Both the position numbers and the translations under genes were made by a program. Source: Polytrichum commune (lineage: Eukaryota > Streptophyta > Polytrichopsida > Polytrichales > Polytrichaceae). Taken from it: 64,000 nucleotides of DNA. Positions 1-64,000 of this stretch are shown piece by piece. Position 1 is the stretch's first letter. Each line of letters starts with the position of its first letter. The notes under the pieces were generated by a model. It was given only the letters and a program-made list of their open reading frames with translations. It was not told where the DNA came from and made no database searches. The stretch spans positions 39,824,527 through 39,888,526 of the forward strand of contig OX485808.1 in the NCBI GenBank assembly GCA_950295325.1, read 5' to 3'.

Positions 1-1860
1 AAACTATGTGGTTCATCTCACCACAAAACCCAGTGACCACCAAACATTATTCATTTATGGACATGTAGGATTTCATGTCACTTTCTTATCAATTTTTTTG
101 ACTTGGTCGGTCGATTGTTCATGAGCTTGTGTGAAGAGTAGTGGGACTTATCAATCATTTCTCAACCAATGACGGAAATGGTCATGGTTCGTGGTGTACA
201 ATAGTGTATACAAGCCTTGGCCCTTATGGCCATTATCAAAGTAGAAATGCTGGAAGGGCGGATGGGGATGCAAATTTAATCCATTTTTGTTCAGCTTTTT
301 AGTAGCAGCAAACATCAAGCTCAAAATCCACATGCAATGGAAAGTGAGAAACCCTGAGAAATGGAGCTTCAAAATGATTTTTGTTTGGCTTCGCAAGATG
401 CTTGCACACAAAATCGGAGAGCTTGGAAATTAGGCGTTGGAGTGTGTGTTGCCGAGGAGAATTTTGTTACCGAATTTCTCTGTGGCATTGATCAGTTGCT
501 TGCTGCTACAAGTATCGGGCGGAATTCTTGAGTGGGGACAAGCAGCCTGCAGCGAAACCAGGTTAGTTGGCCGTCCCACTTTTTAATCCAGTTGAATGCT
601 TCCAATGCAAGGTCCATTCTGTTTTGTTCTTGTGCGAGGATTTTGGTAACCAAAGCCCAAATCTATATGAACCAATGGTCAGCACCACGACATTGATCAA
701 AAGCCACTTGTGAAATTGGGAGCCCCGAAAACATTGCTGATAAGAAAAGAAGATTGGCCATGTCTGGGTGACTGTTTCCATCACGTTCCATTGCAACTGC
801 GAGGGGCGGACATTTGTGTCATGTGAACCTTCTCCTCAGTTTCTTGGACATAATTTCGGAGGGATTGGTCGATATGCTCCTAGAGATATGAGAAACGTGG
901 CCAAGTTTGCAGCTAACCAGGCAGGGGTAAGCGGAGCTTACTGTGAGGGCCGTTGAGTAGCCTCTTTGAAATACATCTTTGATATGAGGTCAAATGGCCA
1001 GGTTTTTAGGCGTTAAGGATGGTCACGTGGGAGCATCCTTGGGAGGCTTCAAATCTTAAACACATGCTGTTGGTTAGTGTGGTCGAATCGACAAGCTTGT
1101 GGATGAGCACTTAGTCTCATCGAAGTAGTTGCACAGTAACCCGCATGTCAGGTGCCAGGACATGCCATCGTACTTTTATGCATTAACTTTGATATTGAAG
1201 AATATCGTCTCTGTGGGTCTTGCTTGAAAATCATGTTAGCTGCTTCAGAGGATAAGTAGGCTAGGAAATGGCAGACATCTCTTAACACATGGCAGGCTAA
1301 TTCGACAGAAATAAATAGGGTCCAGACAAACGTGAATCATTCATGAACTAGTACCAATAATAATTGTGCGATGTAGAATATTCTACCCTCTAGATACCTT
1401 TTAGGTCAATGGAAGCTTCAGAGTTCATGTGCTGGTTGAAATGAAAATCCCTGAGACGTTTCTTTCTTTCACTGATGAGCTTCAGAGATCAGTGTGATGT
1501 GCAGCGACCAGGGATCTTTCAGAATTGAGATGCGCGGTTTTTCATTCTGTGATGGTTGCTTGTGCTTTATGAAACGTCTGGTGTCTATGGTCAGAACTAC
1601 TTTCTTATGCAGTCAGCTGAGGTATGCTGAATGAACTGCGTGCAAAGAAAGTCGAGGAAGATCTGAAAAGAAGTGGAATTACATCCTGCGCTTCTCTGAA
1701 TCGTCATCTCCCAAAATGTATTTCAGGTTCTGGTTGTCCATTTCAGTGAATCGTGTTGGCTGGTTAATCTCGCTACAGCTGTATTGTGTGCACTTTCCCC
1801 ACCACATTGCAATTCACCGTTGTAAACTGAAGCCGTAGCTTTGAGAAATTAGAATTGTCG
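1..1860. other. No assignable gene, left edge
   Basis: Several short open frames occur on both strands, none with a recognisable domain. One plus-strand stretch near 790-929 ends in a good 5' splice site (CAGG then GTAAGC at 930) and could be a lone exon. I found no clear acceptor before it and no partner exon after it, so it is not called as a gene. Confidence 0.3.
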
Positions 1861-1864
1861 TCAT

Positions 1865-2710
1865 TTGACAGCATGTGTGAAGGGTGCATTAATTTTACTC
1901 ACCGGTGTAGTCACCGTAGTTAGATCGCGACGTCCATTCCTCTTGGCCATGACAGTATGTCGATGCCTCACCTTTACCAGGGTAATCAGCAAATGCGGAG
2001 GAAATAGGTTGGGTGTGGGTTTTCTGTCTTGTTCGGACCTTGTACACAGTTTGTCACAAGGAAATTGGAACAATGGAGCAGAAGTGCATAAGTGCTTGAA
2101 ACTTGGGGATAATTCAAACCTTGTACCAGCAGGATCAACAGCTACTCGTGTAAACGTAAAGGACACTTCGAAGAATGAGATGATGGATATCTCCAAGGAA
2201 GAGCACTCATATATTTCACCTGAGGCGGAAGAGAAAATGGATACAGCCCAGGAAGATGATGGAGTGGGGTCAGCTCTAAGGAAGAGAAGGAAATGGACAT
2301 CTCAGACGAAGACTACAGAATACTTGCATCCATCTTGGAGTTGGATATGCCTGAGCTGAAGGAATGGTTTGTGAAAAGTGGGTACAAGGTTGAAGAGTTT
2401 AGGGAGTTGTTCGAGAGGGATTGGAGAGGTTTCCATTCTCTCCATCCTCTCCATAACGCTGCGCACAATGGTTTTGGGTCTTCAACAGTTTATGTTTCTT
2501 TATGGCCATGGCCCCCCGTCATGTCAGGAGCCTAAAGTGTTTACATCTCCTTTGTTGACCATGAAGCAAGAGGCAGTAAAACTACAACATTATCTTCTCA
2601 TAACATCTATGTTGTTGGCATTGTCTATGATTTTTGCGTCGTTGGCTTTTGCGATTGCAGTGGTTGCGATTGCAGTGGTAATAATCGTACCACCTGTCTT
2701 TTATGTTTAG
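1865..2710 (+). other. Possible small locus or decayed gene, unrecognised
   Basis: Three overlapping plus-strand open stretches in two frames look partly protein-like. The first (to 2359) has an acidic, Lys/Glu/Asp-rich middle. The second (2293-2535, other frame) reads MDISDEDYRILASILELD and continues as a charged, helix-like segment. The third (2378-2710, first frame) ends in a strongly hydrophobic stretch of about 30 residues just before its stop, like a C-terminal membrane anchor. The frames do not join into one protein without a frameshift or an unseen intron. I recognise no family. It may be a decayed gene or chance open reading; a transcript would decide. Confidence 0.2.
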
Positions 2711-4238
2711 AGCTAGTATGTACTTCACAATCTTGATTGGAGGTGTGAGTGTAGTGTTTTTTTCTTAGATTAGTGCTCAACATATTCCAATGTTTTGAAC
2801 TTATGGCTCAACCCAAATACGTAGTTGTAAGGAGGTTATTTGATAAGTACTTTTTTGGTGATCATTACCACATTTGGGTGGACTGCATCTCATGGGGCAA
2901 TCCATGATGCCGTCAACTGAACCTCCTTGTGTTCATCGAAATGTAGACTTAGAAAAACTTTGGGCAGAGGTGATGAAATTAATAGCATTCTTGTAACTTC
3001 AATAACGTCAAATTGTGAGCATTGATAATGACAACATTTCTAGTGCTTAATAGATGCCAAGTTACACATTCATTTGCACAGCCCAGAGACATATGGGAGC
3101 CATCAGTGGGGAATTTTTTTGCAATGGGTGAAAGTGCGTTACAACAATACTGTGTGAAGGCCTGAGTTGTAAACTTAATTTCTCAGAAAGAAGCTATGAT
3201 GATATGAGGATCTGAGAAGCTGTGATGATATGATGATATGAGAGCTCTCTTAATTGTCCAAAGGGATAAGATCTATATATATTTCCATTTCTGGCACAAA
3301 AGACTACCTATTTCCTAAGTTAAGAACTTGGCATCTTTTATTAATGAGACCATGCTGGCATAACTACAAGCAATCAAACTCACTGAAACATACTAAGTGT
3401 TTCCTTGAAATGAGCTAATGAAGGCAACAACTATTTACCATGTAAGCCCATCGCAAAAAATCACTTTGACCATTTACTTTTGCATACATGAAGAAGCAAT
3501 GACATGCCAGTCTCAAAACATTTAGGGTACTGGCATTAGCAAGAGGAAGGCAGTGAAGAGAGAAACTCAGTTGCAAGACATGCTCCAAAGATGGACCTAC
3601 TCACCAATGTCAACTGTATCCTAAGAATCACAAAGAAATTTTAGAGAACATCCAATGGGAAAGAACTTGAGAACTTGAAAAAAATGCAAAGCAAGCAGAT
3701 GAGAAAATTTCAACGACAAATTTGTTAGATCTCCTTCCCATACCAGATCATTTTGACACTGGAAAACAGGATCCATTGGAATCCAATTCCGAGAATCCCA
3801 CCTGTCTGAAAAACTTAGCAATATTACAGGATCTCTAGCCCTGTTGCTGCCCTTAAAAAATGAAGTGCTAAACTGTCCTACACTTGGTGCAGCTTCAAGC
3901 CCAAACTACCTTTCTCTTCACACTAGTCATTATTTTTTTATTTACACAATTGCCCTACTTGGTATTCTAGTGCGATTGAGTTGACACTCAGATTTCATCA
4001 TTGCTGAGGTACATGATGCTTGATTTCCAATTGGTTTGAATGCTTTGAATAACGTATTTGTAGATGCTCTCAGATTTGTGACAGCTTCCTGTGAGTTTGC
4101 ACTCTGTTGTCCTTCACCTCACCAATGTAGTAACATTCATGATGGTCTTACATGCAATAAAACTCTTGTTGGGTTTTTAGATAAGGTAAAAGTGAAGCTC
4201 TCCCTTGTCCCACCATCACCATATTTGTAGCACATTTG
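2711..4238. other. Region 3' of the demethylase, no gene seen
   Basis: AT-rich DNA holding the 3' side of the minus-strand demethylase gene. In related plant proteins the FYRN and FYRC domains follow the C5HC2 zinc finger, so this stretch is where their exons should lie. I looked on the minus strand for the FYRN signature (Phe-Pro-x-Gly-Phe-Arg-Ser) and did not find it. A short minus-strand frame at 3621-3821 is open but unlike any FYR sequence. Confidence 0.4.
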
Positions 4239-11274
<7,036 letters not shown>

Positions 11275-12112
11275 CCATCACTTCAAGGGCCTCCATCAGT
11301 AAGCATGCGTCTTCATCTGAGACACCATAAATCAACTATTCCTCTTCAATTAAAAAAAACAATTCCCCTCTACTTCCTCCCACCTCCACTCCCCTACCTA
11401 ATCTTGGACACAAAATTGCAACAGAAACTCGTTCTTCCGACCAGATCATCTCTCCTCCTCCTACCAAGACATCTTTTCTACCCTACACTCTTTCCCTTAA
11501 GAAAATTCCCCTATTCTAAAAACCCTACTTCAACTCCGCTCCCGAGGAATTCTGTGACTACTACTTTCTGTAGCTTCGAGGATTAACAACCTAGTTGCGA
11601 CTACTATTTAGGACATGATGAACAAGTAATTCAACGAACTCAACTCACATCACATCACATCACATTACATCACATCCTTATAGGAAAGTCTGTGACGAGT
11701 GACTTGCTATATATCAACTTCTCGCTTTAACTTATCGAGAGGGTAAAGTGGTTTAGTACAAGTTAAAAGGAACACTACTTACTCACAGCACTGGCACATA
11801 GTTAGAGGTCATTTATCCCCTCACAAATTTTGGAATGCTGAGAAGCAATCTTAGCTCGGTCTAAAATTAGCTTGCACAAATGGCTTGCCAAGTGATCAGC
11901 TAGACTATCCGAAAATTTCAGATTCTCTCAGTATGAGTTTCTTCTCGATGATCTCCCTCACATTTGCTGAGTTTCTCAACTAGATTATGGCTGCATAGAA
12001 GTCCTGAAAGATTCGAGTGCACAGCCATCTGAAATCCTAAAGGTAGAAATCCAACTGGAAAATTACACAACCAGATTCCCGGTTCCTAATATTCATCGTC
12101 GTGGATAAACCC
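11275..12112. promoter_or_regulatory. Upstream region of the demethylase
   Basis: No supported coding sequence on either strand. It contains a short ACATC-type repeat (11644-11676) and a TATATA string near 11709. Just before the called ATG, in another minus-strand frame, the sequence reads LLMEALEVMDD and then stops. That could be the end of an upstream reading frame or a sign that the true 5' structure differs from the one called. Confidence 0.3.
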
Positions 12113-12190
12113 TCAAGCTTTCCCCGAAATTGAGAGACCGTCACCGCCCTTAAACCCCTTGGGATCGCCAATGCCCATCGCCATGACCAT
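12113..12190 (-). other. Short CpG-rich ORF, candidate leader uORF of the demethylase
   Basis: A compact GC- and CpG-rich patch (about 12115-12260) stands out from AT-rich surroundings about 0.9 kb 5' of the demethylase start. On the minus strand it holds an ATG-initiated 25-codon ORF beginning MVMAMGIGDPKGF. This is what a transcription start region with an upstream ORF, separated from the main ATG by a leader intron, would look like. That reading is inference; no transcript is available. Confidence 0.25.
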
Positions 12191-12299
12191 GGCCGTCCAC
12201 CGGACGGGGACTTCGTCCGACGGTAGACCTGATCCGTCTTCTGGACGGCGTCCTATAGTGTGTCACAACTACACCAATATCACCTATTAGTGTGCGTTA

Positions 12300-12640
12300 A
12301 GGTGAATAAGCCTTAAATGGACAATTTTAGCTCTGCACCCACTTCTCCTAGGATGTGAGACATGTAATTAGTAGGAGATGATTGCCAATTCCAAATCACA
12401 TTCATAGCGACATTTGCCTCAAAAAATTTGGGGCTCATATGAATATCTTATGTATTGTCAAAATGAACAGATTCTCAAGCTCATTAAATGGTTATCTACT
12501 TCCCCCAATTTAGTTGAGTCATATTATTGACCCTAGAACGGTTCATAAATTTGAGCATGTAGTCCAATTTTTCTAAACACATGTCTTTCAGTGTCTGTTC
12601 TTAATACCACACCTAATCACACATCACTCAAGTATAGTTT
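12300..12640 (+). repeat. Interspersed repeat family, copy 1
   Basis: This stretch shares a series of words in the same order with 15080-15450 (direct): GGGCTCATATGAATATCTTA, a CCCCCAATT...TTGA block, AAATTTGAGCATGTAGT, CAATTTTTCTAAACACATGT and CACACCTAATCACAC. It also matches 24480-24640 (direct) and 25860-26270 (inverted). No coding capacity is evident. It is probably a non-autonomous element or fragment of a larger repeat. Confidence 0.55.
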
Positions 12641-14159
12641 TCCGCTTAATAAAACAACCTTGAAAGACCCAAACATGAGCAATTATGTACTTCCAAAAGA
12701 TAACTTAGACCAAACTCATAGGCGGTACCAATATACTATTGGAACACATAAATTTGGTATCAATAAGGGCCAGTTTACACTATGGCCAAGGGCCATGACC
12801 ATGATGTTGTGAGGACCTTTGAATTACATCCAAAGGCCGTCCACGTGGAGATTTGTAATTGAATTGTGTGGTCACATGCCAATTCAAGTGTAGTGGAAAG
12901 ACACACCCTATTGGGCTCTTAACCGTTTCACATGTTGTTTCAAAACTGTTTTATTCATGCGGACCTTGCGCATAGTAATTAAATATAAAGGACATGATTG
13001 TGAGATTTTTGTTGTTGTTGTGATCGCCCAATTTTTGTGTTGGACTCACCTCTTCTAAGTGGGCTTGACACAAAATATGGTAGACCATGAAACATTATTC
13101 AGCATTTCATGGCTCCTTAGGCCCTCAAGGTCTAGTCTAAGGTGAAGTGGGATGGTCTTGACCTCTTCCACCAATGAGAGAATTTAAGTTGTAATGGTCA
13201 TGGGCTCTCAAGCTTTGGTATAAAGTGCCCTTGAGATAGGCACACCCCAAAACTAACACCGAATCATAAGCCAACACCACAACGTACCAATGTCTTGTAG
13301 TCAACCTCTTAAAATTGACACCCTAGTAACTGTACAAATACAATATATAGTGTTGGTTTAAATTTAGGTTTTATGTTTATTTTGGGCATGTATACCTTAA
13401 ACAATACTAAGCATGGTATTGAAGACTCAACCTAATTGACATGGAGTACATCGTGTCCCGGGGTGGATTCTTTATACCAGTATGAACTAACATGAGTGTA
13501 AGAAGGGATATTAATTGAGGCACTAATGTACACAATATATATAAGAGGGAGGTATTGATTTTCTCTATTATGTACATTTAAAATGGCTATTAATATTTTT
13601 GAAGTAAAGTCAATGTACAAAAGGGGGCTTAAGGTTTAGAGAGATCTTTGACAACAAATGTGTTAGTTTCATCTTATTCACATTTTCATCCATTGTTGTC
13701 ATGTAATAATAAACCTTAATGACTCCCTTGTCCATTCTTGTTAGGGTTTGCATTTGGGTTATAGGATAACCTAGAGGCTCTTGGAGTGCTCACGGGCTCC
13801 CTTGAGTTTTGCTCTCTGGATTGCGGCTAAGTTATTATGCACTTGTCTTTGTTTGTTTGATTCTACCATTGAGTTACATGCTATGGATGGAAAAAAAATG
13901 TTCAATGACTTACTCAATAGAAAGTGAACATTGATTGTACATGTAATAAAGGATGATTTATATTTTGTACATGTACATAGTGGAGTCATTTATCATATTA
14001 GATTGAAAAGCTTAGTATAAACACATGAGTCCATTTTCTAGTACACGTACATTTGTTTCTCTTTATAAACTTCTTGTATATAAGGGGTTTAATTACATAA
14101 TGACCCACACACGTCATTTAGGAATCCATTAAGAATCTATTCCCCCCCTCCCCCCCCCC
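12641..14159. other. AT-rich intergenic DNA, no gene seen
   Basis: Only short chance frames are open. At 12766 the sequence GGGCCAGTTTACACTATGG follows TAA and resembles the start of another segment at 50919, suggesting a shared small transposon end. The stretch ends in a long C-tract (14143-14163). Confidence 0.3.
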
Positions 14160-14506
14160 CCCCGGGCAGTGTTCAAGATTGAAGTCTTCAATGCCCTTCA
14201 AACGTGATTTGGCCCTTCAAAATATACCCCTCTCACAACAACCCTTCAAAACGCAACCCCAAATTCAAAACAAAGACGTCACTTGAAGTCCTCAGTATAA
14301 TATGACCACCACAAGAACCAACAAGCGTAGGGCATTGTCACTACAAGAAATGAAGTTAGTACAATGTGAAGAAATGTATTTCATTTCTATGTTCTTGGAT
14401 TGACATCTTGGATTCGAACCAACTCTTCAACTGAAGGGCTGAAATTTGAGAGCCCTTCAAAATGAAACTCATATGAGGGCTTCAATCTTGAACACTGCCC
14501 CCGGGG
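14160..14506. mobile_element. ~347-bp TIR element (MITE) with C/G-rich ends
   Basis: The left end (14160-14184, CCCCGGGCAGTGTTCAAG and on to GATTGAAG) is the inverted complement of the right end (14480-14506), apart from two extra G's in the right copy. The interior has no coding capacity and contains several CCCTTCAA words in both orientations near the ends. The left flank is a poly-C tract, so a target-site duplication cannot be read. The GGGCAGTGT core resembles the right end of the element at 42205-42553. Confidence 0.7.
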
Positions 14507-16512
14507 ATCGTGTATTACCTAAATATCGATACTTTGTGGGTATCATATGATGAGAGTGTCTTTGTATGCCCTATGTTATTATTTGATAATTCCATCCTAA
14601 TACCATGCTTAATGCTAAGATAATCAAAGCCACTAGTATGAAGGTTCTTGGATGGTACATAGACCAGAATGGTAGATCGAACAAACTAGCCTCGAACACC
14701 CAATGCATATTAACATACCGGTATCAAAATCTCTAAAATCCTCATTATGTATATGTATCCAAATGGACATGGAAAAAGATGATACCATCCTACTTAGGCA
14801 ACTTTGATGGAAACTCTAATATTTCATGAATTTCAAAAAATAAGAGGTTTCTTTTGAAAAATAAAGATGATTTTAGAATTAATAAAAATAAAATTTAAAA
14901 CATCAAATTTAAAACATCAAATTTAAATTTTATCAAAGTTTTTTTTGGAAATGAAATGAATATTCGATTCTTCGATTTGAAACTGCCCATGTAGGATGAT
15001 GGTCATTGGTGGTAGTCCAACCCTAGTCCCAAGTTCCCACCTCCCAACACAAGGCTCACATTGAACCCTCTTTCACCTCAAATTTAGTTAATATGTGACT
15101 TACACAATTGTCCCTAAGTAGTTCTAGTACATGGTCATTGAGTGTTTATTCCTTTAATAGTCTTGGACTTCTCCCATTCCAATTAAAATTCATCTAGTCA
15201 TTAGCATAAGATACTTGAAAAATTGAGGCCTTAGTCCTTGTAAATTTTGGAGCTCATAAAAATATTTTATTTGACATTATCAAGTGAATATTTTTTATTC
15301 TCTCAAATGATCATTACATAGCATGTTCCCCCAATTATGCTGACTTTGAACTTGAAACGATTAGCAAAATTTGAACATGTAGTTCAATCTTTTCAAAACA
15401 CATGTTCTTTTGGTTTCCTTGTTTAGATCCACACCTAATCACACACCACTCAGTACATGTACTTAAAGTCTAGTAATTAAGATAATAAATTTGTCTGAAC
15501 TTGCTTACCTTAGTACATAAATTTGTGTTAAAAATTAGAGAACTTGAAGCGTGGGCAACCCTCTAATATGTGAACTAAGGTGTGATACAATGAGTCTTAA
15601 TATGTGGTCACTCTTCTTGATTACACACTTATATTCAAATTGGACACTTGTCTAACTATTAATTACACATTCCCATGCGGATGGTCATGTTTTCATCCAA
15701 GAAGTATGTCACGTTTTCGTGATGACATTTTTCAATTCATCATTTTCAGGCGCCCTCACATGAATATGCTTTGCCATTGCAAAACCTGCAAGAAGTGCAA
15801 CATGTGTGAAATTTTGATTCTTTCTTGCATTTTGCTAGAGCAGTTCATAGCATGCTTGATTGTGCATAATATATTAACACAAGGAAATTAACCTCTAACA
15901 TTTATGGAGAGCAACCGACTATGTTGAGTATGGAATGAGGCACTGTACTAGTTTATTGTTGCATGTGCAACAAGCATGTTGCTAGTATTGACATACCTAT
16001 TTGGGTTTGCGTTGGAGAAAGGGGTTTCAATTTGTCGTTGGGTTGATACTTGACATGTGGGAATATTGTTGGTCAAGACATAACATTACTCAGCGACGTG
16101 GGCTCTTGTAATTTATAATAGTTGGTTGCTGCGAGTTTAGTTTGAATCTGAGTCTCCCTGCGCAACTTCTCAATCATCCCACTATCATATTTTGAGTGCA
16201 CATGAAACGAGAGTTGCATGTTGAGTAGTGTTATGGTGGCATCCTAGTAGATCTGTGTATTTCCAAGAGATGCAACACCCATATATGCTAATAATAAGTA
16301 AACCACCTTCAAAAATGAATAAGCGAATTCCACCCAGTTTGATCTCGTAGCCTGCTAAATACACTAAGCACTGGATGACGCTTTTAATTTGAAGCAATTC
16401 AGATGCTATGAATTTGTCTGTGGTAGGTTACAATTGATATTGTTCAATTCTTTTTTGTTTCTAGTCAAGCATCAGGTGAAGGAAATTTCTTACTTCTTGA
16501 GAATGGTCCAGA
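14507..16512. repeat. Repeat-rich intergenic DNA with interspersed repeat copy 2
   Basis: No gene is recognised. The part from about 15080 to 15450 is a second copy of the interspersed family seen at 12300-12640, in the same orientation. The two share TTTGAACATGTAGT, a TTTTCAAAACACATGT block and CACACCTAATCACACACC. An open plus-strand frame at 15604-15891 is Cys-rich but matches nothing I recognise. Confidence 0.45.
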
Positions 16513-18256
16513 GAGTAATTGTAGGGAACTTGTGGACATCGTACAAAGTGCTCAACATGAGTACGCATGAGGAACTGGAACAATCAGCTACTCGGTGACC
16601 TTCACTGCTGGGAGTGTTGGTGGATCATGTTGAAGTGACTGGAAACATACATATAATATTTCTTCTTGGAGACATTGACACTGTAAATGCACCTTGGAGT
16701 TGTCCCATAGCCATCGTGTTCTGCGCAGCTTGACATAAAGTACTTGAATCTGAGAGCTCCGGTGGTCTCGCAGGTCCTTCTGGTTTTACAAAATGATGAG
16801 CGGAGGATTCACGCGTCTGCGTGACAAGTGCTTGCCCCCTTTACCTTGTTAATGAGGGCACTCTCCACAGCTGATCCCCCCAAATACCTCTTTCTTATTC
16901 CCCAACTACTCAGCCAGTTAGGAACTTATTGATTGTTAGTGCATCATCACTCGTTAATATCATGAACCTGGACAAATCTACCTAGAATTTAGCATCCTAA
17001 TACACTATGACTTGATAACATGTCTAGTTATATATTGAACAAACCTCTTCAAGGTTGAGCACTTGATCGAGTGGTATGATTCTCGGTTTGTGTGCAAGAT
17101 CAGCTCATACTTACATTGAGTACCATTCTTGCATTCCTCCCTCACTTGATGGTAAATCATGAAAATAACTCCTTAGGGTTTTGGAGCAGATTAAAAATAA
17201 TTAAAAATGAATAAAAACCGAATTTTGTAGCAACTAATTGTCAGTTTTTATACTTTAATCAAATTAGGGAAATGAGTTTCTGAATACGCAGATTCCAAGT
17301 GGTGGCAAGTAGTGCACAGTCCTCAAACGCATTGCGTCCCAAAAATTCAAGACAACTCCTTCCATTGTGTTTGCCTGCAATAGTCGAGTTCCATTCAGCA
17401 CATGGTCAACTTGCAGCTCAGAGCAGCAGTTCAACATGAGGACCGCCCATCAATAATACGTAATTGGAGTATTGTATTGAACTATTCCAAGCATTCCAGC
17501 CTCCATTGTAAAGCAGACTATGAGAAGTTCGAATCGTTTATGCTCATCAAGCTGTTGTGACTTTAAGAACATACTATATTTTGCCATACGTCTCCATGAT
17601 CTTCAGAAAATTGGATTGGTAAATACTACCATGTACTAGACAATTTCTAAATCATAGAGAGTTTCTGCATCGACCATCATGGTTCCGTTGCAGATAATGC
17701 AGAGTAGGCAGAAAGTTACATGCTGCACTAAAAATGCACTTTAATCAAACAATATGATTCCATACATGTCTAATATTGGTGACCATGATCACACAGTCTG
17801 CTTGCCCTACACGAATAGGCCGCAATACAAAAAGTGTTTAATCGATCTATGAAAGACGATCGATGAGTGCCTATTATAACCAATGATCGATATCGCACAG
17901 GGCCCATTATTTGAATATAATCCGGGTGTGAATTCCGTCGACTACGAAGGAGTACTTCTGAATCCTGAAGGAAGTCGAATGAAACCAACCAACCAGGCCT
18001 GCAGCCACAGCTGAATAACATCGCGATTAATTCTTCATAGCCACGGAAGGTTTCAATTCATCTTTTCTCCATCAGGACATCCCTAATTTCACTATCCAAG
18101 CGCTGAATAAACGAGCTCAATCTCAGCCCAAGTATGAATGGTCTCTTTAATTAAAATACCCAGCGAGTCTTTCTCTGTCACCACCGTTGTGGTTGACTCC
18201 TTCTGAAAACATGCCATAGCCCCCTGGAACTCATGGACATTGCATTCTTCCGCAAT

Positions 18257-18671
18257 TCACACCTCAGTGCTCGACGAGTCGCTACTAATTACTATACCGT
18301 CTTCAAGAATCACGATCACATCAGGTAACAAGTTCGGGGGTGTGGGCCTGATTGGAGGGATTGATTGGCTCTGGGCAGGATAGTATTGCCTGTTATTCTG
18401 GGCGGCTGGTGATGACTCGCCAACTAGTCCAATCCCATGCATGAGGATAATACTCAAATCGATGTTCACAAAAGTTCTGCATGGGAAACAAGATTTGATC
18501 TGGTAATCAACGAGGACTTGACGCTGGGGCCAGTTGAAGAGGCACGCCCGACAATCAATACATGTGACCGCATTCCGTGTATACAGAATTTGTAGGCACC
18601 TGGTCGCAGATGGTGCAGCTATTAAAGCCTGGCAGCTGCCTGCCCGAAGCAGCTGGTCCTGATGCATTCAT
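18257..18671 (-). pseudogene. RING-finger (C3HC4) gene, frameshifted copy in the left arm
   Basis: From the ATG at 18671 the frame reads MNASGPAASGRQLPGFN and then RING ligands: CTIC and CGHMY. A four-base tandem duplication (ATTG twice, near 18560) then shifts the frame. In the shifted frame the RING continues as CRACLFNW and CFPC, followed by a Pro/Gln/Ser-rich tail to a stop at 18257. All C3HC4 ligands are therefore present but split over two frames. RING domains usually act as E3 ubiquitin ligases; here the domain cannot be made in one frame. The right-arm copy lacks this duplication but has a different lesion. A TATA box 125 bp upstream is conserved in both arms. Confidence 0.75.
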
Positions 18672-18795
18672 GGTCCTCTCAAGAATCACAAAACATCATC
18701 TAGCATCGGACTTTAATTTGCGGTTCTATTAATAATAGCCGATTGGTGAAAAAGTAATGGAGTTTTTCTTATTTCAAAAATGGTGTAATCACAGT

Positions 18796-18802
18796 TTATA
18801 TA
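18796..18802 (-). promoter_or_regulatory. TATA box of the left-arm RING pseudogene
   Basis: TATATAA on the minus strand, 125 bp 5' of the ATG at 18671. The right arm has the same string at 36615-36621, also 125 bp before its ATG, so the promoter was copied with the gene. Confidence 0.5.
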
Positions 18803-20603
18803 CATAGGACTAATTAGGGCTGAAAAGATGATCACCTTGCCTACATTAAGCTAGGGTTTAGGATTGAGTGCTCTCAAGGTCTAAGAATTCTCAGGCCTAC
18901 CTGCGTTTAGGTTTTAGGTTTTGGAGTAGAGGGTTTAAGAGTTATATCACGAGCTTGAGAACTGAGTTAAGGCACGCACAAGTGCTGATGCAGTGGCGCT
19001 CATGAATGCATCATACGCCTGAAGTAGAGATTCACGATTGCCACAGAAAGCTATATGATGCTTTGACTCGAATGAAGTGGACATAGATTAGAGATATTCC
19101 GATTGTACATGTAGAATGAGATAAGAATGGTATGTAAGAGGATTGAATGGAACAATGAAAGTGGTCCGGGCTCGACCGACTGCAACACTCTAGAATGGCA
19201 TTAATTTGACCTAAAACTTGTTCCACTCATTAATTTTTCCCAAAATCAGAGTCATATAGGACACTTCTAATGTACACAATGTGCAACTGTGCTCATTCAA
19301 GATTATGCTAATTATTATACTTTCTAGGTTTCGCTTGCTTTTTAAATTGACAAGTGCCAACTCTTGAATACTGCGGCGATGACTGTGGGGTTCGACTAAT
19401 TTCAAATCTTGGCCTTTGGTCGCTGATTACTGTATTCCAAATCATAACTACATACGATCATTCTTGATCCTGTCACGAACGACCTCGTTCTACGCAGATT
19501 AAGATGTGAAAGGAATTCACAAGAAAAAGACATAACATCTGTTCACTGCTTTCTACAATACACACCAATCTCAGGCTGGTGCGCCATTCTCCAATCATGG
19601 AAATGCTCCATCAGAGTTGATGGAATTGCAAAACAAATCCAATGAAAGTATGCAACCATTACCTCGAGATTCATTGAAATGAGTAGGCATTACTCAGGCG
19701 GTTCTGGTAAACGTACAGTCCAGCAAGATGAAGGACTTCGCCTCCCAGAGCTTGTGCAGATGAATGAATGAATGAATCCTTGATTCTCCTGAATGAGGAG
19801 ACTGTGCGAATGTTAAGTCGCACACGAGCACCGAATAGATTAATTAATCCTGAACAACACTCGTAGCAAGCACCACTCAATTACTCTGGCGCTATGGGAC
19901 TCACAACTCCAGTGATGAGGAAGAAGGTCGAAGAGAATTACATATATGCAGAACCTACGAACCCTTGGGGGGTGGCGTCGGTACTTGGGATGAATCGGCT
20001 CGCTCGAGATGGTAGACCACATGCTAGCTGAGATTGGAGTGTTGCTCAAGTAGATGTGTAGCCATGTCATAATTAGGATATTAAGCTGCCGAGGCTGCAG
20101 TCACCTACCGATTGCTCAACAAATAAATCAAGAATTTGTTACTTGGCTCTTCGTCTCTCATACATCTATGTTAGTCTCGTGGAGTTTTGCTATGCATCTC
20201 AGCCAACAGCCGGCAATATCTGCCAGGATTCGATGCATTATAGGTTAGGGCTCCTGGGCCTTCATTCTTCAGACTCATTCCTAAGTTGTGAGTACGAGAG
20301 CTTACTGAGAGATCATTGCATTTTATGGAGATCTTAATCCTGCGCACTGCACATTACGTATTCGCGGGGCGGCTGAGTTCCCGCATTTCATCTGCATAAT
20401 TTATAGAGTTGGAGAACTGCCAGACGACCAGCTTGCAGATGAGACATTGTTGAAATTGTAAGTTCTAGAAAAGCGCCTCAGCCCTCTCATTTCTTCTTCA
20501 CTGAATCTATGCTTTCTTTTCGTTTCTTTTCTTTGCATATTCTTTGCGTGAAGAATTGCATGCGAAAAGTAGCCAGCTATGTAATCAAGTTGGTTGCTTC
20601 TTG

Positions 20604-21535
20604 TGACATTATACATTCCTGTCTTCATACTCTTAAGACCGGTTTCCAATTCGTGACAGAATATTCTGGCATGCTTCCTGTTAGAGACATAATCAGCCAC
20701 TAGAGGCCATTTAGTGATCAATTCTAAAACCAGTATTCAGTGATACAAAAAATAGGACTTAGATTAAAGTGTAATTAGCAGATTCGCAAAAATGAATACA
20801 GTTGCACATCATCCACGCGCAGAGTAGCTCATTCATGTCCTAATCATGCATCTGCTTGGAGAATGCGCAATTGTTAATCTGGATCAGCTTTTGGGTCAAA
20901 AGCTTGTAGTCGAGTGTTTCACTCTTCAATCCGAAATGTCAAGCTGCAAATTGAGATCCTAAACCTTAAACTCATATCCTCGATTTCTCAGGAGATAATT
21001 GGACCTGCCAACCCATACCATCGTTTTTCTTTTTCTTTTACTTTTTCTACTCTTTTACTTTTTCTACTCTCACAAGGAGCATTTGGGAAATTCCCGCATG
21101 GGAAAAGGGATGGTTTTCCCACTATGAACATTCCCACTTCGACATAATTCCTTCATTTCTTCTTACGTTTCTCCCACACACAAGAGGGAATTGTGCCAAG
21201 AGGGAATGTTGTAAATCGCCCTTGTATCTTTTGCTCTTAAGGCATATGATCCTGGTCCATACCAATGTACCATCTGTGTTTATAGGATTAGGAACTGCGC
21301 TTATTAAATTAGCCAAATTAGGAGCCACAGCTTAGTGCAGCTCTCAGAATCAAGATTGCCAATTAATGGGCGGAAATGTGGGCTTCTTACTTGTCATGAA
21401 CAAACTTGCATAAACTACGGGAAAGACCGCTGCTAAATGTTTTGCAGTCAACGTAATAGCGATAAAAGTAAAAATTTGCAGCAAAAGTAAACCTTGTGAA
21501 AGTAAAAGTTTGGGTGACCCATATGTCAGTATGCC
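20604..21535. other. Spacer between left arm and Nudix copy 1
   Basis: No gene supported. It contains a pyrimidine-rich stretch (21021-21075) with two copies of TTTTACTTTTTCTACTC. The upstream region of the first Nudix gene begins near its right end. Confidence 0.35.
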
Positions 21536-21542
21536 TATATAT
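21536..21542 (+). promoter_or_regulatory. TATA box of Nudix copy 1
   Basis: TATATAT 114 bp before the ATG at 21656, a typical plant spacing when a short leader is allowed for. The second Nudix gene has no equivalent at the matching position. Confidence 0.45.
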
Positions 21543-21655
21543 GTCATTGCAGCAGAAGGGCACAACATACAATTGCTCCTTTAAGATCCGGCCACAAATT
21601 AGTGGCTGGTAGAGTAACTTTGTGGTCTTCCAAGTCTGGTGAGTGAGGAGTCAAA

Positions 21656-23490
21656 ATGACCACGCTGAGCAGCATCACAACTCTTGTGGCACGAACAGGC
21701 CGTCACCAACAACGCTATGAAGACGGTTACCGTCTCGTTGCAGGGTATGCACATGTTTATTTTCATGTTACCTTTGTTGTTATTGATATGTCTGGGGTGA
21801 CTCGTGCCTTTAGTCTTAGCATGTTTGCCTATAATTTTAGCAGTAGTTTGTATGAACAGTTATGTCCTAAAAATTATGTTAATCTCATATTTGAGTGGCA
21901 TTCTCATAAATATGCCTGGAATTCAAGAGATTCAGTGCTGCAGGGTCATGATTTGAATTTGTTAGAAGGTTGACATTGCGGATCGAACATTTGTAAACAG
22001 GTGCATACCCTATAGGTATACGCCAACAGGAGAGGGCAAGACAATGGAAGTTCTCATGATCTCTTCTCAAAAGGGCCAGGGCCTCTTGTTTCCTAAGGTT
22101 TCAACTTGCTTACCTCTCTTAACACTTACCTTGCATTTCCTTTGATCCTGTGCAAGTCACTGGTGAACATTATTCCAATATGCTTTAAATCCCTCTTTAA
22201 GTTAGAATACTTGAATCCAAATTCTACAGACTTGTTTCCCTCAGCTTTTGAGATTAGTTAGTTGTTAACCTTGTGATCATGTGTTATGGCGTTGCAACAT
22301 TGTTTGAGCGAATTCTGGTGTGATCATGAAGTGTCCTTATCTGGATTTTATGGCTGGTATTTCTGTTAATGATCAGGGTGGTTGGGAAACTGATGAGACT
22401 GTTGAAGAGGCAGCTTGCCGTGAATCACTTGAAGAGGCTGGTGTGCGGGGCATCCTTCAGGTTTCTTTCTTAAACAAGTCTTAAATACCGATGATCATTC
22501 TTATTCTGCAATAGTCTAAACAGATCTGTAGGGGTACTAAGTGCAGTTAGAAATTTCGTAGCTTTGCCAGAAGCAAGCAACACCGGTCATTATGGATGGT
22601 ATCTATCTATCTATCTATATATCAGTTTGGCCCATCCCAATCGATTGAGAAGTTGGACCTTATCAGGTGATCTTCCAATAGCATGCAAATGTTTAAACTG
22701 CATTCTTCTCACATTAGCATCAACTCGTTTTTAACTTGCATATAATTGTTGTAAGTGTGTGGGGGCCAAATCGTAACTATAGAGTTTTCAAATTTGTCAG
22801 AAAAATATTATAACGTTCAAGTCAATTGACTACACAGCAGTGCAGTATTGAGGTACTCGGAGCGGACTCACAGAGATTATCTGTGCCTGTGCAGGGAAAG
22901 CTTGGTTCGTGGGATTTTAAGAGCAAACGGCAGCAGGGAGTTTTCTGTCCCGAAGGGATGTGTCGCGCTCACATGTTTGCATTAGCTGTTACTGAACAAC
23001 TGGAAACCTGGCCCGAACAAGCTCGCCACAGGCAATGGGTAAGTGTCTCCCTCCTATATATAATGGAATATGGCACTCTGTATAATGCATCACGTGATCA
23101 TCTGTGAACTTTGGGGAATTCATGTTCATGGTTATATTGTTTCATCTGACTATGTAGGTGATGCCCATGAGTGTTTGAATGTTGTAGATTCTCGTCGTAT
23201 GTTCACATAGACTTTTATAAAATTCTACAATAATTATTTGGATTCAGATATATTCTGCGTTTCAAATTGTTGTCATATATTCATCTTTGCATGTCCAGTA
23301 CTACTTGTGATGTCGTGCAGCAGTGGTAAGGAGTGTCTGAATCTGGTGGGCGGGGTTGCAGTTTTCTGTATCAGATGCTATTGAGAAGTGTCGCCAGGAT
23401 TGGATGCGCGGTGCCCTCGAACAGTGTGTTTCGTACCTTGCCAGTGCAGGCTCCGATCCTCTTCATCATCCGGCTGCACACCGAACCTGA
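21656..23490 (+). CDS. Nudix hydrolase, plant NUDT12/13/16-like (copy 1)
   Basis: Five exons: 21656-21744, 22001-22097, 22377-22460, 22895-23038 and 23362-23490, all GT-AG and in frame, giving 180 residues. The start is followed by ARTGRHQQRYEDGYRLVAG, typical of plant Nudix proteins of this clade. The Nudix box fills exon 3 (residues 63-85: GGWETDETVEEAACRESLEE), with the catalytic Arg-Glu and Glu-Glu intact; the residue after RE is Ser where the second copy has Ala. The domain continues with LGSWDFKSKRQQG and MFALAVTEQLETWPEQ. Related enzymes cleave nucleoside diphosphates linked to another group, such as diphosphoinositol polyphosphates or diadenosine polyphosphates, using Mg2+. The exact substrate cannot be read here. 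A TATA box lies 114 bp upstream. Confidence 0.88.
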
Positions 23491-24479
23491 TGCTTGCTTC
23501 TGATACTGTCAGCCTACCTGCTGCCAGCTAGTGCTTTTCAAAATGTCATCATGCATGAGGAATTTTGTCATGTCTCACAATGAATTTGGAGACAGGCGAT
23601 TTCAAAAAAAAGATCATGCAGGTTGTGAAATTTAATAGGTTTAGTTCTTGGATCGATCAGCCAACTGAAATTGCTGGTACAGCTTTTCATTCGCCAGGGT
23701 CTTAATTTCTTGGCAGTGAATCTTGCATCGTAAGGTGCACGTAGTCTGTTTGATGGACTTTCTCACCAAGGTAGTGACATAAGTGAGACAAGAACATTGG
23801 AACTCAAATGCACTATGATCACTATTAAATTAAAAAATACGCCTGTATCAGAATACCGGCATGAATGTGAGCCCGTTGGCCTTGTGTTGATCACGGCGTG
23901 CCGTGATGCAACACTATGATCACTATGTCAGATGAATGAACTAGACTAAATTCCTAATTTCCTACAATGGATGACGCATCAGTAAATGTCTGGTCCCTTA
24001 TAAACAGGTAGAAAGTCTATTCCTTGATTCCCCATCCTTCATCACGTTGATCATTCCGTTGGAGATCCATAATATGCAACTGGAGGAGCTATGTACACTG
24101 ATATCATGTGCAATTAGGTTGCTCTACGCTTACATATTAACATTCCACACAATTTTGGATATGTACTGTCACACTAATCAAATGCAATAAATGCTTTTAC
24201 TGTGGTTGTTAAGAAACAAAATATCGATTTTTGTTCTCAGATTTTGACCCAAAGGCAACCTAATTGCACTTGTCAGTGTTCAATTTCTTGTATCAAGACA
24301 GACTCTTTTCACATTTAAAACAGGAAATTTAGCAATGTTCTTGTTTTGGATGCTAAAAACACTGGGCATATATACCTAATTTGACCTTCCTGGTACAAAA
24401 GTGTTGCCTTTCGAGTGCAATTTCATTTGTAATCACGCGGAAAGTATGTAAGATAGATGTGCCTAATTAATTCGGATAC
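23491..24479. other. 3' flank of Nudix copy 1, no gene seen
   Basis: Just after the stop the DNA still resembles the coding end of copy 2 (CCTGATGCTTG, then CCTACCTGCT), showing that this copy once ended further downstream. No other open frame is convincing. Confidence 0.4.
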
Positions 24480-24640
24480 TTTTTCTCGGCACCCACTTCT
24501 TTAGTGATCATATGAAACACAACCTTAGTGCGAGATGGTTATCAAATTTGAATTATGGCCATAGCCATTTGCTTTATAATTTTTGGAGCTCATAGAAATA
24601 TCTTTTCTCGTTATCAATGCAATATAAAATTTACAATAAA
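24480..24640 (+). repeat. Interspersed repeat family, copy 3 (partial)
   Basis: Shares GCACCCACTTCT, a TTTTGGAGCTCATAGAAATATC block and neighbouring words with copies at 12300-12640 and 15080-15450. It is cut off soon after by the TIR element that begins at 24684. Confidence 0.45.
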
Positions 24641-24683
24641 ATATTTGCAACATTTTGAGGGGATCTGTGCCATCAACTTTGTT

Positions 24684-25297
24684 TGGGGGGACATTAAACT
24701 CCCCCCTCACAAACTTTTCGGGGGAAGTAGATTCGGGCAGGGGCATCTGCCCGTTCAGAAAAACCAGATTTTCTGAACCCGACCGAAAACTGATGTCTGC
24801 ATGCCCGCCCAACTTCGAAAGAACCATTGCCCTTGCATTCTTGAAGGCCACTTATCCACAAATCCCATATTGAATGCACTTCACTTGCAAGGTCTAGAAA
24901 ATCCAATATATATGTTCACTTTCATTGAATAAAGAAGTAATTGATTGGGATTTCATTTTCAAAGTGAAACCGCCAAAAAAAATGTAATTAACTTGGAAGT
25001 AAAAAATATTACAAAACCCTCATTAGCACTGAGGTCATAATTTTTGTGACTTATCATTGAAAGGTTTTTTGTCATTCTAAAATGGAACTAAAATTATTGA
25101 TTTATTTTTAATATGTTAAATATTATAGTCTAGTTAAAACCTTCTACTTTCACAAAGTATTCAGATGCATTTAAACTAATTAAATGTGATTGAATGTTAC
25201 TAAGTCTAATTAATTCTGATTAATTCCTATTTGGAGCCCATGCCCGAATCTACCTCCCCTGAAAAGTTAATGGGGGGAGTTTAACATCCCCCTTAGT
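24684..25297. mobile_element. ~0.6-kb element with ~60-bp imperfect terminal inverted repeats
   Basis: The left end runs GGGGGGACATTAAACTCCCC and on through ACTTTTCGGGGGAAGTAGATT and GGGCAGGGGC (24684-24743). The right end (about 25238-25297) carries the inverted complement with scattered differences. The 5-bp string GTTTG occurs next to both ends and could be a target duplication, though the left side is ambiguous because of the G run. The inside is AT-rich with no coding capacity. Confidence 0.65.
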
Positions 25298-27371
25298 TTG
25301 TGCAACTGTCACATAATTGTTGACGAAAATTATCGATTAGTACACTAAAAATTGTATTTAGTGTCACCAATTCTATTTGTCTTGCTCAATACTAATTATA
25401 AACCGCATGTGCAGTGTCACTAACACTAATGGTAAACCTAACATTATTTGTCATTCCTTTGTGAAAAAAAATAGGCATTATGTATTTACGATGTTGCAAA
25501 TATTGTCACTTACTAAGTGTTCTTTCATCCAACTTTCACTCATCCATGACAACATTTCATTATAAACATGGTAAGATACAAAAATTACCACACTTTTGTT
25601 CCAATGATTGACATGGATTTCATCCAAAATTGAGTGTTTTGAAGATCTTGAATTATATTGTTCAAGTCATTTGAGATGAATTGGCCACAAACATATGGGG
25701 GGTCAAGTTTTTATAGTAGATGGATGAGAGGTACATCGTATGCGATAATTGCCTCAACTCTCCAAGCTAATTAGGTGAAGCATTATTCGAATCCATGGCT
25801 TGCTTTTGGGTGTTGGTTTGTAGAGTGTAAATACCCTCTTCTCGCAATATCATAGAGACATATTATCTCAAGGATGAGGTTTGTAGCTGATGGGTGTTGA
25901 AGATTTGGCAGCCTAAGGTAGACATGCCTAATTTGGAAACTGATCTTAATCGCACACCTATATTTGAGCGGTACGTGATAAGGTGTGGCTCCAAAAACAT
26001 ATATCAAAAAAGATGTGTTTAAAAAAGATTGGACTACATGTTCAAAATTTGATAACATTTACAAACTTGACAATCAACATAATTTGGAGGAGACCTATAT
26101 GACCACTTAATAAGCACAAGAGTCTTTGATTTTGATAATGAATAAGATATTCATGTGTACTCCAAAAATCATGAGGAAAAGTGGCTATGGCCTCGATTTG
26201 GATTTGCTCACCATCTCATTCTAATCGCATTTCATATGAATCTGGAAGAAGTGGGCTTGTACAAAAAGTAACCAATTAAGACCCATTTACATTACTTGCA
26301 TCTGAGGAAGAAGTAACCTTATGGATTTTCTAGGTTGTCATCATGTCAAATGCCACATACTTTGGGTGATGTCTACGCATACGAAGTGCAGATACAAACT
26401 GGGGTTATTTTATCAATGAAATAAAATGAAATTGAATTTAAAGTCTAGGAAGTCAAAAAGGCAAATGAAGAAATATTAAGTTTAAGGAAGTTTAAAGTTG
26501 ATTACCCAATACGTGGCTTTTGACTCAAAATGGAGTCCTTGGACAAGGAGAAATTTTGTCTTGAGCAACCATCCATTACAACTAGAACCGGCCTATGTGG
26601 TGGCCATTTTGTTGTAACTGAATGAGTACACGATTGCCTTCCATCATTATAGTCATTTTGGATACTTTGTAATGGATGGTTGTTGGGGACAAAATGCCAT
26701 GTCACCTTTTTCTTAGGCAGGGTTGTGTTTACTAATTTTTTGGAGGGTTATGGGCCATTTTTTCAAAGGGCAAGTGTCCAACCTGCTATCGTTGGTGGCC
26801 AACCACTCTCTAACATGCTACATGTATGAAATTCCACGCTGAGATGATAACACCAGTTGAAGGCAAAATAACTTTCTACCTCCATTTTCCCAAGCTTCCT
26901 AAGATCCAATAAATTATTAGGAACTTCAGATCATTATGCAACAATAAAATGTAGGTCGATGATGTATTGTGTGGTCCACACTAAACAATAAGACGTTCTA
27001 CTTCAATATTTCAATACGTTACCCTTTGAAGCAAACTCATGCATCAACATTTATGTAAGATTATTCTAAAAATAAGAGGTCTCCACATTTGGTTTTCAAG
27101 CAGCATCTACCGAGGGGGACAATAGAAACATTCCCTTTCTATATAGGTGTGTTTTGGATTCATCCTTATTCAACCTCAATAGACAACTATAAATACTAAT
27201 TTGACTTAAAAGAACAAAACCTTGGGTGTTAAATAGTAATCAACGTTTTCATCCCAAGTTGCTAATCGAGACAAAAAGAAGCACGCCACATGGTTTAATT
27301 TTCCGGATACTTGCCAATTCCCGTATATTCATGGTACTAAGTGCGGGCCCAAGTGCATATTAGAATCCCCC
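25298..27371. repeat. AT-rich DNA with an inverted copy of the interspersed repeat
   Basis: From about 25860 to 26270 the sequence is the reverse complement of the repeat family at 12300 and 15080 (for example CTACATGTTCAAAATTTGAT, GACAATCAACATAATTTGG and AATAAGATATTCATGTG). The rest has no gene that I can support. Confidence 0.45.
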
Positions 27372-28110
27372 TTGAATCATGCTAGGTTATTATCCATACT
27401 TATGATGGTAAAGCGGCAACTTCCTCGAGTCGTCGGACTCCGCTGGAATGCGGGCCTGCAGTTGGAAGTAAGTTTGAAGTACTTTTGCGGTGTGATGGCC
27501 GAACAAGAGAAATGGAGTGACGTGGCGGACCGGAGCATCGCAGCCGAGCATCGCACCGGACTCTGGCGTATGTGTCTCTCCGCGCCATCTTCTCCCCCGT
27601 CTTGCTAGCTCTCCAACGAGCCTCTTTGTGTGCAATTCTGTTGTGTGAGTGGCGAGAGTCGCATGTCTGGGGTTTCAAGCTTGCCATACCATTTTCCCCG
27701 CAGTTTCTGGGAGCCTTTTGGTTGTTCCCCCGATCGGGTGCGCATCGTCTCTGTCGTCGCGTTGCTTGTGCTCCTGGAGGCGTGTCCTCACATCAATTGA
27801 TGGCAAATCTGAGTGAGAACGGGGTTTCGTGAGCGGGCGAGCGCTGTGGCGAGGGTTTTGGTTGGCGCTCTTCGTCTCTGTCTCGTTCATTGTTTCTCTC
27901 TGCCTCCCCGGCTATGTGTGCGGAATTCTTGCGTTTGGTGTGGTCGGTGCAAGTGTGAAGTGCATCTGTGGTGGCCTTTTGGCGGGCTTCAATACTTGGC
28001 CAAGCAGCGCCAATTTGGCTGCGACGTCCTTGAGTTGAAGAAGAGTATGGTTAACGCGTCTGCGGATGTTCATTTTATCTTCTTCTTTTATTTGCAAGTT
28101 ATCTAGGTGC
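27372..28110 (+). promoter_or_regulatory. GC- and CpG-rich island, candidate promoter/leader
   Basis: Base composition changes sharply: 27400-28050 is rich in GC and CpG and contains a pyrimidine-rich stretch (CCATCTTCTCCCCCGTCTTG) typical of plant transcription starts. Several frames are open in both directions because of the composition, and none has a recognisable domain. It may be the start region of a transcript running into Nudix copy 2, whose ATG is about 2 kb further on and which lacks a near TATA box. It could also be the start of an unrelated non-coding transcript. Confidence 0.35.
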
Positions 28111-29944
28111 TCTAGAGCTATGTGGCATTTGTGTGTGTGTGAGATCTACGTGTCGGAGTGTGAGAGTGAAGTACATGAATAATTCTTTAGTAATTCGGAG
28201 CAGAGCGTTGAAACGAGGCTGATCTTGTGCAGAACCTCAATTTGCATTAGTCTATCTTCAGCTTGTCGCAGACATTTGCGATTACGACTCTTGGATTATG
28301 ATTTTAGAAGTCTGCCGAACTTTTACACCTTTTTTTAGGAGTCCACCCCTCCTCAGCTACATGTAATTTGTTTTGGTCTAAATAGGGTCTTCACTTGTGC
28401 CCCAGTAGCTCGGGTGATTTTTATCCTTCAAGATCCTGCCGCCAGACGAGTTTGCAGTACGTGCCTCCACTTTTGTAATTGCATTTTGGGTGGTCTTTGA
28501 CTCAACTGGTCATCTGCAACTTCGTGCAAATTACTCTGTAATTACCCTAGCTTTTGAAGTACACATACATGGAGAAGGTTCAGCAGTTCAGAATAGTCAA
28601 AGTCCTTCCACTGGCCTCCTTAATTAGCATGACATGTTGTAGTTGCATCAAATAAAATGTGGCTACCGTAGGACTGGAAGGAGTTATTGTCCATTAGATC
28701 GCGAGGATGGTAGCCAGAGAAATGGAGACAATCTGTGTAGTGAAACGTTTCTCAAGTTGTTGTAGTTACTGCACTGAGCTTCATTGACCCCAATCGCAAA
28801 ATTGCTGGTTGTTAGAAGTGTGAAATAACAAGGTAGACATGGAACACTAACCAATGGTATATATAAGAACCATAATCCTACGAGCTGTGAGATCAGGTCT
28901 CAATTGAATAATAAGGTCGTGTTTGCAAGAACATCATTTGGGGTATGTGTATTTCTTGGTGACCATGTGCTGTAGACAAATTTTTCGTGAACATTTTTAG
29001 TATCTGATTTACATTTTCTTTTTGAATTCATGGCATATTTTCTGTGAGGAATTCACTACTTGGTATTGTGGATTATGCATTCAGCCTCATTGCTAATTTT
29101 CTAATTTAAGGGAAGATTGTTGTGTTTGTCATCTAAATACCTGATAGCGGTACTTTACTCTTGTGTATTCATTGTTTCCTAGACGGACTTTTTATTCTGA
29201 AACACCCTGCCGACTTCCCATGTTTATTGCAGAAACTGGTCTGTGGCGCTTCTTGAATTAAAGGACTTGCAAGGATTAATGTTTTAGTTAGGTAAGCAAT
29301 CAGTTGCAGAGCTGAGGAAAAGCAGAGGCAGTTATGAGTCTCCTTTGATCCAGAATTTCAGTGTAGACAGGAACTAATAGAAAACACAATTTGCTCACTT
29401 CCTGGAGCCACTGGCACTAGATTGAGTTATTGTTAGTGACACTCACCTTGTTATGAATGTCGTCATGTTATTCCTTGCTGACTCGATGCTGAGGCTTCTG
29501 CATTGTTACAGTGCCTATATCCTAGTCAAAGGCTCCTTTGCATGTAAAACTGTTCAGAGTTGTGTGGGTTGATGGACTGAGTATGTTAAGTGCATCAATT
29601 TGATGCTGGCTCATTTCAAAAACCGATGTTTACTAAGGTGAGTGCATGTGTTTGAGGGTTGGAACCTGGTAGTATGTTCCTCAAAGAAGTATGTTTTACT
29701 GGGGAAGGGAGTCTGTCTAACTTTTAGAGCCGAATTTAAAATTGTCACACCCATGATTCTGTTTGGGTGTCCATATCTCAAACGTGTATTTGATTGCAGA
29801 GCATATTTTCCTCTACTGGGTGCACAACAAATAATTGTTCCTCTACGATTCTGCCACATATTAGTGTTTGGTAGAGCAGAAAAGCCATTCTGTCTTCCTC
29901 CCAAGGGGCAAGTGAGTAGAGTCAAAATTGCCACGGCAGGCAGC
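28111..29944. other. Stretch between GC island and Nudix copy 2
   Basis: No gene recognised. The last ~120 bases (from about 29825) match the upstream flank of Nudix copy 1 (CCACAAATTAGTG / CCACATATTAGTG, then TGAG...GTCAAAATTGCC against GTCAAAATGACC). The duplication therefore includes some 5' flank, but the ATG of copy 1 is ATT here. Confidence 0.45.
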
Positions 29945-31910
29945 ATGACAGCCCTGGTGGCGCGCACAGGCCGTCACCAACAACGCTATGAACATGGTTA
30001 CCGCCTTGTTGCAGGGTATGTCACGTGTTATTTTTCCTGTTTCTTTGAGCTTTGGTATGAGTGTCGTCCATGCGTTGGTTTTAGCATGTATGTGGATATT
30101 GCAGAAATTGTGCAGAAGTTGCAGAATTTCTGTGTCCAATTGCTCCTCACAAAAATGTGTAGAGAGTTCAAGAAATTTAGTGGTGTGGTGGCATGGTCTG
30201 AAAATTGTTAGGCTGACATTTTGGAACATTTTGCAAACAGGTGCATACCGTATAGATATAGGCCGACAGGGGAGGGCAAGACAATGGAGGTTCTCATGAT
30301 CTCTTCTCAAAGAGGCGAGAGCCTCTTGTTTCCTAAGGTTTCAATTCCCTCACCTCTCTTACCACTTACATTACTTTTAGTATGGTCATGTCCAAGTCAT
30401 GGGGAACGTGATTCCAATATGCTCCAATATCCTCTAAATCCAAGGATCCTGATCAAAGGATTGAATTGGTTTTATCAATTCCCTAAATATCCTCACTTTG
30501 CAGTTACTGTGAGGGTGTTTCTGCCTTTTGGATTTTGGGAAGTCCCACAATGGAGTATGAAAGTAGAGGGTGTGCCCGTTTGTTAAGCTTGGAATGGTGT
30601 TCTTGCTTAGCGAATGTTTTCAACACTCTTTTACTTATATTTTTGCAAATCATGTCTAGTATGTGCAGAGAAGCGGCCTCTTGGTTGGGGTCTTTTCTGC
30701 CAAGCGTCATCGTTTTGCAGCAATAAGCAATGATGCTGGTTTGGAACCTAGTTCCCTCAGCTTTTGAGATTAGTTGGTGTCAATCACCCAACTTGTCATC
30801 ATTTGTGATTGTGTTGCAAAACAGTTTGATTGGATACTAATAGGATGAACTGTCTCTATCTGCTTTGGATGGTTGGCATTTCTTTTGCTCATCAGGGTGG
30901 CTGGGAAACTGATGAGACTGTTGAAGAGGCAGCTTGCCGTGAAGCACTTGAAGAGGCTGGCGTGCGGGGCCTCCTTCAGGTTTCTCATTTATGTCCTATA
31001 CCATAGAGTGGATCTTAGATGTTCTTGATTTCAATTCTTCAATGTCGGAACAAATCTGTAGAGGTACTAATTGCAGCCTGCAATTTTGGAACTTGGCCAG
31101 AATCAGTTTGTCCCTCCCCATCATACTGAAGTTGGTCATCAGGTGGTCTACAACTAGCATTCATATGTTGAATTGAATTCTTCTCACATTTTATTTAACA
31201 TACATCAGCTCAATTGCACATTTTATGGTTGTGTTGGGGCATACATAAGCATAAACATACAGTAACATGCTAGAACATTACAACATATTGACTGCAGAGT
31301 TCAGGTTTGAAGTACTCAGAGGGGTTGTCTGCTTGTGCAGGGAGAGCTTGGTTCATGGGATTTTAAGAGCAAACGAAAACAAGGAATTTTTTGTCCTGAA
31401 GGACTGTGTCGGGCTCACATGTTTGCATTAGCTGTCACTGAACAACTAGATACCTGGCCTGAACAACATGCTCGCCAAAGGCAATGGGTAAGTGTGGTGT
31501 TGATAATCACTATCCTCCTCAGCTTGATGTTAGCAGGTGTACGCATCAGATGGTTTGGGTGTCATTTTTCATGTTTAGGTTTTGTATGATTATCCTGGTG
31601 AAGGTGATACCCTGTGTTTGAATGTTGTAGAGCCTTCCTAAGGTTACATAGACTTCTATACTTTGGAGAAAGATTATGTGTTTGTTGTCAGAGTCTTTCT
31701 CCACTACTGTGTCTTGCAGCGGTGCTGAGAATTGGCTGAATTTGGTGTGTGGGCTTGCAGTTTGCTGTATCAGATGCTATTGAGCAGTGTCGCCATGATT
31801 GGATGCGAGGTGCCCTTGACCAGTGTGTTGCTTACCTTGCCAGTGGGTCCTCTTCAACAACACCAAACCTGATGCTTGTTTCTGACATTGCCCTACCTGC
31901 TAAGAGTTAG
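29945..31910 (+). CDS. Nudix hydrolase, plant NUDT12/13/16-like (copy 2)
   Basis: Five exons parallel to copy 1: 29945-30015, 30241-30337, 30896-30979, 31341-31487 and 31761-31910, all in frame, giving 182 residues. The first ATG of copy 1 is ATTGCC here, so translation should begin six codons later at MTALVARTGRHQQRYEHGY. The Nudix box (residues 57-79) reads GGWETDETVEEAACREALEE, matching the consensus. Exon 4 has one extra codon (EQHARQRQW). The C-terminus ends TTPNLMLVSDIALPAKS, while copy 1 ends in a different frame. Exon lengths and intron phases are identical to copy 1 apart from these changes, so this is a tandem duplicate. Both should be cytosolic or nuclear hydrolases with similar chemistry; no targeting peptide is evident. 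Confidence 0.88.
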
Positions 31911-34078
31911 ACCCTTCCAAATGTCATGTTTGGTTATTTGTTTTATCTGTCTCACTCTGAGTTTATAGAGACATGGCCTCAGGGGGTTTGCACTTTTAGG
32001 TTCAATTTTTCGGTCAGTCTACTGAAATTTGTTGGTGTAGCTTAGATTGGGACCAAATCAGGGGATTATAAGACATTCAATTTCATTGATTTGTCAACAG
32101 TCTGAATTTCTATGCATGTGAGAGTGCGTGCAGGAAGGTACATTAGTCAGCCTGTTCTCAGACTGTTTTGACCATTATTCCCTCCCTACATGAAGTCTGC
32201 ACTCTTAGAGACAATTTTTTTCTGAGATTGGTTGAGAAACAGGTGGTTAGTACTAGGTTTGCAGTGTCACTCTCAATGTTGAGACATAGTTGTTTCTTGA
32301 GATGTCCGGACCATGGACAATCAGAATTATTTGTGGGCACCTCATTAGTCCAGCATAGATTGGCACTCATAAGCCAACATGCTGAACTGCACTTTCAGAG
32401 AACCAAGTGGAGTGATTTACTGAGGTGGTTGTGAGGCACATGTCCACCTGCCATTTTTGGACATTGTGGAGTGGCTGGGAACTAACCCACCATCTGCACA
32501 AACACCATTTGTTCAGATTTTTTTTTTTTTTTTTTTTTGTAAATGTAGCTTGTATTCAGGAAGGATTTTTTGCCAATGTAGTTCTTTACCTGTGCATGCA
32601 AACATTGAGTATCTCCATGGATTCTTAAGCACAGTGCTATGCTCCTGTTTCTGTGCTGCCCTCTGGACATCAATAAAGGTGACAATTATCTAAAAGCACT
32701 TTTGACACCATCTGCTGTGAAGTTTTTGCAACCACTGGTGTGGAATTATTACATGTGTATTGGCAATCATAGGCTATGCTTTTCACGACCACTGTACTAG
32801 ATGAGGAAGGTAATTTCGTCTTGTACTGTGACTTGGAGACATTGACATGGCATATAGTACTTAGGGATCAGGTGTAGAGAAGACTTCTTTCTTACAAATG
32901 TAGTGCTCATCTGAATGTCAAGGTCTCATACATATGGGGTAGGAATGTTGAATAACTGGAGCTTCAACGAGAATTGCCTGGAAACCTTTAAGTACCCAGA
33001 GTGTTTATAGTTCAAGTGCTGCAGGATTTGGTTTAGGAAATGCAGTTGAATTATCTCAAGTATAGTAGATTGCATAGCACAGTAGCCACAAAAAGGTGGG
33101 AGGCTGGAATGGTAATATGCAATTCTATAGTTTGGGGAGCACTCTCGGAACACTCTGCATAAGAGCAAAGCCACCCCAAGTTCAACTCAATCTTCAATAC
33201 CTCAAGATTGGATACTAAGGGAGGTCTAGACTAAAGTGAAGAAGTGCACTGGTGGGTCGAGAATTTCAGACCAAGACAAGGTTACTTGAAGCAACGGCTG
33301 GTATGACAGACAAGATGAAAAAAAAAAATAGAAAAAAAGGAAAAAAAGAAGAAGCCTGCAGTTGGAGAGTGACCTGCTGACCTCCAACAGTCGCATGCGC
33401 TTGGCCGGTGTGTCCAAAGCCCTCCATGGCCACTTTAAAATGAAGGTGGATAGTGAGGAGCACATTCAGAGAGAAGAAGAGCACTGGATGAGATGGGTGA
33501 GTAGCAGAAGGGAGTTAGAGTCCAAGAGAAAAACCACTGAGGCACACAAAACCTTCTATTGATATATAACATCCGCACTGACAGCAGTGAGAGAACCACA
33601 TACAATTGATTCCACATGTGAGTAATAAGAAAGAAGGTGAAGAACATCAAAATGACGGCTACCATCACCACATGCACGATGCATGGGTGGGAGGTTCATA
33701 CATATCAAAGACTGAAGCTCAGAAATGACAGCAAAACCAACCTAGAAACTAGTCTATAGGAAACTAAAATAAGGTTTTCTCAAATCGTCTTCTCAGCATG
33801 ATATATCTTGTTTGATGTACAAACCAATATGACCAACTCCAGTGAATAGTGCTCTGAGTATTAGATTCGTTTTTTTTTTCCTTTTTTTTTCCTTCCATCA
33901 TGTTTGAAGCATTGTTAGACTTACATCGCGCTGTATGTGAAGCCAATGGACACAGCCAAAGCATTATGGAAGAGAAGAAGAGCCCATGGGGAGGGATGTT
34001 GATATTTTTGATTTACGCTCAACCATGTTAAATTCCATAGAGGTGGAAGCAGTTGAAATCAAGCCAGTTGTAGAGGGA
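31911..34078. other. Spacer between Nudix copy 2 and the right arm, no gene seen
   Basis: It contains a 20-base T tract (32519-32538), two A/T-rich runs near 33318-33350 and 33871-33890, and an AATAAA at 32672. The AATAAA is a possible but distant polyadenylation signal for Nudix copy 2. No convincing coding sequence. Confidence 0.4.
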
Positions 34079-34215
34079 CGCCCAACAGGATATGTGACCG
34101 CATGTCATTCACACGGGATTTGTGGGCACCTGGTCGCAGATGTTGCATTTCAAGAAGAATGGCTGCGTGCCCGAATTAGCTGCTCTCGATGCATCCATGG
34201 TTCTTTCAAGAAAAT
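34079..34215 (-). pseudogene. RING-finger gene fragment, third copy
   Basis: The minus strand shows the words for a CTIC-DQVPTN segment and a following CGH, matching the RING pseudogenes in the arms. It is interrupted and lacks the rest of the domain. It lies in the partial third copy of the arm. Confidence 0.5.
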
Positions 34216-34735
34216 GGGCACAAAATACTTCGCATCAGACTAATTTGCGGTTAATTCGCCAGCCTCCTGTTGACGAAAAAGAAATTTTCCATATTAGTGA
34301 TAATTGTCAAATTAAAGGTCAAAGTAACAGATGTGTCCATTCAGGGTTAAACTTTGAGGTTCAGCGTTAATTAGTGCTCTCAAGGTCTAAGAATTCGCCT
34401 TCCGTGCTTTTGGGCTGTAGTGTTTGACATGCAGATCATGACAAGTTTGATTTATGGTACAAGTGCTAAATGATGCAATTGCGCTCATCAATGATACAAA
34501 CGCCTGAATGTAAGTGAATTTGGCCCTAGAGAATCACGATTGCCACAGAAACTTATGTTACACTCTGATAATGCAGTGGAAAGAGATCTCCTGTGTCCAG
34601 CAGAGTGGAATGCGAGAGGAATCGAGATTACATGAAAGTGGTCAACGCTCGACTACAAGCATCTCACCTAGAACTTGATCCACCCATTGCCTATTCCCAA
34701 AAGCGAAGTCATGAAGGACACTTCGAATGTAGAAG
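34079..34735 (+). repeat. Partial third copy of arm sequence, direct orientation to the left arm
   Basis: This stretch parallels about 18540-19275 of the left arm in the same direction. It includes ATGTGACCGCAT, GGCACCTGGTCGCAGATG, a TAATTTGCGGTT block, CACGATTGCCACAGAAA and GACACTTC(G/T)AATGTA. It is more diverged than the two main arms are from each other. On the minus strand it carries a decayed piece of the RING gene (about 34079-34215). Confidence 0.65.
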
Positions 34736-36614
34736 GGTGGTCTCGATACTCACCATGAAGAAGCTGGCTCGAGATGTGTAGCAACCAACCTAATAACATA
34801 TCTGGGTACTTTTCGCATGCAATTCTTCACACAAAGAAAACGCAAAGAAAATTTAAAGGAGGAAGTATAGATTCAGTGAAGAAGAAGTGAGGTGGGTGAG
34901 GCGCTTTTCTACAACTTACACTTACAACAAGATCTCATCTGCAAGCTGGTCGCCTGGCAATTCTCTAACTTTAGAAATTATGCAGATGAAACCCTGGAAC
35001 TCAGCCCGCCCCGCGAATACGCAATGTGCAGTGCGCACCCAGGATCAAGGTCTCTATAAAGTGCAATGGTCTCTCAGTATTCTCGTACTCACAACTTAGG
35101 AATGAGTCTGATGAATTCCAGAGCTCTGAACATGTAAACTATCTAAGCCATTTGTATATGTCGTAGCTGGTCTTGCCGGCTGTTAGCTTAGCTGCGTAGC
35201 AAAACTCCACGAGACTAACATGGATATGTGAGTGACGAAGAGCCAAGTTGCTAACAAAAATATGAGATACTTGTGGAGCAATCGGTAAGTGATAGCCTCG
35301 GCAGCTGAATATCCTAACTATGACATGGCTACACATCTACTTGAGCAACACTCCAATCTCAGCTAGCATGAGGTTTACCATCTCGAGCGAGCCGATTCAT
35401 CCCAAGTACCGAGGCCACCCACCCAAGGGTTCGTGGGTTCTATACATATGTAATCCTCTTCGACCTTTTCATTCATCACTGGAGTTGTGCCTCCCACAGC
35501 GCCAGCTTAATTGTTAGTCTGAATATTGACTGGTGCTTGCTGCGAGAAGTGATCAGGATCAATTAATCTATTCGGTGCTCGTGAACGACGTAGCTACTGC
35601 TAATTTTCATACACATTCGCTCAGGCTGCTCATTCAGGAGATTCAAGGATTCATTCATTCATTCATTCATTCATTCATCTGCACAAGCTCTGCGAGGCGA
35701 GGTCCTTCATCTTGCTAGAACTGTAAGTTTACCAAAACCGCCTGATTACGCCTACTCATTTCAATGAATCTCGAGGTAATGGTTGTATACTTTCATTCGT
35801 TGTGTTTTTCAATTCCATCAACTCTGATAGAGCATTTCCTTGATTGGAGAATGGCGCACCAACCTGAGATTGGTGTGTATTGTAGAAAGCAGTGAACAGA
35901 TTTTATGTCCTTTTTCATCTGCATTCCTTTCACATATTAATTTGCATAGAGCGAGGTCGTTTGTGACAGGATCAAGAATGATCATATGTAGTTATGATTA
36001 GGGATAATGTAATCGGCGACCAAAGGCCAAGATTTGACTTTAGTCGAACCCCACAGTCATTGCCGCAGTAACCAAGAGTTAGCACATGTCAACTAAAAAA
36101 GCAAGCGAAACCTAGAAAGTATAATAATTAGCATAATCCTGAATGAGCACAGTTGCACAGTTGCACATTGTGTACATTCGAAGTGTCCTTCATGACTCTG
36201 ATTTTGGGAAAAGGCAATAAGTGGATCAAGTTTTAGGTCCTTTGCTCCCGCGTTGCAGTTGATCGAGCCTGGACCACTTTCATTGTTATATTCAATCCTC
36301 TTTCATACGATTCTTATCCCATTCTATATGTACAATCGGAATATCTCTAATCCATGCCCACTTCATTCGAGTCAAAGCGTCATACAATATGCTGTGGCAA
36401 CCGTAAACCTCTACTTTAGGCGTATGGTAAATTGATGAGTGTCACAACTCAAGTTCTCAAGCTCGTGATATATAACTCTTAAACCCTCAACTCCAAAACC
36501 TAAAACCTAAACGCAGGTAGCCCTGAGAATTCTTAGACCTTGAGAGCACTCAATCCTAAACCCTAGCTTAATGCAGGCAAGGTGATCATCTTTTCAACCC
36601 TAATTAGCCCTATG

Positions 36615-36621
36615 TATATAA
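36615..36621 (+). promoter_or_regulatory. TATA box of the right-arm RING pseudogene
   Basis: TATATAA 125 bp 5' of the ATG at 36746, matching the left arm exactly in spacing. Confidence 0.5.
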
Positions 36622-36745
36622 GCTGTGATTACACCATTTTCTAAATAAGAACAATTTCATTACTTTTCCACCAATCGGTTATTATTAATAGAACCGCAAA
36701 TCAAAGTCCGATGCTAGATGATGTTTTGTGATTCTTGATAGGACC

Positions 36746-37144
36746 ATGAATGCATCAGGACCAGCTGCTTCGGGCAGGCAGCTGCCAGGCTTTAATAGGT
36801 GCACCATCTGCGACCAGGTGCCCACAAATCCTGTATACACGGAATGCGGTCACATGTATTGTCGGAGTGCCTCTTCAACTAGCTCCAGCGTCAAGTCCTC
36901 GTTGATTACCAGATCAAATCTTGTTTCCGATGCGGAACTTTTGTGAACATTGATTTGAGTGTTATCCTCATGCATGGGATTGGACAAGTTGGCGAGTCAT
37001 CATCAGCCGCCCAGAATAACAGGCAATATTATCCTGCCCAGAGCCAATCAATCCCTCCAATCAGGCCCACACGCCCTGAACTCGTTACCTTATGATTTCG
37101 TGATTTATGAAGACGGTATAATAATTAGTCGAGCACTGAGGTGT
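36746..37144 (+). pseudogene. RING-finger (C3HC4) gene, broken copy in the right arm
   Basis: The frame from the ATG reads MNASGPAASGRQLPGFNR, then CTIC and CGHMYC in one frame, without the four-base duplication of the left arm. Immediately after, one base is missing (CGGAGTGCC against CGGGCGTGCC in the left arm). The frame is lost before the remaining ligands, and TAG replaces the TGG of CLFNW in the original frame. The tail is also shortened near 37125. The copy cannot encode a complete RING finger. The ancestral gene can be inferred because the two arms are broken at different points. Confidence 0.72.
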
Positions 37145-38865
37145 CAATTGCGGAAGAATACAATGTCCATGAGTTCCAGGGGGCTATGGCATGTTTTCAG
37201 AAGGAATTAACCACAACGGTGGTGAGAGAGACAGACTCGCTGGGTATTTAATTACGGAGACCATTCATACGTGGGCTGATATTGAGCTCGTTTATGATAC
37301 TATTCAGCGCTCGAATAGTGAAATAGAGATGTGCTGATGGAGAAAAGATGAATTGAAACCTTCCGCGGCTATGATGAATTAATCGCGATGTTATTCAGCT
37401 TGTGGCTGCAGGCCTGGCTGGTTGGTTTCATTTGACTTCCTTCAGGATTCAGAAGTACTCCTTCGTAGTCGACGGAATTCATACCCGGATTATATTCAAA
37501 TAAAATTCCCTGTGTGAAATCGATCATTGGTTATAATAGGCACTCATCGATCGTTTTTCATAGATCGATTAAACACTTTTTGTATTGCGGCCTATTTGTG
37601 TACGGCAAGCAGACTGTGTGATCTTGATCACCTATATTACACATGTATGGAATCATAGTGTTTGATTAAAGTGCATTTGAAGTACAGCATGTAACTTTCT
37701 GTCTACTCTGAACTATCTGCGACGGAACCATGATGGTCGATGCAGAAATTCTCTATGATTTAGAAATTGTCCAGTACATGGTAGTATTTACCAATCCAAT
37801 TTGAAAATCTCATACTTCTCATGAACGACTCGAACTTCTCATAGTCTGCTTTACAATGGAGGCTGGAATGCTTGGAATAGTTCAATACAATACTCCAATT
37901 ACGTAATATTGATGGGCGGTCCTCATGTTGAACTGCTGCACTGAGCTGCAAGTTGACCATGTGCTGAATGGAACTCGACTATTGCGGGCAAACACAATGG
38001 AAGGAGTTGTCTTGAAATTTTGGGACGCAATGCGTTTGAGGACTGTGCACTACTTGCCACCACTTGGAAGCTGCGTATTCAGAAACTTATTACCCTAATT
38101 TGATCTAAGTATAAAAACTGACAATTAGTTGCTACAAAATTCGGTTTTTATTCATTTTGAATTATTTTTATAATCTGCTCCAAAACCCTAAGGAGTTATT
38201 TTCATAATTTACCATCAAGTGAGGGAGAAATGCAAGAATGGTACTCATTGTAAGTATCCACTGATCTTGCACACAAACCGAGAATCATACCACTCGATCA
38301 AGTGCTCAATCTTGAAGAGGTTTGTTCAATATATAGCTAGACATGTTATCAAGTCTTAGTGTAATAGGATGCTAAATTCTAGGTAGATTTGTCCAAGTTC
38401 ATGATATTAATGGGTGATGGGTGATGGGTGATGATGCACTAACAATCAATACGTTCCTAACTAGTAGTTGGAGAATAGGAAAGAGGTACTTGGGGGATCA
38501 GATGTGGAGAGTGCCCTCATTAACAAGGTAAAGGGGGCCAGCACTTCTCACGCAGACGCGTGAATTCTCCGCTCATCATTTTGTAAAACCAGAAGGATCT
38601 GGAGAACTATTGGAGCTCTCAGATTCAAGTACTTTGTGTCAAGCTGCGCAGAACACGATGGTTATGGGATAACTCCAAGGTGCATTTACAGTGTTAATGT
38701 CTCCAAGAAGAAATATTATATGTATGTTTCCAGTCACTTCAACATGATCCACCAACACTCCCAGCAATGAAGATCACCAAGTAGCTGATTGTTCCTGTTC
38801 CTCATGGGTGCTCACGTTGAGCACTTTGTACGATGTCTGTAAGTTCCCTATGATTACTCTTTTAG

Positions 38866-40829
38866 ACCAGCTTTCAAGAAAAAGAAACTTCTTTCAGCTG
38901 TTGCTTGATTAGCAGGAAATTGATATATGTGCTCATCAATTATTCTTAAATACCCTAATTTCTAGTCATGTGCAATCTCACATGTTGGGCTCATTCTGCT
39001 GGCTCACAAATTAAACCATTAACCGTAATGAAAGTTTCAAATCCTGTGTTTTCTGCTGCTGTTATCCATGTTACATGCTTATTCAGAGGGCTACACTAAA
39101 CATCTGATTGTTGGTGTTTAGTATTAGCGTGCCATGTTAATTAGAGTGGTCTTTGTGACTTGTCACTTGTCTTCACTCACGGTCTGGCCTGAATTTGGCC
39201 AACCTCAAAGAGAGGGGTAATTTCTATCTGCTCTAAGTTCCATCTAATGAAGTTCCAGCCACACAACAAATTGCTTCCAACAGGAAGTGCATTTATACAT
39301 GGATATATATTACTCAGTAATCGTGCAAATATTATTTCTTTTACCTGGCTCCCTCATCTACTTGGTGTGATTCTGCCTTGTCTCGAGGAAGCAATGATCC
39401 TCACGTGAACAGGTTATCTTTTTGGTTCTGGACAAATGGATCAAATTTTATTTCGTTGTCCCAAAAACTTTATACAGTGAGAGGGGCAGCTCTCTAGGGC
39501 AAAGATGTGAACAGTTAAGGTCTCAATTGCAATAGACTTCTGTGACTGTAGTACCTACAATGCCATGGAAATACTATATTCATTGGAGGTATCTGAATCC
39601 AATTTCAAAGGTTGGTGTTCCTATGCAAGTTAAGATTTTCTGTCAATCGCCAGTGTGCACAATGAATATATCTATCAAGCCTTGTTAAGATGCCTCTTGT
39701 CATGAGTGTCATTAACTTCAAACATCCATTGTTGCTTTCTTCAGAAATGAGCTAACAAGATGAACAATTTGCATGTTTCATAGAAGAAAAAACCATAATC
39801 GTATGATCGTGCCTTATACAGTGGTCAGTGTATATAATGATATAATGATCTAAGTGTACATAATGGTATTCCCTTTAATGATATAAGTTGCATTTGGCCA
39901 CCAGTGAAAATCATTCATTATTTCCTTTCAGTGTAGATCAAGTCCTTGATCTATTTGACTTTTACACCAAGTTTCTGTATAAGGGTCTTAAGAAAATTAG
40001 AGACTAACATCCGCCTGCTTTTCTCCAATTTTGACTATTTGTCAATCTTGTCAATGGTGCAATGTGCCTAGAAACTAGAACCTGCAAGAAGTGCCACCTG
40101 CCAAATTGCATAGATTGGGTTAGCCATTATCAAATGCAACTGTGAACCTAAACCCTAAAACCCTATCCAGGGATAACTGAAGAAGAGCAAAGAAAATTTT
40201 AGGGATGCTATATATCAATGAGAAAGAACATGGCTAAGATGGAAATAGAATTGTTGGTGGTGAAGAATCATGTTTTTTTGAACATGATCTATAAATTCCT
40301 TCAACACTGCTGCAAGAAAGTAGGAAAAGGAAGAAGGTGGTGTTGACTTACATGCAATGAGAATTATAATTTTGATTTCACACAATAGGATCTGGATGCA
40401 ATTGCACCCTAAGCTCGAGGTACATTTTCTGGTCCCAACTCATCTGCTCATCCAAAAATTTCTAGGGTTATAACTCAGGAGGTAGTTCAAGTTATGCAAG
40501 TCACCCTAGGATCTACTACTCAACCAACATAAGTTCTATACACAAATGTAGAATTGTCACAAAGCTTTCCAAAATCGATTTGAAATTAAACTCTGAGGCA
40601 AACCTCTCACAGGATCACCTAACCGAAGGTACCAATTATTAAGATGCGGAATTTTATAAAATTGCCTTCAAATCTATTTTTAAATGCATCTCTTACTTTA
40701 AATACAGACTTATGGAGTGATTCCCACAAGCACAGAAGTTAGAGGAAGAAGTGATATTGCAAGATGCCTTTCGATGATCTACAGTGTCCAAAAGCGTTTG
40801 GAAGTGTTTCTCCTCAGGTCCAACTGATT
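38866..40829. other. AT-rich intergenic DNA, no gene seen
   Basis: No long open frame, no recognisable domain and no clear repeat beyond short telomere-like words (CCTAAACCCTAAAACCC near 40147). Confidence 0.35.
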
Positions 40830-41703
40830 TTACCTTCCTCCACAACCAACATATCTGCAAGCACAAATTTGCAAGCGGAGTTCAATATATACTTCATCAA
40901 TTCTTAACATATCAGAAAGCATGAGGGGACCTCCATCACAAGTTTCTGTAAGCCTGCCTCCCATTAAGACATAAATATTACATGCGAAGTTTTGAAAGAT
41001 GTAACTGACATAATTTATGACATGCATCCATTCAGTGTAAAAGAAAATGGTATTGGACCTGGTTCCGATTTCTCTTGTTTTGCACATATGTACCAACACT
41101 CTTGAATCCAATCAACTCAAATTTGTGGAAGGAGCCATCTGCCTCCTCAACATGCATCTGCTAAAAGACCTGCAAGTAAAATCCTCGAGTAAGATCAACA
41201 GAAAGTGAAAACCAAATGCAAATAATTCTTTAGGGGTTTAGGGTTTAGGGCTTTGGGTTGGAGACAAAAGACACTGAATTGTAAATTGAGACTTTTAAAA
41301 GTTGCAAATAAAAAACACCTGCGTATGCACTTGGTTGACGGTAATGAGTAGGATCGTTGTTTCGGTTGTGATCTCCAGACTGATGGAAGCAAGACTTTCG
41401 AAAAGACGCATACCCACCAGTCTTCAACCATTGAATGATTTTTTGTGTCAAATCCTCCACCTGACATAAGACAAATTTTGACTTTGAATTCAGTAACTGC
41501 AAGTTGGGTAATTCACATGTATCATCACCATGCACTAACTGCAAGCTTCTAATTTCTCTATGTTTCTTTTCTAAACATCTCATTTTGAGTGGCATTAAAT
41601 TTGGTGTGCCATGTAAACGGAAGTGGTGTTTTTGACTTGTCATGTAGCACCAAAAGTGCCATGTGAGACCCCCTCTAGTTGCCATCCATTGATTTCTAGA
41701 CAA
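40830..41703 (-). other. Orphan exon-like blocks, unrecognised gene or pseudogene
   Basis: Minus-strand blocks look coding. One (41460-41319) follows a CAG acceptor and reads VEDLTQKIIQWLKTGGYASF and on to DPTHYRQPSAYA before a GT donor. A second (about 41139-41040) reads VEEADGSFHKFELIGFKSVG and on to KRNRNQ before GT. Both resemble conserved protein sequence, but the phase at the junction does not fit directly (142 bases, one left over, then a stop in the required frame). I do not recognise the family. It may be a decayed gene or a gene with unseen splice sites. The overlapping telomere-like GGGTTTAGGGTTTAGGG at 41234 is probably chance or insertion. Confidence 0.25.
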
Positions 41704-42204
41704 TTAGTGTGGGTTACACTACTTCAAATGTTTAGTGTACATTGTACCAATTCCTCAACTTCTACTTGCTCATGATTTACTAAAACAAATTCAAACATGT
41801 GAGGTCAAAGGGTCTTTAGGTTCCTTTCAAGAACTTTAAAAATAAAAGCATGGTGGTGGTTAGCCTTTGCAAACCCTACTCGCTCCACTCTAAGGTAGAT
41901 GAGGCTAATGTGAACACCTCTAGCTCTGCGGAATCATCCAACCAATGGATTCAAGCTTTAGAAGCTTAACCGTGTTAGCAATTGCAAATAAGGACCAAAG
42001 AATTTGAAATCATTGAAATTGGGGTTAAAGAAGGTGTTGATCTGGGTTCAAGAATCAAAGATTCTCTACTTCCAAATGTGGTGTTATAGGGGGGAATTAT
42101 TTTCTTGTATAATGTTGTGTTAGTGGACAACATTGTTAGCAGATTCTACATGGGTCATTTGCCAATGAAAACCAAGTTTGATGCCAATATTTGATTGTGT
42201 CATG
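41704..42204. other. Intergenic, no gene seen
   Basis: No supported feature besides the left copy of an 8-bp target duplication (GTGTCATG, 42197-42204) of the element that follows. Confidence 0.4.
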
Positions 42205-42553
42205 CTCGGGGGGGGGGGGGGGGGGGTAGTCATTGGTTGGAGTAGCAATATACGTGCGAACAAATGATAGGGTATTTTAAAAACATGGGGGCAAAATTTT
42301 ATAATTGGACTTAAGAGTAATATAGGGTATCAAAAATGGCATTGGACATCTTTAAAGTACTATAGGGTATGGAATAATAGGAAATTTGGAATTATAAGTA
42401 ATGCAAGCCATTTTCTATTAACCCAAAGTAGAAAATCACATAATGATAGCATGTGAAAAAAAGAAGAGAATTGAAAGTAATACCCCCCTATAAAATAGTG
42501 GTTGTTCACACCTATAACCTTAACTTTTTAACACACTGCCCCCCCCCCCCGAG
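42205..42553. mobile_element. 349-bp hAT-like MITE with poly-G/poly-C ends
   Basis: The element starts CTCGGGGG (a run of about 19 G) and ends CCCCC...GAG, so its ends are inverted complements. It is flanked by a perfect 8-bp direct repeat, GTGTCATG, at 42197-42204 and 42554-42561. An 8-bp target duplication is the hallmark of the hAT superfamily. The interior is AT-rich and non-coding, so it depends on a transposase elsewhere. Confidence 0.82.
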
Positions 42554-42561
42554 GTGTCATG

Positions 42562-43835
42562 TCTCTAAAGTGGACACATGTAAGATAAAATGTTGTCGAA
42601 TTGGCTTTTCATTATAGAATACCCACAATACAAGTTGGTCGGCACTTCATAGTCACATGTTGCCTCCTAATTTGTCCAAGTTGCCACCTCCTAAATTTGC
42701 CCACCTTGGGCACAAAAATCAAGCGTGTCATAGCGCAGTGGATAGCACTCATTACAGAGGATGGTGAGTGTAGTTTGACTTTCGCGAAGGTGACTAACCC
42801 AAATATCATCAAGGCAGTGGCTAAATCACCATGTATTACTCACCCACTAAATGAAAGCAACTATACCATCATTTAGGAGCCAAAAATAGGTGTCAGATTA
42901 AGGAAGCTAACTGAATGAGCCTCATCTACCTTATATGGTTTGCTTGGGGAGTTGCACCCTTCAATAAAACCAAGAAAAGTTACCATTTGCTACCCAATTT
43001 AAAATACCTCTATATACAATTATAATTGGTTGAAAAATAATAATATATGTACATTTTGAAGTGAGGGCATATAGGTGGAGATATGTCTACACAAAAAAAT
43101 TAGAATAATCAAATGAATAAATAAATCCTCTATGTAAAGAGGGTAGCAAAAGTATACAAGAATTCTTTGGCCCTGAAAAAGATCAAGTACAAAGTTCATG
43201 TGGTCACAAGGTGGTTTGCCTTCACAATGGTTGACATCATCTTTCCCCTTTAGCCCTAAATCTAGTGGCCTCACTCCTCATACATATGCCATGGATGAAT
43301 AGTTTGATGAACATACATGCAAACCCTACGGAGGATAGTGAATAGGGTTTGCGAAGGTCAAACAATCGACATGTAGTGTTGCAGGCCCTCTTGTATTAAG
43401 GTTGTTGAGGGGAATCTTAATAAGGTATTTGTTGTGATGAGACTTACTACTGGGAGTAGTAGGGAACTTGTATGGGACGAAGTGTGGGAGCACCCGGATT
43501 ATACATGCAACTTGTTCTCCCAATAGTAGGAGGAATCGCAAGATGATATGATGATCATATATACGTTGGCTCCCTTGGGAGCAAGCATGAATGAAGAGCC
43601 TCTTTGCCCATAGGCAAACTGCCACTTTGCATGGGTGGGTTCTATTGTAGAGAGAGGAATTGCAAAAAAAAATTGGATGTAGCCGATGATTGAACTGCAT
43701 GAGGCACCAAATCATACATGAATTGTCCACAATTAGGCCAAATACGAGTCGTTTACATTCTTGCAATATACAAAGTGAAGGTCTGGTGGAAAATGTAGGT
43801 TGATGTCCAATTTGGGGGTATTAGGTCTCCTCTAA
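42562..43835. other. Intergenic, with a tRNA-like A-box
   Basis: Near 42731 the string TAGCGCAGTGGATAGCAC resembles a polymerase III A-box from a tRNA-Arg-like gene. No B-box (GGTTCGAxxCC) or paired acceptor stem follows, so no tRNA is called. The rest holds only short chance frames. Confidence 0.35.
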
Positions 43836-44262
43836 GGGCATCCCCAGGAGAGATAGTAAGCAACCCGCCAAAAATAATATATTATATGGTGTTTAGGGTG
43901 TTTGGGGAGCCCTCCATCTTGGGCGGGGCCGCTCATCTTGAGTCAGAGCCCACCAAAGCCTAGGCATACCCCCGGTATAATTAGGAAGCAATCAATAAGA
44001 CAACGACACCTATTATCTGACATGGGATAAAGTAGGATATCGGAGTATCTGATATTAAAGTAATCTCTTGGCGGGCCGGAGGAGGGCCGCCATATGAACC
44101 ATTTATGGCGTTGGAAGGCCTTTACTATACCCGGGCCGCTTCTAAATTATGCCGGACCGGACATTGGTGGGGATCAATTTATGCCGGTACCGCCACCTAA
44201 GAACCCGGGATGCCCCATTTTTGGCGTTGGCATGCCCTATGGCGAGGTTGCTGGGGACGCCC
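43836..44262. mobile_element. 427-bp Tourist-like (PIF/Harbinger) MITE
   Basis: The ends are GGGCATCCCCAG and, inverted, GGGCGTCCCCAG (11 of 12 bases alike). The flanks carry a TAA at 43833-43835 and again at 44263-44265, the 3-bp TWA duplication typical of PIF/Harbinger elements. The element is GC-richer than its surroundings and rich in CCGG/GGCC words, without coding capacity. Confidence 0.8.
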
Positions 44263-45792
44263 TAAGCCAGTGAGGAGTCTGCCATAAGGCGAGAGCGATT
44301 CAAAAATCGGATATTAGAAGTGGAACCAGAAGTGAGTTCTGTTCTGAGTCTCTGTTATACAACAAGAACAAGGCAGGTTTGCATGCTTGGAAGACCTATG
44401 CTCTCGTGAAGAATCTTTAGCACTGACAGGTTTGAGCATTTAGACCTTGGTTGAAAAAAAAATCAATATCTTTTTCCCCAAAAGATCTGCAATCTTGACC
44501 AGGAGATTATTAAAGAGTCGCACTGGCATGATTGTGCAGTGGGCATGGTTTCAGGTAATATTGTACCTATTGTGCATTTATCGATCAGAATTTATAACTG
44601 TTGTCTGCAAAATCGTTCATGGTTTCAACTGATTGAAATTTGTGAGGAAGGTGAGCAAAGACAATTTTCAGTAGAAGTTCCTTCAAGACAGTGGCCTCAA
44701 ACGAGGAGAATCTTTAGTTCAAGATACAATTTTTTGTCTGCTAGAGGAATGCAGGCATGCAACTGCAACTGAATGCAATATCTCTTATTGCTAATTGGTT
44801 AATAGTGCAAGGTGCTCTAGTGAAGAGTTTTAAATGCTAGGATCGCATTCTATGATTCCCACATTTTTGACAAAATGAGATGCCATAGACTTGAAGAGAT
44901 TTCATTGGCAGTTTTTTATTGCATGGTATTGAAAATTGAGATGCGGCATGCCAGAGGGACATTGACATTGACATTGCTGGTGATCCTACAAAAAAATACT
45001 ACTTATGGGATTAGTTGTAAGCAACAGATGTCCAAGGTTCTTACAAAGTTTTGGATTGAAGTAAAACACAAAGCCTAGTGCCAAATTTCCCTGGATAGTA
45101 TTAAAAGTCCCAGTACTGAGGCTGTAACCAAAGGTGCACATAATGAAGTTTGTAAACAATTTGGATGAGAAGAGGATTTGAGGATGAGAATTGAGCAAAA
45201 TGAGCGTCCCAGATAGTTTTATATGTTGATCTTTCTGTACAAAACCAGGATCGACAAAATCTTAGAGTCTGAAGATCGTTAAAAAAACATTGATAACCCA
45301 TCAAAAAGGAAATAGCATTGATTATATATTGCACATATCCATTGCCATTTGGCAGATGAAACTCCCATACCAGAGTTCACATTTCCAATCAGTAACTAAT
45401 TCATTTTCTTTGCCTCCCAGAAACAAATTTAGAATTCCATGGAGTATCGAATCAGTACAGATTCTGTTCAATTTTCATATTCTGTTCTACAAGAAAATCG
45501 AGGTAGCCAAGAGCAGATCCTCTGGTGCTCTGCTATTCTATATTATCAGGATCTTAATTCTAATCTAGCTTGGCACGCTTTATTCTGCAAGATCATGGGA
45601 GGTCCTGGCAAAATGAAAATCATGATCATTCTCAGTTGCATCCTTCTGCACTACTAGCATATTATTCTCCATCCGTATATATTACCAGCAGGCCATGGGC
45701 ATTTGGAGCTCAGAATCTTCCGCAAAGGGTACAAATACACCATTAAATGTCTCTAGAGTCGGCAGCTGCACTATTGTACTAAATGGCTATAA
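44263..45792. other. 3' side of the subtilase gene, no gene seen
   Basis: No domain is recognisable in the short open frames on either strand. The minus-strand AATAAAG near 45580 could serve the subtilase as a polyadenylation signal, about 210 bases past its stop. Confidence 0.35.
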
Positions 45793-48473
45793 TTACACAA
45801 AGGTTATGGGGCTCTGGACTTTGTGGGAGCCATCAGACCACGTCAAGAACCCATAAGACCTGTCGGGCGTTCCGAGGGCCGTCACGGTCACGGTGAAGGA
45901 TTTCTTCTCATTTTGCTTTGTGAAGCTCAAGGTGCTCGGCGACACAACGATTGTTACATTCTTAGGCGCGTCCACGGAGGCGGTATAGATGCTTTTTGCG
46001 GGGCCGACATTCGTGACAGTCCGTTTGAAGGTGTTGGAGTTTATACTCGTCTGGGTCAACGAGGTGGACGAGTACGAGAAAGATGGGTAGTTGAAATCCT
46101 CGATCCGGATGGAGGTCGAGGGGCATGCGTCTGCGTCCACGTCGAAAGATCGGATGGTCTGATCAGGGTAGCCCAATGCGCATAGGTATTGGAGGTAATC
46201 GGCTTCACTTAGGTCGTAGATTAGCCCCGGGTCGACCGCACGATTGGGTTGCACGAAGCCCGCCCCGTAGGCCAAGGGAGTGGCCAAAGTTCCTGTGGTC
46301 TCCTCCACCGTCAAGGATTTATTTTGGTTGTTCAAAATGGTGGCGCTAGTCATCATAGCGGACCGGATTGCGGCCGGGCTCCATGACGGGTGCGCTGACT
46401 TTAGCACAGCGCCCAATCCACTAATGTGTGGGCACGCCATCGAGGTGCCTGAGTCGAATGCGTAAGTGACATAATCGCCCGCGTAGGCCGCGAGAATGTC
46501 CACTCCAGGAGCCACGATGTCGGGTTTCAAGATACCGGGGTACAACGAGCTAGGCCCCCGGCTCGAGAAGGATGCCACCGCGGGGGCAGGTTTCACTCCA
46601 AACTGGGTGGCGATTGGGAGCTTGAAAGCTACCACGGTTTTGTTGGTCGACCGGATGTAAGCTTCGAGCTGGCCTGCAGCGGCCAAGCCAAGGTGAACGG
46701 TGGGGATGTTCAGAACCAACTCCACTTGGATGCCTTCTCCCTCCTCGCCGGTGTTCACAACGATGCAACCCACACCACCCGCGGCGCCCACCACGAGTGC
46801 CTTGTCCACAATGCTCTCGTGTTTCCCTTGCATGACGCACACGACGACCTTTCCCTTGATGAGCGCGGGGTTCAGCCCTCCCGCACAATTGGTTGCGACC
46901 CCCGTCATGTTCGCAAGGGCACCGTCGCCAGCGAAGATCAGCGTCTTGAAGGATGTGCCGGTCAGTGGCTTCCCGACGTACAAGGATTTCCCGGTGATCT
47001 CCGTTCCGTTGCCCGTCACAATTATCCCGGGAAAGAACCTGTCGGTGGTGGTGGCGCCAACTGTGGTGGTCCAAGGTGCCACATTCTGGACTGTGGAGTT
47101 ACCGTATCCTTCGTTCCCTGCCGAGGTGGAGACGAAGATCCCCTTCTTCATCGCCCCGTATGTGCCGATGGCGGTTAGGTCTTTGTAAAGGATCTGGGTA
47201 CATCCACAATCAGGGTACCACTTTAGGAACCACAACTCAAGAAGTTACTTGTTTCCCTCCCATTAAGGGCAATCTTGTTTTCCTCTACCAAATAACGAAA
47301 ATATGACTTAGGGTGGACAAGGACCTTCATATCACTACGTCGCGGAACCAAAAAAGAGTCCGACACAATGTCAAAGTGATTCAACATTATAGTTTATATT
47401 CTTTCCATTTTGATTAGACAACAAAGCTTGCAAGTTTATGACACTTTATCTTTTTGCAAATTTCTACAGCATACTGTATGTCAAAGTATATCATAGAAAA
47501 TATTTCTACATCTTATTTTCCTTAAATGGCAACATTTGGTTTTTTTTGCAGTTAGTGTGATATAAGAAGTACTCACCTCTTCAGTCGCGCCGATCGAGAT
47601 TGAAATCACGTCCACCCCGTCCGCGACGGCTTGATCGATCGCCGCAAGCACGTCAGACTGCAAGCAGCTGCCGGACCAACATGCCTTGTAGACAGCGATG
47701 CGCGCCTTGGGCGCCATCCCCCGAGCAGTCCCTTGCCCGAACCCTTCCACATTAGCGCGGTAAGCCCACCTTCCGGCGGCCGTGGACGCAGTGTGGGTGC
47801 CGTGCCCGATCATGTCCCGGGGCGACAAATACTCCAACGACGTGTTCACCGGGCCGCTCTCGGCAATGTGGCCTTTGGCAAAGTACCGTGCACCGATGAG
47901 CTTCTTGTTGCAAACTTTCTTGGCGTCGAAAGTCGACGCCGACACGCACGAGCCCTTCCACCGTTTCGGAATGGGGCCCAACAGGCGGTCGCTGAAGCTG
48001 AGCCGCTCAGGCCAAATTCCCGAGTCAATCATGCCGATGATGACGTCCTCCCCGTAGCGGCCCTCCGGCCATAGCCCATGGTCCGAGCTCAACCCTAGAA
48101 ACTCGGGAGTGTGGGTCGTGTGGATTCGGCTCGTCCGGTCCAAGTGCAAGTTCAACACACCCGGGAGGTTCCGCAAATACTCCGCCTGATCGGCTGTGAG
48201 GTGCGCCGAGAATCCATGGAAGACGTTCTCGTAAACGTGGTGGAAAGCCTCTACAGGATCGTCCCACTCGCCAATGGGTGCCTCCCACTTGGCGCTCGAC
48301 ACAAGCTCCCTGTACCAGTTGGTCTTCATCAGAAGGTCAGTGTGGGACGCATTTCGTTCCATCTGGATGATATATGTCTTCCTGCTGTCTGCTTCGCCTG
48401 CAGCAGCTGCTGATGAAATTGCCACCAACAACCCCACTAGCAACATAATTGCTGGCAGCCTTTGAATCTCCAT
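45793..48473 (-). CDS. Subtilisin-like serine protease (plant subtilase, S8A), secreted
   Basis: Two exons, 48473-47577 and 47193-45793, joined in phase 0, give 765 residues, normal for plant subtilases. The start is the ATG of MEIQRLPAIMLLVGLLVAIS, a clear signal peptide; the open frame extends upstream only through a TTG. Then come an inhibitor_I9 prodomain (TYIIQME) and the peptidase domain with catalytic Asp150 (IGMIDSGIWPE), His224 (GHGTHTAST), oxyanion Asn326 (STSAGNEG) and Ser550 (GTSMACPHISG). A PA insert lies at about 370-500 and a fibronectin-III-like end contains TVTNVG. These enzymes mature in the secretory pathway and act in the cell wall or apoplast. The intron is 383 bp. The coding DNA is much richer in GC than its flanks. 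All catalytic residues are present, so it should be active. Confidence 0.93.
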
Positions 48474-48525
48474 CGCTCTGGTCGCCTTCAGCCCCAAATT
48501 TGCAGGATTACTTCAAACGAGTTCC

Positions 48526-48820
48526 AGGAGTAGTACTCTTGAAGACCAATTAATACTACTTCGGATGATTCAGTCCAAGAAGTCCGGAAACAATATCTAG
48601 GACAAGATTATTACATGGTGGAGGTTCTCACCCTCAAATTACAGAATCACACAAGTTCCAGAAGAACTGAAGACCAAATTCTAGTCCTGGTGATTCTAAG
48701 AGCTGCAAATGGAGATGATTCAGGAGGACGAGAAACAATAATCAGGACAAGATCATATGGTAGAGATCTGACACCCTCAAATTACAGGATTACACAAGTT
48801 CTCCACAATTTACAGGAGTA
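48526..48820. repeat. Direct duplication in the leader/promoter of the subtilase
   Basis: A ~70-bp block at about 48590-48660 (ACAATATCTAGGACAAGATT, then CACCCTCAAATTACAGAAT and CACACAAGTTC) recurs at about 48734-48803, roughly 144 bp on, with small changes. Flanking GAAGACCAA words are also doubled. It lies between the TATA box and the ATG of the subtilase, so it probably belongs to the 5' leader. Confidence 0.6.
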
Positions 48821-49000
48821 GTCAAGAGTACCAATGCTAATAGACTGGTGACTATGAGATGATGAGTTGCAATCCAGGAGATGAACTTCAAGACTAGATT
48901 TGAAACATTTAGGACTGCAAGATCACATACTGAAGGTCACCATGCTCTTGTACTAGAGCAGATTCAGTTTGCTGGTAGAGAAAGTGATGAAACCCACCGC

Positions 49001-49007
49001 TTATATA
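49001..49007 (-). promoter_or_regulatory. TATA box of the subtilase
   Basis: TATATAA on the minus strand, about 530 bp before the ATG. The long distance implies a leader of roughly 500 bases that would include the direct duplication. No nearer TATA box is seen. Confidence 0.45.
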
Positions 49008-52000
49008 TCTGGTACCGACAGTTGCAATGACCCACTGGGCTATTCCACTCAAACCTGGTCTTTTTTTCTCATGAAGACTAAATTGTTTGCTAAAAATAGC
49101 GTTGCAGTGTGCTGATTGACCTCCGATCAGGACAACTATATTTTTACTGCAGAGCTACTACAGACATTCACTTGATCTCGGAATCTCGACTTGCTGAGGG
49201 CTGGGTGATCGAAAAGTGGTTGAAGGTGATTTTTTGAACTGTGCAAAGAATTTTTTGTGTTTTATTTTCCCAATTTTTGAACGTGCATTTAGAACATTTT
49301 GACATAGGATGTTTAAACTTTATCGCACTTGGTATTTATGACTAGGATAAGGGGCTCACATTCATGTTGGTGCAAGAACATCAACATCTTGTTTCTTTTC
49401 TTATCTTTTCTCTATTACTAAAGAAGCAAGCATGAATAGAGTGCCTCTTCACCCATGGGTTGTTGTCACCTTTCAGTGGGGGCCAAGTGGGGGGCACTTA
49501 TGACTAAAATATTACTTAATGCCCTGAATTTTATGTTTTTAAACTCAATCACCCTTACTCAATGCCCTGAATTTTTCTTTGTTACAAAACTCATCATAGG
49601 GAGAAATATTGAAAACAAATTTTGCAAGTGGAATTGGACTTTTAGAGGGTCTAGATTTTGTCCTTGGTGACATGATACTCAATTTTAACATGCATCATTG
49701 CTCTTCTAGACATGAAATTTGGTAGTCGTACTTGAACACTGGCTGCAATGTTCTTTGACACACTAGAAGAAATCATGCCCAAATCAACCTTGTAGGGCAG
49801 TGTGTTCTCACTGCACACTGGCCCTGTGATAGTGGACCTGGCCAAGTGAAGCGCTTGGTGAGAGGGTGGTGTCACTTGTTTTAGTGACCTCCACCCTTGT
49901 GGGTGTTGCATACCACTCGATGGACATACTCATGGAGGGTGGATGTATTGGGTGCCAAAGTGCATTATTGCCAACCTAGTTGAGTACAGGGTGTGTATGA
50001 GGGTGGTAGTCAGGTATAATATGCTTACCCACATGCTAACTAATGCCAATTTGACATGCTTATTGCCAAACCCATGTATGCCACATCAACTGCTTGGTGG
50101 TTGTAGAAGGTGCCATTCGTTACCCATGCGTGGGTGACATTGATGGTGGGCATCAAGCGAGGGTGGGTGGCCTTGAGGATGGACAATGGGTGAGGGTGGG
50201 TAGATATCAAGTTGGGATGGGAACTAAAAAGATTGTAGTGACAACTTTTACCAACTTCAATTGTGTTATGAAACTAACATTTTTAAGTCAATGAAACCAA
50301 AAATTCACGTGATGTCAATCTATGCTTAGATTATGATAGCAGCATTCTCAAAACAACATGTTTTCTAAAGTAATCACACAGAAATCAAAGACACTATTCC
50401 TTGTGTCAACCACACAAATGTGGTCTAAAACTTATCCTTCAAAAATTTTGGGTTTGTAAGTCAACTTGAATGTAGGTCTTCAATTATAGATGCTCATGAT
50501 ACCGTACCTATATCAATGTCAACCCCCCGCTTTCTGGGAGGAGTTCACAAGATAATTATCTTATTGGCAGACTCATTCACGTTTTGTCAACACGAATGGG
50601 GTCTTCCCGTTTTGATATTTGGTCATCACCAGCTCCCAAGTCTACATATATATATGGGTTATGGTCAGCACTTGGGATGTGGTGGCGGCTTTACATGCAA
50701 TTTACATGTAGATATTGTAAAGCAGTACTGTAAGTTGTTTCTTCTTCTTCTTTACAAATGTGTCACCAAAACCAGGAAGTTCTTTTGTGGGGCCGGCCGG
50801 GTTGTCTGTTTGTAAAGGTAGCTTAAAGCTTAGCAGGAAGTACGCATCCGCATTTTTGTCTGTCCTTCTCGTACAGAGGCTTCATCCAGGGCAGATTGGA
50901 CTACTGTTGGAAGATTAGGGCCGGTTTACACCGTGGACCATGAAGTCGGACTCTAGATCTGGAAGATGGCCTTTTTCCATGGTCTGACTTCATGGTTTAA
51001 CTTCCAGGGTCCGATTTTTTAAGAAACCAATTTACAAAGTTTCTGGGCCCCTTAACAAGTGTAAATTGGATGTGGGTTCAAGAGGAATGACCATGCACCA
51101 AAAAGTGAATGTGCTGATTTCTTGAATATATGTCCAAAAAGGGCAATGTTGAAAGGGAAAAAAAAAGTGTGATTATTCTTTTGTCTTCTCTTGTCTTCAT
51201 CTTCTCTTCCTGAAAAAATTTCATTTAAAAATTCATAAAAATATTTCTTTGTCATGGGCCCTTGCCTTTTTCTACAAGAGCACATCTTCTGCCTCTCCCA
51301 CTGCAAAACATGTTGGACCATGTTAATGGATAATGTAGGTTGTAAAATATATCTTTTGGGGACCTGGAACTTCATGATCACTCTAACATGGTTCATGTTG
51401 TAAACAACCCCTCAGCGTGACTCAAGCATCTTACAACATGCAAATACATTGATAATGAAATAAATGAGTCGGGCAAAACCTTGGAAGTCATCTTCCCAAC
51501 AATAATAAGATACTTGTTGTTGACATTTGTGTCCTAGTTTAATCTTGCATGGTGTACACCGATATAAACAACTGGTTGCCACAAACACTATATTCGTTAA
51601 ATTGAGACTTTCTCTAGTCTCAAATTAATATATGGATCAAACAACATTCCGTGTTCCGAAACTATATTGAGAACAATCTCAAATATATTATATGTTCTAA
51701 TATCCCAAATCTATTATGTGTGGACATAAGCACATATGGTAGAGCACTGAACACCAACTTCATCAACAAAAACACTTTGGGTAGAGCACTCCAAACTAGT
51801 TTCACCCAAAAAACATATAAAATGATTTATATTATTAGCATGGTCAATAAAATATAGACATTGCAACATACAAAGTGCATGTAATAAATGCATATTTCTT
51901 CAATGGAAAATTTAGTCCCAAACTTAATAAAAAAATGAACTTCACAATTGTATTGAAATATAGTAAATGGATATTCAACCAACCCCAAACAATATAGCAT

Positions 52001-52114
52001 TCGCAAGTTCTACCCAAACTTTGCCCCAAGTTTGAGGAGCACACATATGAGTAATATATATTCATCGAATTACTGTTTACACTATAATCATGCTAACACA
52101 ATCCTACCAACTTC
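49008..52114. other. Intergenic, AT-rich, no gene seen
   Basis: Two near copies of CAATGCCCTGAATTTT lie at about 49520 and 49560. GAGGGTGGGT-type repeats occur at 50158-50205. At 50919 GGGCCGGTTTACACCGTGG, preceded by TTA, resembles the segment at 12766 and may be a Tourist-like terminal end; the opposite end is not certain. A minus-strand frame at 49651-49911 is open but unrecognised. Confidence 0.3.
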
Positions 52115-54942
52115 TCATTCAACGTGGGTTGCTTCTTCTGCGATCCGAGCAAGGTTGTCTTTTGCAAAAGTTATGTACTTTTGAGGGATGGACACTGATC
52201 CACTATGGTTTTTCCGTGGTTTCCATGCTATGAATATGGAATCTGTATCTACCCAAGATGGACCATGCTCAGAATCCACCTTCCACCGAAAGTTAGGGTT
52301 TGTATCCCAGCCTGTATAATGCCAAATCACATCTTCATTCCTTGCCGTCAGTCGGTAGTACTCCACTTGTATTTGTTAAAAATGAGGGCTGGAAGTTACA
52401 AAATTGGGTTTGGACAAAGCTCTTGCCACCCACACTGGCTTCGCATATGTCTCATCTCCAGGACGCAAAATGAGCATATAACCTTCATGACAATCCACTG
52501 CAATGCGGAAAGATGGTGGCGGACGACTACTAGCAGGCCCCACGTAATGGTCGTCCACATCAAACTCCTCTCAAACCTCTCCATTTCCCAAAAGACTAGC
52601 CTCCGAAGCTTGTACATCGACACGTGTTTGTGGCCAAAACCCATGCCTTAAAGTAAGAGGTGTATCTTGATGAAGGTTTGCCAAAGCGCCACGAACACGT
52701 GTCCAATATTGTATCCAACTTCCGTAACGAAGCCAACACAATCCACCAACATCCGCGACCCTCAAACTCTCCCAATATTGTATGAAGCCTGATATGCCTT
52801 TACAAATGTCCTCCAAATTCTTCATGGGTATTGGTTTGCAAGGCTTAGGCTCTCCGTCAGGCAACATCGTCCTTCCCTCCCCATCAACACGCCATACAAG
52901 GAGACCCTCCGGCGGGCTCCAGTCTTGTGACGTGCACAACAACTTGTATTGCATGGCGGGGACACCATCGTCACGCACGTAGAACCAAAATTGTTGTGCC
53001 TTCGTATGTCCGATCAATCGGTGAGCTCCGCTTCGAATATACGGTTCTATAAATGCCTTGAAGTCGGGGACCTCCTCGATCATATTTCACTTGGTGGCTC
53101 CGGCAACGAGTGCACGCATACATCTCTTCCATCCAAGACCGCTTCATATAGAGGTGTTGATCCCGAGTTTTCAAATAACAATCTTGATGAATAGGACGGC
53201 GGTTTCTCCAAATCACGTAAAAGCTTTGCAAATGACCCTATCGTGTGGTTAGAATCCGCCGGATACAAATCAAGAGCATAATGAGCATACTTCACATCAC
53301 CATGTCCATATGCAATCATTCCTGCAATGCGAACCCAATGATTTAGTATTCAACTATAATATAAAAAAATTCACATGGTGTACATCTATCGCCCCAAGCA
53401 CAAATCTAAAAGCACAAAATTGTGTTTAGGTAATGCAATGCAATTGTTTTCAGAATCACCTGTAACCGATACAGGAAGCTTAAAAAGGCTGTCCGTGGTT
53501 TTTATTCGATTTGCAAAACATGGTGAGGTTGTTTTGGCATGGTCCATTTTGTCATGGATGATTGTAAGGACCTCCAAAGGCCTAGAGATGGACAAAGCTC
53601 TATTTGTGTAGTAATCATTACGGTGTGCCTCTTGCATGTTCACATGCTTGAAATAGTTCATTTGATGTGCTGCAAAGGACTCTGTCCCCATCGTGTGTGC
53701 ATCTCGAAGGCGTTTCAACTTCTCGCATTTGGAACAACGGGCAAATTTGTCACCACGTCTTTTTGTAATGTATTCGCTAAAGTTCAATTTTTTGATTGCA
53801 CTCAGTTTTTTGATTGCACTCAGTTTCGACAACGAAATTGGATCCAACCCAGCCTTTTCGCCAACTGCGTTTACGTCCAACAATATGTCTTTCCATTTCG
53901 TGCCTGTAGGAAGAACCTTCTCCACAACCTTTTCGCCGGTTGCGAGTGTGCGTGTTTTGTGCGGCATTGCATCGGCAAGGGGGACAATGATGGTTGCCAG
54001 AGTGACTGTTGCTTGTCTCGTTGCTTCCCTTGGTTTCTTTAAGCCCGTGTTCCCATAGTGACGGGAACAGCGGCCTTCCTTGGCATACGCGGCTTGTCTA
54101 TAAAATTCCGCTTTCGACACACCGTGAATGGTGTACCATGCCGTACAACACACGTCTATACTCTCAAGGGTGATGACCTTGCGACCCGCTCCGTTCACAT
54201 GTATCGCCCTATGGACATCAAGTTTTTTAGTGGATCTTAGACGGAAATCTCCAAGCCACATTTCCTCGCGGATGGCCTTCAATTTATCCCTTGGGAACAA
54301 TTGGCAACAACGATGTACACAACAATCATTTGTGGTAACTTCTCTAATAGACTCCTCACAGAGCAACCTTTGACGTTTACACTCATTTGCAGACAGAGTA
54401 GGACGTGCCAATGTATCGTACTTCCGTAGGCCTTTGCGTGGCCGAATGTTTGCTTGGAGCTCCTGTTGGATTTGGATGTGTCGTCGCTCATGATCATGCA
54501 AGCTAACCCCCTCAATTGTCACATTCTTCAACGGCCACCTTCGCAACGAGAACCTATGAGTTGGATTCACTTCGGAATGTACGAGTGATCCCAATATAAC
54601 AACTCCAACGTCCTCGGTGCCAAGGGGGTTTTCATCAATGCAATCTTGTGGATGTGTGTTACGACAAATACCCTCCGCCACAGCAACTCCACTGTCATTA
54701 ACAAGTACCACATCCAAATTCACCCATGAAGCTCGTGAAAGCCCTGCACATTCCACTGTGGGGCAAAAAGGTGTGGATGGCGAAGGACCCCCCAAAGGAC
54801 CTTCATCTGCACTGTCATCAAAACTATCCTCCCCGACAATGTCTAGCTCATCCCCAGACGGAGATGAAGTGGTGCCCATGTAATCAGAGAAGGAATCACA
54901 TCTTCCCCCAACTCCCTCCATTGCGCCTACACATGTGCACAT
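52115..54942 (-). pseudogene. DUF7869-type (transposase-like) gene with core deleted
   Basis: Exon 1 (54942-53460) is an intact reading frame of about 494 codons. It ends in IIHDKMDHAKTTSPCFANRI and LPVSVTG, with a CxxC finger before it (FARCSKCEKLKRLR). After a 138-bp intron, exon 2 (from 53321) gives the GHGDVKYAHYALDLYPADSNH block. At about 53083 the frame jumps from LPEPPSE straight to MIEEVPDFKAF. The roughly 90-100 residue core expected between them (with Gln-x-Asp-Asn and a GHTHDDID-like motif) is missing and the frame shifts. The rest (53083-52115) stays in one frame but carries a TGA near 52570 and a TAA near 52378. In related plant proteins these parts are continuous. The function is unknown; the family is probably transposon-derived. 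Exon 1 also has an 18-bp tandem duplication at about 53785-53822. Confidence 0.75.
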
Positions 54943-55119
54943 GAAACCTCAAATAAAATGGACAAAATGTAAGGATACAAAAGAATCAATTGATGGAGAA
55001 GGCAAGACATAATGATCATTTGGGACAACGCGACCCAACACATGTGGAACACATCTACTATGAGATCTCCCAATATTGTGCATCAGTCCAAAAATGCCAC
55101 ACAACATAGTTTGGGAGCG
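54943..55119. other. 5' flank of the DUF7869 pseudogene
   Basis: A short spacer before the palindrome array, without a TATA box that I can place with confidence. Confidence 0.3.
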
Positions 55120-55894
55120 GGTTTGGGTCGACCAACTCAAACCTTGTACCATGATGCGTCCAGGTCCATTTACAATTCGTTCACGGAATGGGGTTTGGGT
55201 TTGGGTCAACCGACCCAAACTTTATAGGGTTAACCCACCCACAATGGAGTACGGGTTTGAGTCGGTCGACCCAAACCTTGTCAAGGTCATATTAAAACCT
55301 CTCACAGTTGGGCAAGGGGTTTGAGTCGACCGACCCGAACTTGATCAGCGTAAATCCACCCACAGGGGGTAGTGGTTTGGGTCGGTCGACCTAAACCTTA
55401 AAACATGATGCGTTTAGGCTAGTACTGAGTCCGTCTAACCCTTCTGAGCATATGAATTAAGGGCTATTAACAATTCGTTCGCGATGTGGAAAAAAGTTTG
55501 GGTCGACCGACCCAAACCTTCTCAAAGTCATATAAAAACCTTCCAATGTGGGTAGGGGTTTGGGTCGACCGACCCAAACCTCCTCAGGATCATACCCTAT
55601 CCTTGAACATTGGGGTGTGGGTTTGGGTCGACCGACCCAAACCTCATCAGGGTCATACCCTGTCCTCCAACAATGAGGTGGGGGTTTGGGTCGACCGACC
55701 CAAACCTCCTCAGGGTCATACCCTATCCTCGAACAATGGGGTGTGGGTTTGGGTCGACCGACCCAAACCTCCTCAGGGTCATACCGTACCCTCGAACAAT
55801 GGGGTGTGGGTTTGGGTCGACCGACCCAAACCTCCTCATCGTCGTACTCAATTCGCCCACAATTGGGTGTGGGCGAGGGTCGACGGACCCTAAA
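55120..55894. repeat. Array of 12 palindromic 24-mers, 63-bp period in its last half
   Basis: The unit is an 11-bp arm GGTTTGGGTCG, a two-base centre AC, and the exact complement of the arm. Copies begin at 55120, 55198, 55254, 55318, 55374, 55495, 55557, 55620, 55683, 55746, 55809 and (degenerate) 55871. The copies at 55557-55809 are exactly 63 bp apart and perfect. Their spacers are also alike (CCTCAGGGTCATACCCT, then CGAACAATGGGGTGTG). The copies at 55254 and 55374 have GT in the centre, so they lie in the opposite orientation. Open frames across the array follow from the period of 63 = 3 x 21. The array lies between the divergent DUF7869 pseudogene and the phosphatase gene. Confidence 0.92.
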
Positions 55895-57232
55895 TCACCG
55901 CAAAATCCGGCGTTTAATGCGGCGGAAATCGCAAGGTGGGTTGGCTTTTTGCTCATTGCAAAGTTCACAGTGGGGTTGCATGCTGTGGATAGCTGCTCAT
56001 GAACGGCAGCATGCACAAACCTTGAAGTACAGCTCCGACTGAGAGCTCTCCCTACGAATTCAGGAGTGTGAGAACAGCAAAAAAGACCGACTTTTGAGGG
56101 GTGCGCCCCTTTATACTCTCCACCTCCGCTTCCCCGACTTCCTCATTGGATGCCTTCACCGCCTAGTTTCCCGCCTACTTCTCTAGGTTATTTCAAACCT
56201 CCTGACAAAATCCCCCAGTTTTTGTTAATTAAAGAAAATGCGCATCTAACCTCAGCCGTCATCTGGGTTATCCCAGCCGTCATCTGGATACCCCAGCCGT
56301 CATCTGAGTTAGCGTCTGACTGTATTGACAGTGCGTATTGAAAGTAATGTGGATATTTAATCCGTTTTTCATTGTTTTGTGTGGTTATGACATGCACCAT
56401 GCACATATGTGAGGAAGGGTGGCGGCCACATTAATTTTTTTAAATGTCATGAGGAGAGAATGTTTGTGATAAGTGATTTAGAACAAAAACTTCTACAATG
56501 TCACCCTAATGCATCATATACATATTAAATGATGATATTGATCTACTTTAACTCAAACATTACGGTATGGCATTAACCAATATGTAGACAAAAGAAGTCT
56601 AAACATTGTGTAACGCCTTATGGTAAGAGTCACTAAATACAATAGTTAAAGTGGTTATGAAGATCCTCGCAAGGGGAATTATTAATTTTGAAATCAAATT
56701 ATGTCATGAAAAAGTTCATTTATTGTTCCAAATCTGAATTTGCAACAATGCAAGTGACAAGAGCTTTTATATATAATATGTTGTCATCCCTAAACCCTAA
56801 ACCCTACAATATTGTCCTCTTCTCTCGCATGCAAGTGTGGCAATGACGAATGTATGTGGACGTCGATAAGGGGATACTAACTACCAATGTCGTTTTTTAG
56901 TTCAATATTTCCATGCTAATTGAATCCATCCTCAAGTTCACTTCAAGCTTACTAATGTGTGTGAACAAAACATCCAAAGTTGAACCCTAAACCCTTATAA
57001 CATCCACAACATGAAATACGTATTGACTAAACCCTACACCAATTAGTATATCATGTTTAGACGTTCCAAATAACATATTCACATGATCAAGATTGTGTTC
57101 ACTATAACCTTCCTATTAGACTCTTCTTAATATACAAACAACATTTGTTATATCTTTCTCGGCAGCAGGGACGGTGGAGGCTTCCACATCGTCGAGACAT
57201 TACCAGGGCGAGGTAATACACTGAGCCCTCCC
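55895..57232. other. Intergenic, no gene seen
   Basis: A triplicated ~21-bp word (CCAGCCGTCATCTG...) lies at 56249-56305. Telomere-like CCCTAAACCCTAAACCCT is at 56788-56805. No supported gene. Confidence 0.4.
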
Positions 57233-57256
57233 AGTTTGGGTCGACCGACCCAAACT
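57233..57256. repeat. Solitary copy of the palindromic 24-mer
   Basis: Same arm-AC-arm sequence as the array 1.3 kb upstream, with A and T replacing the outermost G and C as in the copy at 55495. It is the only full copy seen outside the array and lies about 480 bp before the first supported exon of the phosphatase gene. Confidence 0.85.
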
Positions 57257-57709
57257 TCTTGGGTCATTGTCTTGTTTGCCTGGTCGTGTCCCCCTTGCTA
57301 GGAGGAAATGCATCCCCCCCCCTCCCCCTCTCATGCTCAACACTTGCCCCCCCTCCCCCCCCCAACGTGCCCCCCGCGATCCTTTTCGTCTCACCTGCAC
57401 TCGACTACGCTCGACCTTGGCGCGCGCAACCAATTTTGTAGATGTAGAATTAGGATAGTGTGAATGCCCTCGTTCACGGCGCCCCCCCCCCCCCCCCATC
57501 AAATTGTACATAGAGATTTGTAAAAATAAAATTATTATTTTTGGCGCCCATATGTTAGCATCCATGTCCCAATGTGTGTTGTTCCCCTTGTATGTTTTTG
57601 TTGCCACCAATGGTCCAATTCTTCTTATGTTTGCACAAAATTTCCGTTCTGCTTGAATTAAACATAGCATAACATAGTCCTCGCCGCCTTCTCTCGCTCG
57701 TCGCCGCAG
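57257..57709. other. C-tract-rich upstream region of the phosphatase gene
   Basis: Contains several long C tracts (57312-57330, 57346-57363 and 57483-57498) and a CT-rich run ending in GCCGCAG at 57703-57709. That run is a good splice acceptor for the exon that follows. The upstream exon with the start codon is not identified. Confidence 0.35.
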
Positions 57710-58522
57710 GGTTCAGAGCATAGCGTCGCGGCTCCCCACCGGTCCTCCCCGAGGAGCGTGGAGGACAGCGTGGTGGTCCCCCCGATTTTGCCCTCGCCAC
57801 CTTCGCCTCCCAAGACCCGGTTCCTCGTGCTAGACCTCAACGGGGTCCTTGTCCAGTGCGTGCATTGTCCGAGGGTCCCAACGGTCCCTTTCTGCAAGCC
57901 CGAGGACGCCAACTACGATGGTCCCCCCGCGTACATCAAAAGCAAGCTAGTGTACCTCCGCCCGTGGCTTCGGCGCTTCCTGCAGGTCGCCCTATCCAAA
58001 TGGTGGGTGATCGTTTGGAGCTCCATGAAGTCCGAGAACACCCAGGCCGTCGTGGAGTTCATCTTCAAGGGACTCCAACCCCCGTGCTTGGTCCTAGGAC
58101 AGGATTCTTGTAAAACATTATACACCCCCAAGGGCAGGGTTGTGAAGAAGCCCAACAACCCCGCCGTAAACCAATTTCTTAATGTCTTGAAGCCAGTCGT
58201 ATGGGACCAGTGTCCAACCATGGTCGGCTGTCCCTACGACGTTCGCCCCACCCGTGACAACACGTTGATGGTGGACGACAGCGCTTCCAAAAACATTTTG
58301 AACCCGACCTCGAACTTCATAGTTTGCCCCACGTGGACGGTCGAGAAGGTCCGAGACCGCTTTTTGTTAGACCTACTTAAGTACATTCAAACGCTCGTGG
58401 GGAGAGGACTACCCGTGCCCCGGTTCCTTAGTTGTAATCTGATAGGGGAAAGATGCATGGATCCGAAGAACTATATGTACAAAGAGTTGTACGCTCACGC
58501 GAAATATAATAAACTCATTTGA
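57710..58522 (+). CDS. HAD-superfamily FCP1/NIF-like phosphatase domain, 5' end not found
   Basis: The frame is open from an acceptor (GCCGCAG) at 57709. No ATG lies before the domain, so an upstream exon is needed. The HAD motifs are FLVLDLNGVLV (motif I, nucleophile Asp at about residue 42), VIVWSSM (motif II Ser) and MVDDSASKN (motif IV Asp-Asp). The family normally has Asp-x-Asp in motif I; here the second acidic residue is Asn, so classical phosphatase chemistry may be weak or altered. The frame ends YMYKELYAHAKYNKLI, then TGA. A following exon-like block has no proper donor before this stop, so either this is the true end or the gene is interrupted here. FCP1/NIF-type enzymes usually act on phospho-Ser in nuclear proteins. 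GC-rich compared with its flanks. Confidence 0.65.
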   Translation, partial: GSEHSVAAPHRSSPRSVEDSVVVPPILPSPPSPPKTRFLVLDLNGVLVQCVHCPRVPTVPFCKPEDANYDGPPAYIKSKLVYLRPWLRRFLQVALSKWWVIVWSSMKSENTQAVVEFIFKGLQPPCLVLGQDSCKTLYTPKGRVVKKPNNPAVNQFLNVLKPVVWDQCPTMVGCPYDVRPTRDNTLMVDDSASKNILNPTSNFIVCPTWTVEKVRDRFLLDLLKYIQTLVGRGLPVPRFLSCNLIGERCMDPKNYMYKELYAHAKYNKLI

Positions 58523-58631
58523 GATACTACATGGTGTGCCATTGTGTGTGATATATTATGCCTCAATTGTATATCGATTTTCACATGCTCCCCCTCCCCT
58601 TGGGTTTTGTTTGTTTTAATTTTGCCATCAG

Positions 58632-59438
58632 CGTTTGGAGCCCTCGATTGAGATCGTCAACGAATCAAACTTGGGGAGCTTCTTCTACGAGACCGTCTAC
58701 GATGCCGCATCCACCATCGACTACTCCAAGGAGCCTATTGACGCCGGCGTCGTCGATAGCCCCCCACCCAAGCAAATCTTCCGGCCATCTCCTTCCCCGT
58801 CACCGCTCAAGGGCATAAATCGCAAATGCGTCCGGACGTCCCCCTCTCGGCCCGGCGGCAGTAGTACACCTCAACGGCGGTTGCGGATGGACGCTCGGCC
58901 TACGAAGAGTGGCACCCTTCCTATTCCTTTGCGGGACGCATTGCCCCTCCTCGCCAACTCCGACGGGAACGCCCCCGGTGACAAGGTGAACCCCCCCCCC
59001 CCCCCCAATACATGGTTAACCGCGCATTACAATCATCCGGCACTTAAAAAATGAACGTGTGACACGTTTGGGTCTTCCTCCCTAAACTAACACGTGTGTT
59101 CTTGCATTCACGCGTTGCAGGTTGCTCCCACCCGTAAACCTATGCGGGCTACTACGTCCGTCGAGTTGGAGCGTTTCTACTCCATGACCAGAAATGCAAG
59201 ACAGTCCACTTCATCGTATTCGAATTCTTCGTCGTATAATTCGGGCGGCCGACGGAATCCAAAGTTAGTTATTGATGGCGGTCACCCCAAGAATGGCTAT
59301 AGTCGCGGGGCGGAGATTTTCAGGAATGTTGAAGCAATGCGAGCAAAAGAAGCCACAGCAAAAGAAAAAAAGGCAAAAGAAAAAAAGGCAAAAGAAAAAA
59401 TTGCAAAAGAGAAAGAGGCAGTCTCCGAGGCTAGATAG
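58632..59438 (+). CDS. Two spliced exons, Pro/Ser-rich protein with Lys-Glu-Ala repeat tail
   Basis: Exon 58632-58985 follows a CAG acceptor and reads RLEPSIEIVNESNLGSFFYE, then a Pro/Ser-rich part. It joins in phase 0 to 59121-59438 (VAPTRKPMRATTSVELERFY and on), ending in AKEKK repeats coded by a 15-bp repeating unit and a stop at 59438. The intron (58986-59120) contains a C tract right after its donor. I recognise no domain. It lies 110 bp after the stop of the HAD frame and was probably its C-terminal part, but no intact donor joins the two. The pair may be one broken gene, or this may be a separate gene without a visible start codon. Confidence 0.4.
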
Positions 59439-59559
59439 GCCATAGTAGGCGTAGGGTTTTGAGGGCATAGGCAACATCATTTTGGGTCGCACTATCCAAT
59501 GGATGTGTGGTGTTAGCATGCTATGCATTTTACATGCCATAATTTGTATGTTTTTTTTG

Positions 59560-59835
59560 CAATAATATAAGTGTCACATGATTTCCCCTTCAATATGGTC
59601 TAAGGTTTGGATTGCCCTACCTAAACCATCACAAATATGAGTTTGGAATATTTTGTATGTTATATTATATTGGTTCACATATTTTCCCTTCAATATGATC
59701 TATGGTTTGGATTGCCCTACCTAAACCATATTCATACAAGTTTTTGTGCGATAATATGAATGTTTTAAGATTTCCCCTTCAACTTGGCCTAAGGTTTGGA
59801 TTGCCCACCCTAAACAATCCCAAATATGAGTTATT
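59560..59835. repeat. Three copies of a ~90-100 bp repeat
   Basis: The words TTTCCCCTTCAA-(T/C)-(A/T)TGG, TAAGGTTTGGATTGCCC and CTAAACCATC/CAAATATGAG recur in order at about 59582, 59683 and 59771. The repeats lie just 3' of the phosphatase locus and have no coding capacity. Confidence 0.65.
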
Positions 59836-62800
59836 AATGGGGTTCTTGTTCTAAACACCCGCTTCAAAGTGTTCGCATCTTACAACTTTCTCCAATATGT
59901 GTTCCATTTATCCTTGTTCTTATTTCTGTGAATGTCTCAAAATGCCCAAAAAGTCTCAATTTAACGAATATAGTGTTCACATGCTAATTTCTCTATATTT
60001 CACACTATTTTAAATAATTGGCACCACATTAACAAAATGCATAAATTGTTCTTTTACTATGGTTGTTATGTGGATATATAAACAAGTTAAAGTAACTTAT
60101 GTGATTTGGTTTTGACCTAAGGCAATTTGCGTGGGTAAAGAGGAAAGATATTCACGAAGGCAACCTAATTGTACATGTCAGTGTAGGTCAACCTAATTTA
60201 ATTGGTGAAATTGAAGTCCGATTGCAGCTAATCAAAATTGGTTGCCATGAAAGCAAATAAAATGGGGAATCAAACATCACAATTTCATACCATCCTATAT
60301 CATACCCGTTCTCCGTTGTCAAAATTATACCATCTGGACATGTGGGGGTTATAGGACCTTGCCCCCAAGGTAGCAACGCGTGTATAATAAGCAAGGGTCA
60401 TTGGCAAAATAAGGCTTTGACAATTTATAATAAGTTCATGATAAAGCATGAAATTTCTATAATAAGATTATTAATTACAAATAAGGTATAATACAACATA
60501 CTAAGATGTAATAAAGAATATTTCTATTTTATAAGATATGTGCAAACCTTTATTATATTCTATGCCCCATGCATAATGAAATTCCTTAATTCTTTGTTAT
60601 TATCATTGATCACTTGCCCAAGGTAAATACAGAGACAACTATGTCAAATAAGATACCATTATATGAACATCTTTCTGAGCTCTTTACAACAATGCTAAAT
60701 TCATTGAGAGGATAATATTAGGTGTTAGGGTTGGGCATCACCCAACAACTCACCCTAATCCATATCCTTGTGCAAGTGTGCCAAGCCTTAGTTGTATGCA
60801 AATAGTGGAATGAATACCACCCATACATATATAACTCATCAAAGGCCATTTAATGTGGACCACTTGAACCTTTGTTGTGTGGCCAAATAGGGCAACAATG
60901 TGTTTATTTATAAGTAAACAGGGTGACACCTTTAATTAAGCAAGTTGGGTCAAGTTAAGTGTCGGTTTTCAATGGGAAGCAATGAATAGTACCAAGACTC
61001 ACAATTGTTCACTTTGTAAGAACCTCCCAAATAAAAAGGGCATAATTCCCGTCAAATTCCCAAGCTCCATGGTGCATCAGCCTACAATTGATTAAACCAG
61101 ATTAACCTCATCTACCTTATGACAAATAGTTGCCAAAGTTTCATGCTTGTATAGTATCATAAATAACCATAAAATAAAATTTGGTAGGGGGAATAGTAGA
61201 GACCTCAAAGAATTGGATCATTTCATTGGTCCCTAGGCAACTTCGTATGTGCATTGATGCACTCATCCTCAATTTAGATTGGACTAGCTCTCAAATCGGA
61301 GTAATCTTATGTGGGTCTTGAGTGGCTCGATTCCCATGTTCTCCAACTCCTTCAAACCATACTTACGCAACGAAACTTGTCTTGCATTAGCAAATATAAG
61401 ATGCAGCATCAACAAAACTTGGATTGGAAGTCCGACCTCTCTTGATTTGGTTATGATTATGGAAAGTGCATGTAAATGAAATTACACGTAGATTCCTCCA
61501 ATCATGTTAACAACTGAATCTAGAATGATTGATAAATTTTAGAGGATCCACTTTCAGATCTAACTTAACCACACACCAGTCAAATATAAATGTTTGATTA
61601 AATATGAATAACCAAGTAAGACCCGCTTACCTCAATGGATTTCATAGCGAGGACGTTGTGCTATAACGACGGTGCTATCACCAAACTCAGCACTTTTATA
61701 ACACACAAGCTCTAACATCGACACACATGCAGATTTTTAAAGAATTGATTTCAGACATCAATGGAGCACCACTCTATATATATATAGTATTTCGGACACA
61801 AAAGTCATACTAATTCCCATTATTTAAAGCTCAACTATGTAGCACCACGTCAACTTGCAGAACATAAGTCTGAAGGCCACAAATTCAATGGGACGAAGTA
61901 ACTAAAATATAACTGGACTCAAGTGAGAATGTCTATTGACTTAGTTACAGAAGGTTGCATTGACTATCCTCTTGGGCTTGGTGTGCCACTGGAGTTGGTT
62001 TTGCCTTAGAAATTAAGCCTGAAACCTCATCACGTGCTTTGCATATTCAATGAATTTGTGGTTGACAACCGGCAAGAGGGGAGTGAGAATTTTCTCGCTA
62101 AATTAACATATTCCACAATACTATACGCCACAGCAATGATCTATAAGAGGTTGAAATTTGAAATACAATTCTACAGTCACTACAAGCATATGAGTTCTAG
62201 GCAATCGACCTACATCACTGGAAACTTGTCCTATGTTACTAGAAATTTTGAAAATCTAGTATGATGGTAAATTTGCATTGTTCTTTCAGTGATGTGGGAC
62301 AATTGCTTAGGACTCGTATGCTAGTAGTGAGTGTGTTTTTGCATGGGTAAACGTAAGTGAATTGTTTTCATTGCATGGATGTGTAGATAGTTGGTGATTG
62401 TTTGCACAAGTGCCATAAAAATCTCTTCTTAAATTGTGTTCAGATAAACTGTAGTAATCGTGTGTTGTTGTTGTTGTGATGGAAGCCCTAATTGTGTGAG
62501 TTGTTGCTCTCAACAATACAACATGCACATGGCTCGGGAAGCCTACCTGAATTTGTGCATGGATGATGGCCATTTTCTGGTTGTGGGATGCTCATGTGTT
62601 TAGCCCTTTCGATCATAACACCAACTAATGTTAGACATGTCCTTAAAAAAAGCATATATCATATCTTTGTTTTAAGCCATAATAGAATGCAAGCATAGTA
62701 AAGTGGACCAGGAAAGTGCACTGGTATACTAAAACCATAATTTCTTTGATCAAACACATAAAAGAAATAACAAAATATAGTTAAATTTGGAGTTTATTTT

Positions 62801-63180
62801 ATTTTTTTCATGTCGCCCTCTTTGTTGTGTTAGGTCCCATTACCTATGACATGCAAAGTGAGTCTTTGGGAAACAATCACCTAGGTATATTCATTGCCAG
62901 TTTGTGAGGCCTAAACCCCCACCCTTATGCGTCATAATCCAGGTGGGGGAGTAGAACTCACATGTCTTCTCTAATTTATCACTGATCCTTAGAATGGCCT
63001 TCTCCCAATGTCACCCCATAGGGACAATTTAATCCTTACTCCTTTATTCAATCCCAATACATTACAAGCATTAAAAAATGCTTTTACACTCAAATCCAAA
63101 TCACAATCCCCTAACCTAACCCGCCCCTAATTCTCCCCTAATCTGGTCTGCCTTAAGTCCGAATTGTTCAGCCTAACTGA
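59836..63180. other. AT-rich intergenic DNA, no gene seen
   Basis: Only short chance frames are open. The word AAGGCAACCTAATTG at 60158 recurs at 24250, so minor dispersed repeats are present. I see no RNA gene, clear TIR pair or domain. Confidence 0.4.
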
Positions 63181-64000
63181 TTTCCACCATTGCTGGCCCC
63201 CGGGTACGCCCACGGCTACAGGGTTCAACCCTTAACCCCCCAACTGCCGCGGCCAGCACCGTTCATCTTCCTGCTACCAGTGGCAGTTGCCCGTCTGGGC
63301 TGGTCCCAGCAGCCACCTTACCGAACTCGGCAGTCCTCAGTATTCTCAAATGCGGCATTTCCTCCGCAGTCCACCCTGCCTACTCCCTTCAACCCACATT
63401 TGCTTGCACCTGCACCTCCATCCCATCCTGCTGTCGCCCCGCTATGCTCGCCCTTCTCTGAGATGGGAATCCCCCTATTGTCAATCAATAATTCACTGAG
63501 GGCGTTCTTGAATCTGTGTTCACCTCCCGAATGGATGAGAGTCCTGCATTCAGTCAAATTCTAACTTGTCCCCGTGTAAATCATTGATTCCTCGGTTTTG
63601 CTCTCCGCCCCTGAGGCAGGAATTAATCCCCTCATTGAAGGTTTGGCCTTCCTTTTAACTAAATCTTGACTCCCCTCTCACTCTGTGCAATTTCAGCTTC
63701 GTTGGCTGCCGTGCCCTTGTGACCACTCGACACCTTCCATTTTCCAGCTCAGTCTCTCCACAGGCTCCTCGATACAGATGCGTACAATGTTGAGCAATCA
63801 GACCCCTTGTCCCGCCATCTGAATGCAACCAGCAGCCTAGTGCCGCTCCCTTCGGCAGCCAGGCGCCGCCCCTGACCTTCCTCCTCCAGTGCAGGGCAAA
63901 GAGAGAGAACCAGCGGAGGAAATTTTTAGAGACAGGGAACCCCTGCTGCCTGTCCGCGATTCCCGAGCCTCACCCATTCGGAGGTAATGGCCCATGCCCA
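63181..64000 (+). other. GC- and CT-rich segment at the right edge
   Basis: Composition rises in C and G with CCTCC/CTTCC words, as near plant gene starts. One plus-strand frame (63190-63564) is open without an ATG and is Pro/Leu/Ser-rich with no recognised motif. It may be the 5' region of a gene that continues beyond the window. Confidence 0.25.

Follow-up and report, generated by a model that had tools for sequence, protein, structure and literature searches.

The window analysed here is a stretch of 64,000 nucleotides from Polytrichum commune (C6:39824527-39888526), and all comparisons were made inside this one genome, which was searched over 408 Mb in 64 contigs. In the window, the remains of a gene for a DUF7869 protein on the reverse strand (52118-54926) and a phosphatase exon on the forward strand (57710-58522) stand on either side of an array of short palindromes. 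By palindrome and mismatch site searches we found eleven units at 55121-55831, with starts from 55121 to 55810, and a twelfth at 57234-57255, in a predicted intron (57213-57709) before the phosphatase exon. This agrees with the first-pass annotation of the sequence, which had counted eleven to twelve copies. Also borne out were the spacing of the last six copies by 62-63 bp (starts at 55496, 55558, 55621, 55684, 55747 and 55810, with steps of 62, 63, 63, 63 and 63 bp) and the flipped orientation of the centre in two copies, at 55255 and 55375. The unit had been described as a 24-mer with 11-bp arms; this form is exact in five copies (from 55557, 55620, 55683, 55746 and 55809), the eleventh pair is local, and arms of 10 bp are common to the 30 arrays that we compared. 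The common unit is thus 10+2+10, referred to as word A: GTTTGGGTCG-NN-CGACCCAAAC, in which the arms are kept and the centre and spacers are free.

Genome-wide, the 22-mer palindrome gave 12,826 forward matches at up to three mismatches in 408 Mb, with a single match for the reversed-pattern control, and perfect arms with any centre were found at 9,231 sites (control 0). The palindrome array is real and far above chance.

Sequence comparison assigns both genes flanking the array to one DNA transposon, termed family 1. Sharp ends were obtained from the flanks of four copies and carry a 28-bp terminal inverted repeat next to target duplications of TATA, TAAT, GTAA and CACA. A matching 4-bp duplication was present in 8 of 8 further copies, taken from the first terminal-repeat places listed, which brings the total to 12 of 12 examined. 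Genome-wide, the terminal inverted repeat itself is matched 1,029 times in forward and 1,031 times in reverse orientation (up to three mismatches; control 0). The combination of short terminal inverted repeats and 4-bp target duplications resembles Sola2 DNA transposons (PMC3627910), a likeness of ends and duplications; unlike in Sola2, the duplications are not all composed of A and T (CACA, ATGT).

The window copy of family 1 is internally deleted and measures 8,394 bp (51584-59977), its ends being defined by comparison with three other copies. It is bounded by perfect 28-bp inverted repeats at 51584-51611 (forward strand) and 59950-59977 (reverse strand), the left one identical to the reverse complement of the right, and by CACA duplications at 51580-51583 and 59978-59981. 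A full copy of 16.7 kb lies at C1:10973499-10990205 (loci L004, L010, L002 and L005). Compared with this C1 copy, 7,923 bp are missing from the window copy at 57160/57161, a deletion that brought the transposon's outer genes close to each other; in other copies the left-hand frame and the phosphatase are divergent and about 10-11 kb apart. The array had been placed between two divergent loci and a lone palindrome before the phosphatase. Both positions hold, yet the array is not a lone one, its neighbours are genes of one DNA transposon, and the palindrome at 57234-57255 stands near the array because of the deletion. At least 83 scored matches were obtained for the left-hand open frame and at least 137 genome matches for the phosphatase, both counts being lower bounds.

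The DUF7869 gene of the window was recognized by blastn, by tblastn of an intact copy and by the Pfam PF25273 match of that copy (E 7.6e-39 in L004). We infer that its product is the transposase. The window copy lacks about 0.28 kb of the DUF7869 exon: residues 89-181 of 203 are missing at about 53085, and the flanking pieces matched in different frames. The array itself is housed by the predicted 5'-leader intron of this gene (54927-56020, reverse strand; acceptor GTGTAG/GCGCAATGG, donor CAAG/GTTTGT), and a TATA-like box was read at 56110-56115 on the same strand. On the other side, the phosphatase exon, which includes the stop codon, belongs to the second gene of the transposon and matches Pfam NIF (E 1.5e-13). 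The earlier association of the array with a DUF7869 and a HAD-like phosphatase gene is supported. Exons of the window copy share 94-97% identity with those of the C1 copy, and the leader-intron array about 74%. A viral origin was considered and rejected: neither exon 1 of the second gene nor the DUF7869 exon of family 1 has relatives in viral contigs.

Fourteen loci were sampled solely for holding the palindrome; they come from the first matches listed and all lie on contig C1. Seven of them contain family 1 exons and six represent a second transposon family (family 2), while one (L017) resembles family 1 by DNA alone, at about 69%; by protein or close DNA search 13 of the 14 match exons or DNA of the two families. 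A satellite without association with particular genes, the outcome that the first-pass annotation had set against its own reading, was not seen in this sample. L027, a neighbour of L017, holds six further palindromes and no matched exon.

We then determined where the palindromes lie within the genes. In the full C1 copy all 35 sites with up to three mismatches are located in predicted introns of both divergent genes or in coding exon 3. The predicted 5'-leader intron of the DUF7869 gene contains 17 sites. Of the sites in the second gene, 6 fall in its predicted 5'-leader intron and 4 and 5 in introns 1 and 2, respectively; coding exon 3 has 2, and intron 3, ahead of the phosphatase, has 1. A placement in introns only is accordingly wrong in detail. 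Within the 2.3 kb between the two TATA-like boxes no site with up to three mismatches was found. A few degenerate sites (four or five mismatches) occur near the ends of the full copy. Splice-like sites of predicted introns 1 and 2 are kept in L002, L025 and L026, and the number of sites in intron 2 varies from two (L001) to five (L002) and seven (L003). In the window, four degenerate words with 4-5 mismatches are spaced by 125, 100 and 89 bp at 59480-59815, near the right end; they are perhaps decayed sites.

Array periods vary as well: 32/39, 45, 36 and 55-77 bp were observed in the full C1 copy and 57, 35, 78 and 80 bp elsewhere. It had been suggested that the last six copies of the array are set six turns of B-DNA apart and would face the same side of the helix. 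The 63-bp steps of the window fit, but helical phasing as a general feature was rejected, as periods of 32, 36, 45, 57, 78 and 80 bp differ in phase modulo 10.5 bp, mean phases, taken for 16 arrays, range between about 0 and 7 bp, and pooling of 45 distinct array steps gave R = 0.25 in a phase test modulo 10.5 bp.

Conservation was assessed in 30 hand-picked arrays with 178 sites, leaving out sites with more than three mismatches (including those at window positions 59066 and 59480-59815) and many near-duplicate arrays, for example L003, L012, L019, L022 and L029; a set of 301 sites includes overlaps between L015 and L026 and between L016 and L026. Between arrays, identity is 0.88-1.00 for arm bases and 0.34 and 0.36 for the two centre positions, at which ten dinucleotides were seen. 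Flank columns range from 0.24 to 0.42, with one at 0.55, and the bases just outside the arms reach 0.35 and 0.39. Since sites were picked by arm match, some of the arm identity follows from the selection itself, whereas the sharp edges and the free centre do not. When sites of the same array were compared, the arms resembled one another more closely than the spacers did in 8 of 9 arrays; in the ninth (4 sites, 23 spacer positions) the spacer is identical. The arms are also kept where they are translated. The two sites of coding exon 3 read FGSTDPN and FGSPDPN, and their arm columns are invariant in 40 of 40 cases compared with 117 of 194 other coding columns (Fisher p = 3.5e-8, which is indicative only because related copies are not independent), with 1 of 4 centre columns invariant. 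These counts rest on 6 distinct copies from three subfamilies in 7 rows, L026 and L015 being the same place. Fixed arms around a free centre are as expected for the site of a dimer, which is how the dyad had first been interpreted.

A related transposon, family C, was found at three loci (L031, L035 and L036), and its ends were located. Depending on the segment, its DUF7869 protein (Pfam PF25273 with E 2.3e-46 in L031) shares 34-54% identity with the family 1 protein; for the phosphatase the value is 32% (E 1e-24). Exon 2 of the second gene shows 28.6% identity over 203 residues (E 6e-19). Exon 1 gave no significant tblastn match to family 1; it can be aligned along its length, with NGQH opposite DGQH and with corresponding exon ends. 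At these three loci word A has no site with up to five mismatches. Family C instead carries word C, CCCACGGGTG-NN-CACCCGTGGG, with 988 genome matches at up to one mismatch and none for the control. Word C occurs both ahead of and within the DUF7869 gene (L031, L036). In the second gene of L035 it precedes exon 1 and recurs in introns 1 and 2, in coding exon 3 and in the intron that follows. Two more sites follow the phosphatase frame of family C. A further DUF7869 family (L032, L034), with 38-41% identity in the domain, has arrays of a 59-bp unit (L032:3561-7850, L034:6300-6965) that contain the near-palindrome GTGRGGCATATGCCYCAC, with 208 exact genome matches (control 0).

Family 2 carries word A at steps of 31-34 bp (L013, L014, L023, L024, L029 and L030). 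The presumed transposase of this family does not match the DUF7869 protein; the only hit obtained for it is a weak SWIM match (E 0.076). Word A is located between two exons of this presumed transposase (L023:1756-1937) and ahead of the second gene (L023:7111-7488, L014:1314-1495). When spliced from L014 and L021, with one stop in the copy, this gene combines a DGNHR motif, ParB-like by eye, with a methyltransferase domain; it matches PHROG 67 (E 3.2e-6) and Pfam N6_N4_Mtase at E 9.4e-5 and 22.9 bits, below the cut-off of 26.7. In its relative L033, which aligns in four matching pieces spanning most of the gene, N6_N4_Mtase scores 32.4 bits, above the cut-off. L033:1322-4457 (C1:9.66 Mb) is a ParB-like plus N4/N6 DNA methyltransferase gene with an open frame of 577 aa on a large contig. 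A diverged relative of the methyltransferase gene, 26-29% identical in three pieces, lies at L005:4667-9823, just beyond the right end of the C1 copy. The idea that families 1 and 2 have homologous second genes was dropped, as hhalign, blastp and hmmsearch found no significant similarity; reading family-1 exon 2 as a methyltransferase is by eye and unproven. Family 2 has a second palindrome, CCCTGTGCGT-TA-ACGCACAGGG, with 959 genome matches at up to one mismatch and a control of 0. It is found at L013:2547-2890, L014:23-480 and L023:5160-6302 in steps of about 64 bp, mostly upstream of the TATA-like box of the second gene.

We propose that the palindromes are putative binding sites for a protein that the transposon encodes and that recognizes its DNA sequence specifically as a dimer. 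The sites would be strung along the transcribed parts of its two genes, mainly in introns, and multiplied by tandem duplication. Protein and sites would co-evolve, leaving a related family with another word in the same 10+2+10 layout, and the putative binder would keep the genes of the transposon free of silencing, as VANC does for VANDAL. The dyad with its free centre, the placement in the transposon's own genes, the conservation within coding sequence and the other word in a homologous transposon are together the trace expected of co-evolution between a dimeric protein and its sites. Taken as a whole, with anti-silencing as the most likely outcome of binding, we regard this reading as probable, with room for considerable doubt. 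The ligand would be a protein of the transposon itself, and the product of the second gene is the most likely binder, because a second gene is present in each of families 1, C and 2; the DUF7869 protein is a less likely candidate. Against a transposon-specific binder stands the fact that word A also occurs in family 2, with no significant similarity between the second genes of this family and family 1. The word is thus not strictly private. A host protein is a less likely ligand.

We consider anti-silencing most likely because VANC is a published case with the same anatomy. VANC21 binds a 9-bp motif that is tandemly repeated upstream of VANA21 and within introns of VANC21 and VANB21, the targets of VANC6 carry other motifs, and the unrelated transposon AT9TSD1 shares one motif (PMC5735166, PMC10398659). 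The likeness comprises a short motif in dynamic tandem repeats within introns (here predicted) of the element's own genes, different motifs in related families (here word A in family 1 and word C in family C) and a motif shared with an unrelated transposon (AT9TSD1 there, family 2 here). In the same reports the VANC21 motif has 9 bp, is arrayed in one orientation and is not described as palindromic, while the site found here has 22 bp, a dyad and a free centre. VANDAL21 also has motifs upstream of VANA21 (same reports), whereas here the intergenic stretch of the full copy is without sites and the genes are others; the likeness is one of anatomy. In another respect the proposed arrangement recalls maize Spm. 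Its protein TnpA binds repeated short motifs and counters methylation; the Spm sites are subterminal, 12 bp long and not palindromic, unlike those described here.

The foremost alternative is that the palindromes are binding sites of the transposase for excision or integration, like the internal or subterminal motifs of some plant transposons. Every array-bearing transposon examined has a presumed transposase gene, DUF7869 relatives also have palindromes, and some degenerate sites (4-5 mismatches) lie near the right end. The first-pass annotation had pointed in this direction by recalling transposase sites near transposon ends. The sites of the full copy with up to three mismatches are, however, internal and within genes, and word A recurs in family 2, with its unrelated presumed transposase, and is absent from the DUF7869 relative. 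We therefore judge transposase sites to be unlikely. Somewhat less credit is given to the idea that several transposons recruited a host transcription factor, for which the palindromes would be sites. The presence of word A in two transposons with unrelated presumed transposases would fit, but a single host factor does not explain why a homologous transposon of the same genome has another word at corresponding places.

An equally improbable explanation places the action in RNA, with hairpins in intron pre-mRNA serving splicing, export or as a source of small RNA. Most sites are in predicted introns or transcribed leaders, and the word is able to fold as a hairpin. Arm changes, counted once per array, are strand-symmetric (15 G>A, 14 C>T), and none of 66 single-arm changes forms a compensated pair, which favors a site in double-stranded DNA over an RNA hairpin. 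In a small test, transitions that keep a G-U pair were no commoner than those that break it (16 versus 17). By these sequence counts a hairpin role is unlikely. Least probable of all are selfish or neutral satellite-like repeats that accumulate where the element tolerates them, as their tandem form, quickly changing number and location in introns and a disordered coding stretch would allow, since the arms are kept while centre and spacers drift, coding sequence included, the 2.3-kb intergenic stretch is free of sites, and none of the 14 sampled loci is clearly outside a transposon.

As to the nature of the putative transposon-encoded binder, a ParB-like reading was examined. Family 2, with its DGNHR motif joined to a methyltransferase domain and its palindromic sites, resembles ParB-parS and bacterial ParB-methylase fusions; the paper on these characterizes ParB-like nucleases as largely sequence nonspecific (PMC5512222). 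Unlike in ParB-parS systems, the second genes of families 1, 2 and C have no Pfam ParB_N match, and the DGQH/NGQH/DGNHR motif was recognized by eye alone. hhalign gave no ParB support for the second genes of families 1 and C, which also have no significant domain match in Pfam, NCBIfam, PHROGs or PDB. It is conceivable, and to us doubtful, that several families, some with unrelated transposases, carry a ParB-like accessory protein (methyltransferase-fused in one) together with 10+2+10 palindromes along their genes. This would be a eukaryotic self-marking system built from bacterial-type parts; one lineage would have rewritten protein and sites jointly, and in another they would be shared between lineages. 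A genome search with PF02195 (ParB_N) returned four matches, all on small contigs. ParB_N and methyltransferase matches were noted on the small contigs C10, C12 and C23, perhaps bacterial contamination or organelle.

In a limited literature search we found no paper on DUF7869 and none on the Polytrichum genome assembly, chromosome and transposable elements, and no recognized description of such a palindrome-array transposon system. To our knowledge, sequence-specific anti-silencing by transposons is known mainly from VANDAL of Arabidopsis. Should the same strategy operate in this genome, where the genes are others and the site is a dyad, it would have had more than one origin. The pair of families 1 and C represents a natural experiment, with homologous genes, corresponding introns and two words, and makes a change of protein target in step with dozens of sites directly testable.

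Further observations were made beside the transposon. Element copies occur in inverted pairs about 77 kb apart and in repeats about 84 kb apart, at C1:26479411-26582232 and C3:10599013-10777719, which resembles segmental duplication. The window additionally contains a subtilase with an fn3_6 domain and TTTAGGG-like repeats, both of which point to a plant, and, outside the transposon at 9242-9911, a tandem repeat with 2.8 copies of a 244-bp unit.
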